Assembly (NCBI RefSeq): GCF_900109035.1
Contig: NZ_FNYD01000002.1
Coordinates: forward strand, 310,001-374,000
DNA: 64,000 nt
Direction of reading: 5' to 3'
Source: Cribrihabitans marinus
GTDB taxonomy: Bacteria > Pseudomonadota > Alphaproteobacteria > Rhodobacterales > Rhodobacteraceae
Positions 1-64,000 of this stretch are shown here, piece by piece (positions within the stretch are counted from its first letter, which is position 1; each line of letters opens with the position of its first letter). The notes beneath the pieces were generated by a model, which was not told the DNA's origin, did not search any database, and was given only the letters and a program-made list of their open reading frames with translations. The position numbers and the translations under genes were made by a program.

Positions 1-156
1 CAGGGAGCCGTGCAGCGAGGCGCGCAGGCCGGCCGCGTCGAATGGCGAGACGCGCAGCAGGTCGAGGAACCGCGCGGCGGCCACCATCGGCCCCATCGTG
101 TGGGACGAGGACGGGCCGACGCCCACTTTGAACATGTCGAAGACGGAGAGGAACAT
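1..156 (-). CDS. sdaA: L-serine ammonia-lyase (5' fragment, runs off the window)
   Basis: Only the first 52 codons are present; the gene continues beyond base 1. The fragment begins MFLSVFDMFKVGVGPSSSHT, the N-terminal beta-domain signature of iron-sulfur L-serine dehydratases, with the conserved GPSSSHT segment. These enzymes deaminate L-serine to pyruvate and ammonia in the cytoplasm. The ATG (156-154) directly follows the TGA of the upstream GST gene (159-157) with no spacer, so the two are probably co-transcribed and translationally coupled. Family recognition is firm for this short stretch. The [4Fe-4S] cysteines lie in the missing part and cannot be checked. Confidence 0.9.
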   Translation of the reverse strand, partial: MFLSVFDMFKVGVGPSSSHTMGPMVAAARFLDLLRVSPFDAAGLRASLHGSL

Positions 157-840
157 TCAGGTTGCAGAGCCTTCTGGTGGGGTAGGGTGGACAGGGGCGG
201 TGAAGGGCCGGGGACCCAGCCCCTCGGCGGTGATGGCGGCACGTGTGGGCGGCCGCGCCTCCAGCGCGACGAAGATGCGCTGCAGTTGCGGCGTGTCGGC
301 CAGGGCGAACCAGTCGCGGTTGCCGGCCTTGGGGTAAAGCGCCATCCAGCGCAGCAGGCAGGCCAGGTACCAGGTCAGGACCGAGGGCGCGTCCGGCGAC
401 AGCCAGTCCGGCCCGTTGGCCGCCTCGGCGTCGAGCAGGGCGAGATGGATGCGCAGCCGCTTGTGCAGCGCGCCAGCATCGGCTGCGTAGCGGTCGGGGT
501 AGAACAGGACCCTCAAATAAGCGTGCAGGGTGTTCGAGGTGAAGAACAGCCAGCTCAGGAACCGCCCGCGCTGCGGGCTGTCGGGGCGTGGCGCCAGCCG
601 CCCGTGCCGGTCGGCAAGCCACAGCAGGATCGCCGCGGTCTCGAAGATCGGACCCTGCGGCGTTTCCAGCGCGGGGATCAGCCCGGCGGGATTGATGGCG
701 CGATAGGCGGCGCCGTCCTGCGCACGGGCGGCGCGGTCGACCAGCACGGTCTCATAGGGCTGGCCGAGCTCCTCCAGCACCAGCCGGACGATCAGCGAGG
801 CGTTGTCGGGGGCGAAATGAAGGCGCAGGGCGTCGCTCAT
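157..840 (-). CDS. Glutathione S-transferase family protein
   Basis: Predicted cytosolic GST-fold protein of 227 aa. The N-terminal thioredoxin-like half runs from LRLHFAPDNASLIVRLVLEE to the cis-Pro/substrate segment NPAGLIPALETPQGPIFETAAIL, which matches the glutathione-binding pattern with the E-(S/T)-xAIL helix. The rest is helical as in GST C-terminal domains. I chose the ATG at 840 because GGAG lies 6 nt upstream; another in-frame ATG at 852 would add MESD. It abuts sdaA with no gap, suggesting an operon, but the substrate cannot be predicted. It is one of two GST genes here (see 20665-21363), and the two are only distantly similar. Confidence 0.85.
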   Translation of the reverse strand: MSDALRLHFAPDNASLIVRLVLEELGQPYETVLVDRAARAQDGAAYRAINPAGLIPALETPQGPIFETAAILLWLADRHGRLAPRPDSPQRGRFLSWLFFTSNTLHAYLRVLFYPDRYAADAGALHKRLRIHLALLDAEAANGPDWLSPDAPSVLTWYLACLLRWMALYPKAGNRDWFALADTPQLQRIFVALEARPPTRAAITAEGLGPRPFTAPVHPTPPEGSAT

Positions 841-1021
841 GTCGCTCTCCATAGTCGGGTTCGCCAGATTCGCAGCGCATGAATGCGACCTGTCCTATCG
901 GAAACGCGCAAAGCGGGTCAAACCGGCCGGTCACGGGGGCAGGGCGGACCGCGCCGCAATTCACCTCTCGCCCCTCGGGGTCATCTCGCCTATAACGCGC
1001 AAAAGCACCTGGAGAGCTGCC

Positions 1022-1810
1022 ATGACCGGAGAATTGTCGCCCATCGACAAGGCCAAGTTCGTCGCCGCCAAGCGCGCGGCCGAGTTCGTCGAGGACGGGA
1101 TGCGCGTGGGGCTGGGGACCGGATCGACGGCCGCCTGGCTGGTGCGCTGTCTGGGCGAGATGGTGCGCGAGGACGGGCTCAGGATCCGCGGTGTTCCGAC
1201 CTCGACCCGAACCGGCCAGCTGGCCCGCGAGGCGGGGATCGAGGTGATCACGCTCGACGAGGCGCGCTGGCTCGATGTGACCATAGACGGCGCGGACGAG
1301 TTCGACAGCGACCTCAACCTGATCAAGGGCGGCGGCGGCGCGCTGTTGCAGGAGAAGATCGTCGCCACGGCCAGCGACCAGATGGTGGTGATCGCCGACG
1401 CGGGCAAGGAGGTCGGCACGCTGGGCGCCTTCGCCCTGCCGGTCGAGGTGATCCCCTTCGGCGCGTCCTGCACCCGGACGCTGATCGAGGAGACACTGGT
1501 TTCGATGGATGTTCTCGGACGCCAGGTCTCGCTGCGCATGAACGGCGACGCGCCGTTCATGACCGACGAGGGCAACCATATCCTGGATCTGCACCTCAAG
1601 CGCATCGGCAATGTCCGGCAGCTGAGCCTGGTGCTGAACCAGATCCCCGGGGTGGTCGAGAACGGGCTGTTCATCGACATCTGCGATACGGTGGTGATCG
1701 GCTATGGCGACGGCCGGGTCGAGGTGCGGGACATCAACGAGGGCACGGTCGAAAAAGGCCGGCTGGATTTCGTCGAAAGCGACAACCTGTTCTCGGATCT
1801 TGCCGACTGA
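1022..1810 (+). CDS. rpiA: Ribose-5-phosphate isomerase A
   Basis: Interconverts ribose-5-phosphate and ribulose-5-phosphate in the non-oxidative pentose phosphate pathway (cytoplasm). The 262-aa length is slightly above the usual ~220-235. Visible family motifs: phosphate loop GTGST (residues 32-36), active-site DGADEFD (89-95) and KGGGGALLQEK (about 102-112) with the catalytic region. The ATG at 1022 is preceded by GGAGAG about 6 nt away. The reading frame stays open upstream to 839, but that extension does not look like RpiA and overlaps the divergent GST promoter region. The gene converges on the TPR gene with only 9 nt between the stops. Confidence 0.96.
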   Translation: MTGELSPIDKAKFVAAKRAAEFVEDGMRVGLGTGSTAAWLVRCLGEMVREDGLRIRGVPTSTRTGQLAREAGIEVITLDEARWLDVTIDGADEFDSDLNLIKGGGGALLQEKIVATASDQMVVIADAGKEVGTLGAFALPVEVIPFGASCTRTLIEETLVSMDVLGRQVSLRMNGDAPFMTDEGNHILDLHLKRIGNVRQLSLVLNQIPGVVENGLFIDICDTVVIGYGDGRVEVRDINEGTVEKGRLDFVESDNLFSDLAD

Positions 1811-1819
1811 GCATCGCGC

Positions 1820-3109
1820 TCACGTATAGCCCGCAACCGGTGCCTTCGGGGCCAGGATCGGCCGGCGCGTGGCCAGGCTGCGCCGGGCCTCCTCGTTGCG
1901 TCCCAGCTTGAGCAGCGCGTTGACCCAGGCCAGTTCCAGCAGGTCACGCTGGGCCCGGCTGCCGCCCAGACGTTCGGTCGCGGCCATCACCGGCGTCAAC
2001 TCGTCGATCGCGGCCGCCCAGTCTCCCCGCGCCATTGCCATCCAGCCCCGCGCAACCGGGCGCACCAGGTCGCCCGCGAAGCCGCGCGCGGTCTCGGCGA
2101 TCCGCGCCAGGCGCGCGCCGTCGCCGGCCATCGCATGCGCCAGCGCGGCATGGATATCGGCGAAGCTCTGCCCGGTGTCGGGAAAATACTGCGCTGCATA
2201 GTCGCTGAGTGCCGCCCAATGGGCCGGATCCACGGTCAGACCGGCGATCTCGGCCCGGTACAGGATCGCGGCGGTATCGGTCAGGACGTTGATCGGCAGG
2301 CCATGCCCGGTGCCGGGCGCGACATGCGCCGCGACGGTGGCCCAGAGCGCCTGCGCGTCGCCGGCATGAAGCGCCCAGAGGGCCGAATGCCAGCTGAGAT
2401 GCCCATGCAGGACCCCGCGCGCGTCATAGCCGGTGAGCCACTCGTCGAGATAGGCGCGGCCTGCCTCGGCCTCTCCGGCCTCATACTGGGCGTGGGACTT
2501 GAAATGCGCCGCGTTGGCATTGCGCGGGTTCAACTCCAGCGCACGCTCCATCAGGTCCTGCGACGCGCCGACCCGACCGGTCTCGCAGAGCGAGATCGCG
2601 TGCATGGACATCATCCACCAATCGTCGCCGTAGTGCGGCAGCAGCGCGGATGTATAGGCCAGCAACTCGGCCTCCCGGCCAACTTCGCCGGAAAATCCGA
2701 TCAGTCCGAAAACGCTGGCGCACAGCTGCGCGGCCAGGGCGTCGCGGGGGTGGTCGCGCACATGCGTCCGCACCAGCGCGCGGGCCTCGGCCGGGCGGCC
2801 GTGGATCGCATGGTCCAGCGCGGCGATGTGGGCGCGCTCGCGGTCGTCGGCGCCGCCGGGACGCGATGCCAGATCGGCGGCGTGTGCGACGGCGTCGCGG
2901 GCGCCCGGCATGCCGCCGCCCATCATGCGGGCCCGCGCCAGCGCGGCGTGGCCCAGCGCAAAGCCGGGATCGGCCTCGACCGCGCGCCCGAATGCCTCGA
3001 CCGCACCGTATTCGGCGCCCAGGAACAGGTGCAGGCCACGATCATAGGCCTCGGTGGCCGACGTCGAGTCCGTGCTCAGCGCGTTGCCGTAGCTGTCCTG
3101 TCGTGTCAT
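1820..3109 (-). CDS. Tetratricopeptide-repeat protein, TTC38-like family
   Basis: A 429-aa soluble protein with no signal peptide. It shows TPR-type A/B helices, for example around residues 25-60 (AEYGAVEAFGRAVEADPGFALGHAALARA) and 180-220 (ETGRVGASQDLMERALELNPRNANAAHFKSH). The central block with WWMMSMHAISLCE and HGHLSWHSALWALHAGD resembles the TTC38 family, widespread in alphaproteobacteria but without an assigned biochemical role. It is flanked by rpiA (convergent) and gor (divergent), so it is a single-gene unit. Its upstream region (3110-3242) is shared with gor. Confidence 0.75.
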   Translation of the reverse strand: MTRQDSYGNALSTDSTSATEAYDRGLHLFLGAEYGAVEAFGRAVEADPGFALGHAALARARMMGGGMPGARDAVAHAADLASRPGGADDRERAHIAALDHAIHGRPAEARALVRTHVRDHPRDALAAQLCASVFGLIGFSGEVGREAELLAYTSALLPHYGDDWWMMSMHAISLCETGRVGASQDLMERALELNPRNANAAHFKSHAQYEAGEAEAGRAYLDEWLTGYDARGVLHGHLSWHSALWALHAGDAQALWATVAAHVAPGTGHGLPINVLTDTAAILYRAEIAGLTVDPAHWAALSDYAAQYFPDTGQSFADIHAALAHAMAGDGARLARIAETARGFAGDLVRPVARGWMAMARGDWAAAIDELTPVMAATERLGGSRAQRDLLELAWVNALLKLGRNEEARRSLATRRPILAPKAPVAGYT

Positions 3110-3242
3110 TGATGCCCCCTCCGTTCCGGCCGGCCAAGCCTAGCAGCATCCCGGCCCTCCGCAAACCGTGCCGCCGCGACCCTCTGGTCATTGGCGGCGG
3201 TCTATGGAATACCCCTGCGGTGAGATGCAGACGGAGACGGGG

Positions 3243-4604
3243 ATGAGCGATTTCGACTATGACCTGTTCGTCATCGGCGGTGGCTCGGGCGGGGTGCGCG
3301 CGGCGCGCGTCGCAGCGGGCGACACCGGCGCCAGGGTCGCGCTGGCCGAAGAGGACCGGTATGGTGGAACCTGCGTTATCCGCGGTTGCGTGCCGAAGAA
3401 GCTGATGGTGTTCGCCAGCGAATACCCCGCGATGATCGAGGATGCGCGCGCCTATGGCTGGGACGTGGCACAGGACGGGTTCGACTGGGACGCCTTCAAG
3501 ACCAGGCTGCAATCCGAACTGGACCGGCTGGAAGGGGTCTATCGAGGTCTCCTGAAGAAGAACGGCGTCGAGAGCTTCGACCAGCGCGCGCGAATCGCCG
3601 ATCCGCACACCGTGGAACTGGCCGACGGCACCAAAAAGACCGCCAAGCATATCCTGGTGGCCACCGGCGGCTGGCCGGTCGTGCCGGAGTTTCCCGGCCA
3701 CGAGCTGGCGATCACTTCGAACGAGATGTTCCACCTGGACAAGCTGCCCGAAAGCCTGCTGATCGTCGGCGGCGGCTATATTGCCTGCGAATTCGCCGGG
3801 ATCATGAACGGGCTCGGCGTTCAGGTGACCCAGTTCTATCGTGGCGCGCAGATCCTGCGCGGCTTCGACGACGAGGCGCGCGGGCTGATCTGCGAGGAGA
3901 TGTGCCAGAACGGCGTGGACGTGCATCTGGGCACCAATGTGCTGGAGATGTCGCGCGACGGCGACAAGATCCGCGTCAAGGCGACCAACGGCACCGAACG
4001 GCTGTTCGACAAGGTGATGTACGCCACCGGGCGCACACCCAACACCGCCGACATGGGGCTGGAGGAGGCCGGTGTCGCGCTGGGCCGCAAGGGCGAGATA
4101 CAGGTGGACGAATACAGCCAGACCGGCGTGCCGTCGATCTATGCCATCGGCGACGTGACCGACCGGGTGAACCTGACTCCGGTGGCGATCCGCGAGGGCA
4201 TGGCCTTTGTCGAGACGGTGTTCCGGGGCAACCCGACGCCGGTGGATCACAACCTGATCCCCACCGCGATCTTCACCCAGCCCGAGATGGGCACCGTCGG
4301 CCTGAGCGAGGAGGACGCCGCCGAGCAGGAGCCGATCGAGATTTATGCCACCTCGTTCAGGCCGATGCAGCAGGCATTCGCAGGGCGCGCGCAGAGGGTG
4401 CTGATGAAGCTCATCGTCTCCAAGGCCAGCCGCAAGGTGCTGGGCTGTCACATCGTGGCACCTGGCGCGGGCGAGATGATCCAGTTGGCCGGGATCGCGG
4501 TCAAGATGGGCGCGACCAAGGAGGATTTCGACCGGACCGTGGCGGTGCATCCCACGATGTCCGAGGAGCTGGTGACACTGCGACAACCAGTACGCAGTGC
4601 TTGA
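3243..4604 (+). CDS. gor: Glutathione-disulfide reductase
   Basis: NADPH-dependent flavoprotein that reduces GSSG to GSH in the cytoplasm; 453 aa, normal for the family. The FAD-binding GGGSGGVRAARVAA lies at the N-terminus, followed by the redox-active pair Cys44/Cys49 in GTCVIRGCVPKK. The NAD(P)-binding GGGYIACEFAG lies mid-protein, and the C-terminal HPTMSEE carries the catalytic His436 and its Glu. The ATG at 3243 (MSDFDYDLFVIGGG) fits family N-termini; an ATG six codons upstream is possible. A short GC-rich inverted repeat (GCCGCG/CGCGGC) lies between gor and hflK without a T-tract, so termination there is not evident. Confidence 0.97.
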   Translation: MSDFDYDLFVIGGGSGGVRAARVAAGDTGARVALAEEDRYGGTCVIRGCVPKKLMVFASEYPAMIEDARAYGWDVAQDGFDWDAFKTRLQSELDRLEGVYRGLLKKNGVESFDQRARIADPHTVELADGTKKTAKHILVATGGWPVVPEFPGHELAITSNEMFHLDKLPESLLIVGGGYIACEFAGIMNGLGVQVTQFYRGAQILRGFDDEARGLICEEMCQNGVDVHLGTNVLEMSRDGDKIRVKATNGTERLFDKVMYATGRTPNTADMGLEEAGVALGRKGEIQVDEYSQTGVPSIYAIGDVTDRVNLTPVAIREGMAFVETVFRGNPTPVDHNLIPTAIFTQPEMGTVGLSEEDAAEQEPIEIYATSFRPMQQAFAGRAQRVLMKLIVSKASRKVLGCHIVAPGAGEMIQLAGIAVKMGATKEDFDRTVAVHPTMSEELVTLRQPVRSA

Positions 4605-4685
4605 ATTGCATCCGATCGCACACAGGTTATGACTGACGAAAAGGACGCCGCGGTTGCGCGGCATCAGACAAGGGAAAGATAGCAC

Positions 4686-5843
4686 ATGGCGGGCAACAAC
4701 GGTGGCCCCTGGGGCGGCGGCGGCGGCTCCTCAGGCGGCGGCGGAGGAGGAAACCGGGGCAACAATGGCGGTCAGCGCCCGCCCGAGGGCGACGGCCCGC
4801 AGATCCCCGAGATCGACGAGCTGGTCAAGAAGGGCCAGGAGCAGCTGCGGGTCCTGATGGGCGGACGCGGCGGCGGGCGAGGCGGCGACGGCGGGCGTGG
4901 ACCCGGCGGTGGCGGCCCCCGTTTCACGCGCGGAACCATCGGGCTGGGCCTAGTGGTGGCGGCGGTGCTCTGGGGTGCGGCCAGCTTCTATACCGTGAAA
5001 CCCGAAGAACAATCGGTCGAACTGTTCCTGGGCGAGTTTTTGGCCGTCGGCAATCCCGGCCTGAACTTCGCCCCCTGGCCGCTCGTGACCGCCGAGGTCA
5101 TCCCGGTCACGCGCGAACAGATCGAGGATATCGGCACCGGAGGGCGCGGGCTTGAGGCCGGGCTGATGCTGACCGGCGACGAGAACATCGTCGATATCGA
5201 CTTCCAGGTGGTCTGGAACATCTCGGATCCGGCGACATACCTGTTCAACCTGCGCGACCCGCGCCCGACCATCCGCGCGGTGGCGGAATCGGCGATGCGC
5301 GAGATCATCGCCCAGTCCGAACTGGCACCGATCCTCAACCGCGATCGCGGCATCATCGAATCCAGCGCCCAGGATCTGATCCAGTCGACGCTGAACAGCT
5401 ATGACAGCGGCGTCAACATCGTGCGCGTGAACTTCGACAAGGCCGACCCGCCCGAGCCGGTGATCGCGGCCTTCCGCGAGGTGCAGGCCGCCGAGCAGGA
5501 GCGCGACCGGTTGCAGAACGTGGCCGACGCCTATGCCAACCGCGTTCTGGCCGAGGCCCGCGGTGAAGCTGCGCAGGTCCTGGAAGAGGCCGAGGGCTAT
5601 CGCGCCCAGGTGATCAACGAGGCGCAGGGTGAGGCCAGCCGCTTCACGGCCGTGCTCGAGGAATACGCCAAGGCGCCCGAGGTCACGCGCAAGCGTCTCT
5701 ACCTCGAAACGATGGAACAGGTGCTGGGCGACGTGGACAAGATCATCCTGGACGAGTCGATGGGCGACGGTCAGGGCGTCGTGCCCTACCTGCCGCTCAA
5801 CGAATTGCGCCGCGGTCAAAGCAGCAACGAGGGGTCGAACTGA
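4686..5843 (+). CDS. hflK: FtsH protease activity modulator HflK
   Basis: SPFH/band-7 membrane protein of 385 aa. With HflC it forms a large periplasm-facing assembly around the AAA protease FtsH and tunes turnover of membrane proteins. It has a very Gly-rich N-terminus (residues 1-75), one transmembrane segment (about 83-103, LGLVVAAVLWGAASFY), then the band-7 domain and a long Glu/Ala/Arg-rich coiled coil (about 260-330, AEARGEAAQVLEEAEGYRAQ). Its stop overlaps the hflC start by one base (TGATG), so the pair is translationally coupled. The RBS GGGAAAG lies before the ATG. Confidence 0.96.
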   Translation: MAGNNGGPWGGGGGSSGGGGGGNRGNNGGQRPPEGDGPQIPEIDELVKKGQEQLRVLMGGRGGGRGGDGGRGPGGGGPRFTRGTIGLGLVVAAVLWGAASFYTVKPEEQSVELFLGEFLAVGNPGLNFAPWPLVTAEVIPVTREQIEDIGTGGRGLEAGLMLTGDENIVDIDFQVVWNISDPATYLFNLRDPRPTIRAVAESAMREIIAQSELAPILNRDRGIIESSAQDLIQSTLNSYDSGVNIVRVNFDKADPPEPVIAAFREVQAAEQERDRLQNVADAYANRVLAEARGEAAQVLEEAEGYRAQVINEAQGEASRFTAVLEEYAKAPEVTRKRLYLETMEQVLGDVDKIILDESMGDGQGVVPYLPLNELRRGQSSNEGSN

Positions 5844-6796
5844 TGAAGAAATCCACCTTTCTCCTTCCCATCGCCGTGATCCTCGTCGCGCTGGGCCTGT
5901 CCTCGATCTTCATCGTCGACGAGCGCGAAAAGGCGCTGGTGCTTCAGTTCGGCCGCGTCGTCGCGGTCAAGGAGGACCCGGGACTGGCCTTCAAGATCCC
6001 GCTTATCCACGAGGTCGTCCGCTATGACGACCGCATCCTGAGCCGGGACATCGAGCCGCTGGAAGTGACGCCGCTCGACGATCGCCGCCTCGTTGTGGAC
6101 GCCTTCGCGCGGTACCGGATCGTCGATGTGAACCAGTTCCGTCAGGCCGTCGGCGTGGGTGGAATCGCCACCGCCGAAAGCCGCCTGGACTCGCTGCTGC
6201 GGGCCCGGACCCGTGAGGTTCTGGGGTCGGTCAGCTCCAACGACATCCTCAGTTCCGACCGGGCAGCGCTCATGCTGCGGATCCGCAATGGCGCGATCGC
6301 GCAGGCGCGGGCGCTGGGCATCGAGATCATCGACGTCCGCCTCAAGCGCACCGACCTGCCGTCGGAGAACCTGGACGCGACCTTCGAGCGGATGCGCGCC
6401 GAGCGTGAGCGCGAGGCGACCGACGAACGCGCCCGTGGTAACGAGGCGGCGCAGCGGGTGCGCGCGCAGGCCGACCGGACGGTGGTCGAACTGGTGTCCG
6501 AGGCGCGGCGCGAGGCCGAGATCATCCGAGGCGAGGCCGATGCCGAGCGTAACGCGGTCTTTGCCGAGGCGTTCGGCAAGGATCCCGAGTTCTTCGAGTT
6601 CTACCGCTCGCTGACCGCCTATTCCCGGGCGCTCAAGGGAGAGAACAGCTCGATGGTCATCAGCCCGAATTCGGAGTTCTTCAACTATCTCAAATCCGCC
6701 GAGGGCGCCGGACGGAGCGCAGTGTCGTCGCAACCGCAGCAGCGCACCCAGCGGATGCAGGACAGCACCGCGACGGATGCGCCGGTCTCGGAATGA
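5843..6796 (+). CDS. hflC: Protease modulator HflC
   Basis: Partner of HflK in the FtsH-associated SPFH complex; 317 aa. An N-terminal membrane anchor (residues 6-25, LLPIAVILVALGLSSIFIV) is followed by DEREKALVLQFGRVV, the usual start of the band-7 domain, and an Arg/Glu-rich coiled coil (about 190-250) ending with the family segment DPEFFEFYRSLTAYSRAL. The coding region overlaps hflK by 1 nt and the DUF2065 gene by 4 nt. The C-terminal Ser/Gln-rich tail (QPQQRTQRMQDS) is poorly conserved in the family. Confidence 0.96.
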   Translation: MKKSTFLLPIAVILVALGLSSIFIVDEREKALVLQFGRVVAVKEDPGLAFKIPLIHEVVRYDDRILSRDIEPLEVTPLDDRRLVVDAFARYRIVDVNQFRQAVGVGGIATAESRLDSLLRARTREVLGSVSSNDILSSDRAALMLRIRNGAIAQARALGIEIIDVRLKRTDLPSENLDATFERMRAEREREATDERARGNEAAQRVRAQADRTVVELVSEARREAEIIRGEADAERNAVFAEAFGKDPEFFEFYRSLTAYSRALKGENSSMVISPNSEFFNYLKSAEGAGRSAVSSQPQQRTQRMQDSTATDAPVSE

Positions 6797-6990
6797 TCGC
6801 CACCGGACTTCTGGCCCTCGGGCTGGTTCTGATTATCGAGGGGCTGGCCTATGCGCTGGCCCCTTCGCTTATCGAACGCATGCTCGAGGTGTTGCGCAGC
6901 CTGCCCGAGTCGGCGCGCCGCCAGATCGGGTTGCTGGCGATGGTCTCGGGGCTGTTGCTGGTCTGGGCGGCGCACCAGATGGGCGGCTGA
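6793..6990 (+). CDS. DUF2065 small inner-membrane protein
   Basis: A 65-aa protein with two predicted membrane helices (residues 3-23 and 45-62) around a charged loop (SLIERMLEVLRSLPESARRQIG). This matches DUF2065, a family often found beside hflC in proteobacteria (known association; function unknown). The ATG overlaps the hflC stop as ATGA, so it is the third gene of the hflK-hflC unit. The position suggests a role in the FtsH-HflKC complex, which is inference only. Confidence 0.85.
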   Translation: MIATGLLALGLVLIIEGLAYALAPSLIERMLEVLRSLPESARRQIGLLAMVSGLLLVWAAHQMGG

Positions 6991-7025
6991 GACCGGGACC
7001 ACCATCATTTCCCTGCGATCATGCG

Positions 7026-7053
7026 TTGCGGGAGAGGGTAAACTGACTACATT
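7026..7053 (+). promoter_or_regulatory. Candidate sigma-70-type promoter before the Do-protease gene
   Basis: TTGCGG (7026-7031), a 16-nt spacer and TACATT (7048-7053) resemble a housekeeping -35/-10 pair. It lies in the 128-nt gap between the DUF2065 stop and the protease GTG, leaving a leader of about 60 nt. It would let the protease gene be transcribed apart from hflKC. Based on sequence resemblance only. Confidence 0.3.
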
Positions 7054-7118
7054 GTCTTTCAGGCCCGGGCGCGCGGAACATGCGCCAGGGTCCACCACAG
7101 CGACAAGGAGGCCCCGCA

Positions 7119-8612
7119 GTGCAGGCAAAGGCACGTATCGCAACACCGGCGCAGGACGTATCCCACCACCGATTCAGGCTGGCGTGGCTGACGCTGCTGA
7201 GCGCGCTCTTCATCCTGGCGCAGGCCCTGGTCGCACAGGCCCGGCCCGAAAGCCTGGCGCCCCTGGCCGAACGGGTCAGCCCGGCGGTGGTCAACATCAC
7301 CACATCAACCCTGGTCGAGGGCCGTACCGGACCGCAGGGGATCGTGCCCGAGGGCTCGCCCTTCGAGGACTTCTTTCGCGAGTTTCAGGACCGCAACGGT
7401 AGCCCCGAGCAGCCGCGGCGCTCGTCCGCCCTGGGATCGGGATTCGTGATCTCCGAAGACGGCTATATCGTCACCAACAACCACGTGATCGACGGTGCCG
7501 ACGAGATCCGGATCGAGTTCTTTCCCGGCGACGGTCAGCCCACCGAACTGCCGGCCGAGGTGATCGGGACCGATCCCAAGACCGACATCGCGCTGTTGAA
7601 GGTCGAGGCGGAAAGGCCGCTGAAATTCGTCAGTTTCGGCGACAGCGACTCGGCGCGCGTCGGCGACTGGGTGATCGCGATGGGCAACCCGCTGGGCCAG
7701 GGGTTCTCGCTGTCCGTGGGCATCGTCTCGGCCCGGAACCGGGCGCTGAGCGGATCCTATGACGATTACATCCAGACCGACGCGGCCATCAACCGGGGCA
7801 ATTCCGGCGGGCCGCTGTTCAACATGGACGGCCAGGTGGTCGGCGTGAACACCGCGATCCTCAGCCCCAATGGCGGCTCGATCGGCATCGGGTTCTCGAT
7901 GGCGGCCAATGTCGTGACCAAGGTTGTCGACCAATTGCGCGAGTACGGCGAGACCCGCCGCGGCTGGCTGGGCGTGCGGATCCAGGATGTCACCCCCGAC
8001 GTCGCCGAGGCGATGGGGCTGGAGAAGGCCGAAGGCGCCCTGATCACGGATGTGCCGGACGGCCCCGCGAAAGAGGCGGGCCTGCTGTCGGGCGACGTGA
8101 TCGTCACCTTCGACGGCGCCGAGGTCACCGACACCCGCGCGCTGGTGCGCCAGGTCGGCGAAACCACCGTCGGCAAGGCGGTCCGGGTCGTCGTCTACCG
8201 CGACGGCAGCACCAAGACCATTCTGGTGACCTTGGGCCGGCGCGAGGATGCCGAGCGGGCCGAGAACGGCGATGCGGACGACAGCGACGAAAGCCCGGCG
8301 CCCGAGGCGACCGAGCAGAGTGTGCTTGGCCTGACGCTCAGCGCGCTGACCGACGAGACGCGCCAGCAGTTGGGGCTGGACGCCGCGGCCAACGGCCTTC
8401 TGGTCAAGGAGGTCGATGAAACCTCCGAAGCCTTCGAAAAGGGCCTGCGCCCCGGCGATCTGATCACCGAAGCGGGCCAGCAGGACGTGACGACACTGGC
8501 CGATCTGGACACCCGTATCGCAGAGGCGAAAGAGGCGGGGCGCAAGTCGCTGCTTCTCCTGGTGCGCCGCGAGGGTGAGCCACGCTTCGTGGCGCTCAGC
8601 CTCTCGGAGTGA
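7119..8612 (+). CDS. Do-family periplasmic serine endoprotease (DegP/DegQ/MucD-like)
   Basis: Envelope protease/chaperone of 497 aa that degrades or refolds misfolded periplasmic proteins. An N-terminal hydrophobic segment (about residues 20-40) acts as signal peptide. The trypsin-like domain carries an intact triad: His122 (NNHVIDG), Asp156 (KTDIALL) and Ser229 (GNSGGP). Two PDZ domains follow (about 275-370 and 405-495), joined by an acidic linker. I chose GTG 7119 because AAGGAGG lies about 8 nt upstream; an in-frame ATG at 7080 has no comparable RBS. It follows hflKC, making an envelope quality-control cluster. Confidence 0.95.
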   Translation: MQAKARIATPAQDVSHHRFRLAWLTLLSALFILAQALVAQARPESLAPLAERVSPAVVNITTSTLVEGRTGPQGIVPEGSPFEDFFREFQDRNGSPEQPRRSSALGSGFVISEDGYIVTNNHVIDGADEIRIEFFPGDGQPTELPAEVIGTDPKTDIALLKVEAERPLKFVSFGDSDSARVGDWVIAMGNPLGQGFSLSVGIVSARNRALSGSYDDYIQTDAAINRGNSGGPLFNMDGQVVGVNTAILSPNGGSIGIGFSMAANVVTKVVDQLREYGETRRGWLGVRIQDVTPDVAEAMGLEKAEGALITDVPDGPAKEAGLLSGDVIVTFDGAEVTDTRALVRQVGETTVGKAVRVVVYRDGSTKTILVTLGRREDAERAENGDADDSDESPAPEATEQSVLGLTLSALTDETRQQLGLDAAANGLLVKEVDETSEAFEKGLRPGDLITEAGQQDVTTLADLDTRIAEAKEAGRKSLLLLVRREGEPRFVALSLSE

Positions 8613-8638
8613 GGCGGGCCGCCCGGCGCGGTGCAAGT

Positions 8639-8676
8639 AAAAAAAAAGATCGCGGCCGGGTCCAGGACCCGGCCGC
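8639..8676 (-). terminator. Rho-independent terminator for the Crp/Fnr gene
   Basis: A 12-bp inverted repeat (8652-8663 with 8665-8676, GCGGCCGGGTCC and its complement) is followed on the minus strand by a run of nine T (plus-strand A run 8639-8647). This is a textbook intrinsic terminator for transcripts arriving from the Crp/Fnr gene. On the plus strand no T-tract follows, so it would stop protease transcripts weakly at best. Confidence 0.8.
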
Positions 8677-8861
8677 ACTCATCAGGGAGGATGATATCCG
8701 GTCCGAACGCGGGGACGTCCGGCCGGTGGCCACCGACACCGGCTTGGGATCTGGGACGGATCCACGCAATGCTGGCAACCAGGATCAGGTTGGCAGATTC
8801 GCGCGCCGACGTCTGTGAACAGGGTCACAACAGTTGGGTCCACGCAGGATGGCGGCCCCGG

Positions 8862-9527
8862 TCAGATCTGATCGGGATCGGCCAGCGCGTCCAGCGCGTC
8901 GAAATCCAGGATGACCAACCCGCCGCGCGTGGCGTTGATGACGCCCTGGCGCTTCCAGGCCGAGATCGTCTTGGACACCGCCTCACGCGTGGCGCCGACA
9001 TATTCCGCCAGTTCGCTCTGGCTGAGCTTGATCGAGGCGCGGTCACCGCGCAGCGGGGCGATGTGCAGCAGCTTGCGCGCCAGCCGGGTCGGCACCGGCA
9101 GGAACACCTGCTCGTTGATCTGCCCACCCATCCAGCGCATCCGCTGTCCGGCGAGGCGGATCAGGTCCACCGCCAGTTCCGGATCGCGGCGGATCTGGCG
9201 CATCACGTCGGAATTCTGGATCTTCAGCACGCGGCAATGCTCGATCGCCGTCACAGTCGCGGTGCGTGGCCCCGGATCGAACAGGGCGATCTCGCCGAAG
9301 ATGGCGCCGGGGCCCATCATGTCGAGCGAAAGCTTGCGGCCGTTGAGCGAGATGATCGAAAATTCCATCGTGCCCTGGAGGATCGCATAGAGCGCGTCGC
9401 CGGTGTCGCCATGTTCGAACAGCACGTCGCCCGGACCCAGCCGGGCTTCGATCGCTTCCAACTGCAGAACATCCTTGAGACGTTTCGATGCCTGCGACAG
9501 GAATCCGGTATTGGGTAGAACCGACAT
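8862..9527 (-). CDS. Crp/Fnr-family transcriptional regulator (cyclic-nucleotide-type sensor domain)
   Basis: A 221-aa DNA-binding regulator. The N-terminal beta-roll has the cNMP-pocket signature FGEIALFDPGPRTATV (about residues 77-92). The C-terminal winged helix has LSQSELAEYVGATREAVSKTISAWKRQGVI (about 168-197). It lacks the N-terminal cysteine cluster of oxygen-sensing FNR/FnrL, having only one Cys, so an iron-sulfur sensor is unlikely. The pocket suggests cAMP or a related effector. A strong terminator follows it. The 233-nt gap to the divergent secreted-protein gene would hold its promoter. Targets cannot be deduced. Confidence 0.88.
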   Translation of the reverse strand: MSVLPNTGFLSQASKRLKDVLQLEAIEARLGPGDVLFEHGDTGDALYAILQGTMEFSIISLNGRKLSLDMMGPGAIFGEIALFDPGPRTATVTAIEHCRVLKIQNSDVMRQIRRDPELAVDLIRLAGQRMRWMGGQINEQVFLPVPTRLARKLLHIAPLRGDRASIKLSQSELAEYVGATREAVSKTISAWKRQGVINATRGGLVILDFDALDALADPDQI

Positions 9528-9760
9528 GGACAGCGCCTCCCTGACCTACGGTCTAGGCCCGCTGGCCAAAAAACTCAACATAAACGCGCCTTGGGACGGC
9601 GCGCTGCCCGGGCATCGCGCCGGGACCGCGCGGGTTCCAGTTCGGTCCCGTCCCGGGCGGAAACAGAGGTTCTTGGCGCGGCGCAAAAGCGCGCTATCCT
9701 CACCCCTTGATTGAATTGTGCAGTTTTTGATGACCGTTTGACGACAGGAGATAGATCGCT

Positions 9761-10315
9761 GTGCCACGAATTGTTCGCAAGCCCATTGCCCTGACCCTTG
9801 CCGCCCTGTTCTCCGCCGCAGCGCTGGGTGCACAGCCGGCCCAGGCCGACGATCACGAGGTCGCCCTGGCGGTCTACCTGACCGGATACAGCTATTGGGA
9901 CAACACCCCGCCCGGCTCCACCGCCATCGCCCGTCCGGTGGTCAATTCCGAAGCCGGCGGCGAGGGCACGTATGAACGACCGATCACCATCGCCGTGGGA
10001 CATGCCATCGAGAACGGCACGCAGACGCTGCAGTTTCCCGAGGGTACGCGGTTCTACCTCAGGCGGTTCAAGAAATACGCAATCGTCGAGGATGTCTGCG
10101 GCGACGGAGACCGCCCGCAGGACGGCCCGTGCTATGTCGGATACCGGGGGCACCCGTGGTTGGATCTCTATATCGGGGGATCGCAAAGCAGCCAGGAAAC
10201 CGCAGTCAAATGCGCGCGCCACCTGACCGGACTGCAGATGATCATCCTCAACCCCGACCGCGGCTATGAGGTGGTTCCCGGCGCCATGATCGAAAGCGGC
10301 TGCCGGGCGTTCTGA
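9761..10315 (+). CDS. Secreted protein, possible double-psi beta-barrel type
   Basis: A 184-aa protein starting at GTG 9761 behind AGGAGA. It has a clear signal peptide (ALTLAALFSAAALGAQPAQA, cleavage near residue 29). The mature part contains YERPITIAVGH, GTRFYLRRFKKYAIVEDVCGDG and WLDLYIGG, plus paired cysteines. The order 'GTrf.l.....aiVEDvcG....WLDlYiGg' is reminiscent of 3D/RlpA-type double-psi barrels, in which an Asp near the end is functional. That resemblance is my inference and the enzymatic role is unknown. The gene stands alone, divergent from the Crp/Fnr gene and convergent with yciB. Confidence 0.7.
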   Translation: MPRIVRKPIALTLAALFSAAALGAQPAQADDHEVALAVYLTGYSYWDNTPPGSTAIARPVVNSEAGGEGTYERPITIAVGHAIENGTQTLQFPEGTRFYLRRFKKYAIVEDVCGDGDRPQDGPCYVGYRGHPWLDLYIGGSQSSQETAVKCARHLTGLQMIILNPDRGYEVVPGAMIESGCRAF

Positions 10316-10331
10316 TGTGTGCGCGTGGCGC

Positions 10332-10994
10332 TCAGCCGTCCGACTTGCCGCGCGATCCGTCGCCGGAGGCCGAGGTATCGGTTTCGATCAGGTATTTCTG
10401 CAGCAGGCTCATCTGCATCATCAGAAACGCCATGAGCGCGATGGGAAAGGCGAATGTCTCGATCTTGACCCAGAGATCGGTGGACAGGGTGCGCCAGACC
10501 ACCTCGTTGGCCACCGCCAGAACGGCGAAACAACCCGTCAGGCGCCGGGTGAGGATCATCCAGCCCTCCCGGCGCATGGGGAGCATGTCGCTCAGGATAT
10601 AAGCCAGATAGGACTGCCCGCGCAGCAGGCCCAGCCCCAGAAGGCCGGCGAAGGTGCCATAAACAAGCGTGGTCTTCATCTTGAAGAAACGCTCGTCGTT
10701 GAACCAGGCGGTCAGCGCGCCGAAGAAGATGACCACGAAGGCGGTGAAGATCTGCAGCTTGCTCAGCTTGCCGGTCAGCCACCACAGGATGCCCATCGCC
10801 GCCAGCAGGATCGGGATGAAGGCGATGGCCGCGACGATGAACCCGGTATACTCGGTGCCGCCCAGCGTGAACATGTCGTCCTTGATCCGGATGTAGATCA
10901 GGAAAAAGGCGATGGTCGGGCCCAGTTCGAGGATCTGCTTCAGGATCGGGTTGATGTCTCTGGACATGGTCGGGCGGTCTCCGGTTCTGCTCAT
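10332..10994 (-). CDS. yciB: Inner-membrane septation protein A (YciB/IspZ family)
   Basis: A 220-aa polytopic inner-membrane protein with about five hydrophobic helices. Family features include the N-terminal ILELGPTIAFFLIY, KPTLVYG-like KMKTTLVYG, and the aromatic/Arg segment FNDERFFK. YciB is linked to cell envelope synthesis and septation in other bacteria; its exact activity is unresolved. The ATG at 10994 overlaps the stop of the upstream DMT transporter by 4 nt (ATGA), which supports this start over the internal Met at residue 10. The Ser/Gly-rich tail is probably disordered. Confidence 0.93.
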   Translation of the reverse strand: MSRTGDRPTMSRDINPILKQILELGPTIAFFLIYIRIKDDMFTLGGTEYTGFIVAAIAFIPILLAAMGILWWLTGKLSKLQIFTAFVVIFFGALTAWFNDERFFKMKTTLVYGTFAGLLGLGLLRGQSYLAYILSDMLPMRREGWMILTRRLTGCFAVLAVANEVVWRTLSTDLWVKIETFAFPIALMAFLMMQMSLLQKYLIETDTSASGDGSRGKSDG

Positions 10995-11893
10995 CCGCCC
11001 ACCTCAACTATCACGGCACCCAGCGCAATCAAGCTCATCAATGCGATGCGGCGGGGGCCGACGGTTTCTTTCAACACCAGCCACCCGATCAGCGCCGCGA
11101 AAACGGTGGAGGTCTCGCGCAGCACAGCGGCCTCGCCGACCTTGTCCAGCCTTGTGGCCAGCATCACCGAACCGAAGGACAGGAAGGCGATCAGCCCGCC
11201 GGCGACCCCGCGCAGCATCAGCGGGGCAATGGCGGGGCGCGCGGCCATGTTGCGCCAGCGCAGCGCGGCGATCACCGGCATGAACGCGCCGTCGATCATG
11301 AAGAACCACGCCAGGAAGGTGAACGGATCGGCTGTGGCGCGAATGCCATAGGCGTCGAACGTTGTATAGAGCGCCACGAAAATTCCCGTCGCCACCGCCA
11401 GGCCCAGCGCCAGCGGCAGCGTCTGGCGGTCGGCCTGCAGGTGGCGCAGGTTGTAGACCGCCAGCCCGTAGATCCCCGACAGCAGCACCGCGACCCCCAT
11501 CCACTGCACCGGCGTGAAGATCTCTCCGAAGAGCAGGTAGGCGCCGATCACCGTGAAGAGCGGGCCGGTTCCGCGTACCACCGGATAGACCACGGTATAG
11601 GAGCCCTTGGTGTAGGCCTGCGCCTGCAGCAGCTTGTAGCCCACATGGATCACCCAGACCGTGGCGAATATCGGCCACATATGCGGCTCGGGCCAGGGCA
11701 CCACGAAGAGCGCGAAGGGCGCGGCCATCAGGCCATAGCTTGCGTCGATGGCGCCGCGCGACAGCCAGGGATCGTGGCGGCCCTTCTGCAACGCGCCGAA
11801 CACCGCGTGCAGGATCGCCGCCATCACCGCCAGCGCCAGTGCCAACTGGTGGCCCGCTTCGGTGCCTTCGAGGGAGATCAGCCATTCGCTCAA
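10991..11893 (-). CDS. DMT-superfamily (EamA-like) permease
   Basis: About 300 aa with ten predicted transmembrane helices in two EamA-like halves (PVVRGTGPLFTVIGAYLLFGE in the first, LRETSTVFAALIGWLVLKE in the second). This is the drug/metabolite transporter layout; the substrate is unknown. The start is uncertain. TTG 11893 gives MSEWLISLEG, a plausible family N-terminus, but it has no good ribosome-binding site; the frame stays open upstream into repeat copy A. The stop overlaps the yciB start (ATGA), so the two are an operon. The next gene upstream is ftsY, separated by the intergenic repeat. Confidence 0.85.
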   Translation of the reverse strand: MSEWLISLEGTEAGHQLALALAVMAAILHAVFGALQKGRHDPWLSRGAIDASYGLMAAPFALFVVPWPEPHMWPIFATVWVIHVGYKLLQAQAYTKGSYTVVYPVVRGTGPLFTVIGAYLLFGEIFTPVQWMGVAVLLSGIYGLAVYNLRHLQADRQTLPLALGLAVATGIFVALYTTFDAYGIRATADPFTFLAWFFMIDGAFMPVIAALRWRNMAARPAIAPLMLRGVAGGLIAFLSFGSVMLATRLDKVGEAAVLRETSTVFAALIGWLVLKETVGPRRIALMSLIALGAVIVEVGG

Positions 11894-11920
11894 ACGCGGC
11901 GCTTTCTGCAGGGCGGGGGC

Positions 11921-11998
11921 AGGGGGCTGTCTGCCCCCTCTTGCCCCGGACGGGGTCCGGGGCAATTCACCCCCGAAGGTATTTTCGGCCAGATGAAG
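11921..11998 (+). repeat. Intergenic palindromic repeat, copy A
   Basis: Two back-to-back palindromes precede a conserved tail: GGGGGC-TGTCT-GCCCCC (11922-11938), then GCCCCGGAC-GGG-GTCCGGGGC (11943-11963), then AATTCACCCCCGAAGG and TATTTTCGGCCAGATGAAG (11964-11998). The first palindrome and the tail are almost identical to copy B (19039-19109), while the middle palindrome differs in sequence but not in architecture. It lies between ftsY and the permease gene. It may act as a transcript stabiliser or terminator, but no T-tract follows. Confidence 0.75.
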
Positions 11999-12005
11999 TT
12001 GCGGA

Positions 12006-13211
12006 TCAGGACGGGTCGAGCCCGGTGAGTGCCGCGGCGAATTCCTCCGGGTCGAAGGGCGAGAGGTCGTCGATCTGCTCACCGACACCAATGGCGTGGA
12101 TCGGCAGGCCGAACCGGTCGGCCAGTGCCACCAGCACGCCACCTTTGGCGGTGCCGTCCAGCTTGGTCATCACCAGGCCCGAGACATCGGCAAGCTTGCG
12201 GAAGGTCTCGACCTGGCTCAGCGCGTTCTGCCCGGTCGTCGCATCGAGCACCAGCAGCGTGTTGTGCGGGGCGCTTTCGTCCTTCTTGCGGATCACGCGG
12301 ACGATCTTGGCCAGTTCCTCCATCAGGTCGGCGCGGTTCTGCAGCCGTCCTGCGGTGTCGATCATCAGCAGGTCGGCGCCCTCGGCCTGGGCGCGGGTCA
12401 GCGCATCGAAGGCGAGGCTGGCGGGGTCCGAGCCCTCGGGCGCGGTCAGCACCGGAACGCCGGCCCGGTCGCCCCAGATCTGCAACTGTTCGACGGCGGC
12501 CGCGCGGAACGTGTCGCCGGCGGCGATCACCACGGACTTGCCGGCGGATTTGAACTGGCTGGCCAGCTTGCCGATCGTCGTGGTCTTGCCCGATCCGTTC
12601 ACGCCCACGACCAGCACCACCTGCGGGCGCTTGGGATAGATCGGCATGGGGCGCGCCACCGGCTCCATCACGCGGGCGATCTCGGTGGCCAGCGCCGCCT
12701 TGATCTCGCCGGTCGAGAGCCTTTTGCCGAATCGGCCCTCGGCCAGGTTGGCGGTGACGCGCAGCGCGGTTTCGACGCCCATGTCCGAGGCGATCAGCAG
12801 TTCCTCGATCTGTTCGAGCATGTCGTCGTCGAGAGTGCGGCGCACAACCGCCGGCGCCTCGCCGCGCGAGAACAGCCGGCCGAGCAGACCCTTGCCCTGC
12901 GGGTCGGGCACGGGATCGGCGGGCGGCGGATCCTCGGGCGGCGGCGGCACGGGGTCGGGATCCGTGGGCATCGGCGTGGGCGGCTCGGCCGGCGGCGGCA
13001 CCGGGTCGGGTTCGGGCTGGGGCCGGGGATCGGGGATCCGGGGCGAGGGTTCGGGCTCGGCGGCGGCCGGCACCGGCGCGGGCCGGGCGGCGGGTCCGGC
13101 CTTTGGCGCGGTCTCTTCGGCGCCGCCCTCCTCGACGATGGCGTCGAGCCCCTGTTCGAGCTTCGAGGAGGACTTGAAGAGCCGGTCCTTGAGTTTGGAG
13201 AAGAACGCCAT
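12006..13211 (-). CDS. ftsY: Signal recognition particle receptor FtsY
   Basis: SRP-family GTPase of 401 aa that docks ribosome-SRP complexes at the inner membrane. A basic amphipathic start (MAFFSKLKDRLFKSSSK) leads into a long Pro/Glu/Asp-rich linker (about residues 30-105) in place of the usual acidic A domain. The NG domain has the P-loop GVNGSGKTTTIGKLA, DTFRAAAVEQL, the DTAGR motif and TKLDGTAKGG. The ATG at 13211 follows GGAG by about 10 nt. The reading frame is open far upstream, but that part is the YhhN gene in another frame. Confidence 0.96.
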   Translation of the reverse strand: MAFFSKLKDRLFKSSSKLEQGLDAIVEEGGAEETAPKAGPAARPAPVPAAAEPEPSPRIPDPRPQPEPDPVPPPAEPPTPMPTDPDPVPPPPEDPPPADPVPDPQGKGLLGRLFSRGEAPAVVRRTLDDDMLEQIEELLIASDMGVETALRVTANLAEGRFGKRLSTGEIKAALATEIARVMEPVARPMPIYPKRPQVVLVVGVNGSGKTTTIGKLASQFKSAGKSVVIAAGDTFRAAAVEQLQIWGDRAGVPVLTAPEGSDPASLAFDALTRAQAEGADLLMIDTAGRLQNRADLMEELAKIVRVIRKKDESAPHNTLLVLDATTGQNALSQVETFRKLADVSGLVMTKLDGTAKGGVLVALADRFGLPIHAIGVGEQIDDLSPFDPEEFAAALTGLDPS

Positions 13212-13273
13212 GATCGCACACTCCGCAGCGGTGATCCTTTCACCTAATGCGGAATGCCGCCAGTTGCAAAGGG

Positions 13274-13912
13274 TCAGGCCAAGGCGACTAGAAGCCCCGC
13301 CTGCGCGCCCCAGTAGAGCGGCCAGACCAGGTAGGGCGTCACCCGGCGGGCCGGGTGACCGGCGGACAGGAGGAACGTCTCGGTCGCCAGGATCAGGTCC
13401 GAGCAGATGAAGGCCAGCGCTGCGGGCCAGGCCCAGATCATGGCGCCTGCCTGCGGCAGGGCCACGACGGCCACGCCCATTCCCAGGATGATGGGGATAT
13501 AGGCCAGCACCGGCGCCTTCAGGTCGCCCGCGCGCGGCGCCAGCAGGGCCGCCATGCCAAGGCCGAGGGCCGCCAGACCGGCAACGGTGGGCCAGGCTGC
13601 GGCGATCCGGGCGGTATCCGCGCCGGGATGAGTCAGGAAGAGCGCGGCATAGGCCATGTGCCCCAGCGCAAAGGCCCCGATCCCGGCCTGAAACCCGGCA
13701 TCGGTCTCGCGCGCGAGCAGCGCGTCGCCCAGCGCGCAGAGCGCGAGTGCAAGGATCAGCAGCACCGGCCCGCCGGCCAAAGCCGCCACCAGCGCCAGCA
13801 GGGCGACCGAGGCGGTCTTGGCCAGGCTGCGCAAGCGGCTGGCGGCACAGGTCGTCATCGGCAGGTAGATCAGCGCGCTCAGGGCGGCGAGCCAGAACAG
13901 GGCGTGGGTCAT
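13274..13912 (-). CDS. YhhN-family membrane protein (possible lysoplasmalogenase)
   Basis: A 212-aa integral membrane protein with about eight hydrophobic helices. The pattern LALCALGDALL...GIGAFALGHMAYAALF, with a conserved Asp and later AWPAALAFICSDLILA, matches the YhhN/TMEM86 family. Characterised members hydrolyse lysoplasmalogens; whether this one does is not known. The ATG 13912 start gives a normal N-terminal helix. It lies 62 nt upstream of ftsY on the same strand and may be co-transcribed. It is divergent from the AlkB-like gene. Confidence 0.8.
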   Translation of the reverse strand: MTHALFWLAALSALIYLPMTTCAASRLRSLAKTASVALLALVAALAGGPVLLILALALCALGDALLARETDAGFQAGIGAFALGHMAYAALFLTHPGADTARIAAAWPTVAGLAALGLGMAALLAPRAGDLKAPVLAYIPIILGMGVAVVALPQAGAMIWAWPAALAFICSDLILATETFLLSAGHPARRVTPYLVWPLYWGAQAGLLVALA

Positions 13913-14013
13913 CGCAGCAGGAAACCGGGGCGGCGGAACTAAGGCAAGGGGATGCGTTTGACTTCGCCGCGTGCTGACGCAATGTAACCCGAGGCAACAA
14001 AAAGGAGCATGGC

Positions 14014-15000
14014 GTGATCTGGTTCTGGCTGGCAAGCCTGTCGCCGGTCGTCACCATCGCCCTGGCCGCGCTGGCCGGCGGGATATGGCCGGTGGTCGCG
14101 CTGCTACATGTTACCGGTTTCGTCCTGCTGATGGATCGCCTGCCCGCACCGCGCGGCCGACCGGCGCGGGCGGACGATCCGCTGCCGGCGGTTCAGGCGC
14201 TGGCGCATCTTGCGCTTCTGCCGCTGGTGATCTGGTCGCTGGCGCAGGGCGGTGCCGGCAACCCCGGACTGCTGGCGCTGGGCCTGTCGGCGGGGCTCTA
14301 TTTCGGGCAGGTCTCGAATTCCAACGCCCATGAGCTGATCCACCGGCCGATACGCTGGCAGCGCGGGCTGGGGGTGGCGGTCTTTGTCTCGCTGCTGTTC
14401 GGGCACCACGCCTCGGCCCACCTGCTGGTGCATCATGTGCATGTCGCCACCGAACGCGACCCCAACTCGGCCCGCCGGGGCGAGGGGTTCTGGCACTTCT
14501 GGCCGCGCGCCTGGATCGGGTCGTTCCGTGCCGGGCTGCGGGCGGAGCGCAGGCGGCACGGCGATTGGACCAATCCCTATGTCCTCTACCTGGCCGGGGC
14601 GGCGGCCTGGGGGCTGATCGCGCTGGTGCTGGGCGGATGGGGTGGCGTTGTGGTGCTGGTGCTGCTGGCCTTGCACGCGCAGATGCAGCTTTTGCTGGCG
14701 GACTACGTTCAGCACTACGGGTTGCGGCGGGCCACCGGGGCCGACGGCCGGCCGGAACCGGTGGCCGCGCGACACGCCTGGAACGCGCCGCAATGGTATT
14801 CCTCGGCGATGATGCTGAACGCCCCGCGCCATTCCGATCACCATCTGCATCCGATGCGGGCCTATGGCGATCTGCGGCTCGATCCCGAACATCCGGTGCT
14901 GCCGCGCTCGATGCCGGCAATGGCGGCGCTGGCGCTGGTGCCGCCGCTGTGGCGGCGGGTGATGGACGGGCATCTGCGGCAGCTGGCCGAGCGCACCTGA
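14014..15000 (+). CDS. AlkB-like membrane di-iron monooxygenase/desaturase
   Basis: A 328-aa polytopic protein with the histidine boxes of the alkane hydroxylase/xylene monooxygenase branch of membrane fatty-acid desaturases: HELIH (His106-His110), HLLVHHVH (His136, His140, His141, His143) and HSDHH (His273, His276, His277). DYVQHYGL corresponds to the HYG motif of AlkB. The family uses a non-haem di-iron centre to oxidise unactivated C-H bonds. It is shorter than classic AlkB (~400 aa), and no rubredoxin gene is adjacent, so the substrate is open. GTG 14014 has AAGGAG about 7 nt upstream. An ATG at 14009 in another frame encodes only ATG GCG TGA, overlapping this start. Confidence 0.85.
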   Translation: MIWFWLASLSPVVTIALAALAGGIWPVVALLHVTGFVLLMDRLPAPRGRPARADDPLPAVQALAHLALLPLVIWSLAQGGAGNPGLLALGLSAGLYFGQVSNSNAHELIHRPIRWQRGLGVAVFVSLLFGHHASAHLLVHHVHVATERDPNSARRGEGFWHFWPRAWIGSFRAGLRAERRRHGDWTNPYVLYLAGAAAWGLIALVLGGWGGVVVLVLLALHAQMQLLLADYVQHYGLRRATGADGRPEPVAARHAWNAPQWYSSAMMLNAPRHSDHHLHPMRAYGDLRLDPEHPVLPRSMPAMAALALVPPLWRRVMDGHLRQLAERT

Positions 15001-15040
15001 ACCGGTGGCGATGCCCGGGGGGATCTGCCAAACTCGTGGT

Positions 15041-15436
15041 ATGAGACGTGCCCTGCTGATTCTGCTGCTTGCGATCGGGCCGCCCGCCTGGGCCGCGGAG
15101 GCGATGACCGCCGAGGAATTCGACGACTATACCCGCGGCAAGACCCTGTTCTACGGGCTCGGCGGATCGGCCTATGGGGCGGAACGCTATCTCGACAACC
15201 GGCGGGTGGTCTGGTCCTTCCTGGATGGCGATTGCAAGCACGGCGTCTGGTACGAGCGGGACGGGCAGATCTGTTTTCTCTACGAGGACCGGCTTGACCC
15301 GCAATGCTGGACCTTTTCGCAAGGCCCTTCGGGGCTGATCGCGCGGTTCCAGAACGATCCGGAGGCCACCGAGCTTTACGAGGCCGAGGATATCGGCGAG
15401 GAGATGCTCTGTTACGGGCCGGATGTCGGGGTTTGA
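15041..15436 (+). CDS. Small secreted protein, unknown function
   Basis: A 131-aa protein with signal peptide MRRALLILLLAIGPPAWAAEA. The mature part begins MTAEEFDDYTRGKTLFYG and contains YGAERYLDNRRVVWSFLDGDCKHGVWYERDGQICFLYED and three or more cysteines. I do not recognise a named family; proteins of this look recur in Rhodobacterales. ATG 15041 was chosen so that the signal peptide is at the N-terminus; an in-frame ATG at 15011 is the alternative. It lies 40 nt after the AlkB-like gene on the same strand and may be co-transcribed with it. Confidence 0.7.
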   Translation: MRRALLILLLAIGPPAWAAEAMTAEEFDDYTRGKTLFYGLGGSAYGAERYLDNRRVVWSFLDGDCKHGVWYERDGQICFLYEDRLDPQCWTFSQGPSGLIARFQNDPEATELYEAEDIGEEMLCYGPDVGV

Positions 15437-15519
15437 TCTAGGCGGATGGCTGTCAAAGGCGGCTGTTCGTGGGTTCCCGGTTGTTCAGGTGAGCCGATTG
15501 CCTTTCGCCTGACCGAGAT

Positions 15520-17004
15520 TCAGAAAAGCGAACCCTGTTCCGGCTTGTCCCCGCCGCTCTTCTTGCCGGTCTGCCGACCGCCGGTCGCTACCGTCAGCCG
15601 GCCATCGGCGAATTCGATTTCCAGCGCCGCGATGCGTTCGGCCGCGGCGCGTTCGGTCACGACACCGCCATCGCCGCGCACCACGGCATAGCCGCGCGCC
15701 AGCGTCGCCTTGTAGCTGAGCGTCTCGCGCAGCCGGTCGGCGGCCGCCAGGTCCTGGCGCAGGCGATCGACGCGCAGTTTCTGCGCGGCCTGCAACCGGT
15801 CGGACAACTGGGTCAGCCTGTCCCGGCGGGCGCCGATCTCGCGCCGGATCGGGTGCAGCGACAGGCGCGAGGCGAGGTTGCGGCAGCGGTCCCGCCGGGT
15901 CTCGACCAGCGCGCGCAGGGTGGCGGGGCGCAGATGGGCGGACAGGCGCGACAGCTGCAATTCACGCTTGCGCACACCCTGCGTCAGGGCCACGGGCAGC
16001 CGGTCCGACATCCGGTCCAGCCGTTGGCGCGGTGTGTCCAGCAGGCTGTCGGGACGGGGCAGGGCGCGGGCCAGGTCGTTGAGGCGCTGGGCGCGGCGAG
16101 CCACCGCGTCGCCGGCCGCCCGAGACAGGCGCGCGCCCTGCTCGCCGGTCCAGGCCAGCAGGTCCAGCCGCACCGGCACCGCCAGTTCGGCGGCCGCCGT
16201 GGGCGTCGGTGCGCGCTTGTCCGAGACGAAGTCGATCAGCGTGGTGTCGGTCTCGTGCCCCACCGCTGAGATCAGGGGAATGTCACTGGCCGCCGCGGCG
16301 CGGGCGACGACCTCCTCGTTGAAGCCCCACATATCCTCGATCGAACCGCCGCCGCGCGCGACGATGATCAGGTCGGGTCGCGGCAGCGCGCCGCCGGGCG
16401 TCATCCGGTTGAACCCGTCAATGGCGGCCGCCACCTCGGGCGCGCAGTTCGACCCCTGAACCGCCACCGGCCAGATCAGCACCTTGCGGGGAAACCTTTC
16501 GCGCAGCCGGTGCAGGATGTCGCGGATCACCGCCCCCTGCGGCGAGGTCACAACGCCGATGATGCGCGGCAGATAGGGCAGCGCCCGCTTGCGCTCGGGC
16601 GCGAACAGGCCTTCGGCCTCGAGCTGCTTCTTGCGCTTTTCCAGCAGCGCCATCAGCGCGCCCTGGCCCGCGACCGAAACCTCGTCGACATTGAGATTGT
16701 ACTTGGATTGCGCGCCGAAGGCAGTGAGGCGGCCGGTCACGACCACTTCCAACCCCTCCTCGGGCACCACGGACAGACCGGCGATCTGGCCCTTCCAGGT
16801 GGTGCAGGCCAGAACGTTCCGGTCGTCTTTCACGTCATAGTAGAGATGGCCCGACCGCGCCTTGAAGACGCGCCCGACCTCGCCGCGGACGCGAATCCGG
16901 CCGAACGTGCCCTCAAGGGTGCGTTTCACCGCCCCGGAGACTTCGGAGACGGAGAATTCGGGCAGGTTCTGCCCCGGATGCGGGTCGTCGATCAGGTCGG
17001 ACAT
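15520..17004 (-). CDS. xseA: Exodeoxyribonuclease VII large subunit
   Basis: Catalytic/DNA-binding subunit (494 aa) of exonuclease VII, which degrades single-stranded DNA bidirectionally into oligonucleotides in repair. The N-terminal OB-fold (EFSVSEVSGAVKRTLEGTFG; residues about 15-115) is followed by the catalytic domain with GVVTSPQGAVIRDI, ARGGGSIEDMWGFN and SAVGHETDTTLIDFV. A long Arg-rich coiled coil and a C-terminal ARGYAVVRGDGG segment complete the family layout. xseB is not in the window. It sits 37 nt downstream of the PfpI-type gene on the same strand, probably an operon. Confidence 0.96.
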   Translation of the reverse strand: MSDLIDDPHPGQNLPEFSVSEVSGAVKRTLEGTFGRIRVRGEVGRVFKARSGHLYYDVKDDRNVLACTTWKGQIAGLSVVPEEGLEVVVTGRLTAFGAQSKYNLNVDEVSVAGQGALMALLEKRKKQLEAEGLFAPERKRALPYLPRIIGVVTSPQGAVIRDILHRLRERFPRKVLIWPVAVQGSNCAPEVAAAIDGFNRMTPGGALPRPDLIIVARGGGSIEDMWGFNEEVVARAAAASDIPLISAVGHETDTTLIDFVSDKRAPTPTAAAELAVPVRLDLLAWTGEQGARLSRAAGDAVARRAQRLNDLARALPRPDSLLDTPRQRLDRMSDRLPVALTQGVRKRELQLSRLSAHLRPATLRALVETRRDRCRNLASRLSLHPIRREIGARRDRLTQLSDRLQAAQKLRVDRLRQDLAAADRLRETLSYKATLARGYAVVRGDGGVVTERAAAERIAALEIEFADGRLTVATGGRQTGKKSGGDKPEQGSLF

Positions 17005-17041
17005 GACCCATGATTGCCCGATCCGGGGCAGGAAGAAAAGG

Positions 17042-17602
17042 TCACGCGGCGCGCGCCTCGTGCCGGCCCTCGGCGATCTCTTCGATCAGCTTGTCGCAGA
17101 AGGCCGGCAGGTCGTCGGGCTGGCGGCTGGTGACCAGGCCCTGATCGGTGACGACCTCGGCATCGCGCCATTTGCCGCCGGCGTTTTCCACATCGGTGCG
17201 GATCGAGTGATACGAGGTCACGTCGCGGTCCTTGACGATCCCGGTCTCGACCAGGAGCCACGGGGCGTGGCAGATCGCGCCTATGGGTTTGCCGGCACTC
17301 CAGAAGGCCTTGACCAGGTTCAGCGCGGCGTCATCGACGCGCAGCAGGTCGGGGTTGATCTGGCCGCCGGGCAGCACCAGCGCGTCGTAATCGGCGGCCG
17401 AGGCCGAGTCCAGCGTGCGATCGACCGGGACAGAATCGCCCCAGTCGGTGCCGGACCAGCCCCGGATCTCGCCGGCTTCGGGGGCCACCACGTGGACCTC
17501 GGCCCCGGCATCGCGCAATGCCTTCAGCGGGTGTTCCAGTTCGGACTGCTCGAACCCGTGGGTGGACAGGATCGCGACCTTGCGGTTTTCCAGATTGGCC
17601 AT
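17042..17602 (-). CDS. PfpI/DJ-1 family type 1 glutamine-amidotransferase-like protein
   Basis: A 186-aa cytosolic protein of the PfpI/YhbO group. The segments [18 protein letters not shown] (with the conserved Glu), [18 protein letters not shown] and the nucleophile elbow [10 protein letters not shown] (Cys followed by His) are all present. Family members have been described as proteases, glyoxalases or protein/nucleotide deglycases, so the precise reaction is uncertain. ATG 17602 follows GGAGGTTTCC. It heads an apparent operon with xseA and is divergent from purD with a 125-nt shared upstream region. Confidence 0.88.
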
Positions 17603-17727
17603 GGGAAACCTCCTTTGTGTTTCTGTGTGGCGTTCCAGGCCCAACGTCGCGGCTGCGGTCCTGTTCCATGGTTGCCTGCATTCGCCGCGCGCAATAAGCA
17701 GGCGGCGGCGACGGCAAGGAGAGAGCC

Positions 17728-18990
17728 ATGAACATCCTGATCCTCGGCGGCGGCGGGCGCGAACACGCGCTGGCCTGGGCGGTGATGCAGAACCCCAAGT
17801 GCGACAAGCTGATCGTGGCGCCCGGCAATGCCGGGATCGCGCAGATCGCCGAATGCGCGCGGCTGGATATCGAGGATGGCGGGGCGGTGGCCGAGTTTGC
17901 CGGGGAAAACGCCATCGATTTCGTGATCATCGGCCCGGAGGCGCCGCTGGCCGCCGGCGTCGCCGACCGGCTGCGCGAGGCGGGGTTCCTGGTCTTCGGC
18001 CCTTCGGCGGCGGCGGCGCGGCTGGAGGCCTCGAAGAGCTTTACCAAGGAGATCTGCGACGCGGCGGGTGCGCCCACGGCGGCCTATGCGCGGTTCACCG
18101 AGGCCGGGCCGGCCAGGGATTACATTCGCGCGCAGGGCGCGCCCATCGTGGTCAAGGCCGACGGTCTGGCCGCCGGCAAGGGCGTGATCGTGGCGATGGA
18201 TGAGGCAGAGGCGCTTGCGGCGGTCGATGAGATGTTCGGCGGTGCCTTCGGCGGGGCCGGGGCCGAGGTGGTGATCGAGGAGTTCATGGCGGGCGAGGAG
18301 GCCTCGCTCTTCGTGCTGGTCGATGGCGAGGAGGTGCTGACCATCGGCACCGCGCAGGACCACAAGCGCGTGGGCGAGGGCGATACCGGTCCGAATACCG
18401 GCGGCATGGGGGCCTATGCCCCCGCGCCCGTGCTGAGCGCCGAGGTCGAGGCGCGGGCGATGGAAGGGATCGTGCGCCCGACCATGGCCGAGATGGCGCG
18501 GCGCGGCACGCCGTTCCAGGGCGTGCTCTATGCTGGGCTGATGATCCAGGACGGAAAGCCGCGCCTGGTGGAATACAACGTGCGCTTCGGCGATCCGGAG
18601 TGCCAGGTGCTCATGATGCGGCTGGGCGCGCAGGCGATGGACCTGATGCACGCCGCCGCTGAGGGGCGGCTGGGCGCGGCGCGCGTGAACTGGGCGGATG
18701 ATCACGCGCTGACCGTGGTGATGGCGGCGCGGGGCTATCCCGGCGCCTATGAGAAGGGCAGCGCGATCGGCGGTCTGGACGATCTGCCCGAGGATGCCGG
18801 CCACATGGTCTTTCACGCGGGCACCGCGGTCGAAAGCGGCCGGGTCGTGGCGTCCGGCGGTCGGGTCCTGAACGTCACTGCGCGTGGCGCGAGCCTGCGC
18901 GAGGCGCGCGACCGGGCCTATGCAATGGTCGAGGGCATCGACTGGCCGGAGGGGTTCTGGCGCAGCGATATCGGCTGGCGCGCGCTCTGA
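17728..18990 (+). CDS. purD: Phosphoribosylamine-glycine ligase
   Basis: GAR synthetase (420 aa), the second step of de novo purine synthesis: ATP-dependent joining of glycine to 5-phosphoribosylamine. The N-terminal [17 protein letters not shown], the ATP-grasp segments [18 protein letters not shown] and the metal/phosphate segment [16 protein letters not shown] are all intact. AAGGAGAGAGCC precedes the ATG. It is a monocistronic unit ending just before repeat copy B. Confidence 0.97.
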
Positions 18991-19038
18991 TCCAAGTGGT
19001 GTGAGATTGCCGGGCTGCGCCCGTCTCGATGCGTTGGC

Positions 19039-19109
19039 AGGGGGCTGTCTGCCCCCTCTTGGCGCTGCGCGCCAATTCACCCCCGAAGGTATTTCCGGCA
19101 AGAGGAAGG
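19039..19109 (+). repeat. Intergenic palindromic repeat, copy B
   Basis: The same architecture as copy A: the AGGGGGC-TGTCT-GCCCCCT palindrome (19039-19057), then a second palindrome, TTGGCGC-TGC-GCGCCAA (19059-19075), then the tail AATTCACCCCCGAAGG / TATTTCCGGCAAGAGGAAGG (19074-19109). The first palindrome plus CTTG is identical to copy A over more than 20 nt. The middle stem has changed on both sides so pairing is kept. It lies between the convergent purD and FG-GAP-like genes. Confidence 0.75.
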
Positions 19110-19112
19110 TGT

Positions 19113-19837
19113 CTAGCAGGTCAGCCGGGCGTTGATGCTGTCCGGGCCGGTGTAGGGGCCGAGGGTGCGGGTTTCGATGCTGCCCCCGATCAATGTGCTG
19201 GCGACGATGCGGTGCCAGGTTCCGTCGGCGGTGATGATTTCCGGGCCGTGGCCGCAGTCGCGGATGCCGCCGGGGATGTGATCCCAGCCGATCCGGTGGT
19301 TGGTCAGGCCGGGCAGGCTGGCGATCTCGGTCAGGCGGCCATCGCGAAAGCGCCAGATGCGCAGGGTTTTCGCCAGGTGCGGGCGGTCGATATAGGCGAT
19401 CTCGATATGGCCGTCGCCGTCCAGGTCGGCCGCGCCGACCGGGGCCAGCCATCGGTTGCGCGTGCCGATATAGGGTGTCGCCGCGATCAGGCCGCCGCCA
19501 TCGTAGAGCGCCAGCCGTGCGCCCAGGTCGCGATGCGACTCGACGACCATCGCCTCGTCCCGGCCGTCGCCGTCCACATCGACGCGCCGCGGTGCTATGT
19601 CTTCGAAGACCCGGCTGTCGGGCAGGCGGATCGTGTAGGGCGACGGCGTTTGCGCGTAGTGCAGCACCAGGGCGCCGTATTCGACCTCATCCCCAAGCAC
19701 ACCATGCGGATAGCGCGTCGTGGGCGCGGCATAGGCCGCCCGTACCAGAGTTCCGGCTTGCCAGGGCTCGTCGGCCGGGACAGATGCGGCCGCAAGCGCA
19801 ATCGCAATCGTTGCGACCGCGCGGCCGGGGCGGTTCA

Positions 19838-19838
<1 letters not shown>
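19113..19838 (-). CDS. Secreted FG-GAP/VCBS-like repeat protein
   Basis: A 241-aa exported protein: signal peptide (MNRPGRAVATIAIALAAASVPA) followed by a beta-propeller-like region. It has two Ca-binding-type DxDGDG motifs (VDVDGDGRDEAMVVE and AADLDGDGHIEIAYID), typical of FG-GAP/VCBS repeats. Its role is unknown; such domains often mediate binding at the cell surface or in the periplasm. The ATG at 19838 shares one base with the ferredoxin stop (TGATG), so its translation depends on the cytosolic ferredoxin gene, an odd pairing. Two cysteines near the C-terminus may form a disulfide. Confidence 0.8.
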
Positions 19839-20197
<359 letters not shown>

Positions 20198-20270
20198 TTA
20201 GACAAGCCATCCCGGCAATTCCAGCCCGTTTTGTGCCGGTAGCGCGCGGGGTTGGACATGGTGGATTTTT

Positions 20271-20285
20271 GTTCCATATTTGTTC
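20271..20285 (+). promoter_or_regulatory. LexA (SOS) box, alphaproteobacterial type
   Basis: GTTC (20271-20274), seven bases, GTTC (20282-20285): an exact match to GTTC-N7-GTTC, the direct-repeat LexA operator established for Rhodobacter and other alphaproteobacteria. It is part of a larger near-duplication, TTTGTTCCAT twice. By base composition about one such match is expected by chance in 64 kb counting both strands. Its weight therefore comes from sitting directly before a DnaE2-type ORF, a family normally under LexA control. Confidence 0.65.
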
Positions 20286-20286
20286 C

Positions 20287-20649
20287 ATGCACGTTGCTTC
20301 GATCCCTGCCGGTCCCGGCGGCGGCTGGCCGCGGCCGCCCGCCTGCCTGCCTGCCGCCCGCCTGGCGGTGCCGCCCGAGGGCGCGCGGGTGGCCGTGGCG
20401 GGGCTGGTGATCCTGCGGCAGCGGCCCGGCACCGCCAAGGGGGTGATCTTCGTCACGCTCGAGGACGAGACCGGGGTGGTCAACGTGATCGTCTGGCGCA
20501 AGATCTACGAGCGGTTCCGCCGGGCGGTGATCGCGGGGCGGATGTTGCGGGTCACGGGACGGCTGCAGCGGGCGCATTCGGTGACCCACGTGATCGCCGA
20601 AGAGGTCGAGGACATCTCGGGGATGCTGGATGTGCTGGTGCGGGGCTGA
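20287..20649 (+). CDS. Orphan OB-fold ORF resembling the DnaE2/ImuC C-terminal domain
   Basis: An open frame of 120 codons. From about residue 27 it reads like the OB-fold near the C-terminus of error-prone DNA polymerase DnaE2 (ImuC): RVAVAGLVILRQRPGTAKGV, FVTLEDETGVVNVIVW, RMLRVTGRLQR and THVIAEEVEDIS. A full DnaE2 is about 1,000 aa; polymerase and PHP domains are absent, and no imuA or imuB is nearby. The first 25 residues (Gly/Pro-rich) have no family resemblance. ATG 20287 sits 1 nt after the LexA box and lacks a ribosome-binding site, so translation would be leaderless or start at an internal GTG (20368 or 20389). It is either a small SOS gene or a remnant of a deleted imuAB-dnaE2 cassette. 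Confidence 0.7.
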   Translation: MHVASIPAGPGGGWPRPPACLPAARLAVPPEGARVAVAGLVILRQRPGTAKGVIFVTLEDETGVVNVIVWRKIYERFRRAVIAGRMLRVTGRLQRAHSVTHVIAEEVEDISGMLDVLVRG

Positions 20650-20664
20650 ACCGCCGGGCGCCGC

Positions 20665-21363
20665 TCAGCGGCGGAACAGGGTCTGCTGCGCGGTCCGGTC
20701 GCGGTGGTCGCCGCGCAGCTCGGCCCGCAGCGCGCGGCCCGCCTGCACGCCCGGGCGGGATCCCAGGGCCTCGAGCCAGCGCGCCATGTGGGGCTTGTCG
20801 TCGAGCGTCTGCTGCTGGCCTTCCCACAGGCTGGCCCAGGGCCAGGTCGCCATGTCGGCGATGGAGTAGAAGTCACCCGCCACGAATTCGGTTTCCGCCA
20901 GCCGCCGGTCGAGCACGCCATAGAGCCGCGCAACCTCGGCACGATAGCGGTCCTTGGCATAGGGCAGGTCCTGCGGCGGGTCGAGATGGGGCGCGTATTT
21001 CAGGAAGTGATGCGCCTGGCCCGCCATCGGGCCGACCCCGCCCATCTGCCACATCAGCCATTGCTCGACGGCGATCCTGTCGCGCTCGTTTCGACCCATG
21101 AACCGCCCGGTCTTGCGCGCGAGATAGAGCAGGATCGCGCCGCTTTCGAACAGCGAAACCGGCGCGCCATCCGGCCCGTCGGGATCGACGATGGCGGGCA
21201 TCCGGTTGTTGGGCGAGATCTTCAGGAACGCCGGATCGAACTGGTCGCCCCGGCCGATATCGACCAGGTGCAGGTCGTAGGGCAGGGCCATCTCCTCGAG
21301 GGCGATGGCCACCTTCCAGCCGTTGGGCGTGGGCCAGAAATGAAAGGCGATGGGTTCAGCCAT
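20665..21363 (-). CDS. Glutathione S-transferase, YfcG/Ure2p-like
   Basis: A 232-aa GST. The N-terminal TPNGWKVAIALEEMALPYD, then SPNNRMPAIVDPDG and LFESGAILLYLA, are typical of nu-class/YfcG-like enzymes, which have disulfide-bond reductase or peroxidase activity with glutathione. The C-terminal helical domain has FSIADMATWPW-like FYSIADMATWPWASLW. ATG 21363 (MAEPIAFHFWPTP) was chosen; the frame extends ten codons further without family similarity. It is convergent with the OB-fold ORF and divergent from the metZ riboswitch region. Confidence 0.9.
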   Translation of the reverse strand: MAEPIAFHFWPTPNGWKVAIALEEMALPYDLHLVDIGRGDQFDPAFLKISPNNRMPAIVDPDGPDGAPVSLFESGAILLYLARKTGRFMGRNERDRIAVEQWLMWQMGGVGPMAGQAHHFLKYAPHLDPPQDLPYAKDRYRAEVARLYGVLDRRLAETEFVAGDFYSIADMATWPWASLWEGQQQTLDDKPHMARWLEALGSRPGVQAGRALRAELRGDHRDRTAQQTLFRR

Positions 21364-21477
21364 GCGATCTCTCCGCGGTTGGGCGCCGATCATCGGGGAT
21401 TTTCGGCAAAGGGCAAGGGCCGGCCGGACCCGGCTCTTGACGCAGGCACCGGGGCGACGTAAACGCCACAGGGACGA

Positions 21478-21534
21478 CCGTGGCGATTTGTTACCGGATT
21501 GCGGGCCACGCTAAACAACACCGCTAAAAGGTCA
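21478..21534 (+). ncRNA. SAM-II riboswitch (SAM_alpha) upstream of metZ
   Basis: S-adenosylmethionine-sensing leader. P1 forms from CGTGG (21479-21483) and CCACG (21506-21510). The first loop has the conserved GATTTG and GG.TTGC, and the 3' part has CGCTAAACAA and CGCTAAAA (21510-21529), all matching the SAM-II consensus known from alphaproteobacterial metA, metX and metZ leaders. The pseudoknot P2 can form between ACC (21493-21495) and GGT (21530-21532). Binding of SAM would reduce metZ expression. The identification rests on consensus and pairing seen by eye. Confidence 0.92.
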
Positions 21535-21539
21535 GGATG

Positions 21540-21576
21540 AAAGCCCCCTTTCGCTTGACCGCGTTGGGGCTTTTTT
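21540..21576 (+). terminator. Intrinsic terminator in the metZ leader
   Basis: AAAGCCCC (21540-21547) pairs with GGGGCTTT (21566-21573), and a run of six T follows (21571-21576). It lies 6 nt after the SAM-II aptamer and 36 nt before the metZ ATG, so it is probably the expression platform. TGACC in its loop (21556-21560) is complementary to GGTCA (21530-21534) of the aptamer's P2 strand, suggesting a switch between P2 and an alternative hairpin. Confidence 0.8.
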
Positions 21577-21612
21577 CGTGTCCGGGGGGCGGGCCATGAC
21601 GAGGAACGGCAG

Positions 21613-22812
21613 ATGAGCAAGGATTGGAACAAGCGCACGCAGGCGGTGCATGGCGGCACCCGCCGCAGCCAGTGGGGCGAGGTGAGCGAGGCGATTTTCC
21701 TGACCCAGGGCTTTGTCTATGACGACGCCGAACAGGCCGAGGCGCGGTTCATCGAAAGCGGCCCGGACGAGTTCATCTATGCCCGCTATGGCAACCCCAC
21801 GGTGCGGATGTTCGAAGAGCGCATCGCCGCGCTGGAAGGGGCCGAGGACGCCTTTGCCACCGCCAGCGGAATGGCCGCGGTCAGCGGTGCGCTGACCGCC
21901 ATGCTCAAGGCCGGGGATCACGTGGTCTCGGCCCGGGCGCTGTTCGGCTCGTGCCTCTATATCCTGGAGAACGTGCTGTCGCGGTTCGGGGTCGAGGTGA
22001 CCTTTGTGGACGGCACCGACCTGGATCAGTGGCGTGCGGCGATGCGCCCGGACACGCGGGCGGTGTTCTTTGAATCGATGTCGAACCCGACCCTGGAGGT
22101 AATCGATATCGAGGCGGTTTCGGCCATCGCGCATGAGGTCGGGGCCACGGTCATCGTCGACAATGTGTTTTCGACGCCGGTCTATTCGCGCGCCATCGAA
22201 CAGGGGGCGGATGTCGTGGTCTATTCCGCGACCAAGCATATCGACGGGCAGGGGCGCGCGCTGGGCGGTATCATCCTGGGTACGCGCGACTTTATCCGCA
22301 AGACGGTCGAGCCCTACATGAAACATACCGGCGGCGCGCTCAGCCCGTTCAACGCCTGGATCCTGCTCAAGGGGCTGGAGACGATGGCGCTGCGCGTGAA
22401 CGCGCAGACGGACAGCGCCGGACGCATCGCGGCGGCGCTGGAGGGGCATCCGGCGCTGGCCCGCACACTCTATCCCGGGCTGGACGGGCATCCGCAGGCG
22501 GCGCTGGTGCAGCGGCAGCTTGGCGGGCGGGGCGGCACGGTTCTGTCGCTGGATTTCGCGGGTGGCAAGGACGCGGCCTTCGCCTTTCTCAACGCCATGT
22601 CGATCCCGGTGATCTCGAACAACCTTGGCGACGCAAAGTCGATCGCGACGCATCCGGCGACAACCACCCACCAGCGGCTCAGCGAGGATCAGCGCAGCGA
22701 ACTCGGCATCACGCCCGGGCTGGTGCGCTTCTCGGTGGGGCTTGAGGATACCGATGACCTGATTGCCGATCTGCGCAATGCGCTGGACGCCGCGATGGCG
22801 CAGAACATCTGA
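21613..22812 (+). CDS. metZ: O-succinylhomoserine sulfhydrylase
   Basis: PLP enzyme of methionine synthesis (399 aa) that forms homocysteine directly from O-succinylhomoserine and sulfide. The Cys/Met-metabolism PLP fold is clear: YARYGNPTVRMFEERIAALEG, ASGMAAVSGALTAMLKAGDH, VVDNVFSTP-like IVDNVFSTPVYS, and the PLP lysine Lys208 in YSATKHIDGQG. The C-terminal VRFSVGLEDTDDLIADL is conserved. The family also includes metY and metB; metZ is preferred from the overall pattern and the SAM-II leader. The ATG 21613 follows GAGGAA. Controlled by the riboswitch and terminator just upstream. Confidence 0.93.
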   Translation: MSKDWNKRTQAVHGGTRRSQWGEVSEAIFLTQGFVYDDAEQAEARFIESGPDEFIYARYGNPTVRMFEERIAALEGAEDAFATASGMAAVSGALTAMLKAGDHVVSARALFGSCLYILENVLSRFGVEVTFVDGTDLDQWRAAMRPDTRAVFFESMSNPTLEVIDIEAVSAIAHEVGATVIVDNVFSTPVYSRAIEQGADVVVYSATKHIDGQGRALGGIILGTRDFIRKTVEPYMKHTGGALSPFNAWILLKGLETMALRVNAQTDSAGRIAAALEGHPALARTLYPGLDGHPQAALVQRQLGGRGGTVLSLDFAGGKDAAFAFLNAMSIPVISNNLGDAKSIATHPATTTHQRLSEDQRSELGITPGLVRFSVGLEDTDDLIADLRNALDAAMAQNI

Positions 22813-22881
22813 CGGGCTGGACTGGACCGGGATAATCGGCATCCTACCTCTGGACCGGATCGCGCTGAAAAGGATGTGATG

Positions 22882-23985
22882 ATGAACCTTCATGCCGGTG
22901 GCCTTGACGACACCCCCGACCGCGATGCCGCGCAGGCGGCACTGGATACGCTGCGGGCGTGGGCCGCCTCGGCCAGCCCGGCCGAAATTGCGCAGCTCGA
23001 TCCGGCGGTCGCGCGGCTGGTGCCCGATCTGGTGCCGCTGAACTATCCCGCGCTGTCGCGGGACTATCCCCACGATTTCCGGCCCGACGAGGCCTATCGC
23101 GCCACGCTGCCCGACCTGCAGAACGGGCCGACCAGCCTGATCCGCGGAGCGCGGCAGCAGATCCAGCATGTCGGCATCTCGAATTTCCGCCTGCCGATCC
23201 GCTTTCATCGCAAGGATGGCAAGGACCTGACGCTGGAAACCTCAGTGACCGGTACCGTCAGCCTTGAGGCCGGCAAGAAGGGCATCAACATGAGCCGCAT
23301 CATGCGGTCCTTCTACAAGCATGCCGAGCGCACGTTCAGTTTCGAGGTGATCGAGGCGGCGCTGGACGACTACATGACCGATCTCGACAGTTTCGACGCA
23401 CGGATCCAGATGCGGTTCTCATATCCCGACCGGATCGAGAGCCTGCGGTCGGGGCTGACCGGCTACCAGTATTACGACATCGCTCTGGAACTGGTGGAGA
23501 AGGGCGGGGTGCGCCAGAAGATCATGCATCTGGACTATGTCTATTCCTCGACCTGCCCCTGTTCGCTGGAGTTGAGCGAACATGCCCGGGCGCAGCGCGG
23601 CCAGTTGGCAACGCCGCATTCGCAGCGGTCGGTGGCGCGGATCTCGGTGCAGGTGAATTGCGACACCGATTGCCTGTGGTTCGAGGATCTGATCGCGCTG
23701 TGCCGCCGGGCGGTGCCGACCGAAACCCAGGTCATGGTCAAGCGCGAGGACGAACAGGCCTTTGCCGAGCTGAATGCGGCCAACCCGATCTTTGTCGAGG
23801 ACGCGGCACGGCTCTTCTGCGAGCAGTTGCAGGCCGATCACCATATCGGTGATTTCCGCGTGGTGGCCAGCCACCAGGAAAGCCTGCACAGCCACGATGC
23901 CGTATCGATTCTCACCCAGGGCGAGACCTTTGCCGCCGACAGCCTCGATCCCCGGCTGTTTGCAAGCCTGTTCCACGTGGGTTGA
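22882..23985 (+). CDS. folE2: GTP cyclohydrolase I type 2 (FolE2)
   Basis: Converts GTP to 7,8-dihydroneopterin triphosphate, the first step of folate (and tetrahydrobiopterin-type) synthesis; 367 aa, family-typical. Landmarks: VGISNFRLPIRF, SLEAGKKGINMSRIMRSFY, and STCPCSLELSEH, which contains the conserved active-site Cys. FolE2 differs from FolE in not needing zinc and can be Zur-controlled in some bacteria; no Zur box is evident here. Three adjacent starts exist (GTG 22876, ATG 22879, ATG 22882); 22882 has the best spacing from AAAAGGA. Located 69 nt after metZ, possibly in the same transcript. Confidence 0.95.
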   Translation: MNLHAGGLDDTPDRDAAQAALDTLRAWAASASPAEIAQLDPAVARLVPDLVPLNYPALSRDYPHDFRPDEAYRATLPDLQNGPTSLIRGARQQIQHVGISNFRLPIRFHRKDGKDLTLETSVTGTVSLEAGKKGINMSRIMRSFYKHAERTFSFEVIEAALDDYMTDLDSFDARIQMRFSYPDRIESLRSGLTGYQYYDIALELVEKGGVRQKIMHLDYVYSSTCPCSLELSEHARAQRGQLATPHSQRSVARISVQVNCDTDCLWFEDLIALCRRAVPTETQVMVKREDEQAFAELNAANPIFVEDAARLFCEQLQADHHIGDFRVVASHQESLHSHDAVSILTQGETFAADSLDPRLFASLFHVG

Positions 23986-24313
23986 GCCGCGCGCTTTGCG
24001 CGGTTGACGTTGCGTGACCTGTCCGGGCCGCCGGTGTTTTGCACGTATGACCCGAATTCTCCGTTGTAGGCGGGAAATTGCCGCACCGCAGCAGAAAGGT
24101 GCTGCAACTGCGGAAACAATCAACATATGTTGACCGTGAGACGCATCGTTCATTCCGGCGGACTCCCCGCTCGTGGATGGATGCACCGAAAGGGCCCGCC
24201 ATGCGCGCCGCAGATCCCTGTCGCCCGAACGTGACCGCCATGTCGGCGGCGGGCACCGGCGTTGCATGGCCCTTCCGTCCCCCGTGGTCCGAATTCAGAG
24301 GAGCTGTTCCACA
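23986..24313. promoter_or_regulatory. 328-nt gene-free region with two dyad elements
   Basis: No convincing gene is present. It holds a TGC-rich interrupted palindrome, GCAGCA-N6-TGCTGC (24088-24093 and 24100-24105), followed by AACTGCGG. It also holds a perfect 14-bp palindrome, TCAACATATGTTGA (24120-24133). Both are 180-230 nt before the Lys/Ala-rich gene and could be operators for it. The TGC-rich dyad resembles the CTGC/GCAG-type target reported for the PHA regulator PhaR, but this is only suggestive. Confidence 0.5.
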
Positions 24314-25087
24314 ATGACCCCCATCACCAACCCGCTCGATTATCAGGCGGCGGCCCTGCGGTTTGCAGGCTACGCCTGGTCCAACCAGATCCGGATCGCC
24401 CAGATCCTGACCCGATCGGCCATCGAGGCGCCGATGCTGCAGGTGCACGCGCTGCATCGCGCGGCGGCCCAGCCCTATGGCTCGAAACCGGCCGGCAAGT
24501 CGACCCGCAAGGCCGCTGCGCCCAAGGCCAAGACGGCGGCCAGCCCGGTCAAACCGGCCGCCGCGCCCGCTACTGCGGCCAAGCCGGCCGCCAAGCCTAC
24601 TGCTGCGGCCAAACCAGCGGCCAAGAAGCCGGCTGCAACGGTCAAACCGGCCGAGACGCCCAAGCCGGCGGCGAAACCGGCAGCGGCCCGAAAGAGCCCG
24701 GCGCGCAAACGCCCCGCAGCCAAGCGCACGCCGGTCGCAGCGGCCACGAAACCCGCGGCCAAGGTCAATCCGGCGCCTTCAGCCGCGCCCAAGGCGGCCG
24801 AGCAGCCCAAGGCGCATGAGCCCAAGGCCAGCTCAGCCAAGGCCCCGGCGCAGAGCACGCCCCCCGCCGCGAAGGCGGAGGCACCGGCGGCCAAGCCGGC
24901 GGCTGCACCGGCAACCAAGCCGGCCGACGTCAGCCAGGCGCCGAAACCGGCCGTCCCGGACGCGCCGAAGTCTGCGGGCGCCGCGCCCAAGCCCGAGGCC
25001 ACGTCCGCCGCGCCGTCGCCGCGCCGGTCGCGCGCGCCGTCGATGCCCCCGGCCATGCCCGAAAGCAAGGCCAAGCTGGACAGCTGA
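24314..25087 (+). CDS. Lys/Ala/Pro-rich histone-H1-like protein with a short helical N-terminal domain
   Basis: A 257-aa protein. Residues 1-50 (MTPITNPLDYQAAALRFAGY then NQIRIAQILTRSAIEAPMLQ) look like an amphipathic helical domain. The remaining ~200 residues are low complexity, built from KPAAKPAA/KKPAA-type units, strongly basic up to about residue 160 and less so after. Such tails resemble AlgP/histone H1 and the DNA-binding tail of the PHB-granule protein PhaM. The helical head loosely resembles phasins. A nucleoid-binding or granule-associated role is inference. GAGGAG lies about 11 nt before the ATG. Upstream dyads are described separately. Confidence 0.7.
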   Translation: MTPITNPLDYQAAALRFAGYAWSNQIRIAQILTRSAIEAPMLQVHALHRAAAQPYGSKPAGKSTRKAAAPKAKTAASPVKPAAAPATAAKPAAKPTAAAKPAAKKPAATVKPAETPKPAAKPAAARKSPARKRPAAKRTPVAAATKPAAKVNPAPSAAPKAAEQPKAHEPKASSAKAPAQSTPPAAKAEAPAAKPAAAPATKPADVSQAPKPAVPDAPKSAGAAPKPEATSAAPSPRRSRAPSMPPAMPESKAKLDS

Positions 25088-25140
25088 GCCGCGACGAGGG
25101 CGCTTGACAGCCGGCGGGGGGCAGGCCAACGCTGCCCCGC

Positions 25141-26589
25141 ATGTTGGACCTGCGCCCCGTCGGATATGTCATCGGCCTGCTGGTCGCGCTTCTCGGCGCG
25201 ACCATGCTGCTGCCGCTGCTGGCGGACCTCGCAGAGGGGCGCGGCCAGTGGCCGGTTTTCCTTGAAAGCGGGATCCTCACCGTCCTGACCGGCGGGCTGA
25301 TGGCGCTGAGCTGCGCCAATGGCGTTCGCGAGGGCCTGACGATCCAGCAGACCTTTCTCGTCACGACGCTGGTCTGGCTGGCGCTGCCGGTCTTCGGTGC
25401 GCTGCCCTTCATGCTGGGCGAGACGCAGCTGCGTTTCGTCGATGCCTTCTTCGAGGCGATGTCGGGCCTGACAACAACCGGATCGACCGTGCTTTCGGGC
25501 CTGGAACACCTGCCGCGCGGGCTGCTCCTGTGGCGCGGGCTGCTGCAATGGCTGGGCGGCATCGGCATCATTGTCGTGGCGATGGTGTTCCTGCCGGAGC
25601 TGCGTGTCGGCGGGATGCAGATCTTTCGCTCGGAAGGATTCGACACGATGGGCAAGATCCTGCCCCGGGCGCAGCAGATCGCCGGGCAGATCTCGGTCAT
25701 CTACGTGGTCCTCACCGCCGTGTGCACGCTGGTCTACACCACCCTCGGCATGAGCTTCTTCGACGCTACGGTGCATGCCTTCACCACGATCGCGACCGGC
25801 GGGTTCTCGAACTACGATGCCTCATTCGGCACCTTCTCGGGGCCGGCGGAATATGCGGCCGCGGTCTTCATGATCCTCTCGGCGCTGCCCTTCGTGCGCT
25901 ACGTCCAGCTGGTGAACGGCAACACCCGACCGCTCTTTCAGGACAGCCAGATCCGGGCCTTCCTGATGGTGATCGGCGTCCTGGTGGGTGTGACCACCCT
26001 GGTCCTGATGTCGATCTTTCCGCACGATCTCGAACGGGCCTTTCGCGAGGCGCTGTTCAACATCACCTCGATCATCTCGGGCACCGGCTATGCCAGCGTC
26101 AACTACATGACCTGGGGCGGGTTCCTGATCACGATCTTCTTCTTCATCGGGCTGATTGGCGGGTGCGCCGGGTCGACCGCCTGCTCGGTCAAGATATTCC
26201 GCTATCAACTGCTGTTCGCCTCGATCAAGGCACAGATGCAGCTGATCCGCTCGCCGCATGGCGTGTTCACGCCGCGCTACAACGGACGGGCGGTGGGCCC
26301 GGATGTGCTGAATTCGGTGATCAGTTTCTTCGTCTTCTTCACGGTGACGCTGGGCATGTTCGCCTGGGCGCTGGCGCTGACCGGGCTGGATTTCGTCACC
26401 GCGCTGTCGGGGGCCGCCACGGCGCTCGCCAATGTCGGCCCCGGGCTGGGGGAGCGGATCGGGCCGTCAGGCAATTTCTCGGGGCTCAACGATCCGGCGA
26501 AATGGCTGCTCAGCGCGGCGATGCTGATCGGGCGGCTGGAGCTGTTCGCGGTCTACGTCATCCTGACCGTGCAATTCTGGCGGGCCTGA
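25141..26589 (+). CDS. trkH: TrkH-family potassium uptake protein
   Basis: Integral membrane subunit (482 aa) of a Trk-type K+ uptake system. The four pseudo-repeated selectivity-filter loops are visible in order: TTTGST, TIATGG, ISGTGY and NVGPG. About ten transmembrane segments surround them, with the gating-loop segment GCAGSTACSVKIFR after the third pore. Its usual cytosolic partner TrkA is not in the window. The ATG 25141 lies 53 nt after the Lys-rich gene. The downstream region has a hairpin shared with the convergent gene. Confidence 0.95.
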   Translation: MLDLRPVGYVIGLLVALLGATMLLPLLADLAEGRGQWPVFLESGILTVLTGGLMALSCANGVREGLTIQQTFLVTTLVWLALPVFGALPFMLGETQLRFVDAFFEAMSGLTTTGSTVLSGLEHLPRGLLLWRGLLQWLGGIGIIVVAMVFLPELRVGGMQIFRSEGFDTMGKILPRAQQIAGQISVIYVVLTAVCTLVYTTLGMSFFDATVHAFTTIATGGFSNYDASFGTFSGPAEYAAAVFMILSALPFVRYVQLVNGNTRPLFQDSQIRAFLMVIGVLVGVTTLVLMSIFPHDLERAFREALFNITSIISGTGYASVNYMTWGGFLITIFFFIGLIGGCAGSTACSVKIFRYQLLFASIKAQMQLIRSPHGVFTPRYNGRAVGPDVLNSVISFFVFFTVTLGMFAWALALTGLDFVTALSGAATALANVGPGLGERIGPSGNFSGLNDPAKWLLSAAMLIGRLELFAVYVILTVQFWRA

Positions 26590-26597
26590 CCGGTCAG

Positions 26598-26630
26598 AAA
26601 AAAAAACGCGCTCCGTTGCCGGAACGCGTC
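26598..26630 (-). terminator. Rho-independent terminator for the SPOR/protease-like gene
   Basis: A hairpin with ACGCG (26606-26610) pairing CGCGT (26625-26629) and inner TCCG-TTGC-CGGA. On the minus strand it is followed by a run of nine T (plus-strand A run 26598-26606). It serves transcripts from the minus-strand gene; in the plus direction only TCTTGT follows, so trkH termination would be weak. Confidence 0.75.
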
Positions 26631-26654
26631 TTGTCCAAGTTTCCTTTTGCAGGA

Positions 26655-28385
26655 TCAGTCCCAGCAGCTGACCAGCACCGTCATGCCCAGAGCGCGGCGG
26701 TCCAGCTCGTTGGGCGTGACATCGCCCTGCGTGCCGCTTTCGGTGGCGGTGATGCCCTTGGCGGCCAGCATCGCGCTCAGCGCGCCGGCATCCGCGGCCA
26801 GGCTGACCTCGTCCGGCAGTTTACGGTCGGCGCCGGGGTCGGGCAGCAACATGCCGACGACCGCGCCGCCGGTGTCCAGGACCGGCCCGCCGGCGTCACC
26901 GGACTGCGCGGCCAGCGCCAGCCGCTTGAGTTGCCGCTCGCCGTCCAGGCCCTGCAGGTCCGACACCGTGCCGAAGGTCAGCGTGGGTGCGCCCAGCCGC
27001 CCTTCGTAGGAATAGCCCGACACGGCCACGTCGGATTGCAGCCGCGGCTCGGCACCGCGCAACTCGGCGACAGCCATCGGCGCCAGCGGTTCCGTCGGCC
27101 GGAGCACGGCCACGCCGAGACCCGCATCCTCGTCGACCACCTCGGCCACATGGGTGCTGTCCAGCGTGATCCGGGCACAGCCGCGCACGGCCTCGGCGAC
27201 GGTGACGACCGTCCCGGCAGGGTCCACGAAAAAGCCCGAGCGCGACAGGCGCGGCTTGCGCAGCTTCAGTCCCGAAACCAGGTCGATATCCTTGGCCGCC
27301 GCCTCGCCCGCGCCGGGGTCGAGCACGCCGCCCAGACGCTCGAAGCTTGACTGCATCGCCGACAGGACGCGCGCCCGGCGCGCCTCGTCACCTTCGGGCC
27401 AGACCAGGGTGAACCCCTTGACGTGACCGTCCGCAACCGACGCCTCGGTATACGAGACGATGCCGTTGCCGCGACCCTCCAGGGTAAACCGGTCGCCGCG
27501 CCGCTCGCGCGGGCCGTTCAGCGGCACGATTTCCAGCGTCTGCATGATGTCATAGAGACCATGCAGCACCGCCCGGTCGCCCGGCTGGCTGATCAGCAAC
27601 ACGCGCGCACCCAGATCGCCACTGGCTTCGAAATGCGCAAAGGGCGGTTCGTACCGGTCGAAGGCCACCTCGCCCAGAGGCAGGTCGATTGCGATACCGG
27701 CCTGTGCATCTGTGTGGCGTGCCATTCCGACGCTGATCAGCGGCGCGTTGTACTCGTCCATCAGCGCCTTGCGCTGCGCCGTGGTCAGGATCCCGGTCGC
27801 CTCATAGCCTTTGGAGGCCTGCCATGCGGCCATGGACCGGCGTGTGCCGGCGCCGAAGGCCCCGTCGATCGCGGCGCCATAGAACCCCGCCGCCTGCAGC
27901 GCGGTCTGCAGATCGCGGCGTTCCTGCGCGGTCAGCAGACGCTCGCCGGCGCGGGCCTCGGCCGGTGTCTCGTCGGTCGGTTGCGGTGTGACCGGCTCGG
28001 CCGTCTCCTGTTCCGGCGTGGGCAGGGGCGAGGTCACGACGCCCCGATTCAGCGCATTGGCGCCAACCGGCCAGAACGGCTGCCGCAAGGCTCTGGAGAA
28101 GGTGATGAAACTGTCTGACGGGATCTGGCGCTCGGCGCGATAGACCTGCAGCACGCGCTCTGCGTCGGGGCGGGAATAGGGACCGAGGACGATGCCATAC
28201 CAGCCGTTGCCCAGGGAAAACCCGTGCACATCCGCCAGCGCACCGGAGTAGATGCGCGCGCGATCCTGCGCTTCGGCCAGCGAATTGTGCGCCTCGATCT
28301 GGACCCAGGCCTCCTGCTGCTGGGCCGAGGCGCTGTGCGCCAGCCAGGTGAGCGCCAGACAGGCCGCCAGGAATACTCTGATCAT
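26655..28385 (-). CDS. Secreted SPOR + peptidoglycan-binding protein with degenerate trypsin-like domain
   Basis: A 576-aa exported protein. Signal peptide (residues 1-21); SPOR-like domain (about 24-95, VQIEAHNSLAEAQDRARIYS...YGIVLGPYSR) that may bind denuded septal glycan; PG_binding_1 domain (about 150-210, LQTALQAAGFYGAAIDGAFGAGTRRSM); a central domain; and a C-terminal trypsin/HtrA-like fold (about 385-560). The catalytic residues seem lost: the expected His region reads TVVTVAEAV, the Asp region GLGVAVL, and the nucleophile motif is GDAGGP with Ala498 instead of Ser. It is therefore probably a pseudoprotease acting as a binding module. Divergent from glyQ; a good terminator follows. Confidence 0.82.
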   Translation of the reverse strand: MIRVFLAACLALTWLAHSASAQQQEAWVQIEAHNSLAEAQDRARIYSGALADVHGFSLGNGWYGIVLGPYSRPDAERVLQVYRAERQIPSDSFITFSRALRQPFWPVGANALNRGVVTSPLPTPEQETAEPVTPQPTDETPAEARAGERLLTAQERRDLQTALQAAGFYGAAIDGAFGAGTRRSMAAWQASKGYEATGILTTAQRKALMDEYNAPLISVGMARHTDAQAGIAIDLPLGEVAFDRYEPPFAHFEASGDLGARVLLISQPGDRAVLHGLYDIMQTLEIVPLNGPRERRGDRFTLEGRGNGIVSYTEASVADGHVKGFTLVWPEGDEARRARVLSAMQSSFERLGGVLDPGAGEAAAKDIDLVSGLKLRKPRLSRSGFFVDPAGTVVTVAEAVRGCARITLDSTHVAEVVDEDAGLGVAVLRPTEPLAPMAVAELRGAEPRLQSDVAVSGYSYEGRLGAPTLTFGTVSDLQGLDGERQLKRLALAAQSGDAGGPVLDTGGAVVGMLLPDPGADRKLPDEVSLAADAGALSAMLAAKGITATESGTQGDVTPNELDRRALGMTVLVSCWD

Positions 28386-28597
28386 CTGTAATATCTCTGT
28401 GTTTCGAATTGGGGTTTTCGCCAGTCATTAAGCAGGAAACGTAAAGAAGTTCCATGCCCGCCCCGCAACGGCCCGGGCGGTGTGTCGATATCACGACAGG
28501 GTCGCCCCGGTTGCAGGCCGCACCCGTGTTGACGCCCCACGGCGCCTTGCCTAGGAAGAGGCGGCAAGGACCAACCCGGCCCGCGAAAGGCCCAGCC

Positions 28598-29530
28598 ATG
28601 ACCGACACGACACCGCAGACGCCGCGCTCGTTCCAGGAGATCATCCTGCGGCTTCAGAGCTATTGGGGGGCCAAGGGCTGCGCCATCCTGCAACCCTATG
28701 ACATGGAGGTGGGTGCCGGCACCTTCCACCCGGCCACGACGCTGCGCGCGCTGGGCTCGCGCCCCTGGGCCGCGGCCTATGTGCAGCCATCGCGCCGACC
28801 AACGGACGGGCGCTATGGCGAGAACCCCAACCGGCTGCAGCACTATTACCAGTACCAGGTGCTGATCAAACCCAGCCCGCCCGATCTGCAGCAGCTGTAT
28901 CTGGGCTCGCTACAGGCCATCGGCATCGACATGGAGCTGCATGACATCCGCTTTGTCGAGGATGACTGGGAAAGCCCCACTCTGGGCGCCTGGGGCCTGG
29001 GTTGGGAGGTCTGGTGCGACGGCATGGAGGTCAGCCAGTTCACCTATTTCCAGCAGGTCGGCGGGCATGACTGCCACCCCGTCTCGGGCGAGCTGACCTA
29101 TGGGCTGGAGCGGCTGGCGATGTATGTGCTGGGCATCGACCATGTGATGGACATGCCGTTCAACGACCCCGATGCGCCGATCCCGCTCAGCTATGGCGAC
29201 GTGTTCCGCCAGACCGAGGAGGAATACGCGCGCTACAATTTCGACACCGCGAATACCGAGGTGCTGCTGCGCCATTTCGAGGAGGCCGAGGCGGAGTGCG
29301 AGCACCTGCTGGCGCAGGACGACACCGATCCCAAGACCGGCAAGCACATCATCATGGCGCATCCCGCCTATGACCAGTGCATCAAGGCGAGCCACATCTT
29401 CAACCTGCTGGATGCCCGTGGCGTGATCTCGGTGACCGAGCGGCAGGCCTATATCGGTCGGGTCCGCGCGCTTGCGAAACGCTGTGCGGACGCCTTCGTG
29501 CGCACCGAGGCCGGCGGGCAGGCGGCCTGA
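28598..29530 (+). CDS. glyQ: Glycine-tRNA ligase alpha subunit
   Basis: Catalytic subunit (310 aa) of the bacterial alpha2beta2 glycyl-tRNA synthetase. It starts [20 protein letters not shown] and contains [40 protein letters not shown] and [20 protein letters not shown], all class II signature regions of GlyQ. GAAAGG precedes ATG 28598. The frame is open upstream to 28454 without family similarity. It heads a gene group glyQ-DUF6446-glyS. The first 2 nt of the next short frame overlap its stop (TGATGG). Confidence 0.97.
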
Positions 29531-29615
29531 TGGCGCGCGTCGGACCGGCCCGAAGCGGGCAAAGGGGCAACCGGGTGGGCCGCCAGGCCGCGCAGGTTTC
29601 CGCCGGAGCCGCGGC

Positions 29616-30146
29616 ATGAGCGGCAAGATCCTGGCCATGATCGTTCTCGTTTCGGCGGCAATCGCCGGCGGGGCGCTCTATTATTTCCAGATCTACGGCT
29701 ACTACTACGATGTCGCGGCGCAGCCGGGGCGCGACGTGATGCTGCTGCCGCAAGACGCCGAGGCGCCCGAACCCATCACCTATTCCGAGTTCCGCGCCAT
29801 CGACGCCGACAGCTCGCCGATCCGCTATCGCGCCTGTTTCGAGACCGAGGCCGCGCCGGAGGCGCTGGCTGCGACCTACATGCCCGCCGAGGCGCCCGAG
29901 CCGCTGACCGCGCCGGGCTGGTTCGACTGCTTCGACGCGGTGGCGCTGGCCGATGACCTGGCCGCCGGACGGGCGCGGGCCTTCATCGGGCAGAAGAACG
30001 TGCATTTCGGCGTCGACCGGATCGTGGCCGTAACCGCCGACGGGCGCGGCTATGCCTGGAATGCGCTGAACAATTGCGGCCGCAAAACCTATGACGGCAC
30101 CCAGGTGGGCGAGGATTGTCCGCCGCGCCCGACCGCCGGTCAATGA
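29616..30146 (+). CDS. DUF6446 family membrane-anchored protein
   Basis: A 176-aa protein with an N-terminal membrane anchor (MSGKILAMIVLVSAAIAGGALYYF is residues 1-24, split here only for description). Its outer domain has FRAIDADSSPIRYRACFET, LTAPGWFDCFDA and a C-terminal cysteine pair, the layout of DUF6446, a Rhodobacterales family of unknown function usually found between glyQ and glyS. ATG 29616 overlaps the stop of a 29-codon frame that itself begins at the glyQ stop. The cysteines suggest an extracytoplasmic, disulfide-bonded domain. Why it sits with tRNA synthetase genes is unknown. Confidence 0.8.
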   Translation: MSGKILAMIVLVSAAIAGGALYYFQIYGYYYDVAAQPGRDVMLLPQDAEAPEPITYSEFRAIDADSSPIRYRACFETEAAPEALAATYMPAEAPEPLTAPGWFDCFDAVALADDLAAGRARAFIGQKNVHFGVDRIVAVTADGRGYAWNALNNCGRKTYDGTQVGEDCPPRPTAGQ

Positions 30147-30151
30147 CGCCC

Positions 30152-30206
30152 GGGCCCTTCCTCTTGCCGCAAATATCCCCGCCGGAGGCCCGCGCCGCCA
30201 GGCGCG
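30152..30206 (-). repeat. Intergenic repeat, copy C (reverse orientation, diverged)
   Basis: Read on the minus strand, it carries ATATTTGCGGCAAGAGGAAG, which matches the tail of copy B (GTATTTCCGGCAAGAGGAAG) at 18 of 20 positions. A palindrome, CGCGCC-GCCA-GGCGCG (30191-30206), sits beside it as in copies A and B. It lies in the gap between the DUF6446 gene and glyS. Confidence 0.55.
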
Positions 30207-30288
30207 TTCTTGCATTCGCCCAAGCGCTTGCGTATCCGCTGTGGGCGCGTCTGCGCTGCGCCCGCATCGAACCTGCCGAGGACCTTTC

Positions 30289-32532
30289 ATGCCCGACCTG
30301 CTGATCGAACTCTTCTCCGAGGAAATCCCCGCGCGGATGCAGGTCCGGGCGGCGGAAGACCTGCGGAGGCGCGTGACCGACGGGCTGGTCGAGGCCGGGC
30401 TGACCTATGCCGGGGCTGCCGCCTTCTCGACCCCGCGCCGGTTGACCCTGACAGTGCAGGGGCTGCTGGACGAAAGCCCGATCGTGCGCGAGGAGCGCAA
30501 GGGGCCCAAGGTCGGCGCTCCCGACAAGGCGATCGAGGGGTTCCTGCGCGGCGCCGGCGTGACCCGCGCGCAGCTCGAGGAGCGCGACACGCCCAAGGGC
30601 GCGGTCTATTTCGCGACGATCGAGCGGGCCGGCCGCCCGGCCGCCGAGATCGTGGCCGAGGTCCTGGTCGAGACCATCCGCACCTTCCCCTGGCCCAAGT
30701 CGATGCGCTGGGGCGCGGGCAGCCTGCGCTGGGTGCGGCCGCTGCATTCGATCCTGTGCATCCTGACCGATGAAGGCGGCGCGCAGATCGTTCCCTTGGA
30801 CGTCGACGGCATCGCCGCGGGCGACACCACGCGCGGCCACCGCTTCATGGCGTCGGACGCGTTTTCGGTTTCATCCTTCGAGGATTACGAGGCGAAGCTC
30901 AAGCGCGCGCATGTGATCCTGTCGCCGGAGGAACGGGCCGAACAGATCCGGCAGGAGGCCGCCAACCTGGCTTTTGCGGCCGGGTGCGAGTTGGTCGAGG
31001 ATGCCGGGCTTTTGGCTGAGGTGGCGGGGCTTGTGGAATGGCCCGCGGTGCTGATGGGCGAGATCGACGAGGCGTTCCTGGACCTGCCGCCCGAAGTGCT
31101 GCAGACCTCGATGAAGGAGCACCAGAAATTCTTCTCGGTGAGAAACCCCAAGACCGGGCGCATCGAGCGGTTCGTCACCGTCGCCAACCGCGACACCGCC
31201 GACCAGGGCGCGACCATCCTGGCGGGCAACCAGAAGGTTCTGTCGGCGCGGCTGGCGGATGCCAAGTTCTTCTGGGACAACGACCTGCGCGTGGCGCGGT
31301 CGGACATGGGCGCCTGGACCCGCGCGCTGGAAGACGTGACCTTTCACAACAAGCTCGGCAGCCAGGGCGACCGCATCCGCCGTATCGCCGCGCTGGCCCG
31401 CGAACTGGCGCCGGTGACCGGGGCGGACTCGGACAAGGCGGCACGCGCGGCGGAACTGGCCAAGGCCGATCTGAATTCTGAGATGGTCTATGAATTCCCA
31501 GAACTTCAGGGGCTTATGGGCCGATATTACATTGAGGCGTCGGGCGAGGACGCCGCCATCGCCGCCGTCGCACAGGAACACTACTCGCCGCTCGGCCCGT
31601 CCGACGACGTGCCCACGGCGCCGCTGTCTGTGACAGTGGCGCTGGCCGACAAGCTGGACATGCTGACCGGGTTCTGGGCCATCGACGAGAAACCCACCGG
31701 GTCGAAGGATCCTTTTGCCCTGCGGCGGGCGGCGTTGGGGGTGATCCGGTTGGTGTTGAGCAGTGAGTTGCGCTTGCCGCTCGATCGCTACATCGACAGC
31801 CAGTTGCTCAAGCACAAGATTCAACTCAACGGCGATGCCGACGAGAAGGACATTGGCGCGCTCAATGATCTTCTCGACGAAATCGCCGAACATGGCGTGT
31901 TCGGAGCGGCACTTCGCTCGGTCCGTGCAAGGCTGGAGGACTCCGAAATCGACACTTCGGATGGTTCGCTTCTTGTCCGGGTGGGCGAGGTGGTGCCGGA
32001 CCTTTCACAAGACCTGCTGGCTTTCATCCATGACCGCCTCAAGGTTTTCCTGCGTGACCAGGGTATCCGCCACGACGTGATCGATGCCTGCACCCAGATG
32101 GCCGGCAACGATGATCTCAGCCGATTGGTCAAGCGTGCCCGCGCGCTGAACGCGGTGATTGTGACCGATGACGGCGAGAACCTCGTGCAGGGCTTCAAGC
32201 GGGCCAACAACATCCTGACCCAGGCCGAAGAGAAGGACGGGGTGGAATACTCGTTCGGTGCCGATCCCAAATTCGCCGAGACCGACAGCGAGCGCGCGCT
32301 CTTTGCCGCGCTGGAGGCGGCCGAGGCGCGGATCGCACCGGCGCTGGAGGCCGAGGACTATCCCGAGGCGATGGCGGCCATGGCTGGTCTGCGCGCGCCC
32401 ATCGACGCGTTCTTCGAAGAGGTGCAGGTGAACACCGACAACGCGATCCTGCGCCGCAACCGGTTGAACCTGCTCAGCCAGATCCGCCGCATCTGCGCCT
32501 CGGTCGCCGATCTCACGCGCATTGAGGGGTGA
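30289..32532 (+). CDS. glyS: Glycine-tRNA ligase beta subunit
   Basis: tRNA-binding subunit (747 aa) of glycyl-tRNA synthetase. It starts MPDLLIELFSEEIPARMQ and has FPWPKSMRWG, VRPLHSILCIL, SMKEHQKFFSVRNP, LSARLADAKFFWDNDL and NILTQAEEKDGVEYS, all conserved GlyS blocks. ATG 30289 follows GAGG. The part around residues 495-570 (IDSQLLKHKIQLNGDADEK onward) looks longer than GlyS of relatives as I remember them, and uses more TTG, CTC and AAG-type codons than the surroundings, suggesting a local insertion or recombined patch. Length is otherwise normal. Confidence 0.96.
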   Translation: MPDLLIELFSEEIPARMQVRAAEDLRRRVTDGLVEAGLTYAGAAAFSTPRRLTLTVQGLLDESPIVREERKGPKVGAPDKAIEGFLRGAGVTRAQLEERDTPKGAVYFATIERAGRPAAEIVAEVLVETIRTFPWPKSMRWGAGSLRWVRPLHSILCILTDEGGAQIVPLDVDGIAAGDTTRGHRFMASDAFSVSSFEDYEAKLKRAHVILSPEERAEQIRQEAANLAFAAGCELVEDAGLLAEVAGLVEWPAVLMGEIDEAFLDLPPEVLQTSMKEHQKFFSVRNPKTGRIERFVTVANRDTADQGATILAGNQKVLSARLADAKFFWDNDLRVARSDMGAWTRALEDVTFHNKLGSQGDRIRRIAALARELAPVTGADSDKAARAAELAKADLNSEMVYEFPELQGLMGRYYIEASGEDAAIAAVAQEHYSPLGPSDDVPTAPLSVTVALADKLDMLTGFWAIDEKPTGSKDPFALRRAALGVIRLVLSSELRLPLDRYIDSQLLKHKIQLNGDADEKDIGALNDLLDEIAEHGVFGAALRSVRARLEDSEIDTSDGSLLVRVGEVVPDLSQDLLAFIHDRLKVFLRDQGIRHDVIDACTQMAGNDDLSRLVKRARALNAVIVTDDGENLVQGFKRANNILTQAEEKDGVEYSFGADPKFAETDSERALFAALEAAEARIAPALEAEDYPEAMAAMAGLRAPIDAFFEEVQVNTDNAILRRNRLNLLSQIRRICASVADLTRIEG

Positions 32533-32544
32533 GCAGGCTTCTCG

Positions 32545-32567
32545 GAAACCGTCCAGTGGACGGTTTC
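32545..32567. repeat. Perfect palindrome after glyS
   Basis: GAAACCGTCC (32545-32554), AGT, GGACGGTTTC (32558-32567): a 10-bp perfect inverted repeat 12 nt after the glyS stop. No T-tract follows, so it is not a standard terminator. A second, GC-only dyad (CGCCGCGC/GCGCGGCG, 32663-32684) lies just before ppdK. The element resembles REP-type palindromes scattered in rhodobacterial genomes, but I see only one copy here. Confidence 0.5.
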
Positions 32568-32727
32568 GCCTGCGAACGGGCGGAGCCCCGACCAAGCTTT
32601 CCGGCACCAGACGTAGCCGTTAGCCGCGCCCGAACCTGAGGACACCACCTCGGGCCAAGCCACGCCGCGCGCTCTTGCGCGGCGGGCAAAGCGGCCTATG
32701 CTGCGGGCGAACAGATGTGGTGCCGCA

Positions 32728-35277
32728 GTGCAGAATGACCCCTATATCACCCTGATCACGGCCGAGGCCCCGGTGACGGCCGAGACCCATGGCGGGCGGG
32801 CGAAATGCCTGCAGCGCCTGGTGCGCCTCGACATGCCGGTGCCGCAGACCGTCGCGCTGTCCTTTGCCGCGGTTCAGGACATCGCGCGGGGGCAGATGCC
32901 CGACATCCCGCGCATCCTGGGCAAGTTCGCGGCCACCGACCTGCTCTGCGTCCGGCCCAGTTCCGAGGATCCCGACTGGGGCGGGCCGAACGCGGTGCTC
33001 AACATCGGCATGAACGATGCGCGCTATGACGAGTTGAGCGGCACGATGGGCCAGGATGCGGCGGCGGCACTCTATCTGCGGTTCGTGCAGATCTATGCGA
33101 TCCACGTGGCGCGGCTGGATCCGGACGTGTTCGACGACGTGTCCGATGACGGCCCCGCCGGCCTGAGCGCGATCCTGCGGGCCTATGAGGACGAGACAGA
33201 CGAGGTGTTCCCCCAGGATCCGGGCGAGCAGCTGGTGGCGGTGCTGCGGTCGATGGCGCGCGCCTGGGACGGCACCACCGCGCGGCTTCTGCGCAAGGCC
33301 AAGGGCGCGCCGGAAGAGGCCGGGCTGGGCCTGGTGATCCAGCGCATGATCCCGGGCGTGGGGCAGGGCGAATGCGGCTCGGGCGTGCTGCAGCTGGTCG
33401 ATCCGGTCACCGGCCTGCCCCAGGTCAACGGCCGCTACCTGAGCCAGAGTCAGGGCCGCGATGCGCTGGGCGCGGGGGCCAGCGCGCTGTTTCTGGAGAA
33501 GGACGAGCGCGGCCCGTCGCTCGAGGAGCTGGCACCGGACGCCTTTGCCGACCTAAAAGCCCATGCCGCGCTGATGCGCGAGAAGCTGCGCGAAGAGATG
33601 CAGGTCGAATTCGTTATCCAGAACGGCGAGGTGCGCATCCTCGACGGCGTGCGCACGCCGCGGAGCCCGCGCGCCGGGGTGCGCATCGCCGTGCGCCTGG
33701 CCGAGGACGGCATCATTCCGCAGCAGGAGGCGGTGATGCGGGTGGACGCCCATTCGCTGAACGAGCTGATGCACCGGCAGGTGCGGCCGGGTGCTGCGCG
33801 CGATGTGCTGACCACGGGGATCGGGGCCAGCCCCGGCGCGGCCACCGGGCGGATCGTGTTCACCGCCGCCGAGGCGCAGGCAAGTGCCGCGCGCGGCGAG
33901 CCCTGCATCCTGGTGCGGCGCGAAACCTCGCCCGAGGACGTGCGCGGGATGCATGCCGCGGTTGCGGTGCTGACCGAGAAGGGCGGCATGACCAGCCATG
34001 CCGCGGTGATCGGGCGGGGCCTTGGCCTGCCCTGCATCGTCGGCGCCTCGGGCATGCGGTTCCAGACCCGCAAGAAGATCCTGACCGCCCCGGACGGCCG
34101 CGACTTCCGCACCGGAGACATCCTGACCATCGACGGCAGCTCGGGCCAGGTGCTGGCCGGCGAGCCCGAGATGCTGGAGGCGGCGCTGGACGACAGTTTC
34201 CAGACATTGATGCGCTGGGCCGATGCCGCCCGCGACATCGGCATCCGCGCCAATGCCGACACGCCCGAGGATGCCGAGGCGGCGCGCAAGTTCGACGCCC
34301 AGGGCATCGGGCTGTGCCGGACCGAGCACATGTTCTTCGAGCCCGGCCGCCTGACCATGATGCGCGAGATGATCTTTGCCCAGACCCCGCAGGGTCGGGC
34401 CGCGGTGCTGGAGCGGTTGCTGCCGATGCAGCGGGACGATTTCACCCAGCTTTTCCGCATCATGCAGGGTCAGCCGGTCTGCATCCGCCTGTTCGACCCG
34501 CCCCTGCACGAGTTTCTGCCCACCACCCGGACCGGGCAGCGCGAACTGGCCGAGGCGCTGGACCTGCCGGTCTCGGATGTCGAGCGCCGGGTCGAGGCGA
34601 TGAGCGAATACAACCCCATGCTGGGCCTGCGCGGCGTACGCCTGGGCGTGACCGTGCCCGAGATCTACGACATGCAGGCGCGCGCCATATTCGAGGCGAC
34701 GCTGGACGCCAGCGAGGAGGGCGCGCCGGTCGTGCCCGAGGTGATGATCCCTCTGGTCTCGGCCAAGCGCGAGGTGGAACTGGTCAAGTCGCGCATCGAC
34801 GCGGTCGCCGCTGCCGTCGCGGCCGAACGGCGCTGCGAGTTCGACTATCGCCTGGGCGTGATGGTCGAGACGCCGCGCGCCTGCCTGCGCGCCGACGAGA
34901 TCGCGCCGCATGTCTCGTTCCTCAGCTTCGGCACCAACGACCTGACTCAGATGACCTATGGCCTGTCCCGCGACGATGCGGGCCGCTTCATGTCGGCCTA
35001 CGTGCAGAAGGGCGTGTTTCCCGAAGACCCGTTTCACGTGCTCGACACCGAGGGCGTGGGCGAGCTCCTTTGGCTGGGCGTGGAACGGGCGCGCGGCGAA
35101 TGTCCGGGGCTGACGCTTTCGGTGTGCGGCGAGCATGGCGGCAACCCCGAATCAATCGCATTCTGCCGCGCCGCGGGCTTTGATTACGTGTCCTGTTCAC
35201 CCTACAGGGTGCCGGTTGCGCGGCTTGCCGCCGCCCAATTGGCGATTGCCCACCAACTGGGTGACGCTGACGAATAA
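32728..35277 (+). CDS. Divergent pyruvate-phosphate-dikinase-like PEP-utilising enzyme
   Basis: An 849-aa protein with the PPDK domain order: N-terminal ATP-grasp-like domain, phospho-His swivelling domain (GGMTSHAAVIGRG, His424) and C-terminal PEP/pyruvate barrel (GLCRTEHMFFE, LSFGTNDLTQMTYG, SVCGEHGGNP with Cys800). The two C-terminal domains look intact. The N-terminal domain departs from canonical PPDK: GGKGANLAEM is GGRAKCLQRL here, the VRSGA/SMPGMMDT stretch is VRPSSEDPDWGGPNA, and the Gln-x-Arg ATP site reads LDGVR. It may be a paralogue with changed nucleotide use. GTG 32728 gives a family-like start; ATG 32698 is the alternative. Located after glyS. Confidence 0.8.
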   Translation: MQNDPYITLITAEAPVTAETHGGRAKCLQRLVRLDMPVPQTVALSFAAVQDIARGQMPDIPRILGKFAATDLLCVRPSSEDPDWGGPNAVLNIGMNDARYDELSGTMGQDAAAALYLRFVQIYAIHVARLDPDVFDDVSDDGPAGLSAILRAYEDETDEVFPQDPGEQLVAVLRSMARAWDGTTARLLRKAKGAPEEAGLGLVIQRMIPGVGQGECGSGVLQLVDPVTGLPQVNGRYLSQSQGRDALGAGASALFLEKDERGPSLEELAPDAFADLKAHAALMREKLREEMQVEFVIQNGEVRILDGVRTPRSPRAGVRIAVRLAEDGIIPQQEAVMRVDAHSLNELMHRQVRPGAARDVLTTGIGASPGAATGRIVFTAAEAQASAARGEPCILVRRETSPEDVRGMHAAVAVLTEKGGMTSHAAVIGRGLGLPCIVGASGMRFQTRKKILTAPDGRDFRTGDILTIDGSSGQVLAGEPEMLEAALDDSFQTLMRWADAARDIGIRANADTPEDAEAARKFDAQGIGLCRTEHMFFEPGRLTMMREMIFAQTPQGRAAVLERLLPMQRDDFTQLFRIMQGQPVCIRLFDPPLHEFLPTTRTGQRELAEALDLPVSDVERRVEAMSEYNPMLGLRGVRLGVTVPEIYDMQARAIFEATLDASEEGAPVVPEVMIPLVSAKREVELVKSRIDAVAAAVAAERRCEFDYRLGVMVETPRACLRADEIAPHVSFLSFGTNDLTQMTYGLSRDDAGRFMSAYVQKGVFPEDPFHVLDTEGVGELLWLGVERARGECPGLTLSVCGEHGGNPESIAFCRAAGFDYVSCSPYRVPVARLAAAQLAIAHQLGDADE

Positions 35278-35448
35278 CCACAACATGTTGCGTTTCCTCG
35301 GGTAGCGCGTTGGATGAGAATCGGCGGAAAACTACTGGAATCTGCTTGCATTTTTCAGTGATCTGGACCTTCGCGCCCGACTGCGCTATTGGGCTGCCTG
35401 CGCTGGCCGGGGGGACTGGCGCGGAAAAGAACCTGGTGGGGTTTCGAA

Positions 35449-36084
35449 ATGAAGAAGATTTTTTGCGCGGTCGCCTTGGCGGCGTCCGTAATGCTGCCTG
35501 ATACGTCTTTCGCCGAGAAGGATTTGTCGTCGCTGGTGGAACATGAGCAGGCGTCGCTGGATGCGTTGCCCGGCTCGCGTTTCCGGCAATACCTGAATTC
35601 CGTCCGACCCAAGCGCAAACCGCTGCAGGTTTCGTATTCGAAGGCCTGGGTCGACGAGCAGCCGCGCGCCCAGGGCGGCGAGCAGTGGCGATGCCTGGCC
35701 GAGGCGCTGTATTTCGAAGCGCGCGGTGAAACTGTGAAGGGCCAGTTCGCGGTGGCCGAGGTCATCATGAACCGGGTCAAGAGCACCCGCTTTCCCAGTA
35801 CGCTCTGCGGCGTGATCCGGCAGGGAACCGGGCGCAAGTATCAGTGCCAGTTCACTTATACCTGCGATGGCGCCAAGGAGGTGATCCGCGAGAAGAAGGC
35901 GTTCGAGCGCGTCTCGAAAGTGGCCCGCGCGACGATCGACGGAGTGTCTGGCAACCTGACCGACGGGGCCACTCACTACCACACGACCGCGGTGCGGCCG
36001 CGCTGGTCGCGCGTCTATGAAAAGACGGCCCGCATCGGCGTTCACATCTTCTATCGCCACAACTACCGCACGGCCAGCAACTGA
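35449..36084 (+). CDS. Cell wall hydrolase, SleB type
   Basis: A 211-aa exported protein with signal peptide MKKIFCAVALAASVMLPDTSFA. The C-terminal domain (about residues 85-205) begins QWRCLAEALYFEARGETVKGQFAVAEV, where the Glu in FEARGE is the predicted catalytic acid of SleB/CwlJ hydrolases. It continues VIMNRVKSTRFPSTLCGVI and ATHYHT. Likely cleaves peptidoglycan in the periplasm; substrate bond unproven. ATG 35449 was chosen so the signal peptide is N-terminal. Stands alone after the PPDK-like gene with a 171-nt gap in which I see no terminator. Confidence 0.9.
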   Translation: MKKIFCAVALAASVMLPDTSFAEKDLSSLVEHEQASLDALPGSRFRQYLNSVRPKRKPLQVSYSKAWVDEQPRAQGGEQWRCLAEALYFEARGETVKGQFAVAEVIMNRVKSTRFPSTLCGVIRQGTGRKYQCQFTYTCDGAKEVIREKKAFERVSKVARATIDGVSGNLTDGATHYHTTAVRPRWSRVYEKTARIGVHIFYRHNYRTASN

Positions 36085-36148
36085 GCGACACGCGCACCGC
36101 TTTCCGCGCGGCCGGCGCGCGTCTATATTGCGGGCAGGGAGTCCCGCG

Positions 36149-37528
36149 ATGAACCTCGACCGCCGACAATTTCTGGCCGCAGCCGCCGCCTGGCCGCTGG
36201 TGCCCGCCGCAGGACGCGCCGCTGGCGCTACTCCGCTGCTTGCCCACCCGGCACGGCAGCAGATCGCGCCCGACGGCCATGCGCAGACTCCGATCTGGTC
36301 CTATGACGGCAGTGCGCCCGGCGCCGAGATCCGGGTCGCGCAGGGGGCACGGGTGGTGCGGCAGTTGCGCAACGACCTGCCGCAGGCCACCAGCGTCCAC
36401 TGGCACGGCATCCGCATCGACAACGCGATGGACGGGGTGCCGGGGCTGACCCAGGAGGCGGTGCCGCCAGGGGGGCAATTCGACTATGACTTCACCGTGC
36501 CGGACGCGGGAACCTACTGGTATCACGCGCATAACCGCTCGATGGAGCAGGTGGCGCGCGGTCTTTATGGCCCGCTGATCGTCGAGGAGGCCGATGCGCC
36601 TGAAGTCGACCGCGACCTGGTGCTGATGGTCGATGACTGGCGCCTCGACCCAGACACCGTCGAATTGACCGGCGATTTCGACAATGGCCACGACCTTGGC
36701 CATGCGGGCCGGCTGGGCAATATCGTGACCGTCAATGGCCGTTTCGATCCGGAGTTCCGGGTTCGGCGTCACGAGCGCCTGCGGCTGCGGCTGACCAACG
36801 CCGCCAACGCGCGTGTGTTCGAGTTGGGGCTGGACGGGCTGGAGGGCTGGATCGTCGCGCTGGACGGGATGCCGCTGGACACCCCGCTGGCCGTGACCGG
36901 GGCCTTTCCGCTGGCGCCGGCGCAGCGCGCCGACCTGATCGTGGATGTGACGGCCGAGGCGGGCGCGACGGCCAGCCTGCTCAGCATCGAGCGTGATGGC
37001 GGGTACGGCCTGACCCGGTTCCAGGTCGGGGGCGTGGCGGCGCAGAGCCGCCGGCCGGCGCCGCAGCCCTTGCCGCCGAACCCCGTGCCCGATCTGGACG
37101 AGCCGGCCCGCGCGCCGCTGAGCCGGATGAGGCTGCAGGGCGGGGCCATGCGCTGGCTCGATTCGGCGCGTCTGGGCGATACCGAACTGTCGGGCCGCGA
37201 ACTGGCCGAACTCGGCCGCTTCTGGGCCCTGAACGGATATGCCGACCGGCCTGCCGAGCCGTTCCTGGATGCGGCCCGTGGCAGTCTGCACCGGATCGCC
37301 TTCGTCAACGAGACCGCCTTTGACCACGGCATGCACCTGCACGGGCATCATTTCCGGCTGCTGACGGAGGATGGCCGGCCGGGTCCCTGGCGTGACACGG
37401 TGCTGGTCCGGCGTGGCGAGACCCGCCAGATCGCAATGGTTGCGGACAATCCGGGCAACTGGCTGCTGCATTGCCACATGCTCGGTCATGCCGCCTCGGG
37501 GATGATGAGCTGGTTCCGGGTGGCGTGA
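36149..37528 (+). CDS. Tat-exported multicopper oxidase
   Basis: A 459-aa periplasmic oxidase. The twin-arginine signal NLDRRQFLAAAAAWPLVPAA implies folded export with copper bound. All four copper motifs are present: HWHGIR, YWYHAH, HGMHLHGHHF and HCHMLGHAASGMM, with the type 1 Cys in HCH and an axial Met. It resembles laccase/CueO/bilirubin-oxidase-like enzymes; substrate (cuprous ion, phenols, metals) is unknown. It lacks the Met-rich insert of CueO as far as I can see, which argues against a dedicated cuprous oxidase. AGGGAG precedes the ATG. Confidence 0.92.
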   Translation: MNLDRRQFLAAAAAWPLVPAAGRAAGATPLLAHPARQQIAPDGHAQTPIWSYDGSAPGAEIRVAQGARVVRQLRNDLPQATSVHWHGIRIDNAMDGVPGLTQEAVPPGGQFDYDFTVPDAGTYWYHAHNRSMEQVARGLYGPLIVEEADAPEVDRDLVLMVDDWRLDPDTVELTGDFDNGHDLGHAGRLGNIVTVNGRFDPEFRVRRHERLRLRLTNAANARVFELGLDGLEGWIVALDGMPLDTPLAVTGAFPLAPAQRADLIVDVTAEAGATASLLSIERDGGYGLTRFQVGGVAAQSRRPAPQPLPPNPVPDLDEPARAPLSRMRLQGGAMRWLDSARLGDTELSGRELAELGRFWALNGYADRPAEPFLDAARGSLHRIAFVNETAFDHGMHLHGHHFRLLTEDGRPGPWRDTVLVRRGETRQIAMVADNPGNWLLHCHMLGHAASGMMSWFRVA

Positions 37529-37631
37529 TCTGCCGCATTCGCCTGCTGGTGCGGCGCGTCCGGGCCTGTTAAGCAGGCTCCCCATCGCCTATTGCTGGGC
37601 GCAGGAAGTCCAGGGCCGGAGGGCCGCCGAG

Positions 37632-38552
37632 ATGAGCACAGAAATCAGACTTGCCTTCGCGCATCCGTCCGAGCGCGCCGCTGCCACCGCGCCGCGCGGG
37701 CCGCTCGATCGCATCTCGCTGCGCGATCACATCGTCGAGGTCGAGATCGGCGCCTTCCAGGCCGAGCGCGGGACGACGCAGCGGATCTGCTTCAATGTCG
37801 TGGTCGAGGTGATGCCCTTGGCGGAACCGATCGACGACGACGTGGACCGCATCCTGTCCTATGACCGCGTGACCGAGGCCATCGCGCATGAATTGTCCGC
37901 CGAGCGTCTCAACCTGCTCGAGACCCTGGCCGCGCGCGTGGCCGAACGCATCCTGGCCGAGCCGCAGGCGGTGCGCGCCTTCGTTCGGATCGAAAAGCTC
38001 GACCGCGGGCCCGGCGCGCTGGGGGTCGAGATCGTGCGCGGCAAGGACGCGCTGCATCCCGACGTGCAGGGGGGTGAGCGGCCGCATCCGCGTCTGGTCT
38101 ATCTCTCGGGCGACGCCATCGCCTCGCCGCACCTGTCGGGCTGGATCGACCAGCTGCAGACCCGCAAGCGTCCCCTGATCCTGTGCGTGGGCCCGACCGG
38201 CTTGGACGTGCCGCAGACCGGTCACGCCATGACCCAGCGCCGGATCGACCTTCTGGCCATTGAGCAGAACGCCTGGGTTCTGGCCGCGCGCGATCCGCGC
38301 TGCGTTGTGGTCTCGACCCGGACGGAACTGGACTGGGCGATGAAGAACGGCCAGATCAGCGTCTGGGCGCCGTCCAAGATCGTTCTGGACGCGGTGGACG
38401 GCCCTTCGGCCAAGCCCTCGGACGCGGTGGCGCTGGCGGCCTGGTTCGCGGCCACGTTCGAGGCTGGCGAGATGATGGTGATCGGCGCCGACCTGCCGGC
38501 CGCGCCCGGTGTGCCGCTGCGCTTCGTTCCGGTGGAGCAGAAGGACCTGTGA
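37632..38552 (+). CDS. folB: Dihydroneopterin aldolase fused to an amino-acid-kinase-like domain
   Basis: A 306-aa two-domain protein. Residues ~25-140 are a FolB domain (DRISLRDHIVEVEIGAFQAE, LSYDRVTEAIAHEL, RLNLLETLAARVAERIL), which cleaves 7,8-dihydroneopterin in folate synthesis; canonical FolB is about 120 aa. Residues ~150-306 resemble the amino-acid-kinase fold, closest by eye to MfnE-type kinases: HAMTQRRIDLLAIEQNAWVL followed by AKPSDAVALAAWFAATFEAG, matching 'h.mAl.aMdq...' and 'tSDs.AawlA..lga'. The nucleotide motifs are degenerate (LSGDAIAS for K.GGS, VGPTGLD for the GGG loop). Probably a pseudokinase or regulatory domain. Overlaps folP by 4 nt. Confidence 0.85.
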   Translation: MSTEIRLAFAHPSERAAATAPRGPLDRISLRDHIVEVEIGAFQAERGTTQRICFNVVVEVMPLAEPIDDDVDRILSYDRVTEAIAHELSAERLNLLETLAARVAERILAEPQAVRAFVRIEKLDRGPGALGVEIVRGKDALHPDVQGGERPHPRLVYLSGDAIASPHLSGWIDQLQTRKRPLILCVGPTGLDVPQTGHAMTQRRIDLLAIEQNAWVLAARDPRCVVVSTRTELDWAMKNGQISVWAPSKIVLDAVDGPSAKPSDAVALAAWFAATFEAGEMMVIGADLPAAPGVPLRFVPVEQKDL

Positions 38553-39547
38553 ACGCCTATTACCGGCCTCTTGTGCAGTCGGGCGCTCTCCGCCCGGTGA
38601 CGGCGCAGCCGCTGGCCGGCGGGGCGCTGTGGTTCACCCATGCCGAGCGCCTGTCGCGCTCTGGCGAGGGTGCAATCGTCGCGGCACAGGACATTCCCGA
38701 GGCGGACCTCGACCGGCTGACGCGGCCGCGGCCGCCCATTGCCGGAGTGCATATGGATGCGCCGGTCATCATGGGCATCCTCAACATCACCCCGGACAGC
38801 TTTTCCGATGGCGGACGGCACGCCACGGTCGAAACGGCTCTGGCCGGCGCGCGGGACATGCTCGCGCAGGACGTGCCGATCCTGGACGTGGGCGGCGAAT
38901 CCACCCGTCCGGGTTCGGACGCCGTCGATGTCGAGACCGAGATCGCCCGCACCGCGCCGGTGATCGCTGCGATAAGGGCCGAGACCGGGGCGCTGATCTC
39001 GATCGACACCCGCAAGGTGGCGGTGGCCGAGGCGGCGCTGCAGGCCGGGGCGGGGCTGGTCAATGACGTGTCGGGCTTTACCCATGACCCCGACCTGGCG
39101 CCGCTCTGTGCCCGGACCGGGGTGCCGGTCTGCATCATGCATGCGCGCGGCGACCCCAAGACGATGCAGGATAACCCGATCTACGAGCATGTGCTGCTGG
39201 ACGTTTACGACTTCCTCGCCGGGCAGATCGCGCTGCTCGAGGCCGCCGGCGTACCGCGTGCGCGGATCATCGCCGACCCGGGGATCGGGTTTGGCAAGAC
39301 GCTGGAGCACAACCTGGCACTTCTGAAGGGGATCAGCCTGTTTCACGGGCTGGGCTGCCCCGTCCTGCTGGGTGCGTCCAGAAAGCGTTTCATCGGCACG
39401 CTGGGGCGGGCCGCGCAGGCCGCCGACCGGGCACCGGGCTCGATTGCCGTCGCATTGGCGGCGGCGGCGCAGGGCGTGCAGATCCTGCGCGTGCACGATG
39501 TTGCCGAAACCGCGCAGGCCTTGCGCCTGTGGGCTGCTGTCCGGTAG
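38549..39547 (+). CDS. folP: Dihydropteroate synthase
   Basis: Condenses dihydropterin pyrophosphate with p-aminobenzoate in folate synthesis; the sulfonamide target. [46 protein letters not shown] and GASRKRFIG are all intact. At 332 aa it is longer than the usual ~280 because of a ~70-residue N-terminal extension ([20 protein letters not shown]...RLTRPRPPI), seen in alphaproteobacterial relatives. GTG 38549 overlaps the folB stop (GTGA), so the two are translationally coupled. glmM follows after 38 nt. Confidence 0.95.
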
Positions 39548-39585
39548 TTTCGAGCCAACGAAACAAGCTCAACCAGCGAGGCAGG

Positions 39586-40938
39586 ATGCGCAAACTCTTC
39601 GGGACCGATGGCGTGCGGGGCACGGCCAACACCCATCCCATGACCGCCGAGATGGCGCTGCGCATCGGGGCGGCGGTGGGCCGCTACTTCCGCCGGGATG
39701 CGGGCGGTGTGCACCGCGTGGTAATCGGCAAGGACACCCGCCTGTCGGGCTACATGTTCGAGAATGCGCTCACGGCCGGGCTGACCAGCACCGGCATGAA
39801 CGTCCTGCTGCTGGGGCCGGTGCCGACGCCTGCGGTGGGGCTGATGACCCGCTCGATGCGCGCCGATCTGGGCGTGATGATCTCGGCCAGCCACAACCCG
39901 GCCCAGGACAACGGCATCAAGTTCTTTGGCCCGGACGGGTTCAAGTTGTCGGACCAGGCCGAACTGGAGATCGAGCGCCTGATCGCCGATGGCGTGCAGC
40001 CGGCGCAGGCGCGCAATATCGGCCGGGCGCGGCGGGTCGATGATGCCCGGTTCCGCTATGGCGAGCGGGTGAAATCCTCGCTGCCCCGCGAATTGCGGCT
40101 GGACGGGCTCAAGGTCGTGGTCGATTGCGCCAACGGTGCCGCCCACCGGGCCGCGCCCGAGATCCTGTGGGAACTGGGCGCCGACGTGATCCCCGTGGGC
40201 ACCGCGCCGGATGGCCTGAACATCAACCTGGGCTGCGGGTCCACCCAGCCGGCCTTTGCCGCCGAGACCGTGGTGGCGCATGGTGCGGATGTCGGCATCT
40301 GTCTCGATGGGGATGCCGACCGGGTGATCGTGATCGATGCCGACGGGCGGATTGCCGATGGCGATCAGCTGATGGCGCTGCTGGCGACGCGCTGGGCCGC
40401 TGACGGGATGCTGTCGGGCGGCGCGCTGGTGGCCACGGTGATGTCCAATCTCGGGCTGGAGCGCCACCTGGCGGCACACGGCATCGGGTTGGAGCGCACT
40501 GCGGTCGGTGACCGCTATGTCGTCGAGCGGATGCGCGCGGGCGGGTTCAACCTGGGTGGCGAGCAGTCGGGACATATCGTCATGTCCGACTATGCCACCA
40601 CCGGCGACGGGTTGATGGCGGGGCTGCATTTCCTGACCGAGATGGTGCGCACCGGCCGGGCCGCCGCCGACCTGGCGCAGCAGTTCAAGCCGGTGCCGCA
40701 GTTGCTCAAGAACGTACGCTACAGTGCCGGGCAGACGCCGCTGGAGCTGGGTCCGGTGCAGACCGCCATCACCGACGCCGAATCCGCGCTGAGCGGGCAG
40801 GGGCGGTTGCTGATCCGGAAATCGGGAACCGAACCGCTGATCCGGGTGATGGCCGAATGCGAGGACGAGGCGCTTCTGACAGACGCCGTGGACGGGGTCG
40901 TGGACGCCATTGCCGAGGCGGTTTCGGCCAAGGCCTGA
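39586..40938 (+). CDS. glmM: Phosphoglucosamine mutase
   Basis: Interconverts glucosamine-6-phosphate and glucosamine-1-phosphate for UDP-GlcNAc, hence peptidoglycan and LPS; 450 aa. The active-site serine is in [17 protein letters not shown], metal-binding DGDADR reads [13 protein letters not shown], sugar specificity loop GGEQSGH is present, and the phosphate-binding [14 protein letters not shown] is at the C-terminus. [12 protein letters not shown] at ATG 39586 is the classic start; GAGGCAGG precedes it. The folP-glmM adjacency is widespread in proteobacteria. Confidence 0.97.
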
Positions 40939-40952
40939 CTCAGGGTGGCGGC

Positions 40953-41192
40953 TTACCGGCGGCGGGTCTTTCGCCGCCGCCACCGGCGATAAAGCTCCAC
41001 GTCCAGCGCCGCCACCATTACGCCCAACGGGATCATCCAGAATCCCAGCACCGGCAGGAACCCCAGGAAACCGCCGAGGATCAGCAGCACCCCCACCACG
41101 ATCCGCAATCCGCGCGGTACGTTGCTGCGGATGCGCGCCCGGTAAGGGCGCAAGCGTTCGCGCAGGGTCGGTTTTCGCCGGTCGTCGGTCAT
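40953..41192 (-). CDS. Small basic membrane protein (PGPGW-like)
   Basis: A 79-aa protein with charged ends and two adjacent hydrophobic helices (GLRIVVGVLLILGGFLGFLPVLG and FWMIPLGVMVAALDVE, about residues 28-66). The GGFLGFLPVLGFWMIPLG core resembles the putative transmembrane PGPGW family. Function unknown. It follows pepF by 25 nt on the same strand. The Arg/Lys-rich tail (RRWRRRKTRRR) coincides with a GC hairpin at the DNA level. Confidence 0.65.
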   Translation of the reverse strand: MTDDRRKPTLRERLRPYRARIRSNVPRGLRIVVGVLLILGGFLGFLPVLGFWMIPLGVMVAALDVELYRRWRRRKTRRR

Positions 41193-41217
41193 GGTGCTGC
41201 CACCCGGCGCGGAGGGC

Positions 41218-43038
41218 TCAACCCTCCATCGCCTCCAACTCGTCGATCAGGTCCGAGATCATGCTCAGCCCCTTGCCCCAGAAGGCCGGGTCGCTGGCGT
41301 CCAGTCCGAACGGGGCCAGCAACTCCTTGTGGTGCTTGGATCCGCCGGCCTTGAGCATGTCGAAATACTTGTCCTCGAACCCTTCGGCACCATCGGCATA
41401 GACCGAGTAGAGCGCGTTCACCAGCCCGTCGCCGAAAGCATAGGCATAGACGTAAAAGGGCGAGTGCACGAAATGCGGGATATAGGCCCAGAAGGTCTCG
41501 TACCCTTCCATGAACTCGAAGGCGGGGCCAAGGCTTTCGCCCTGCACCGACATCCACAGCGCGTTGATGTCGTCGGGCGTCAGCTCGCCGCCGCGCCGAG
41601 CGTCGTGCAGCTTGCATTCGAAATCGTAGAAGGCGATCTGGCGCACGACCGTGTTGATCATGTCCTCGACCTTGCCGGCCAGCAGCACCTTGCGTTGCTC
41701 CTGCGTCTCGGCCTTGTCGAGCATCTTGCGGAAAGTCAGCATCTCGCCGAAGACCGATGCCGTCTCGGCCAGGGTCAGCGGCGTGGAGGACAGCATCTCG
41801 CCCTGGTCCGCCGCAAGCACCTGGTGCACGCCGTGGCCCAGCTCATGCGCCAGGGTCATCACGTCGCGCGGTTTGCCCAGGTAATTCAGCAGGATATAGG
41901 GATGCACCTCGGTCACGGTGGGATGTGCGAAGGCGCCCGGTGCCTTGCCCGGTTTCACGCCCGCGTCGATCCAGCCCTTGCCGAAGAACGGCTTGGCCAA
42001 CTCGCCCATGCGCGGGTCGAAGGACTCGTAGGCCTCCATCACCGTGGCCTCGGCCTCGTCCCAGTTCACGATGCGGCTGTCCTCCATCGGCAGCGGGGCG
42101 TTCCGGTCCCAGACCTGCAGCTTGTCCAGCCCCAGCCATTTGCGTTTCAGTTCGTAGTAGCGGTGGCTGAGCTTGGGATAGGCGGCGACGACTGCCTCGC
42201 GCAGCGCCTCGACCACTTCGGGTTCCACATCGTTCGACAGGTGCCGGCCCATCTGCGCCGAGGGCATCCCGCGCCAGCGGTCGATGATCTCTTTCTCCTT
42301 GGATTGGGTGTTGTGGATGCGCGCAAAAGTGCGGACATTCTCGCCAAACACGCGCGCCAGTTCGCGGGCGGCGGCCTCGCGCTTGGCCCGGTCCTGTTCG
42401 GTCAGCAGGGTCAGGGTGCTTTCGATGCCCAGATCTTCGCCATCGACGGTGAAGGTCAGCCCCGCGATTGTCTCGTCAAAGAGCTTCTCCCAGGCGTCGC
42501 CCACCGTGCCCAAGTCATGCAGGAACCGCTCCAGTTCGTCGCTGAGTTGATACGGTTTCATGGCGCGGATGCGGCGAAAGACCGGCTCGTAGCGCGCCAG
42601 TTCCGGATCCTGCGCAAAGCGCGCCTGCAGCGCCTCCTCGTCGATCCGGTTCAACTCCAGCGTGAAGAACACAAGCGGCGTGGTGTAGTTGGTGATCTTT
42701 TCCTGGCAGTCCGACAGGAACTTGGCGCGGCCCGCATCGGTGGTCTGCTGGTAGTAGCGCAGCCCGGCAAAGGACATGAGGCGCCCGGCGATGGTGTTGA
42801 TCCGCTCGTTGCGCTGCACGCAATCCAGCAGACCCGCCGCGTCCAGGTCCGCCAGCTTGCCCTCGTAATCGGCGGCAAAGGATGCGCAGGCGGATTCCAG
42901 CCAGTCCAGATCGCGCTTGAGTTCCGGTGCGTCCTCGGAGATGTAGAGATCGCTCAGATCCCACTCGGGCAGATCGCCCAGATCCTTGCCACCGGCACTG
43001 GCATTGGCGTCACGGACGGGAAAGGGCAGGTGATACAT
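41218..43038 (-). CDS. pepF: M3-family oligoendopeptidase (PepF)
   Basis: Cytosolic zinc metallopeptidase (606 aa) that degrades short peptides. The zinc-binding HELGHGVHQ is followed by ETASVFGEM with the third ligand region, both M3 hallmarks. The N-terminal half has the helical DLSDLY...LKRDLDWLE region typical of PepF. ATG 43038 (MYHLPFPVRD) was preferred over one ten codons upstream. It is upstream of the small membrane protein and may share a transcript with it. Confidence 0.94.
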   Translation of the reverse strand: MYHLPFPVRDANASAGGKDLGDLPEWDLSDLYISEDAPELKRDLDWLESACASFAADYEGKLADLDAAGLLDCVQRNERINTIAGRLMSFAGLRYYQQTTDAGRAKFLSDCQEKITNYTTPLVFFTLELNRIDEEALQARFAQDPELARYEPVFRRIRAMKPYQLSDELERFLHDLGTVGDAWEKLFDETIAGLTFTVDGEDLGIESTLTLLTEQDRAKREAAARELARVFGENVRTFARIHNTQSKEKEIIDRWRGMPSAQMGRHLSNDVEPEVVEALREAVVAAYPKLSHRYYELKRKWLGLDKLQVWDRNAPLPMEDSRIVNWDEAEATVMEAYESFDPRMGELAKPFFGKGWIDAGVKPGKAPGAFAHPTVTEVHPYILLNYLGKPRDVMTLAHELGHGVHQVLAADQGEMLSSTPLTLAETASVFGEMLTFRKMLDKAETQEQRKVLLAGKVEDMINTVVRQIAFYDFECKLHDARRGGELTPDDINALWMSVQGESLGPAFEFMEGYETFWAYIPHFVHSPFYVYAYAFGDGLVNALYSVYADGAEGFEDKYFDMLKAGGSKHHKELLAPFGLDASDPAFWGKGLSMISDLIDELEAMEG

Positions 43039-43105
43039 GGGGGCCTCATTGTCTGTTCGCCCACACATCTAGTCCCGCCCATCCCCGATCACAAGCAACC
43101 CGCGG

Positions 43106-43750
43106 TCAGAGCCTGCGCGCGACGACGTAGCGGCTGGGCGGACTTGCGGGATAGTTGCCGGTCTCGATGATCTCGAACCCGGCCTGCGTGATCGCGGTCT
43201 CCAGTTCGTCGGTGGACATGAAGTTCACATAGGGCGCCTTGCCAAGCCATTGCATGACCGGCAGCGCCCAGAGCATCAGCCGGAGCTTGATCGGGACACG
43301 CCCGGAGATCGGGCACACGGTCTTGGAAATGAACAACCCGCCGGGGCGCAGCATGGCATGCACGCGGCTGAGCGCCTCGGGAAGATCCTCGAGCAGATGC
43401 AGCAGGTTCAGGGCCAGAACCGCATCCCGGGGCCGGTCCGACAGCTGCGGGTTGCTCAGGTCCGCGGCAATGAACTCCAGGTTTCCGACGCCCTCGGCAG
43501 CGGCCTTTTCCCCGCCGATCTCGATCATGCGCGGTGACAGGTCGCTGGCGGTGTAGCGCCCGACCTCCGGGGCCAGAAGCAAGGCCGTGGAGCCGGTCCC
43601 GCAGCCCAGCTCCAGGACATCGTCCTGCGGGCGCAGGTGGCTGCGTGTGCGCTCCAGGGCGGCTTGATACGCGTCGGGATCGTCGATTGGACGCTTGGCG
43701 TAGCGGTCGGCGATGCGGTCCCAGAAATCCGCGGGCAAAGGTCCGGTCAC
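43106..43750 (-). CDS. Class I SAM-dependent methyltransferase
   Basis: A 214-aa cytosolic protein with Rossmann-type SAM binding: motif I VLELGCGTGSTALLL (about residues 45-60), YTASDLSPRMIEIG, ADLSNPQLSDRPRDAVLALNLLHLLEDL and LRPGGLFISKT. The substrate cannot be predicted; an unusual C-terminal region rich in Pro and Trp (RVPIKLRLMLWALPVMQWLG) may contact a hydrophobic substrate. The start is GTG 43750. The 67 nt upstream of pepF on the same strand separate the two. Confidence 0.88.
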   Translation of the reverse strand: MTGPLPADFWDRIADRYAKRPIDDPDAYQAALERTRSHLRPQDDVLELGCGTGSTALLLAPEVGRYTASDLSPRMIEIGGEKAAAEGVGNLEFIAADLSNPQLSDRPRDAVLALNLLHLLEDLPEALSRVHAMLRPGGLFISKTVCPISGRVPIKLRLMLWALPVMQWLGKAPYVNFMSTDELETAITQAGFEIIETGNYPASPPSRYVVARRL

Positions 43751-43873
43751 GGTGATTGCTCCCTATTCGCAGCGTCGGTGTGCGATCCAGCACCGGCAGC
43801 GGTCGCCTTCGATCGGAGCCAGGCGGGAAGGTGCCGGCCGGGCCGCGAGGGCGGAATAGTTCGCGCGGCCGGT

Positions 43874-44218
43874 TCAGATCTTCTCGACAAGCACGCCGTC
43901 GCGCTGGTGAAAGGCCAGGTGATCGCGGATCGCGGAGGCCTGCTCGACCGGGTCCTCATAGCTCCAGGCCACGTTTTCGGAGGTCGAGGACTTGTTGACG
44001 ATCGAGTAATGGCTGGCCTCGCCCTTGTGCGGGCAGGTGGTCACCTTGTCGGTGCGGTCCAGGAACGCCATCGCCACGTCCCCGCGGGGAAAATAGATCA
44101 CCGGGTCTTGGCCGTCCTCGAGCAGTTCCAGCGCGGCGCTGGTCTCGCCCAGGATCGCGCCGCCCGAGCGGACCACCCATTTCCCTTCCGCCTGGCGGAT
44201 CGTGATCGCTTCTCCCAT
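43874..44218 (-). CDS. DUF427 domain protein
   Basis: A 114-aa protein with the DUF427 pattern: GKWVVRSGGAILGETSAALEL, PVIYFPRGDVAMAFL, TTCPHKGEASHYSI and NVAWSYEDP. The family is small, beta-rich and functionally uncharacterised. ATG 44218 follows GGAG with good spacing; the frame extends upstream without family similarity. Lies between pepP and the methyltransferase, all on the minus strand, with gaps near 58 and 123 nt. Confidence 0.9.
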   Translation of the reverse strand: MGEAITIRQAEGKWVVRSGGAILGETSAALELLEDGQDPVIYFPRGDVAMAFLDRTDKVTTCPHKGEASHYSIVNKSSTSENVAWSYEDPVEQASAIRDHLAFHQRDGVLVEKI

Positions 44219-44276
44219 GTCGTCTCCTTCGCTGTCCCGGTGCGGGGCAATTCCTGCCCCTGGGTGCCGGCCCGTG

Positions 44277-46067
44277 TCAGATCGGCGCGGTGGCCGCATC
44301 CAACCACAGCCGCGTGGTGCTGCCCACCCGTGGGCCGATCTTTTTCGCAACGTCGCCGTGATAGGCGTTCAACCAGGCGCGTTCGGTCTCGTCCAGCATA
44401 TGGGTCAGGATCAGCCGCCTGTCCAGCGGGGCATAGGTCAGCGTACGCCATTCCAGCATCGCGCGGTCGCTGTCGCCGCCCGGCAGGTCCGGCGCCTCGC
44501 GCACCACCAGAAGGTTCTCGATGCGGATGCCGAAGGCGCCTTCGCGGTAGTAACCCGGTTCGTTCGACAGGATCATTCCCGGCTCCAGCGGAGCCTGCCC
44601 GGTGCGGGCCAGGCGCGGCGGGCCTTCGTGAACGCTCAGATAGGCGCCGACGCCGTGGCCGACCCCGTGGTTGAAGTCCTGCCCGGCGGTCCAGAGCGGC
44701 AGGCGGGCCACGCATTCGATGTCGCGCCCGGCCAGACCCACCGGCCAGCGCAGCATCGACATGGCGATCATGCCCTTCAGCACGCGCGTATAGCAGACCT
44801 TCTCCTCTTCGCGAACCTCGCCGATGGCCACGGTGCGGGTGATGTCGGTGGTGCCGTCCAGATACTGCCCGCCGCTGTCGAGCACCAACAGGTGCCCCGG
44901 TTCCAGCAGGCTGTCGGTGGCCTCGGTGACGCGGTAATGCATGATCGCGCCATTCGGCCCGGTTCCGGCGATGGTTTCGAAGCTGATGTCCTGCAGGGCG
45001 GGATCGCTGCGGCGCAGCGCCTCCAGCCGCGTGACCACCTCGCTTTCGCGGAGGCTACCGGGGCTTTGCGCGTCGAGCCATGCCAGCAGTTCGACAACCG
45101 CCGCCCCGTCGCGCAGATGCGCCTCGGCGCTGCCTTCGATCTCGGCGGCGTTCTTGCGCGCCTTGGGCAGCGCGCAGGGATCTCCGCCCTCGGCCAGCCT
45201 GTCGCCCAGCCGGTCGGCCACGATCTGTGGCACGGTGGCGAAATCGACACTGACCGGACCTGTCAGTTGGTCCAGCGCGTCGAGGAAACCATCCGGCTCG
45301 TGGCACGAAACCGTCGACTCCAGGTGCCCCTCCAGCCCCTGCAACTTGACCCCGGCCATGAACAGATCGACCCGCGCGTCGTCACGCAGCAGCGCAAAGC
45401 CATGCGCCACCGGGTTGCGGGGGATGTCCGCGCCGCGGATGTTGAGCAGCCACATGATCGAATCGGGCAGCGTGATGATTGCGGCGCGATGCCCGGCCTT
45501 GCGCAGGCCCTCGGCCAGCCGCGCGCATTTCTCGGCTGCCGCTTCGCCGGCAAATTCCAGCGGGTGCGGCCGGGCCGGCTTCATCGGCGGCGGAGGCTGA
45601 TCCGTCCAGATCCGGTCGACCAGGTTGGCGCTGCGCACCAGTTCGACACCCGAGCCCTCGAGTGCGCGCGTGGCCTCGCGGATCTGCCCGGCGGAATGCA
45701 GCCAGGGGTCGAATCCGACACGCCCGCCCTTCGGCAGTTGCTCGCGCAGCCAGGCGGCCAGGCTGGTGTCCGGCCAGGGCACGGGGGTGAACTCCTCGGC
45801 CACCTGGGCCTTGACCTGCGTGCGGTAGCGCCCATCGATGAAGACGCCGGCCACCCGCTCCAGCACGGCGCAAAACCCGGCCGAGCCGGTAAATCCGGTC
45901 AACCAGGACAGCCGTTCGTCATGCGCGGCAACATACTCGCCCTGATGCGCATCCGCGCGCGGCACCAGGAATCCTTCCAACCCCTCGGCGGCGATCTCGG
46001 CCCGCAGCGCGGCCAGCCGGGGCGGTCCCTGCTCGGGTCGTGCGGTCACGTCGAAGGTCTGGAACAT
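44277..46067 (-). CDS. pepP: Xaa-Pro aminopeptidase (M24B)
   Basis: A 596-aa manganese-type aminopeptidase that removes N-terminal residues before proline. It shows the three-part layout of the long aminopeptidase P group: two creatinase-like N-terminal domains and a pita-bread catalytic domain with metal ligands in VLDSGGQYLDGTTDITRT, GHGVGAYLSVHEGP, EPGYYREGAFGIRIEN and the C-terminal FTLAPLDRRL-like YAPLDRRLI. Cytosolic. ATG 46067 gives MFQTFDVTARPEQGPPRLAALRAEI (first half only is cited as the start). Divergent from a small secreted-protein gene. Confidence 0.94.
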   Translation of the reverse strand: MFQTFDVTARPEQGPPRLAALRAEIAAEGLEGFLVPRADAHQGEYVAAHDERLSWLTGFTGSAGFCAVLERVAGVFIDGRYRTQVKAQVAEEFTPVPWPDTSLAAWLREQLPKGGRVGFDPWLHSAGQIREATRALEGSGVELVRSANLVDRIWTDQPPPPMKPARPHPLEFAGEAAAEKCARLAEGLRKAGHRAAIITLPDSIMWLLNIRGADIPRNPVAHGFALLRDDARVDLFMAGVKLQGLEGHLESTVSCHEPDGFLDALDQLTGPVSVDFATVPQIVADRLGDRLAEGGDPCALPKARKNAAEIEGSAEAHLRDGAAVVELLAWLDAQSPGSLRESEVVTRLEALRRSDPALQDISFETIAGTGPNGAIMHYRVTEATDSLLEPGHLLVLDSGGQYLDGTTDITRTVAIGEVREEEKVCYTRVLKGMIAMSMLRWPVGLAGRDIECVARLPLWTAGQDFNHGVGHGVGAYLSVHEGPPRLARTGQAPLEPGMILSNEPGYYREGAFGIRIENLLVVREAPDLPGGDSDRAMLEWRTLTYAPLDRRLILTHMLDETERAWLNAYHGDVAKKIGPRVGSTTRLWLDAATAPI

Positions 46068-46177
46068 CTGCGCCTCGTCCTTGCCGTTGAAATCGCGCCA
46101 AACCTGCGGGGGGCGCCGGCAAATGTCCAGCCGCGAAACCGGCTTGGCAATACGCGCAGGTCGCCTATCATGCCGGT

Positions 46178-46540
46178 ATGATACGGATCCTCACCCTGAC
46201 CCTTGCGCTGACGGCCGCTCCGGCGGCGGCGCAGGAAGACCTGCCGCTCGACACGCTCATCCGTCAGAACGCGGCGGCGGCGGTCTCGCGCCAGATGGCA
46301 ACGCCCGGCAATCCCGGCCAGGCCCAGGTGTCGCAGCCGGTGCGCGCGGGGCAGCAGATCCAGCTCTGCGCCACGACGGACGCCCGCAACAACAGTGGCA
46401 GCTATATCGGCCGCGACTACTGGGAGGTGACGCTCAGCGCCGACGGCACCGAGGTGCTGAACACGCGCAACGTCACCGGCCTTCTGTCGCCCTGCTATGG
46501 CGCCGACTACGCGCCGTTTCGCGAGTTGCTGGGGCAGTAA
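46178..46540 (+). CDS. Small secreted protein, unknown
   Basis: A 120-aa protein: signal peptide MIRILTLTLALTAAPAAA, then a short mature domain with QIQLCATTDARNNSGSYIGR and a second Cys near the C-terminus (LLSPCYGADYAPF), possibly one disulfide. No recognised family. It lies in the gap between pepP (divergent) and the ArsR-type gene, on the plus strand. Confidence 0.65.
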   Translation: MIRILTLTLALTAAPAAAQEDLPLDTLIRQNAAAAVSRQMATPGNPGQAQVSQPVRAGQQIQLCATTDARNNSGSYIGRDYWEVTLSADGTEVLNTRNVTGLLSPCYGADYAPFRELLGQ

Positions 46541-46599
46541 ACCTAGCCAATCGGAAAACTTTTCTTGTGCCGTGCGGCCGGATGTGGTTGCTTAGCCTT

Positions 46600-46938
46600 A
46601 TGGCTTACCATTCCACTTCCCTTGCCGCGCTGTTTCACGCGCTGTCCGATCCGACCCGCCTGGCGGTCACCGAGGCCCTGTGCGACGGGCCGCAGCCGGT
46701 CAGCCGGCTGGCCGCGCCCCACGACATGGCCCTGCCTTCGTTTCTCAAGCACCTCAAGGTGCTCGAAGCGGCCGGGGTCACCACAAGTGAAAAGCAGGGC
46801 CGGACCCGGATCGTCGCGCTGCGCACGGAACGGCTTGCCGAGGGTCAGGACTGGTTCGCCGAGCGCCGCCGCCTCTGGTCTGACCGGTTCGATGCACTGG
46901 AGGCTCATCTCGACCGAACACAGGAGACACCGAAATGA
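46600..46938 (+). CDS. ArsR-family transcriptional regulator
   Basis: A 112-aa winged-helix repressor-like protein: LFHALSDPTRLAVTEALCDGPQPVSRLA, then the recognition region SFLKHLKVLEAAGVTTSEKQGRTRIV. No metal-binding cysteine pair of the ArsR/SmtB type is evident, so it belongs to the metal-independent branch often paired with SRPBCC proteins. The gene overlaps the downstream SRPBCC gene by 4 nt (ATGA). ATG 46600 was chosen; no strong RBS is visible. Confidence 0.88.
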   Translation: MAYHSTSLAALFHALSDPTRLAVTEALCDGPQPVSRLAAPHDMALPSFLKHLKVLEAAGVTTSEKQGRTRIVALRTERLAEGQDWFAERRRLWSDRFDALEAHLDRTQETPK

Positions 46939-47420
46939 CCTCATCCGCCGACCTGCACCACGACATGCTGACGCTGGTTCGCCGTTTCGATCACCCGCCC
47001 GAGTCGGTTTTCGGTGCATTCACGACCGCCGAAAGCTGCGCTTCTTGGATGTGCCCGGCACCCGGCGCGCAAGTGCGCTGCGATCCCTTCGACTTTCGGC
47101 CGGGCGGGTGTTCGGTCACGCAGATGGATTTCGGGTCGGAAGGCACGTGGCGGTCGACCGACATCTACGCACTCGTTGCCCCGGCGCAGCTCATACTGAT
47201 GCACTCGCGATTGGAGGGGCCCGACGGGCTCGAAAGCGCCACCGTGGCCACGCTCAGGTTCACGCCCGATGCTGGCGGATGTGTCCTGCGCATGACCGAG
47301 CAGGGCGCCTTTGCCAGCGCGGAGTCCGTGGCCGGTCAGCGCGAGGGATGGGACGCGATGTTCGACACGCTCTCGGCCCACCTGTCCGAGAGCCTGGCCA
47401 GGCTCAACTCGCGCGTTTGA
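46935..47420 (+). CDS. SRPBCC/AHSA1-like protein
   Basis: A 161-aa START/SRPBCC-fold protein: [30 protein letters not shown] at the N-terminus (only part of this is diagnostic), F.PGG-type [14 protein letters not shown], and a C-terminal helix [13 protein letters not shown] that closes the cavity. Such proteins bind hydrophobic ligands or act as Hsp90-cochaperone-like domains. Coupled to the ArsR-type gene, which probably controls it. Its 3' end overlaps the 3' end of cobT on the other strand by 17 nt. Confidence 0.85.
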
Positions 47421-49278
47421 TCCCCATCACCCGCGCCCGGGCGCGGGGGTCGCTGTCGAACAGCGCCGCAAGCTGCTCGGTCATCGCGCCGGCCAGCTGC
47501 TCGACATCGGTGATCGTCACCGCGCGGTCGTAGTAGCGGGTCACGTCATGGCCGATGCCGATGGCCAGAAGCTCCACGAGACTGCGCTTCTCGATCATCG
47601 CGATCACGTCGCGCAGGTGCTTTTCCAGGTAGTTGGCCGGGTTCACGCTGAGCGTCGAATCGTCCACCGGCGCGCCGTCCGAGATCACCATCAGGATCTT
47701 GCGCTGCTCGCGCCGCGCGACCATCCGGCGATGGGCCCATTCCAGCGCCTCGCCGTCGATATTCTCTTTCAGCAGCCCCTCTTTCATCATCAGGCCCAGG
47801 TTCGGCCGCGCCCGGCGCCACGGCGAATCCGCGCCCTTGTAGACGATGTGGCGCAGGTCGTTCAGGCGGCCCGGCTGCTGCGGGCGGCCCTCGTTCAGCC
47901 ACGCCTCGCGCGCCTGCCCTCCCTTCCAGGCGCGGGTGGTGAAACCCAGGATCTCGACCTTGACGCTGCACCGCTCAAGCGTGCGCGCCAGAACGTCGGC
48001 GCAGATCGCGGCGATGGAGATCGGCCGCCCCCGCATGGAGCCGGAATTGTCCAGCAGCAGCGTCACCACCGTGTCGCGGAATTCCATGTCCTTCTCGACC
48101 TTGAAGCTGAGCGGCGTCGTCGGGTTGGCCACGACGCGCGCCAGCCGTCCGGCATCCAGGATGCCTTCCTCGCGGTCGAACTCCCAGCTGCGGTTCTGCT
48201 GCGCCTGCAGGCGCCGCTGCAGCTTGTTGGCCAGGCGGCTGACCGCGCCCTTCAGCGGCTCCAGCTGTTGGTCCAGATAGGCGCGCAGCCGTTCCAGCTC
48301 GACCGGCTCGGCCAGATCCTCGGCGGCGACCTCCTCGTCGTGGTCGCCCAGATACACGCGATAGTCCGGATCGGCCTCGCTCACCGGCGGCGGCGGGGGC
48401 GGCTCCAGCGGCGCCTCGCCATCGGGCATCTCGGTCTCGTCGCCCAATTCCTCGTCGGACATCTCGTCCATCGAGACCTGCGCCTGCGACTGGTCCTGCT
48501 GCTGTTCCTGGCTTTGCTCGGGATTGGCGTCGGCGTCCTCCTCGTCGTTGTCGTCCTGGCCGGTGCTGTCGGGATCGGGCTGCTCGTCGGCATCGTCCTC
48601 GGCCTGATCCTCCTGGTCCTCGTCGATCTCGTCGGGGTCGTCGCCCAGTTGGTCGCCATAGCCAAGATCGGTGATTACCTGCCGGGCGAAGCGGGCAAAG
48701 GCCGACTGGTCCGGCAGCATGTCCTGCAGGTTCTCGAGCGTGCCGCCGGCCTGCTCCTCGATGAAGCCGCGCCACAGCTCCATCACGTTGCCGGCGCCGG
48801 CCGGCAGGTCGCGGCCCGTGGCCAGATGCCGGATCAGGTATCCCGCCGCCGCCGGCAGCGGTGCCTCCGAGGCTTCCTTGCACTGGTCATACCCGCGCCG
48901 CGCGGCGTCATGCGCGATCTTGACGTCGATATTCGAGGCGGTGCCGGGCATGTCGCGCGCGCCGACCGCCTCGCAGCGGGCGGTCTCCATCGCCTCGTAG
49001 AGGTCGCGCGCCATATCGCCCGGCGGGGCATAGCGGGCGTGCACGGCCGCGTCATGATACTTTCGATGCAGCGCCAGCGCGTCGGCGGTGCCGCGGGCCA
49101 TCAGCACCTCTTCGCGCGTCATGCGCCGGCTGACCTGCGGCAGGCGGACGGTATCGCCCGACATGCCCGAGGGATCGACCGAATAGGTCACGCTCAGTTC
49201 GGCATCGTCGGCCATGACCTTGGTGGCCTCGGCCAGCGCCTTCTTGAACGGGTCGGCGGGATTGTCGGATTGGGCCAT
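47404..49278 (-). CDS. cobT: Cobaltochelatase subunit CobT
   Basis: Large chaperone-like subunit (624 aa) of the aerobic CobN-CobS-CobT complex that inserts cobalt into hydrogenobyrinic acid a,c-diamide in B12 synthesis. The N-terminal helical half is followed by a very acidic segment (about residues 220-300, [18 protein letters not shown] and neighbours) and a C-terminal von Willebrand A domain with the MIDAS motif DNSGSMRG. Length is normal. GTP/ATP work is done by CobS. Overlaps the SRPBCC gene tail to tail. The small secreted gene lies between it and cobS. Confidence 0.96.
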
Positions 49279-49381
49279 TCAGTGCGCTCGGGTCAGGTGG
49301 AAACTGCGGGCCGAGACTAGTGCGTCCGGCCCCGGAAGGCCAGTGGTCCCGCCGCTGAATCTGCCCCCTTCGGCGCGCCCG

Positions 49382-49801
49382 TCAGCCCAGCCGGTCCAGC
49401 AGGTCGGTGCAGGTCCGGCGGTCGGATGCGAACAGGCCGGACCGGGCCGTGCGCAAAGGATCCAGCGGCCCGAATTCCACCATATAGGGGGTCACATAGT
49501 CGGTTTCGCCCCCGGCATCGGCCACCCGGTCAAGCCGCGCCAGCGGCAGGTCCGACAGGAAGGCAAAGAGGTCGAGCTGTGCAAAGCCCATCATCTGCGC
49601 CAGCTGATGACGCACCTGCATGGCACGAAAGAACCCGTGGCACCTGAGCCCCAGTTCCCGGTCCGACAGGGGCGGGAGAACCGCCGCGATCGGCGTCATC
49701 CGATCGTCCTGCTCCATTTCTATCACAGCCGGAGTTCCGGCCAGGCCCGCGCCCGCAATCGCAACAGACGCAAGCGCCGCGAAAAAAGCGGTCCTGCGCA
49801 T
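49382..49801 (-). CDS. Small exported protein between cobS and cobT
   Basis: A 139-aa protein with a signal peptide (MRRTAFFAALASVAIAGAGL). The mature region holds PLSDRELGLRCHGFFRAMQ and ends SDRRTCTDLLDRLG, with two cysteines likely to pair. No recognised family. GAGG lies about 9 nt before ATG 49801. Placed 103 nt upstream of cobT and 174 nt downstream of cobS on the same strand; a link to cobalamin synthesis is possible by position only. Confidence 0.6.
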   Translation of the reverse strand: MRRTAFFAALASVAIAGAGLAGTPAVIEMEQDDRMTPIAAVLPPLSDRELGLRCHGFFRAMQVRHQLAQMMGFAQLDLFAFLSDLPLARLDRVADAGGETDYVTPYMVEFGPLDPLRTARSGLFASDRRTCTDLLDRLG

Positions 49802-49975
49802 TGATCCATCCTCGTACACACGGGCTGCACCCTGGTTCTTGATGGCTCACGTGGCCGGGTCGCAGCCCTCCTTACCCTGAAACAAGGCTACGCGGGGTCC
49901 CGAATCGGCGCAATACCGCCGATGCGGAACGCGATCACTTTTTCGCTTGATGTCGGATTCCGGCGACAGCCGGGG

Positions 49976-50962
49976 TCAGCCCAGGCTGGTGCTGGCCGCG
50001 CTTTCGGGCAGCTCCTCGTCGAAACAGCGCTGGTAGAACTCGGCCACCGTCTGGCGCTCCAGCTCGTCGCACTTATTGAGGAAGGACAGCCGGAAGGCAT
50101 AGCCCACGTCGCGGAAGATCTCGGCGTTCTGCGCCCAGTTGATCACCGTCCGCGGGCTCATCACGGTGGACAGGTCGCCGTTCATGAACGCGGTGCGGGT
50201 CAGGTCGGCCACGGTGACCATCTGGCTGACGATCTTGCGGCCCTTCTCGGTGTTGTAATGCGGCGCCTTGCTGAGCACGATCATGGTCTCGGCGTCGTGG
50301 CGCAGATAGTTCAGCGTGGCGACCAGGCTCCAGCGGTCCATCTGCGCCTGGTTGATCTGCTGCACCCCGTGATAGAGGCCGGTCGTGTCGCCCAGGCCCA
50401 CGGTGTTGGCCGTGGCGAACAGGCGGAAGCAGGGGTTGGGCGTGATGATCTCGTTCTGGTCCAGCAACGTCAGCTTGCCGTCATGCTCCAGCACCCGCTG
50501 GATGACGAACATCACGTCGGCGCGGCCGGCATCGTATTCGTCGAACACGATGGCCACCGGATTGCGCAGGGCCCAGGGCAGGATGCCCTCGTGGAACTCG
50601 GTCACCTGCTTGCCGTCGCGCAGCTTGATGGCGTCCTTGCCGATCAGGTCGATCCGGCTGATATGGCTGTCCAGGTTGACGCGCACGCAGGGCCAGTTGA
50701 GCCGCGCGGCGACCTGTTCGATATGGGTCGACTTGCCGGTGCCGTGATAGCCCTGGATCAGCACCCGGCGGTTATGGGCGAACCCCGCCAGGATCGCCAG
50801 GGTGGTGTCGGGATCGAACTTGTAGGTCGGGTCGATCACCGGAACGCGGTCGCTGGCCTCGGCAAATCCCTTGACCGTCATCGGCGTGTCGATTCCGAAC
50901 ACCTCGCGGACCGAAATCTCTTCGGTGGGTTTTGCGTTGATGTCGATCGCGCCGTCAGCCAT
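49976..50962 (-). CDS. cobS: Cobaltochelatase subunit CobS
   Basis: AAA+ ATPase subunit (328 aa) of the aerobic cobaltochelatase. Walker [10 protein letters not shown], Walker [13 protein letters not shown], and sensor/arginine-finger region [15 protein letters not shown] are visible. The N-terminus has the CobS segment [21 protein letters not shown] 50962 is the start ([12 protein letters not shown]); the open frame upstream has no family similarity. It pairs functionally with CobT (47404-49278). cobN is not in the window. Confidence 0.96.
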
Positions 50963-51145
50963 GCCCTGTGTCCTCTGTCCAGCCCCCGGAGCGGGGGGCG
51001 AATTCAACCCGCGTGTGGTGCAACATAATGGCGGCGAGGGCAAGGGGAAGCGGCAGCCCCCTGTTGCGCGGCCGCCGTCGCCGATGTCTGGCCTTGCGCG
51101 GGACGATATGCTTAGGATGCGCGGCAAGCGAACCGACGGGACTTC

Positions 51146-51706
51146 ATGACGGGACACGAGGAAATCGAGGCCATGCTGGCGCGCACCGCAATGGGCGACC
51201 GGGCGGCATTCGGGGACCTGTACGCCGCCACCTCGGCGAAACTTTTTGGCGTCTGCCTGCGTGTCTTGAGGGACAGGGACCGGGCCGAGGAGGTTCTGCA
51301 GGACGTGTATGTTCGGATCTGGAACCGGGCGGACCGCTACCGTGTCAACGGTTTGAGCCCGATGACCTGGCTGATCACGGTCGCCCGCAACCTGGCCATC
51401 GACCGCCTGCGCAGCGACCGGGCCGCCGCACGGCGCATCGAACCCGACGCGCCGGTCGGCGACACCGAGACGCTGGCCGATCCCGGCCCCGGTCCCGAGG
51501 CGCAGGCGATGGCCGCCGATGAGCGCGCGGCCGTCCTGGAGTGCCTGGGACAGCTGGAACCGGATCGGGAACAGGCGGTGCGGCGGGCCTATCTTCTGGG
51601 CGACAGCTATGCCGAACTGGCCTCGGCCTTCGACGTGCCGCTCAACACGATGCGAACCTGGCTGCGCCGCAGCCTGATGAAACTGAGGGAGTGCCTGGCG
51701 CAATGA
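51146..51706 (+). CDS. ECF sigma factor (SigK-like)
   Basis: A 186-aa extracytoplasmic-function sigma factor: region 2 ([47 protein letters not shown]) and region 4 ([34 protein letters not shown], the last 34 residues, a helix-turn-helix). It overlaps the anti-sigma gene by 4 nt (ATGA). It directs RNA polymerase to a dedicated promoter set; an autoregulated unit with the fasciclin gene is likely. The gene is close upstream of the anti-sigma factor, as in SigK-RskA units. Confidence 0.92.
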
Positions 51707-52380
51707 GCCCGACCGGCGATATCGGCGACGACGACCGCGCCCTGGCGGCCGAGTACGCGCTTGGCCTGCTGGACCCGACCGAGGCGCGCGCCTTCGAGGC
51801 CCGGATGGCGCAGGAGCCGGCCCTGCGCGAGGCCTATGCCGAATGGGCCGAGGCCTTCATCCGGATGGAGCCCGACGATTCCGTGTCGCCTCCGCCCGGT
51901 GTCTGGGCCGGGGTGCAGGCCCGTCTGTTCGCCGATCCCCGCCCGCGCCGGCGCTGGCTGGGCTGGGTGACCGCGCTGGGCCTTGCCGCCGCGGTTGTGG
52001 CCTTTGTGGCGGTGCAGACCGGGATGTTCCAGCCATCCGAGCCCGACTTCCGCGCCGAGCTGACCTCGGACGCCTCGCCGTTGCGGATCGTCGCAACCTA
52101 CGCGTCCGCCGAGGGCACGCTGAACCTGACCCGCGTGGGCGGCACCGGCCCGGCCGCCGGGCGCAGCCATGAGCTGTGGGTGATCCCGACGCCGGATGCA
52201 GCGCCCGTCTCGCTGGGCCTGCTGGATGCGGGCGAGGGCCTGACCGTGACCGTGCCCGAGCCGCTGCGCGGTGCCATGCCGGGCGCCACCCTCGCCGTCA
52301 GCGACGAGCCCGAAGGCGGTGCCCCGGGCGGCGCGCCGACCGGGGCGATCCTGGCTGCGGGCACGGTAAGCGAACTCTGA
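51703..52380 (+). CDS. RskA-family anti-sigma factor
   Basis: A 225-aa membrane protein: N-terminal cytosolic part beginning [27 protein letters not shown] (zinc-less anti-sigma type), one transmembrane helix (about residues 83-105, [20 protein letters not shown]), and a periplasmic RskA-like domain with [20 protein letters not shown]. It holds the adjacent sigma factor inactive until proteolysis. The ATG overlaps the sigma stop. The periplasmic domain has few Cys, so sensing by disulfide is unlikely. Confidence 0.9.
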
Positions 52381-52383
52381 CAT

Positions 52384-52405
52384 TTTCGTGATCGTTTCGT
52401 GATCG
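52384..52405. repeat. Tandem 11-bp direct repeat before the fasciclin gene
   Basis: TTTCGTGATCG occurs twice in direct tandem (52384-52394 and 52395-52405), starting 3 nt after the anti-sigma stop. The 11-bp spacing puts both copies on the same DNA face, as in a two-site operator. It lies just upstream of the candidate ECF promoter below. Confidence 0.75.
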
Positions 52406-52412
52406 AATGGGC

Positions 52413-52437
52413 GAAACTCTCTGCACGGGCCTGCCGT
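52413..52437 (+). promoter_or_regulatory. Candidate ECF-type promoter for the fasciclin gene
   Basis: GAAAC (52413-52417), 17 nt, CGT (52435-52437) has the shape of an ECF -35/-10 pair. The start would be near 52445, giving a ~55-nt leader to the ATG. Consistent with control by the adjacent sigma factor, but resemblance only. Confidence 0.35.
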
Positions 52438-52498
52438 GACTTCAGGCAACCCGGACCAATCGGCCGGGGGTCAACTCGAGCCTAAGGGAGTTTTCAAC

Positions 52499-53050
52499 AT
52501 GAACTTTGTCAAACTGTCCGTTTCCGCTGCTGCCGCTGCCATCGTCGCCATTTCGGCGCAGGCGGATAACCCCAAGGTGGGCGGCGCGCCGATGTATGCC
52601 GACAAGACCATCGTCGAAAACGCGGTCAACTCGGCCGACCACGAGACACTGGTGGCAGCGGTCAAGGCAGCCGGCCTGGTCGACACGCTGTCCGGCGAAG
52701 GCCCGTTCACCGTCTTCGCTCCGACGGACGAAGCCTTCGGAATGCTCAAGGACGGCACTGTCGAGACACTGCTCAAGCCCGAGAACAAGGATACGCTGAC
52801 CAAGATCCTGACCTGCCACGTGGTCTCGGCCGACGCGATGTCCGAAGCCATTAAGGGGATGGTCGACGACGATGGCGGCATGCACCCCGTGCCCACCGTG
52901 GGCGGCTGCACCCTGCAGGCGACCTATGACGGCGACCAGATCATGATCGAGGACGAACGCGGCCGCGTGGCCAACGTGACCATCGCCGATGTCGACCAGT
53001 CGAACGGCGTGATCCACGTGATCGACACGGTGCTGCTGCCGGCCGGCTGA
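52499..53050 (+). CDS. Secreted fasciclin (FAS1) domain protein
   Basis: A 183-aa exported protein: signal peptide (MNFVKLSVSAAAAAIVAISAQA is residues 1-22), one FAS1 domain with TIVENAVNSADHETLVAAVKAA, GEGPFTVFAPTDEAF, the H-box-like ILTCHVVS and the C-terminal GVIHVIDTVLLP. FAS1 proteins mediate adhesion or act as stress-induced surface proteins; MPT70/MPT83 of mycobacteria are under SigK-RskA. The same three-gene association here supports regulation by the adjacent sigma factor. AAGGGAG precedes the ATG; a terminator follows. Confidence 0.93.
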   Translation: MNFVKLSVSAAAAAIVAISAQADNPKVGGAPMYADKTIVENAVNSADHETLVAAVKAAGLVDTLSGEGPFTVFAPTDEAFGMLKDGTVETLLKPENKDTLTKILTCHVVSADAMSEAIKGMVDDDGGMHPVPTVGGCTLQATYDGDQIMIEDERGRVANVTIADVDQSNGVIHVIDTVLLPAG

Positions 53051-53085
53051 TACCGGTTTGCGAGTGGTAGGGGGTAACAAGTGGG

Positions 53086-53114
53086 GAGGGGCCGCAAGTC
53101 GGCCCCTCTTTGTT
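53086..53114 (+). terminator. Rho-independent terminator of the sigma/fasciclin unit
   Basis: A 9-bp perfect stem (53086-53094 with 53100-53108, GAGGGGCCG and its complement) and a CAAGT loop, followed by TTTGTT. It ends the sigma-anti-sigma-fasciclin unit 36 nt after the last stop. Confidence 0.85.
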
Positions 53115-53130
53115 GACACCGCCGCAGAGG

Positions 53131-53754
53131 CTACTTGAAGTTGCGGCTTTCCTTGATCTGGTCCCAGGCCCAGACGACTTCCTGCAGCTGTTCCTCTTGG
53201 CTGCGGTCGCCGCCGTTCATGTCCGGGTGCAGCACCTTGATCAGCTTCTTGTAGGCCTTGCGCACCTCGGCCTTGGACCAGCTGTCCTTGGCCTCCAGGA
53301 TCTCGATGGCGCGGCGCTCGGTGGGCGGCAGGCGCCGGCCGGTGGTGGCGCGACCGGGGTTCTGGGTGGCGTTCTGTCCCAGCACCTGGTGCGGATCCTC
53401 GATCCCGAGCCGCGCCCAGGCCCGCGCCTCGGGGTCGCCCAGGGGCCGCGTCTTGCGTTCCCACACCTTGTCCTTGGACATCTGCGCGTTCAGCTCGGCC
53501 TCGGTCGTGCCGTCGAAGAAATTCCATTTCTGATTGTATTCGCGCACATGCTGCTGGCAGAACCAGAAGAAATCGTCCAGCACGTCGGGCGCCTTGGGCG
53601 CGCGGAACTTGCCCGCTTCCTGGCACCCCTCGTGGTCGCAGACCCGCCGCGAGGTTTCGGACGCGCCCGACATTCCGCGACGACCGCGCGGGTTGCGTTT
53701 CTTCGCCGAAGAAACGGACATGTCAAAGCCAAAGGGATCTGGTTTCGTCTTCAC
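53131..53754 (-). CDS. J-domain protein with N-terminal zinc-type motif
   Basis: A 207-aa protein with a C-terminal J-domain (about residues 145-207; KAYKKLIKVLHPDMNGGD, His176-Pro177-Asp178), the Hsp70-stimulating tripeptide. The N-terminal part has Cys39-x4-Cys44 and Cys66-x2-His69, a likely zinc site, and an acidic/aromatic linker. It is the reverse of DnaJ, where the J-domain is N-terminal. Such proteins sit beside bolA and cobS in Rhodobacterales. It would recruit DnaK to a specific client, unknown. Its promoter region faces bolA. Confidence 0.88.
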   Translation of the reverse strand: MKTKPDPFGFDMSVSSAKKRNPRGRRGMSGASETSRRVCDHEGCQEAGKFRAPKAPDVLDDFFWFCQQHVREYNQKWNFFDGTTEAELNAQMSKDKVWERKTRPLGDPEARAWARLGIEDPHQVLGQNATQNPGRATTGRRLPPTERRAIEILEAKDSWSKAEVRKAYKKLIKVLHPDMNGGDRSQEEQLQEVVWAWDQIKESRNFK

Positions 53755-53856
53755 GGCGTACCTTTCGGACTATAGGTTCCGACTCGGAGGCAGCAGTTTA
53801 ATCCAAGCCGCCACAGATAGAAGAGGGAGCGGCAAATTTTTTGCCGACCGGCAGAG

Positions 53857-54111
53857 ATGAGCATCACCGAGCAGATCCGCACACGCCTGCAAGAGGCCTT
53901 CGACCCGCGCGAGCTGGAGGTCGTGGACGACAGCGAAAGCCACCGTGGCCATGCCGGCTATCGCGAGGGGGGTGAAAGCCATTTCAACGTGCGCATCCGC
54001 GCCGCCGCGTTCAAGGGCCAGAACCGCCTGGCGCGTCACCGCGCGGTTCACGCCGCGCTGGGCGATATCGTGCCGAGGATCCACGCGCTGGCCCTGGACA
54101 TCGACGCCTGA
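53857..54111 (+). CDS. bolA: BolA-family protein
   Basis: An 84-aa protein of the BolA/IbaG fold: TRLQEAFDPRELEVVDDSES, HAGYREGGESHFNVRI, and RLARHRAVHAALG ending in a helix. BolA proteins bind [2Fe-2S] glutaredoxins and function in iron-sulfur trafficking or as regulators. The conserved His-rich residues are present. Divergent from the J-domain gene, 102 nt apart; convergent with the epimerase gene (7 nt between the stops). Confidence 0.94.
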   Translation: MSITEQIRTRLQEAFDPRELEVVDDSESHRGHAGYREGGESHFNVRIRAAAFKGQNRLARHRAVHAALGDIVPRIHALALDIDA

Positions 54112-54118
54112 GCCGTCG

Positions 54119-55138
54119 CTAGCCAAGCAGCCGCGCTTCCTGCTCCGCCGTCAGGCCGACGCCGAGCGGCTGGTCCCGGCGGCCCCGGTCCCAGTCCAGC
54201 AACCGACCCAGCGTGTCGGCCAGCGGACGGCAGGTCAGGCCCTCGGCGCGCGCCTTGCCCGCGTCGACCTGCAGGAAGTGCCGGAACTCGGGCATACTGG
54301 GGGCCATCAGGGGCATATCGGTCCAGGGGGCGATGCCGGCCTCCAGTATCGCGGCGTCGTCGCGCCAGACGAACTCCGGCTCTGATCCCGCCGCCGTGGC
54401 AACCGCGTCGAGAACGTCACTCAGCGCCATCTCCTGCCCGGTGACATTCCAGATCCCGCCAGGCCCATTTTCGGCGCAGGTCAGCGCAAACCCCGCCGCA
54501 TCCCGCGCGTCGACGAACTGCACCGGCCGGTCCGGCGGCCCGGGGGCCGGCACCCGGCGTTGCGATCCGCGCGCCTGGTCGATGCGTCGCACCCACCATG
54601 TCAGCCGGTTGGTGTAATCCCCCGCGCCGACCAAAAGCCCGACACGTAAGGCCGTCGCGCGGTTCCCCAGCCGCTCTGCCGCGGCCAGTTCGCAGGCCCG
54701 CTTCAACCGGCCATAGGACTCGCCATAGGCCGCGGCCGAGGCGCGGTCGGCCGCCGGCACGGCGGCGGCCACGGCCAGGTCCGCGTCGGTCGGGGCAGGC
54801 ACCGGATCATCCTCGTTCAGCCCCTCCTTCTCGAACGTCCCATAGGCCGAAATCGACGAGATGAGCACATAGCGTTTGAGACCCTCTCCGACCGCATCCA
54901 GCAGTCGATGAACGGCATCGGGCGAATAGGCGCATGAATCGAACACCCAATCGAAGGACCGTCCGGCCAGAGTGTCGAGTGTGTCATGCCGGTCTGCCTG
55001 GATGAATTCGATCCCGGCGGGTTGCGCCCGTCCGGTCTGCCCGCGCGCCAGCACCGACATCGAGTGCCCGACTGCAGCCGCAGCATCCACGATGGCGCCG
55101 CCCAGAAATCCCGTGCCACCGACAACCAGACACCGCAT
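54119..55138 (-). CDS. NAD(P)-dependent epimerase/dehydratase-like protein
   Basis: A 339-aa extended-SDR protein. The Rossmann motif is at the start (VVGGTGFLGGAIVDAA), and YVLISSISAYG and the active-site-like YGESYGRLKRACE (YxxxK replaced by YGRLK) follow. The substrate is unknown; similar proteins in alphaproteobacteria are annotated as nucleoside-diphosphate-sugar epimerases. Starts at ATG 55138. Confidence 0.85.
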   Translation of the reverse strand: MRCLVVGGTGFLGGAIVDAAAAVGHSMSVLARGQTGRAQPAGIEFIQADRHDTLDTLAGRSFDWVFDSCAYSPDAVHRLLDAVGEGLKRYVLISSISAYGTFEKEGLNEDDPVPAPTDADLAVAAAVPAADRASAAAYGESYGRLKRACELAAAERLGNRATALRVGLLVGAGDYTNRLTWWVRRIDQARGSQRRVPAPGPPDRPVQFVDARDAAGFALTCAENGPGGIWNVTGQEMALSDVLDAVATAAGSEPEFVWRDDAAILEAGIAPWTDMPLMAPSMPEFRHFLQVDAGKARAEGLTCRPLADTLGRLLDWDRGRRDQPLGVGLTAEQEARLLG

Positions 55139-55196
55139 GCGCTTCTCCTTGCCTCTGTTGGTTTCGTGGCCACGGACCTCCAGCCGACACCGTGGA

Positions 55197-55332
55197 TCAG
55201 CGTAGAAACCGGTCGATGACCTGCGCCTGCAGCTTCTTGCCGTCCGGGTCCGGGCCGGTCCTGAGCGCGCGGAACGCCTCGGTCCGGTCCGAGGTGCGGC
55301 AGCGGATCGGCCGGTTCGGGCCGAATGCAGCG
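55197..55332 (-). pseudogene. Possible coding remnant, no start codon
   Basis: An open minus-strand stretch between the DUF4177 stop and the epimerase promoter region ends TEAFRALRTGPDPDGKKLQA then QVIDRFLR and a stop. Its codons have the GC-rich third positions of real genes here, but I find no start codon in its part of the frame and no recognised family. It may be the 3' end of a decayed gene or a chance frame. Confidence 0.25.
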
Positions 55333-55845
55333 TCAGGTCTTGGAGCGGTCGGGCACCTCGGCGTCGTTGGTATCCGCATCGGAGTGCGCGTCGCCGTTGC
55401 GATTGCTTGCGAACGGCGGCAGGTCCGACGAGTCCTCTGCCTGACCGGTCGGGGCGCTGATCTGAGGATCGCGGGTCTCCTCGGATATTGGCCGCGGCGC
55501 GGCCACGGGGGGCGCCTCGGCCCGCGGATCGGGCGGGGCCATCGGGCCGGGCAGGGGCCGGGCCGCAGGCGGCAGGTCGTCGGCGTCGCCCTCCAAGGGC
55601 GGCTGCGCCACGTCCAGAAGGCGCCGGAAGACCAGCAGGTTGCGCCAGTTCACCGTTGTGCTGGCCAGCCCCGATTTCTCCTCGCTGGGCAACAGCTCTG
55701 CGCGCTGGAATTCCCAGCCCAGGGCTGCCATCTCGTTGAGCAGTTCCTCGACCGAGAGGGCAAAGCGGCCCTCGGGCGATTTCACGCCCTTGGCCTTGGT
55801 GCCTTTCGCGGGGGCAGGGACGACCTTGTATTCAAAAAGCGGCAT
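55333..55845 (-). CDS. DUF4177 domain protein
   Basis: A 170-aa protein. The N-terminal ~85 residues (MPLFEYKVVPAPAKGTKAKG, then LNEMAALGWEFQRAELLPSE) match DUF4177, a small alpha/beta domain of unknown function. The remaining half is Pro/Ala/Asp-rich and probably disordered. ATG 55845 was chosen; the open frame extends nine codons further. Stands alone between gatB and the epimerase gene. Confidence 0.8.
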   Translation of the reverse strand: MPLFEYKVVPAPAKGTKAKGVKSPEGRFALSVEELLNEMAALGWEFQRAELLPSEEKSGLASTTVNWRNLLVFRRLLDVAQPPLEGDADDLPPAARPLPGPMAPPDPRAEAPPVAAPRPISEETRDPQISAPTGQAEDSSDLPPFASNRNGDAHSDADTNDAEVPDRSKT

Positions 55846-55947
55846 GGATGACCTCTGTGCTCCGGCGGGCAACTTATATCAGCGGCATATCGAATTGCCA
55901 GCGAGCCGTCAGGCGCCCGGCAGACACCCGCGCGCCGGGCGCGGGGA

Positions 55948-57459
55948 TCAGAGCCCCAGCCTGGCGCTGACGATCTCGTTGACCGCCTTGGGGTTGGCCT
56001 TGCCGCCGGTGGCCTTCATCACCTGGCCCACGAACCAGCCGGCAAGCTTGGGGTTCTGTTTGGCCTTCTCGACCTGGGCGGGATTGGCCGCGATGATCTC
56101 GTCTACCGCCGCCTCGATGGCGCCGGTATCGGTGACCTGCTTCATGCCGCGCGCCTCGACGATCTCGGCCGGGTCGCCGCCCTCTTTATAGACGATTTCA
56201 AAGAGATCCTTGGCGATCTTGCCGCTGATGTCGCCCTTGGCGATCAGGTCGATGATGCCACCCAGCTGCGCCGGCGAGACCGGGCTTTCGGTGATGTCGT
56301 GGTCTTCCTTCTTGAGCCGACCGAACAGCTCGTTGATGACCCAGTTGGCCGCCATCTTGCCGTCGCGCCCCTTGGCCACGGCCTCGAAATAGGCGGCCGC
56401 CTCGACCTCGGCGGTCAGCACCGATGCGTCATAGTCGGTCAGGCCGAAATCCTTGATGAACCGCGCCTTCTTCTCGTCCGGCAGCTCCGGCAGCCTGGCC
56501 TGGATGTCGTCCACCCAGTCCTGGTCGATCTCCAGCGGCAGCAGGTCGGGATCGGGGAAATAGCGGTAATCATGCGCCTCTTCCTTGGACCGCATCGACC
56601 GCGTCTCGCCCTTGTCGGGATCATAGAGCCGGGTCTCCTGATCGACCGTCCCGCCGCCTTCGACAATTGCGATCTGGCGCCGCGCCTCATGGTCGATGGC
56701 AGCCTGGATGAAGCGCATCGAGTTCATGTTCTTGATCTCGCAGCGCGTGCCCAGATGCGAGAAATCCTGGGTTTCCTGGTATTTCTCGTAATCCCCGGGA
56801 CGGCAGATCGACACGTTCACATCCGCGCGCAGGTTGCCGTTCTGCATGTTGCCGTCGCAGGTGCCCAGATAGCGCAGGATCTGACGCAGTTTCACGATAT
56901 AGGCCGCCGCCTCTTCGGGGCCGCGGATGTCGGGGCGGCTGACGATCTCCATCAGGCAGACGCCGGTGCGGTTGAGGTCGACGAAGGACATGTTCGGGTC
57001 CATGTCGTGGATCGACTTGCCGGCGTCCTGCTCCATGTGGATGCGTTCGATCCGCACGAGGCGGGCGGTGCCGTCGCCCATCTCGACCAGCACTTCGCCC
57101 TCGCCAACGATGGGGTGATAGAGCTGGGAGATCTGGTAGCCCTGCGGCAGATCGGGGTAGAAGTAGTTCTTGCGGTCGAAGGCCGATTTCAGGTTGATCT
57201 CGGCCTTCAGCCCCAGCCCCGTGCGCACCGCCTGTTCGACGCAGTATTCGTTGATGACGGGCAGCATGCCGGGCATCGCCGCATCGACGAAGGAGACGTT
57301 GGAATTGGGCTCGGCCCCGAACTCGGTCGAGGCGGCCGAGAACAGCTTGGCGTTCGAGGCGACCTGAGCATGCACTTCCATGCCGATGACCAGTTCCCAG
57401 TCATGCCGGGCCCCGGCGATGGTCTTGGGTTTGGGGGTCTCGTAGGTCAGGTCCAGCAT
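55948..57459 (-). CDS. gatB: Aspartyl/glutamyl-tRNA amidotransferase subunit B
   Basis: Subunit B (503 aa) of GatCAB, which converts Glu-tRNA(Gln) or Asp-tRNA(Asn) to the correct amide form. Conserved blocks: [69 protein letters not shown] and the C-terminal YqeY-like [17 protein letters not shown]. Starts ATG 57459. gatA and gatC are not in the window. Its presence implies this organism uses the indirect pathway for Gln- and/or Asn-tRNA. Confidence 0.97.
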
Positions 57460-57566
57460 CGCTCGGCTCTCTTCGCTTGACTTCGATCCGCGTTCTAGGC
57501 GCGGCAAGGCCAAGGGGCAAGGGGCAATGCATGTTGGGAAGGGGCGGCGGGCCCTTGGGCGACGTG

Positions 57567-58847
57567 TCAGACCGCGCTGGTCTTCGGGCCGTCGGGGGTG
57601 AATGTCACGCGCTTGCCGCCGGCGATCTCGTCGCGGAACAGGTCGGCGATCACCTGCATCGCATCCGCCCGCCCACGCGCGGCAAAGCGCAGTGGCGAGG
57701 TGACCCGGGCATTGTTGTCGAACCCCTGCGCCGCATGGGCCCAGATCAGCGGGTGCAATTCGGTCAGGTGGTCGCGCACCAGCCAGTTCACCGAGTCGCA
57801 GATCCGTGTCCGGGCCAGATCGGCCTCCTCGCTGGTGCCGTAGCCTGCCGCCAGCGTCACCGCGCAATAGGCGGCAAGGTAGTTGACCATCGCCTGATCC
57901 GGCCGGGCCGCAACGATGTCGCGCAGCCCGTCGAGGAAGAATTCCACATCGACCAGCGCACAGGCCCCGTCATCCAGCGCGATGGCGTTGAGCATCACCC
58001 AGCAATAGCCGCCATTGCCCCAAAGGCCGGTCAGGCGCGCGGCGGTCCGGCGGGCCTCCAGCTCCAGCTCGGGATAGCTGCCGAACCAGCCGGGCAGAAG
58101 ATGCGTGCCCAGGGCGCGCATATGCGCCGGGTTGCCGGGCGCCATGTCGATCAGCGCCTCGTAGTCGTCGGCCAATCCCTTGCGCGGGATGCGCCCGCCG
58201 GCGCGCAACGCGCAGCGCGCGGCCAGCAGCGACGGGCTGTTCATCGCCTTGCCGCAATGCTGCGCCAGGATCGCGGCGGCCCGGTCGAAATGCGCGGCGC
58301 AGCGGCGCCGGTTGCGGCTGGAAACTGCCGCGTCGTCCCATCCGGTCCCGCGCCAGGCCCAGGCGATGTCGGTATGGGCCTGGGCCACGACCAGGGCGAT
58401 CATCGGGTCGTTGCCATGCTCGCGCAGCACCTGCTCCAGCCCCATCACACCGTCCAGCAGGATCGGATCGTCGGCGGCGATCCCCTCCTGCAGGGCGTGT
58501 TCGACCGCCAGAACCACGTCCGAGCGCGCGCCGAAGGACAGCAGTTCAGTCAGCGGCCAGTTGCCGCACAGCATTGTCCGGCGGGATTCGGCCTCGTGCA
58601 GCTGCTGCGCCAGGTCCGGCCACCGCTCCTGCCGGGCCAGAAACATGCCGCGCAGCCGCGCCTGGGCACAGGGCGCGTCCGCCTCGCTGTCCGAGACCAC
58701 GGGGATGTTCAGGGAATCCTCGATCCGCCGGGCCGGTCGATCGGGCGGTGGCAACAGGAGCGGCGCCGGATCGGACCGCGCAACCCCGGCACGGTCCTGC
58801 AGGAAAGCGGACAGACGCCGTAGGGCATGGCGGGTACTTGCGATCAT
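57567..58847 (-). CDS. Conserved hypothetical protein, TPR-like helical
   Basis: A 426-aa protein without signal peptide or membrane segments. It is rich in paired helices (e.g. [22 protein letters not shown], residues about 115-140) and Trp/Gly turns such as [17 protein letters not shown], suggesting a repeat-helical scaffold. I do not recognise a family; the composition and codon use are those of a genuine gene. AGGAG precedes ATG 58847. Separated from gatB by 107 nt and from the PH-like gene by 151 nt. Confidence 0.65.
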
Positions 58848-58998
58848 CTGGGGCTCCTGCTCGCAGACGCCGTTCGGAAGGCGTCCGGTCCCGCAAATAT
58901 GATCATGTATTTTGGCAGGATCGTGGCCCTTCTGGGATCGTTCCGGTCAGGAAAGGGAAAAACTTCGGGTATTGTTGCCTTAACCGAAACCATTTGTT

Positions 58999-59442
58999 TC
59001 AGAAAGCGGTGAAATGATGCCGTTCGACGCGCAGCCCGCGGGCCTGCAGGGCGGCCTCGAAATCGCGATGCGGCGGTACGCAGTCCTGGGGCAACCGCAC
59101 CCGGCCGCCACCGCGCAGCAGAAGCGTCACGCGCACCGACAGGTCCCAGCGTGTGTCGAAACGGATGCTGTCGATCTCGGCCAGCCCCAGATCGCCCTCG
59201 CGCCGCCCGCTGCGCCAGCGCAACTCGGCCCCGTCCAGCCTGAGCGACGCGCTGGTGCCGGCCAGCACGTCCCACAGGGCGGGCAGGGTGAACAGGGCCA
59301 GCCCGCCGACCAGCCAGGGCGCGGCGTCCAGTTGCAGCAGGACCGCCGCCAGCGCCGCGTAGATGGCGGCCAGGACCGCGATGTTCCGCAGGGTGCGGTT
59401 GCGCCGGACAAAGCTGAACGGTGGCGCGTCCCCGGGCGTCAC
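58999..59442 (-). CDS. Small membrane protein with PH-like C-terminal half
   Basis: A 147-aa protein with two transmembrane helices in the N-terminal half (about residues 20-58), then a soluble beta-rich tail (LRLDGAELRWRSGRREGDLG, SIRFDTRWDLSVRVTLLL) of the bacterial PH/YdbT-like kind. Function unknown. GTG 59442 lies just 3 nt after the pepN stop, with GGGGG upstream, so it is probably expressed with pepN. Confidence 0.7.
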   Translation of the reverse strand: MTPGDAPPFSFVRRNRTLRNIAVLAAIYAALAAVLLQLDAAPWLVGGLALFTLPALWDVLAGTSASLRLDGAELRWRSGRREGDLGLAEIDSIRFDTRWDLSVRVTLLLRGGGRVRLPQDCVPPHRDFEAALQARGLRVERHHFTAF

Positions 59443-59445
59443 CGG

Positions 59446-61998
59446 TCAGCCCCCTCGGATGCGGGCGATCATCTCGGTGCTGTCCGGCGACAGGTCCGGC
59501 GTGGCGGCGATGCGGTCCAGCTGTGCCGCGATCAGGGCCTGACGGTCGGCATCGTAGCGCCGCCAGGTCTGGAAGGCGGTGAACATGCGCGCGGTGGTCT
59601 GCGGGTTGACCGGGTCCAGCCGGATCAGCCAGTCGGCCAACAGCGCATAGGCCGCGCCCGACGCGTGATGGAACCCGGCATGGTTCGTGGCCAGCGCCCC
59701 CATCACGGCACGGAACCGATTGGGGTTCTTCCAGTTGAAATCGGCATGCTGGGTCAATGCCTGCGCCACCTGGGCCGCTCGGTCGGGCTTGGCCATGGAG
59801 ACCTGCAGGCCGAACCACTTGTCCATCACAAGCCGGTCATCGCGCCACTGGTCGTGGAACTGCGACAGCTGGGTCTCGCCCTTGCCGGCGTGCAGCAGCG
59901 CGGCAAGCGCGGTCAGTTGCAGCGTCATGTTGTCGGCGGCGGCATATTCCTCGGCCGCCAACTCGCCGCCATCCAGCCGCGTGATCAGCGCCAGCGCCGT
60001 TCCGGCCAGCGCGCGCTTGCCCGATTGCTCGGCATCCGGCGCATAGGGCGCGTCGACCCTGGTGTCGGCATGCAGGCGCGGCAGCATGTCCCGGCATGTC
60101 TCGGCCAGCGCCTGGCGCAGATCCTCGCAGGCTTGGTAGATCGCCATCGGGTCGGGCGTGATGCCGCGTTCATGCAGCGTGCCGGCCAGTTCCGACTGCC
60201 CGGGCAGGCCGGCCATCAGCGCGCGATAGGCCGGATCCAGCGTGTCATCGCGCAGAACCGCGTGGATCCCGTCGAGATAGCTGGCATTCGGCGCCGCACC
60301 GTCCACGGCCATCGCCAGCACCGTGTCGCGGGCCAGGCTGCGGCCGGCCTCCCAGCGGTTGAACGGGTCGGTGTCATGGGCCAGCAGGAACGCCCGTTCG
60401 CTGGTCGGGCTGTCCCGGTCCAGGATCACGGGGGCCGAGAACTCGCGCAGGATCGACGGCACCGGCTTCGAAGGCAGGCCGTCGAAGCGGAAGCTCTGCC
60501 GCGCCTCGGTCAGTTCGAGCATCTCGGTCGGGCGCAGTTCGTCCCCGTTCGGACCCAGCAGGCCCACCGCCACCGGGATCACCCGGGGCGGCTTGTCGGG
60601 CTGGCCCGGTGTCGGCGGTGTCTGTTGCGAAAGCGTCAGCGTGTAGGTGGACCCGTCCCAGTCCTCCTGGACCGAGACGCGCGGCGTTCCGGCATCGGAA
60701 TACCAGCGTTTGAACTGGGACAGATCGCGCCCCGTGACCTCTTCGAACACGGCCAGCCAGTCCTCGATGGTGCAGGCCTGACCGTCATGGCGCGCAAAGT
60801 AGAGATCCAGCGCCTCGGCATAGGCGCGGTCGCCCACGAGCCGCTTGAGAATGCCGATCACCTCGGCTCCCTTCTCATAGACCGTGGCGGTGTAGAAATT
60901 GTTGATTTCCTGAAAACTCTCGGGCCGCACCGGATGCGCCAGCGGGCCGTTGTCCTCGGGGAACTGGCGCGCGCGCAGGTCTATCACGTCCTCGATGCGC
61001 TTGACCGCCGCGCTGCGCATGTCGGCGGTGAACTGGGCGTCGCGGAACACCGTCAGCCCCTCTTTCAGGCACAGCTGGAACCAGTCGCGGCAGGTGATCC
61101 GGTTGCCTGTCCAGTTGTGGAAATACTCATGCGCGATGATCGCCTCGATGCGTTCGAAATTGGCGTCGGTCGAGGTTTCGGGACTGGCCAGAACCGCCGA
61201 GGAGTTGAAGATGTTCAGCCCCTTGTTCTCCATCGCGCCCATGTTGAAGTCGTCGACCGCGACGATGTTGAACACGTCCAGGTCGTATTCGCGGCCATAG
61301 ACATCCTCGTCCCATTTCATCGACTTCTTCAGCGCCTCCATGCCGAAGGCACATTTGCCCTCGTCGCCCGGCCGAACATAAAGATTCAACGCAACATCGC
61401 GCCCCGAAACGGTGGTGAACCTGTCCGAATGGGCCACCAGGTCCCCGGCGACCAGCGCAAAGAGATAGGCCGGTTTCGGCCAAGGGTCATGCCATTCCGC
61501 AAAACCTTCGCCACTGTCCACCGGGTTGCCGTTGGACAGCAGCACCGGCAGGTCGCCGTTGATCCGAACGGAAAAGACGCCCATCACGTCCGGTCGGTCG
61601 GGGTAATAGGTGATCTTGCGGAACCCCTCGGCCTCGCATTGCGTGCAATACATGCCATTGGACATGTAAAGCCCCTCCAGCGCGGTGTTGCCGGACGGGT
61701 CGATCTCGACCTCGGTCTCCCAGGTGAAGGGGCCGTCGGGCACCTTGCAGGTGAGCCCCTTTTCCGTGACCTCGGGTTCGACCGGCTGGTCGTCGATGCG
61801 GGCCGAAATCAGGCTCAGCTGCTCGCCATGCAGGAAGAAGGTCCGATCGGTGGCGTCGGGATTGGGGCGGAACGCGATGCGCGAATGGACGCGGGTCGCA
61901 TTGGGCGCAAGGTCGAACGTCAGGCTGATCTCGTCCACCAAATAGCCGAACGGGGCATAGTCCTTGAGGTAGATCGTCGTCGGGGCGGCATCGCGCAT
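59446..61998 (-). CDS. pepN: Aminopeptidase N (M1 family)
   Basis: Zinc aminopeptidase (850 aa) with broad N-terminal specificity, cytoplasmic. GAMENKGLNIF (substrate-binding exopeptidase motif) and the zinc motif HEYFHNW followed by the distal Glu in LKEGLTVFRD are intact. Beta-rich N-domain and helical C-domain (PAYRALMAGLPGQSELAGTL) complete the gram-negative PepN architecture. ATG 61998. Followed 3 nt later by the small membrane protein gene. Confidence 0.97.
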   Translation of the reverse strand: MRDAAPTTIYLKDYAPFGYLVDEISLTFDLAPNATRVHSRIAFRPNPDATDRTFFLHGEQLSLISARIDDQPVEPEVTEKGLTCKVPDGPFTWETEVEIDPSGNTALEGLYMSNGMYCTQCEAEGFRKITYYPDRPDVMGVFSVRINGDLPVLLSNGNPVDSGEGFAEWHDPWPKPAYLFALVAGDLVAHSDRFTTVSGRDVALNLYVRPGDEGKCAFGMEALKKSMKWDEDVYGREYDLDVFNIVAVDDFNMGAMENKGLNIFNSSAVLASPETSTDANFERIEAIIAHEYFHNWTGNRITCRDWFQLCLKEGLTVFRDAQFTADMRSAAVKRIEDVIDLRARQFPEDNGPLAHPVRPESFQEINNFYTATVYEKGAEVIGILKRLVGDRAYAEALDLYFARHDGQACTIEDWLAVFEEVTGRDLSQFKRWYSDAGTPRVSVQEDWDGSTYTLTLSQQTPPTPGQPDKPPRVIPVAVGLLGPNGDELRPTEMLELTEARQSFRFDGLPSKPVPSILREFSAPVILDRDSPTSERAFLLAHDTDPFNRWEAGRSLARDTVLAMAVDGAAPNASYLDGIHAVLRDDTLDPAYRALMAGLPGQSELAGTLHERGITPDPMAIYQACEDLRQALAETCRDMLPRLHADTRVDAPYAPDAEQSGKRALAGTALALITRLDGGELAAEEYAAADNMTLQLTALAALLHAGKGETQLSQFHDQWRDDRLVMDKWFGLQVSMAKPDRAAQVAQALTQHADFNWKNPNRFRAVMGALATNHAGFHHASGAAYALLADWLIRLDPVNPQTTARMFTAFQTWRRYDADRQALIAAQLDRIAATPDLSPDSTEMIARIRGG

Positions 61999-62105
61999 CT
62001 GGTCACCTTGAAGAGGGAAAGGGTCAAACTAGCTGCACCCTAGAGATGCGGGCAACGGGCTACAAGCCGCCCGCCGGGACCGAAAACCAGAGGCAAGGAG
62101 AACCC

Positions 62106-62294
62106 ATGTCTGCGTCCGACAACGACATCGACAAGCAAGTCAAACGCCACCGCCCGTCGCTGCTGGCGATCATCGTGGCGGTCCTCGCCGTTGGTGCGAT
62201 CGGCTTCGGCGTATTCGGGTTCGGCGCGGACCCTGGGGTGGACGAAGCCGGCAGCAGCGAGCCGTTGCCCGCGGCGGATTCCGCCACGGATTGA
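62106..62294 (+). CDS. Small single-pass membrane protein
   Basis: A 62-aa protein: charged N-terminus (MSASDNDIDKQVKRHRPS), one transmembrane helix (about residues 19-40, LLAIIVAVLAVGAIGFGVFG), and an acidic tail. No family. AAGGAGAA precedes the ATG, which supports it being real. Divergent from pepN and upstream of glcB. Confidence 0.65.
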   Translation: MSASDNDIDKQVKRHRPSLLAIIVAVLAVGAIGFGVFGFGADPGVDEAGSSEPLPAADSATD

Positions 62295-62425
62295 ACGGCG
62301 CTTGCCAATGGTTATCAGGATTTTCCTGAAAGTGAGTTTTGCCGAACCTGACAGGTGTGACGTTGCCGCCCTCGCGCGCCTCGTCTAGGACGGTGCATAC
62401 AGTGGCACACAATTCGGAGCGGGAC

Positions 62426-64000
62426 ATGGGCGACAGGGTCGAGCGGAGCGGGCTGCAAGTGGCCGCGGAGCTGGCGAATTTCATCGAAGATCGGGCGCTT
62501 GCCGGCACGGATGTGGAGGCCCAAGACTTCTGGGCCGGGCTGGCGCGCATGGTGGCGGAGTTGGGACCCGAGAACCGGGCGCTTCTGGACACCCGCGACC
62601 GGCTGCAGTCGCAGATCGACGCCTGGCATGTGAAACACCGGGACCGGCCGCATGACGCCGAGGCCTACAAGGCGTTCCTGGCCGAGATCGGGTATCTGCT
62701 GCCCGAGGGCGATGACTTCGAGATCGACACCGCCAATGTGGATCCCGAGATCGCGCAGGTTCCCGGCCCGCAGCTGGTGGTTCCGATCACCAATGCGCGC
62801 TACGCGCTGAACGCCGCCAACGCGCGCTGGGGCAGCCTCTATGACAGCCTCTACGGCACCGACGCGCTGGGCAGCGCGCCGCCGGCGGGCGGCTACGACC
62901 GGGGCCGGGGAGCGCGCGTGGTGGCGTGGTCGCGCGTGTTCCTCGACGAGGCATTTCCGATCGCCGGCATCAGCCATGCGGATGCGCGGCGCTATCACGT
63001 GCGGGACAGCGCGTTGCTGGTGGACGATCTGCCGCTTGACGACCCCGAGAAGTTCGCCGGCTACCGCGGCGATCCGCGTGCACCGGACTCGGTCATCCTG
63101 CGCAATCACGGGCTGCATGTGGAGCTGGTCTTTGACCGCGCGCATCCGATCGGCAGCCGCGACCAGGCGCTGCTGGCCGATGTGCGGCTGGAAAGTGCGA
63201 TGTCGGCGATCATGGATTGCGAGGATTCCGTGGCCTGCGTCGATGCCGAGGACAAGGTGCAGGCCTATTCCAACTGGCTGGGCCTGATGAAGGGCGACCT
63301 GACCGAAGAGGTCGAGAAGGGCGGCCGCACGATCACCCGGCGCCTGGCCGACGACATCGCCTATACCACCCCGAACGGCGCCGCCGCGACGCTGAAGGGC
63401 CGGGCGCTGATGCTGGTGCGCAACGTGGGCCACCTGATGACCAACCCGGCCGTTCTGGACGCGCACGGAAACGAGATCTTCGAGGGGCTGATGGATGCGC
63501 TGGTGACGGTGGCCATCGCCAAGCACGACCTGGCGCGCGACGGCGGCAACTCGGTGCACGGGTCGGTCTATGTGGTCAAGCCCAAGATGCACGGCCCCGA
63601 AGAGGTGGCGTTTGCCGTGCGCATTTTCGACATGGTCGAGGACATCCTCGGCCTGCCGCGCAACACCGTGAAGATCGGCATCATGGACGAGGAGCGACGC
63701 ACCTCGGTCAACCTCAAGGAATGCATCCGCGCCGCGAAATCCCGCGTGGTCTTCATCAACACCGGCTTCCTGGACCGCACCGGCGACGAGATCCACACTT
63801 CGATGGAGGCCGGGCCGTTCAGCCGCAAGGATTTCATCAAGCGCAAGGCCTGGATCGGTGCGTATGAAAACCTGAACGTGGATATCGGGCTGGAATGCGG
63901 GTTGCAGGGCCGGGCCCAGATCGGCAAGGGCATGTGGGCGATGCCCGACCGCATGGCGGCGATGCTGGAATCCAAGATCGAGCATCCCAAGTCCGGCGCC
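62426..64000 (+). CDS. glcB: Malate synthase G (3' end beyond the window)
   Basis: The first 525 codons; malate synthase G is usually ~720 aa, so about a quarter is missing. Condenses glyoxylate with acetyl-CoA to malate in the glyoxylate pathway. Recognised from [22 protein letters not shown] (N-terminal), [76 protein letters not shown] and [16 protein letters not shown] (each is part of the fold). ATG 62426 has GGAG 6 nt upstream; an in-frame GTG at 62402 is possible. The frame is open through base 64000. Confidence 0.95.

Follow-up and report, generated by a model that had tools for sequence, protein, structure and literature searches.

A SAM-II riboswitch upstream of metZ in Cribrihabitans marinus with a predicted antiterminator built on the P2 pseudoknot strand

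The leader described here is located in a 64,000-nucleotide stretch of Cribrihabitans marinus DNA (the window). One Rfam match at gathering thresholds is present in the 64-kb window, RF00521 (SAM_alpha/SAM-II), on the forward strand at positions 21470–21547 (57 bits vs a cut-off of 36, E 3.6e-10). It spans the full length of the model (1–79), runs into the expression platform and is the only RF00521 match in the whole genome. The regulated gene, metZ (O-succinylhomoserine sulfhydrylase), occupies 21613–22812 of the same strand (TIGR01325, 544.9 bits vs a cut-off of 510.05). The open frame of GTP cyclohydrolase FolE2 (forward strand, 22876–23985; NF010200, 290.9 bits vs a cut-off of 215) begins 63 bases 3′ of metZ. 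Since both genes lie on one strand at this short distance, a SAM-controlled terminator could govern a folate-pathway enzyme too, with FolE2 possibly expressed by read-through from metZ.

A putative promoter (TTGACG, a 17-base spacer and a weak −10 element, TAAACG) can be recognized in the sequence at 21437–21465 of the forward strand; it is absent from the list of the promoter scan of the window. In the leaders of relatives, TTG[AC] clusters 33–36 bases 5′ of P1 (125 occurrences, 189 leaders), a peak in line with the promoter placement described in Corbino 2005 (PMC1273637). The TTGACG of the window, 41 bases 5′ of P1, agrees with this position only roughly, and because of this distance and the poor −10 element the start site is only approximate.

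The sequence features of the SAM-II class present in the leader are P1, the P2 complementarity, the GCTAAA element and the conserved loop. P1 is formed by CGTGGC (21479–21484) and GCCACG (21505–21510), as given by the Rfam structure line. The outer pairs of the P2 pseudoknot, seen in the sequence, join ACC (21493–21495) with GGT (21530–21532), and the Rfam alignment places the conserved GCTAAA of the SAM-II binding core at 21523–21528, all on the forward strand. A methionine/SAM synthesis gene, metZ, follows 3′ of the aptamer. The original prediction, which had called the element SAM-II and placed ACC at 21493–21495, GGTCA at 21530–21534 and TGACC at 21556–21560, is thus borne out in its identity, by the RF00521 score of 57 bits vs 36 and by the position of metZ, and in its coordinates. 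The leader is a SAM-II riboswitch by sequence, and SAM binding is predicted.

An intrinsic terminator is situated between the aptamer and metZ, as would be the case for an OFF riboswitch attenuating transcription. Nine pairs are formed by 21539–21547 with 21566–21574 of the forward strand, and the T tract occupies 21571–21576. The predicted stability is −17.7 kcal/mol (z −3.5), and 1 of 200 shuffles is equally stable. In this fold TTGACC (21555–21560) constitutes a six-base loop closed by CGC/GCG. The terminator is absent from the list of the pattern scanner, whose loop limit is 8 bases.

The complementarity of GGTCA (21530–21534) to TGACC (21556–21560) in the terminator loop, which had been pointed out in the original prediction, is found both in the sequence and in the predicted folds. 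It forms the base of a longer structure: the five pairs extend to 13, taking in all of the terminator 5′ arm (21539–21547), a point absent from the original prediction. This antiterminator hairpin (21530–21560, forward strand), supported by folding and by recurrence in relatives, pairs 21530–21536 (GGTCAGG) with 21554–21560 (CTTGACC) and 21538–21543 (TGAAAG) with 21548–21553 (CTTTCG), A21537 being bulged and CCCC forming the loop. Folding of 21526–21560 gives −14.4 kcal/mol (z −4.1), a stability reached by 0 of 200 shuffles. The antiterminator and the terminator are mutually exclusive, because the former holds the whole 5′ arm of the latter; the SAM-bound aptamer is excluded as well, because the first three antiterminator pairs use the P2 strand. 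By prediction, formation of this single hairpin is therefore incompatible with the ligand-bound aptamer as well as with the terminator, as in OFF riboswitches. When the GGT of P2 and both terminator arms were kept and the remaining bases shuffled, an equally stable hairpin appeared in 50 of 20,000 cases, and in 24 of 20,000 when GGT also had to be fully paired; TGACC arose in the shuffled loop in 1.0% of shuffles.

The same complementarity could be realized in another way, with the terminator staying intact and GGTCA pairing with its TTGACC loop in a loop–tail pseudoknot. The exposure of TTGACC as a six-base terminator loop would permit this, but the pairing runs eight more pairs into the terminator 5′ arm and loop, and many of these extra pairs are kept in relatives. 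Such a pseudoknot, which would be the literal sense of the pairing disturbing the terminator, is considered extremely improbable in view of the extended and retained pairs. The antiterminator reading is preferred, and the two-state switch that had been proposed is supported in silico, as judged by fold energies, order of synthesis and recurrence; it is modified in that the pairing closes a full antiterminator, which goes beyond a mere disturbance.

Folding of the growing transcript was performed from 21473 without pseudoknots, the SAM-bound state being mimicked by blocking 21485–21504 and 21521–21532. In the free RNA the predicted probability of the antiterminator is 0.99–1.00 over 21560–21570 and 0.67 at 21572, and that of the terminator reaches 0.91 at 21574. 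In the blocked RNA the terminator already has 0.92 at 21570, and a truncated antiterminator devoid of its first three pairs persists until 21568. Blocking GGT in the window changes the antiterminator energy from −15.9 to −7.8 kcal/mol. The elements are synthesized in the order aptamer, antiterminator, terminator. When 21478–21576 is folded alone, the best fold (−31.4 kcal/mol) and the terminator-forced fold (−31.1 kcal/mol) are 0.3 kcal/mol apart. At equilibrium the SAM-free full-length RNA favours the terminator, and for this reason the ‘on’ state would have to win kinetically.

These values also bear on the possibility that the terminator is constitutive and mainly yields a short SAM-II-containing RNA, termination being little dependent on SAM. 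The terminator probability of 0.91 at 21574 in full-length free RNA is compatible with this, as is the S. meliloti metA terminator 3′ of SAM-II, for which Scheuer 2022 (PMC9373788) reports neither a predicted SAM response nor a predictable antiterminator driven by SAM-II. A constitutive terminator, however, leaves the loop–P2 complementarity of the relatives unexplained, and this explanation is regarded as very unlikely. Attenuation is favoured by the behaviour of the 98 leaders of the window type, i.e., those with CTTGACC or a close variant. Their antiterminator has a mean energy of −14.6 kcal/mol, which becomes −8.3 with three P2 bases blocked and −6.1 with five, vs a mean of −17.4 for the terminator. 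In 61 of the 98 free leaders the antiterminator reaches the terminator energy to within 3 kcal/mol; with the first three P2 bases blocked, 0 of the 98 do so.

SAM-II is widespread among relatives: in a family set of 394 genomes, one per genus, 322 have a match at E 0.001, and so do 141 of the 289 genomes of a class sample. Leaders were collected in two ways. The metZ sample comprised the best 80 metZ homologues in named genomes, picked regardless of their leaders; the second sample comprised 149 of 150 places among the RF00521 matches listed plus the window's own, and is skewed to the best-scoring aptamers. The 230 loci gave 220 distinct leaders (9 duplicates; L215 unparsed), and a terminator was called in 190 of them. 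Some of the 30 leaders without a call (L081 and L087) plainly have a terminator, so the caller is conservative. In the metZ sample the caller assigned a terminator to 72 of 79 leaders, and 66 of these 72 carry a P2-anchored hairpin that encloses the terminator 5′ arm entirely, against an expectation of 27.8 from shuffles that left the arms unchanged. The corresponding figure for the second sample is 64 of 118 (34.4 expected). Leaders of the window type number 66 in the metZ sample (79 leaders) and 32 in the second sample (141 leaders). R1, a covariance model restricted to the platform and trained on leaders that include some of the genomes later searched, has matches in 212 of the 394 genomes at E 0.1 and, among the matches listed, in at least 124 of the 394 at E 1e-4.

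The class sample was represented by 30 of its top-scoring leaders, of which 25 were parsed and 21 have a T tract within 75 bases; these T tracts are putative terminators, and the 21 include near relatives (e.g., L269 and L272). Pairing of the P2 strand was counted from its first G, with G-U allowed, over the first three quarters of the stretch preceding the T tract. At least five pairs are possible in 18 of the 21 leaders (7.0 expected from shuffles). The P2 partners vary (CTGACC, CCGGCC, CCGACC), and L277 has GGCCGG opposite CCGGCC. By eye, the P2 partner in L264, L267, L283 and others is the terminator 5′ arm itself; the window type differs from these in that the partner lies in the terminator loop.

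The co-variation called for by the original prediction was assessed on 83 distinct platforms of the window type (alignment A1), in which pairing on the 3′ side is inflated because they were selected by a 3′-side motif. In total, 84.4% of the antiterminator cells pair, vs 30–60% when the strands are slid, and neither this percentage nor the covariation score was equalled in 500 shuffles. The outer helix is paired in 91.8% of cells and helix 2 in 72.5% despite imperfect register. Double changes occur at 7 of the 13 pairs, a number reached by 105 of 500 shuffles (mean 5.7). At the third P2 base and its partner, A1 contains U-A in 52, U-G in 28 and C-G in 3 platforms. With this partner left free (motif CGC.TGNC[CT]), the pair is kept in 87 of 87 cases (U-A 52, U-G 34, C-G 1), and with the looser motif TTGNC[CT] in 94 of 103. 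RNAalifold applied to A1 recovered the five outer pairs and none of the others. At the terminator the MAFFT alignment has lost register: 70.0% of cells pair as given and 87.0% when slid by one. The inner helix is off register too.

Beyond the window type, in the 71 leaders whose P2 is other than GGTCA, their own loops pair no better than swapped loops (3109 of 5000 and 5484 of 10,000 permutations were equally good), and no subgroup shows an excess. When all 190 leaders are taken together, own loops do pair better (0 of 5000 and 0 of 10,000 permutations equally good), an excess that stems from the contrast of GGTCA with the rest and may have simple kinship as its source. Transplantation of bases 10–12, intended as a further control, does not provide a clean null because it also favoured the own sequence. 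Taken with the five outer pairs of RNAalifold, the null swap controls confine good support for the exact hairpin to the window type. In that type pairing survives sequence change, few double changes occur, and the co-variation is modest.

SAM-II could alternatively control translation, with P2 masking a ribosome-binding site and the downstream hairpin being incidental. Action through the ribosome-binding site is held for other SAM-II elements, including those of Scheuer 2022 (PMC9373788), where a Shine–Dalgarno sequence in the S. meliloti metA riboswitch serves a start 74 bases downstream. The P2 strand of the window contains AAGG, an ATG follows at 21537, and an ATG occurs within 8 bases 3′ of GGNNN in 62 of the 98 window-type leaders; the frame is open across the 80 codons scanned in 13 of these 62, with L032, L033 and L039 among those reaching metZ in frame. 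The frame starting at 21537 in the window, however, ends at 20 codons and is out of the metZ frame, and over the 62 leaders frames range from 1 to 80 codons with no common length. The metZ start is 36 bases from the T tract, so placed that the ribosome-binding site of metZ in the window lies outside P2, and a terminator is called in 72 of the 79 metZ-sample leaders. Translational control of metZ by P2 was rejected because of position, and a leader peptide from the ATG at 21537 by its 20 codons and its frame; as a whole, the translational explanation is judged very unlikely. The frames that run from an ATG after P2 into metZ (L032, L033, L039) recall S. meliloti metA with its two start codons, from which the window differs.

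The preferred reading, that this SAM-II riboswitch switches metZ off by transcription attenuation, is very probably correct as modelled. From the sequence, the fold energies and the recurrence we infer SAM binding, read-through and the kinetics, as follows. RNA polymerase would start a few bases 5′ of P1. The aptamer would be complete at about 21532, and SAM could then lock GGT (21530–21532) in P2. Without SAM, GGTCAGG–CTTGACC and TGAAAG–CTTTCG would pair once 21560 is made; the terminator 5′ arm would be trapped, and the polymerase could pass the T tract into metZ. In the presence of SAM the antiterminator would lose its base and be weakened to −7.8 kcal/mol (−15.9 when complete); emergence of 21566–21570 would then let the terminator form (−17.4 kcal/mol). 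The ‘on’ state would be kinetic and decided before about 21574.

Aptamers of relatives show variation in the linker between P1 and GCTAAA. It has 9–12 bases in 239 of 254 parsed leaders; in the other 15 it is replaced by 20–53 bases folding into a hairpin, mostly followed by an A run (L065, L072, L082, L089, L291, L292, L293, L297, L298, L299, L300, L302, L304, L305 and L306; L297 is the same place as L251). Many of these long-linker leaders surfaced through the R1 model. An Rfam scan of 20 loci (the 15 long-linker leaders with L097, L110, L294, L295 and L296) gave no match above the cut-off in 19, eight of which have a weaker RF00521 match (best 32.4 vs 36 bits); L110 alone exceeds the cut-off, through an aptamer with a normal linker. 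In ten genomes R1 matched strongly and RF00521 gave no match; by eye, none of them shows signs of another aptamer: eight are long-linker SAM-II (L291, L292, L293, L295, L297, L298, L299, L300), and the remaining two (L294 and L296) are diverged. L301, L294 and L296 (positions ~290–400 of the reading strand) have a window-type platform 5′ of a metZ-like gene and an aptamer that looks decayed or strongly diverged. In addition, 17 otherwise normal-looking SAM-II aptamers (L016, L069, L109, L134, L151, L160, L166, L175, L183, L184, L196, L198, L206, L213, L216, L225, L226) have GCTTT instead of the conserved GATTT just inside P1.

A transcriptional SAM-II element had originally been presented as an unusual example, which does not agree with the literature. 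Corbino 2005 (PMC1273637) describes putative terminators 3′ of P2 in many representatives, and the 2007 survey (PMC2258182) lists SAM-II mostly with terminators. The SAM-II/metA motif of Corbino 2005 (PMC1273637) resembles the window leader in P1, P2, a possible promoter a few bases 5′ of P1 and the proposed OFF-switch logic, and many of its representatives have terminators separating P2 from the gene; P2 of the A. tumefaciens metA element was examined there through disruptive and compensatory variants. Unlike the present description, the main text of that paper does not contain the word ‘antiterminator’. In a comparative study, SAM_alpha was found 5′ of metY in 26 of 30 alphaproteobacterial genomes. 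The passages covered from a SAM-II/SAM-V paper offer nothing on terminators apart from a reference.

The closest described system is the metZ leader of S. meliloti (Scheuer 2022, PMC9373788), with SAM-II 5′ of metZ and an intrinsic terminator predicted upon SAM binding; a terminated RNA of ~100 nt was observed. The text of that paper mentions an antiterminator once, in stating that a SAM-II-driven one was not predictable for metA. Compared with S. meliloti metZ as described in that text, the leader of the window differs in having a stand-alone hairpin whose P2 strand finds its partner in the terminator loop. The arrangement also follows the general OFF riboswitches of Barrick and Breaker 2007 (PMC2258182), where the ligand removes an antiterminator and the terminator forms, and where SAM-II is described as reaching its platform via the distal pseudoknot. 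Beyond that account, the strand common to the aptamer and the antiterminator is named here as the 3′ strand of the P2 pseudoknot. The SAM-II mode of expression control was still unestablished according to the 2007 survey (PMC2258182), and effects of SAM-II on gene expression were unstudied prior to Scheuer 2022 (PMC9373788), as stated there. In a literature search covering titles and abstract openings, none of the papers listed described this antiterminator.

The switch is of a known kind, and its mechanism is better resolved here than in the original prediction. A broader reading, which we hold to be somewhat better than an even chance, combines three elements: the P2 3′ strand as the 5′ half of an antiterminator across Alphaproteobacteria, a stand-alone 13-pair kinetic switch of the Roseobacter type, and the same platform serving an accessory-hairpin sub-form of SAM-II. 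The same three to five bases would then be contested by ligand binding and antitermination, the decision falling within a few bases (about 21570–21574), and the sub-form would carry its accessory hairpin in the P1–P2 linker, below the Rfam cut-off. Pairing of the P2 strand with an early part of the terminator is offered as a rule for checking in further SAM-II leaders. A SAM-II leader with short, near-isoenergetic states that occurs in many genera would be a simple test system for the co-transcriptional competition between a pseudoknot and an antiterminator.

Follow-up and report, generated by a model that had tools for sequence, protein, structure and literature searches.

A putative peptidoglycan-targeted pseudoprotease of trypsin/HtrA fold, widely conserved beside glyQ in a bacterial family

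The window (the whole stretch of 64,000 nucleotides of Cribrihabitans marinus DNA that was analyzed) encodes a protein in which a trypsin-like domain without its catalytic triad is joined to domains of peptidoglycan-binding families. We consider it probable that this protein is a periplasmic, peptidoglycan-targeted pseudoprotease that serves cell-wall remodelling non-catalytically, as an adaptor or regulator. The alignment of orthologues gives good support for the loss of serine-protease chemistry, and the protein is expected to be inactive in vitro. A narrower version of this reading, that of a family-specific, peptidoglycan-anchored protein of single origin whose dead trypsin cleft holds and regulates a cell-wall hydrolase or protease, is put forward only tentatively. 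The gene, its neighbours and the domains of its product are located as follows.

26655..28385, minus strand: whole pseudoprotease gene, with an ATG start and 576 codons plus stop (576 aa)
26603..26632, minus strand: terminator-like hairpin, a 13-pair stem with a T-run 23 bases after the stop codon; such hairpins are not more numerous in the region than in shuffles, and its position is its sole support
28595..29530, plus strand: glyQ, the divergent neighbour that marks the orthologous locus
25141..26589, plus strand: convergent neighbour, presumably a TrkH-type transporter gene (named from its sequence and from knowledge of the family), adjacent or near in many orthologous loci
28320..28385, minus strand: probable Sec signal peptide, residues 1-22, a hydrophobic run ending in SASA-Q
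28107..28307, minus strand: SPOR domain, residues 27-93 (Pfam)
27762..27929, minus strand: PG_binding_1 domain, residues 153-208 (Pfam)
27330..27752, minus strand: PsbP/Mog1-like alpha-beta domain, residues 212-352 (AlphaFold2 and fold match)
26748..27248, minus strand: degenerate trypsin/HtrA-fold domain, residues 380-546 (Pfam Trypsin_2 and fold match)

Full-length orthologues align with the window protein over residues 1-576. A preliminary description of this DNA had proposed that SPOR, PG_binding_1 and trypsin-like domains are joined here, and this was confirmed by three Pfam matches, all above the gathering score: SPOR at residues 27-93 (E=6.6e-5, 23.6 bits versus 21), PG_binding_1 (PF01471) at residues 153-208 (E=2.3e-11, 44.2 bits versus 23), and Trypsin_2 (PF13365) at residues 383-512 (E=1.4e-14, 55.5 bits versus 27.6). 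Both trypsin-like strand motifs quoted in that description are present in the protein. The SPOR match of one orthologue (L009) reached 22.3 bits against the gathering score of 21, and no SPOR structure was found when the SPOR sequence alone was used as a phmmer query. Glycan binding by FtsN involves residues Q251, W283, and R285 (PMC6895207). By motif position, Gln29 stands at the Q251 position, and Trp62 aligns with W283 in a weak match (E 0.12); at the R285 position the Arg is not kept and Gly/Ala is found. Overall, two of the five FtsN localisation residues appear to be retained. Among 82 orthologues, Q29 and W62 are conserved at 98% and 95%, as are Ala21 (99%) and Gln22 (95%) in the signal-peptide region. 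SPOR domains recognise peptide-free glycan, which is enriched at the septum (PMC6895207). Given its SPOR and PG_binding_1 domains, the protein is expected on peptidoglycan, and the cell-wall placement suggested in the preliminary description gains support from the fact that both belong to families known to bind it. Export and peptidoglycan binding are thus predicted, and a septal site would be indicated by the SPOR domain alone.

An AlphaFold2 run on 33 sequences (from the window and genome contigs) gave a mean pLDDT of 83. The C-terminal domain is predicted to adopt a trypsin/HtrA fold: its model matched DegS (2qf0) with a VIA Z of 19.5 over 162 aligned residues at 2.5 A, and the MarP structure 3lt3 ranked top in Foldseek. 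Since fold searches with the whole model returned the trypsin domain only, the middle region (residues 212-354) was folded separately, which gave a pLDDT of 93.6. This model matched PsbP (2vu4) with a VIA Z of 12.2 over 130 of 143 residues (3.3 A, 12% identity) and a Foldseek E of 2e-5, while Mog1, DcrB, and Tsi3 were also listed among the fold matches, ranked below 2vu4. A Pfam search of residues 212-352 gave no match. The models therefore point to a previously unrecognised domain of PsbP/Mog1 fold, a shared fold that does not tell function. This domain had escaped the preliminary description, as had the synteny with glyQ, the conservation across the bacterial family, and the existence of the active sister family described below.

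The former catalytic residues, placed by alignment with MarP and the HtrA protease of the window, and two invariant cysteines are found at the following positions.

27192..27194, minus strand: Glu398, at the catalytic His position
27114..27116, minus strand: Gly424, at the catalytic Asp position
26892..26894, minus strand: Ala498, at the catalytic Ser position (GDAGGP)
27177..27179, minus strand: Cys403, invariant (82/82 and 60/60 orthologues; also present in active relatives)
26664..26666, minus strand: Cys574, invariant, near the C-terminus (82/82 and 60/60 orthologues)

The triad columns were fixed both by phmmer alignment to MarP structures and by a joint MAFFT alignment with MarP and the window HtrA, and the two agree on Glu398, Gly424, and Ala498, in line with the earlier claim of a non-catalytic triad with Ala498 at the nucleophile. 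The His-Asp-Ser triad that is the criterion for a catalytic S1 serine peptidase is therefore absent from the window protein. Across the 82 orthologues the His column contained E53 D10 A8 Q5 R2 G2 K1 M1, the Asp column G77 D2 N1 P1 and one gap, and the Ser column A65 V7 S2 T2 F2 I2 E1 G1. The corresponding counts in 60 further orthologues were E31 D16 Q6 A6 S1, G60, and A49 V6 T4 S1 (142 sequences in total, with 3-4 of the 60 repeating genomes of the 82-sequence set). His at the catalytic position was found in 0/142 orthologue sequences, and 0/142 kept more than one triad residue. No column of the trypsin domain exceeded 20% His in the 82-sequence set, by which an intact triad at shifted positions was ruled out. 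Orthologues with an intact triad aligned at shifted positions were one outcome that the preliminary description had named as evidence against its pseudoprotease reading. None of the aligned orthologues has an intact triad, at the same or at shifted positions, and that reading is accordingly supported at the level of sequence; every detail of the description that was checked proved correct.

The remainder of the trypsin-like scaffold has been retained. The former nucleophile loop still reads G-D-x-G-G-P (G496 91%, D497 98%, G499 100%, G500 98%, and P501 96%), G384, T395, and G457 vary little or not at all, and Cys403 and Cys574 likely form a disulfide joining the C-terminus to the trypsin-like domain. 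A dead cleft within a preserved scaffold suggests binding without cutting. Median dN/dS values of 65 pairs (Nei-Gojobori, Ruegeria and neighbours) were 0.18 for the whole protein, 0.105 for PG_binding_1, 0.13 for SPOR, 0.19 for the middle domain, and 0.28 for the pseudoprotease domain. Purifying selection thus acts on the protein and is weakest in the dead trypsin-like domain. Decay into a pseudogene was ruled out by the open frames of the orthologues and by dN/dS below 0.3. One copy from a Ruegeria MAG (L082, 813-2681) matches up to residue 512 only and then diverges, probably through a frameshift or an assembly error.

A match at E 1e-30 or better was carried by 338 of 395 sampled genera of the bacterial family, with ~14% of sampled genera lacking a strong match, and profile matches were obtained in 278/293 genomes of a second draw, some of them partial (e.g., genus g24). 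In almost all orthologous loci, glyQ lies beside the gene in divergent orientation. Where a full-length copy was missing, 13/16 loci showed no gene remnants upstream of glyQ, and 3/16 had truncated copies beside it. Among 289 genomes of the class, the full-length architecture was not found outside the family; matches there covered the trypsin part only, or separately the PG-binding or middle part. Occurrence of the same architecture beyond the family was rejected for these genomes, their full-length matches coming from its own members only. In a tree of 87 trypsin domains, 65 degenerate domains were split from 22 with H-D-S by one branch with 100/100 support, the HtrA proteases falling on the H-D-S side; branches were long in some rows (L052 and L053). 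If the root is placed among the active enzymes, this split amounts to one loss, and the sequences fit a single ancestral loss of the triad. In four genomes of genus g24 that were inspected, trkH and glyQ flank a version of the gene in which SPOR and the middle domain, usually together with the PG-binding domain, are retained and the trypsin-like domain is missing:

L063, beside glyQ, minus strand: genus g24 version without the trypsin-like domain
L133, L135, and L137, upstream of glyQ: genus g24 versions without the trypsin-like domain

Together with the genera that have no strong match, this deletion implies that the trypsin-like domain is not indispensable.

Active relatives of the window protein were also recovered. 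Like the window protein, a sister family (L054, L055, L059, and L146-L151) combines a PG-binding-like region with a PsbP-like middle domain (hhalign probability 98, E 1.5e-12 over the PG-binding and middle regions) and both cysteines in its trypsin domain. Unlike the window protein, it has an intact H-D-S triad and a GNSGGP loop, and its genes are not beside glyQ where tested. The N-terminus of L054 appears SPOR-like by eye and has no Pfam match. Full-length matches to the sister family occur in ~14/198 genera, patchily within the bacterial family, and none was found in the genome of the window. A pattern like that of MamE/MamO, in which the pseudoprotease would be paired with an active sister encoded by its own genome, was rejected on these grounds: since the window genome and most genera are without a sister, the pseudoprotease would have no obligate partner in that family. 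Other active Trypsin_2 proteins of HtrA types are present despite the missing sister. One of these lies in the window itself, where the preliminary description had rightly noted a strong Do protease (TIGR02037, 467.9 bits versus a cut-off of 416.2, intact triad):

7119-8612: complete Do-family protease with two PDZ domains and a GTG start

Several known systems come closest to the protein, each with differences. The Do/HtrA proteases (DegP, DegQ, DegS, and that of the window) have a protease-domain fold in common with it (Z 18-19.5), but it lacks both a PDZ match and the triad, and scores 12.4 bits against the TIGR02037 cut-off of 416.2. MarP (Rv3671c; 3k6y and 3lt3), the best PDB sequence match of the trypsin domain (E 9e-5), is likewise a periplasmic trypsin-fold protein (export of the window protein being predicted) and is tied to peptidoglycan remodelling through RipA cleavage (PMC6628586). 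However, MarP is proteolytically active and carries four membrane helices at its N-terminus, and the window protein scores 32.7 against the 250 bits of the MarP cut-off (NF033740). MamO, a magnetosome trypsin-fold pseudoprotease of the Trypsin_2/HtrA clade in alphaproteobacteria that activates another protease and binds metal (PMC4794232), resembles the window protein in its trypsin fold, in its degenerate triad, and in its conservation as a clade. Its non-catalytic function has been shown experimentally (PMC4794232), whereas that of the window protein is deduced from sequence. MamO pseudoproteases are recognised by a residue other than Gly193 and a di-histidine metal site (PMC4794232), and the window family departs from both criteria: Gly496 (position 193) is kept in 91% and there is no conserved His. 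MamO also differs in its magnetosome role, and the trypsin-like domain is partnered here with SPOR, PG_binding_1, and a PsbP-like domain. In RsgI9 of Clostridium thermocellum, a protease-like S1C domain has been reported to bind cellulose (PMC12203970). Its S1C-NTF2 ectodomain (7sjy) is a fold match to the trypsin part of the window protein (Z 17.8, 159 aligned, 2.5 A), and in both cases a protease-like domain sits in an envelope protein, that of RsgI9 being used for binding; RsgI9 differs in being an anti-sigma factor, from a Gram-positive organism that degrades cellulose, and in carrying NTF2 instead of SPOR/PG_binding_1. MamO and RsgI9 can serve as precedents, MamO being an alphaproteobacterial case of a trypsin-fold pseudoprotease put to a new use.

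On this basis, we propose that the protein would be exported to the periplasm and held on peptidoglycan by SPOR and PG_binding_1, where it could present two non-enzymatic folds, the PsbP/Mog1-like domain and the trypsin-fold pseudoprotease, to partner proteins. The pseudoprotease may descend from an active protease with this architecture that lost His, Asp, and Ser once, in an ancestor, and purifying selection since then would mean that the scaffold still binds a target that it leaves uncut, be it a peptide, a partner protease, or an enzyme of the cell wall. Its most likely role would be to regulate the remodelling of peptidoglycan or to act in it as an adaptor; that the dead cleft binds a ligand is presumed from these features, as are the adaptor and remodelling roles. 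Several findings count against it: evolution is faster in the pseudoprotease domain than in PG_binding_1 and SPOR, different residues occupy the former catalytic positions in different orthologues, and the trypsin-like domain has been dispensed with in genus g24, as has a strong match in the genera noted above. Catalytically dead amidase-type activators are the usual example of non-enzymatic regulators in peptidoglycan remodelling, and they would be analogous regulators, the window protein being built on a protease fold instead.

Next in our ranking stands the possibility that the dead trypsin domain is a carbohydrate- or peptidoglycan-binding module, which would make the protein a multivalent wall-binding protein without a partner protein. 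The cellulose binding reported for the protease-like domain of RsgI9 (PMC12203970), whose structure 7sjy is among the fold matches, speaks for it, as does the fact that the remaining domains already belong to wall-binding families; however, 7sjy matched no better than ordinary HtrA proteases did, and we regard this explanation as unlikely. Slightly lower in rank, and also improbable, is the view of the trypsin-like domain as a structural relic needed for folding or spacing, with function residing in the SPOR, PG-binding, and PsbP-like domains. It would account for the highest dN/dS among the folded domains (0.28 versus 0.105-0.19) and for the g24 lineage, in which this domain has gone and the rest stays. 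Yet purifying selection on the domain persists in ~100 genera, and GD-x-GGP, G384, T395, and Cys403/Cys574 are conserved at 90-100%, beyond the needs of spacing.

Enzymatic activity of the domain appears far less probable than either. New catalytic chemistry in the old cleft, e.g., through Glu398, might be read from the acidic residue present at the His position in 63/82 and 47/60 orthologues, but the same position also holds A, Q, R, G, K, M, or S, and, the likely disulfide pair aside, a catalytic site is not clearly marked by any further conserved acid, His, or Cys; we give this very little credence. Least probable of all is weak serine-protease activity that persists through a rearranged active site: the trypsin fold and the oxyanion-loop glycines are kept, but there is no conserved His anywhere, and Ser and Asp remain in just 3/142 and 2/142 sequences, respectively. 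The adaptor or regulator reading thus stays the most likely one.

To our knowledge, few bacterial pseudoproteases have a known role, and MamO was the clearest precedent that we found. What is new here is a widely conserved variant, bacterial trypsin-fold pseudoproteases as such being already known. It is found almost throughout a large family of ecological importance and occupies a fixed locus. As an active sister family exists and one lineage has deleted the domain, the successive states of enzyme, non-enzyme, and loss can be compared, and if the protein truly regulates the remodelling of peptidoglycan, the field would gain a regulator of protease fold. Annotation of such genes as serine proteases is likely and would mislead. 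A literature search for this pseudoprotease family found no paper, and none of the PG-binding genes of Rhodobacter sphaeroides in the CenKR paper was matched to the glyQ-adjacent locus.

Several further observations concern the surroundings of the gene. The same genome encodes another Trypsin_2 protein (L099, G000:C22:453123-453593) of 552 aa, which has a transmembrane stretch and whose triad appears intact. At 24173-25087 of the window, a short ordinary N-terminus is followed by a long Ala/Lys/Pro-rich tail resembling histone H1. Finally, a small uncharacterised protein, probably anchored in the membrane, is encoded between glyQ and glyS (29615-30146), and tblastn placed it near glyQ in most orthologous loci.
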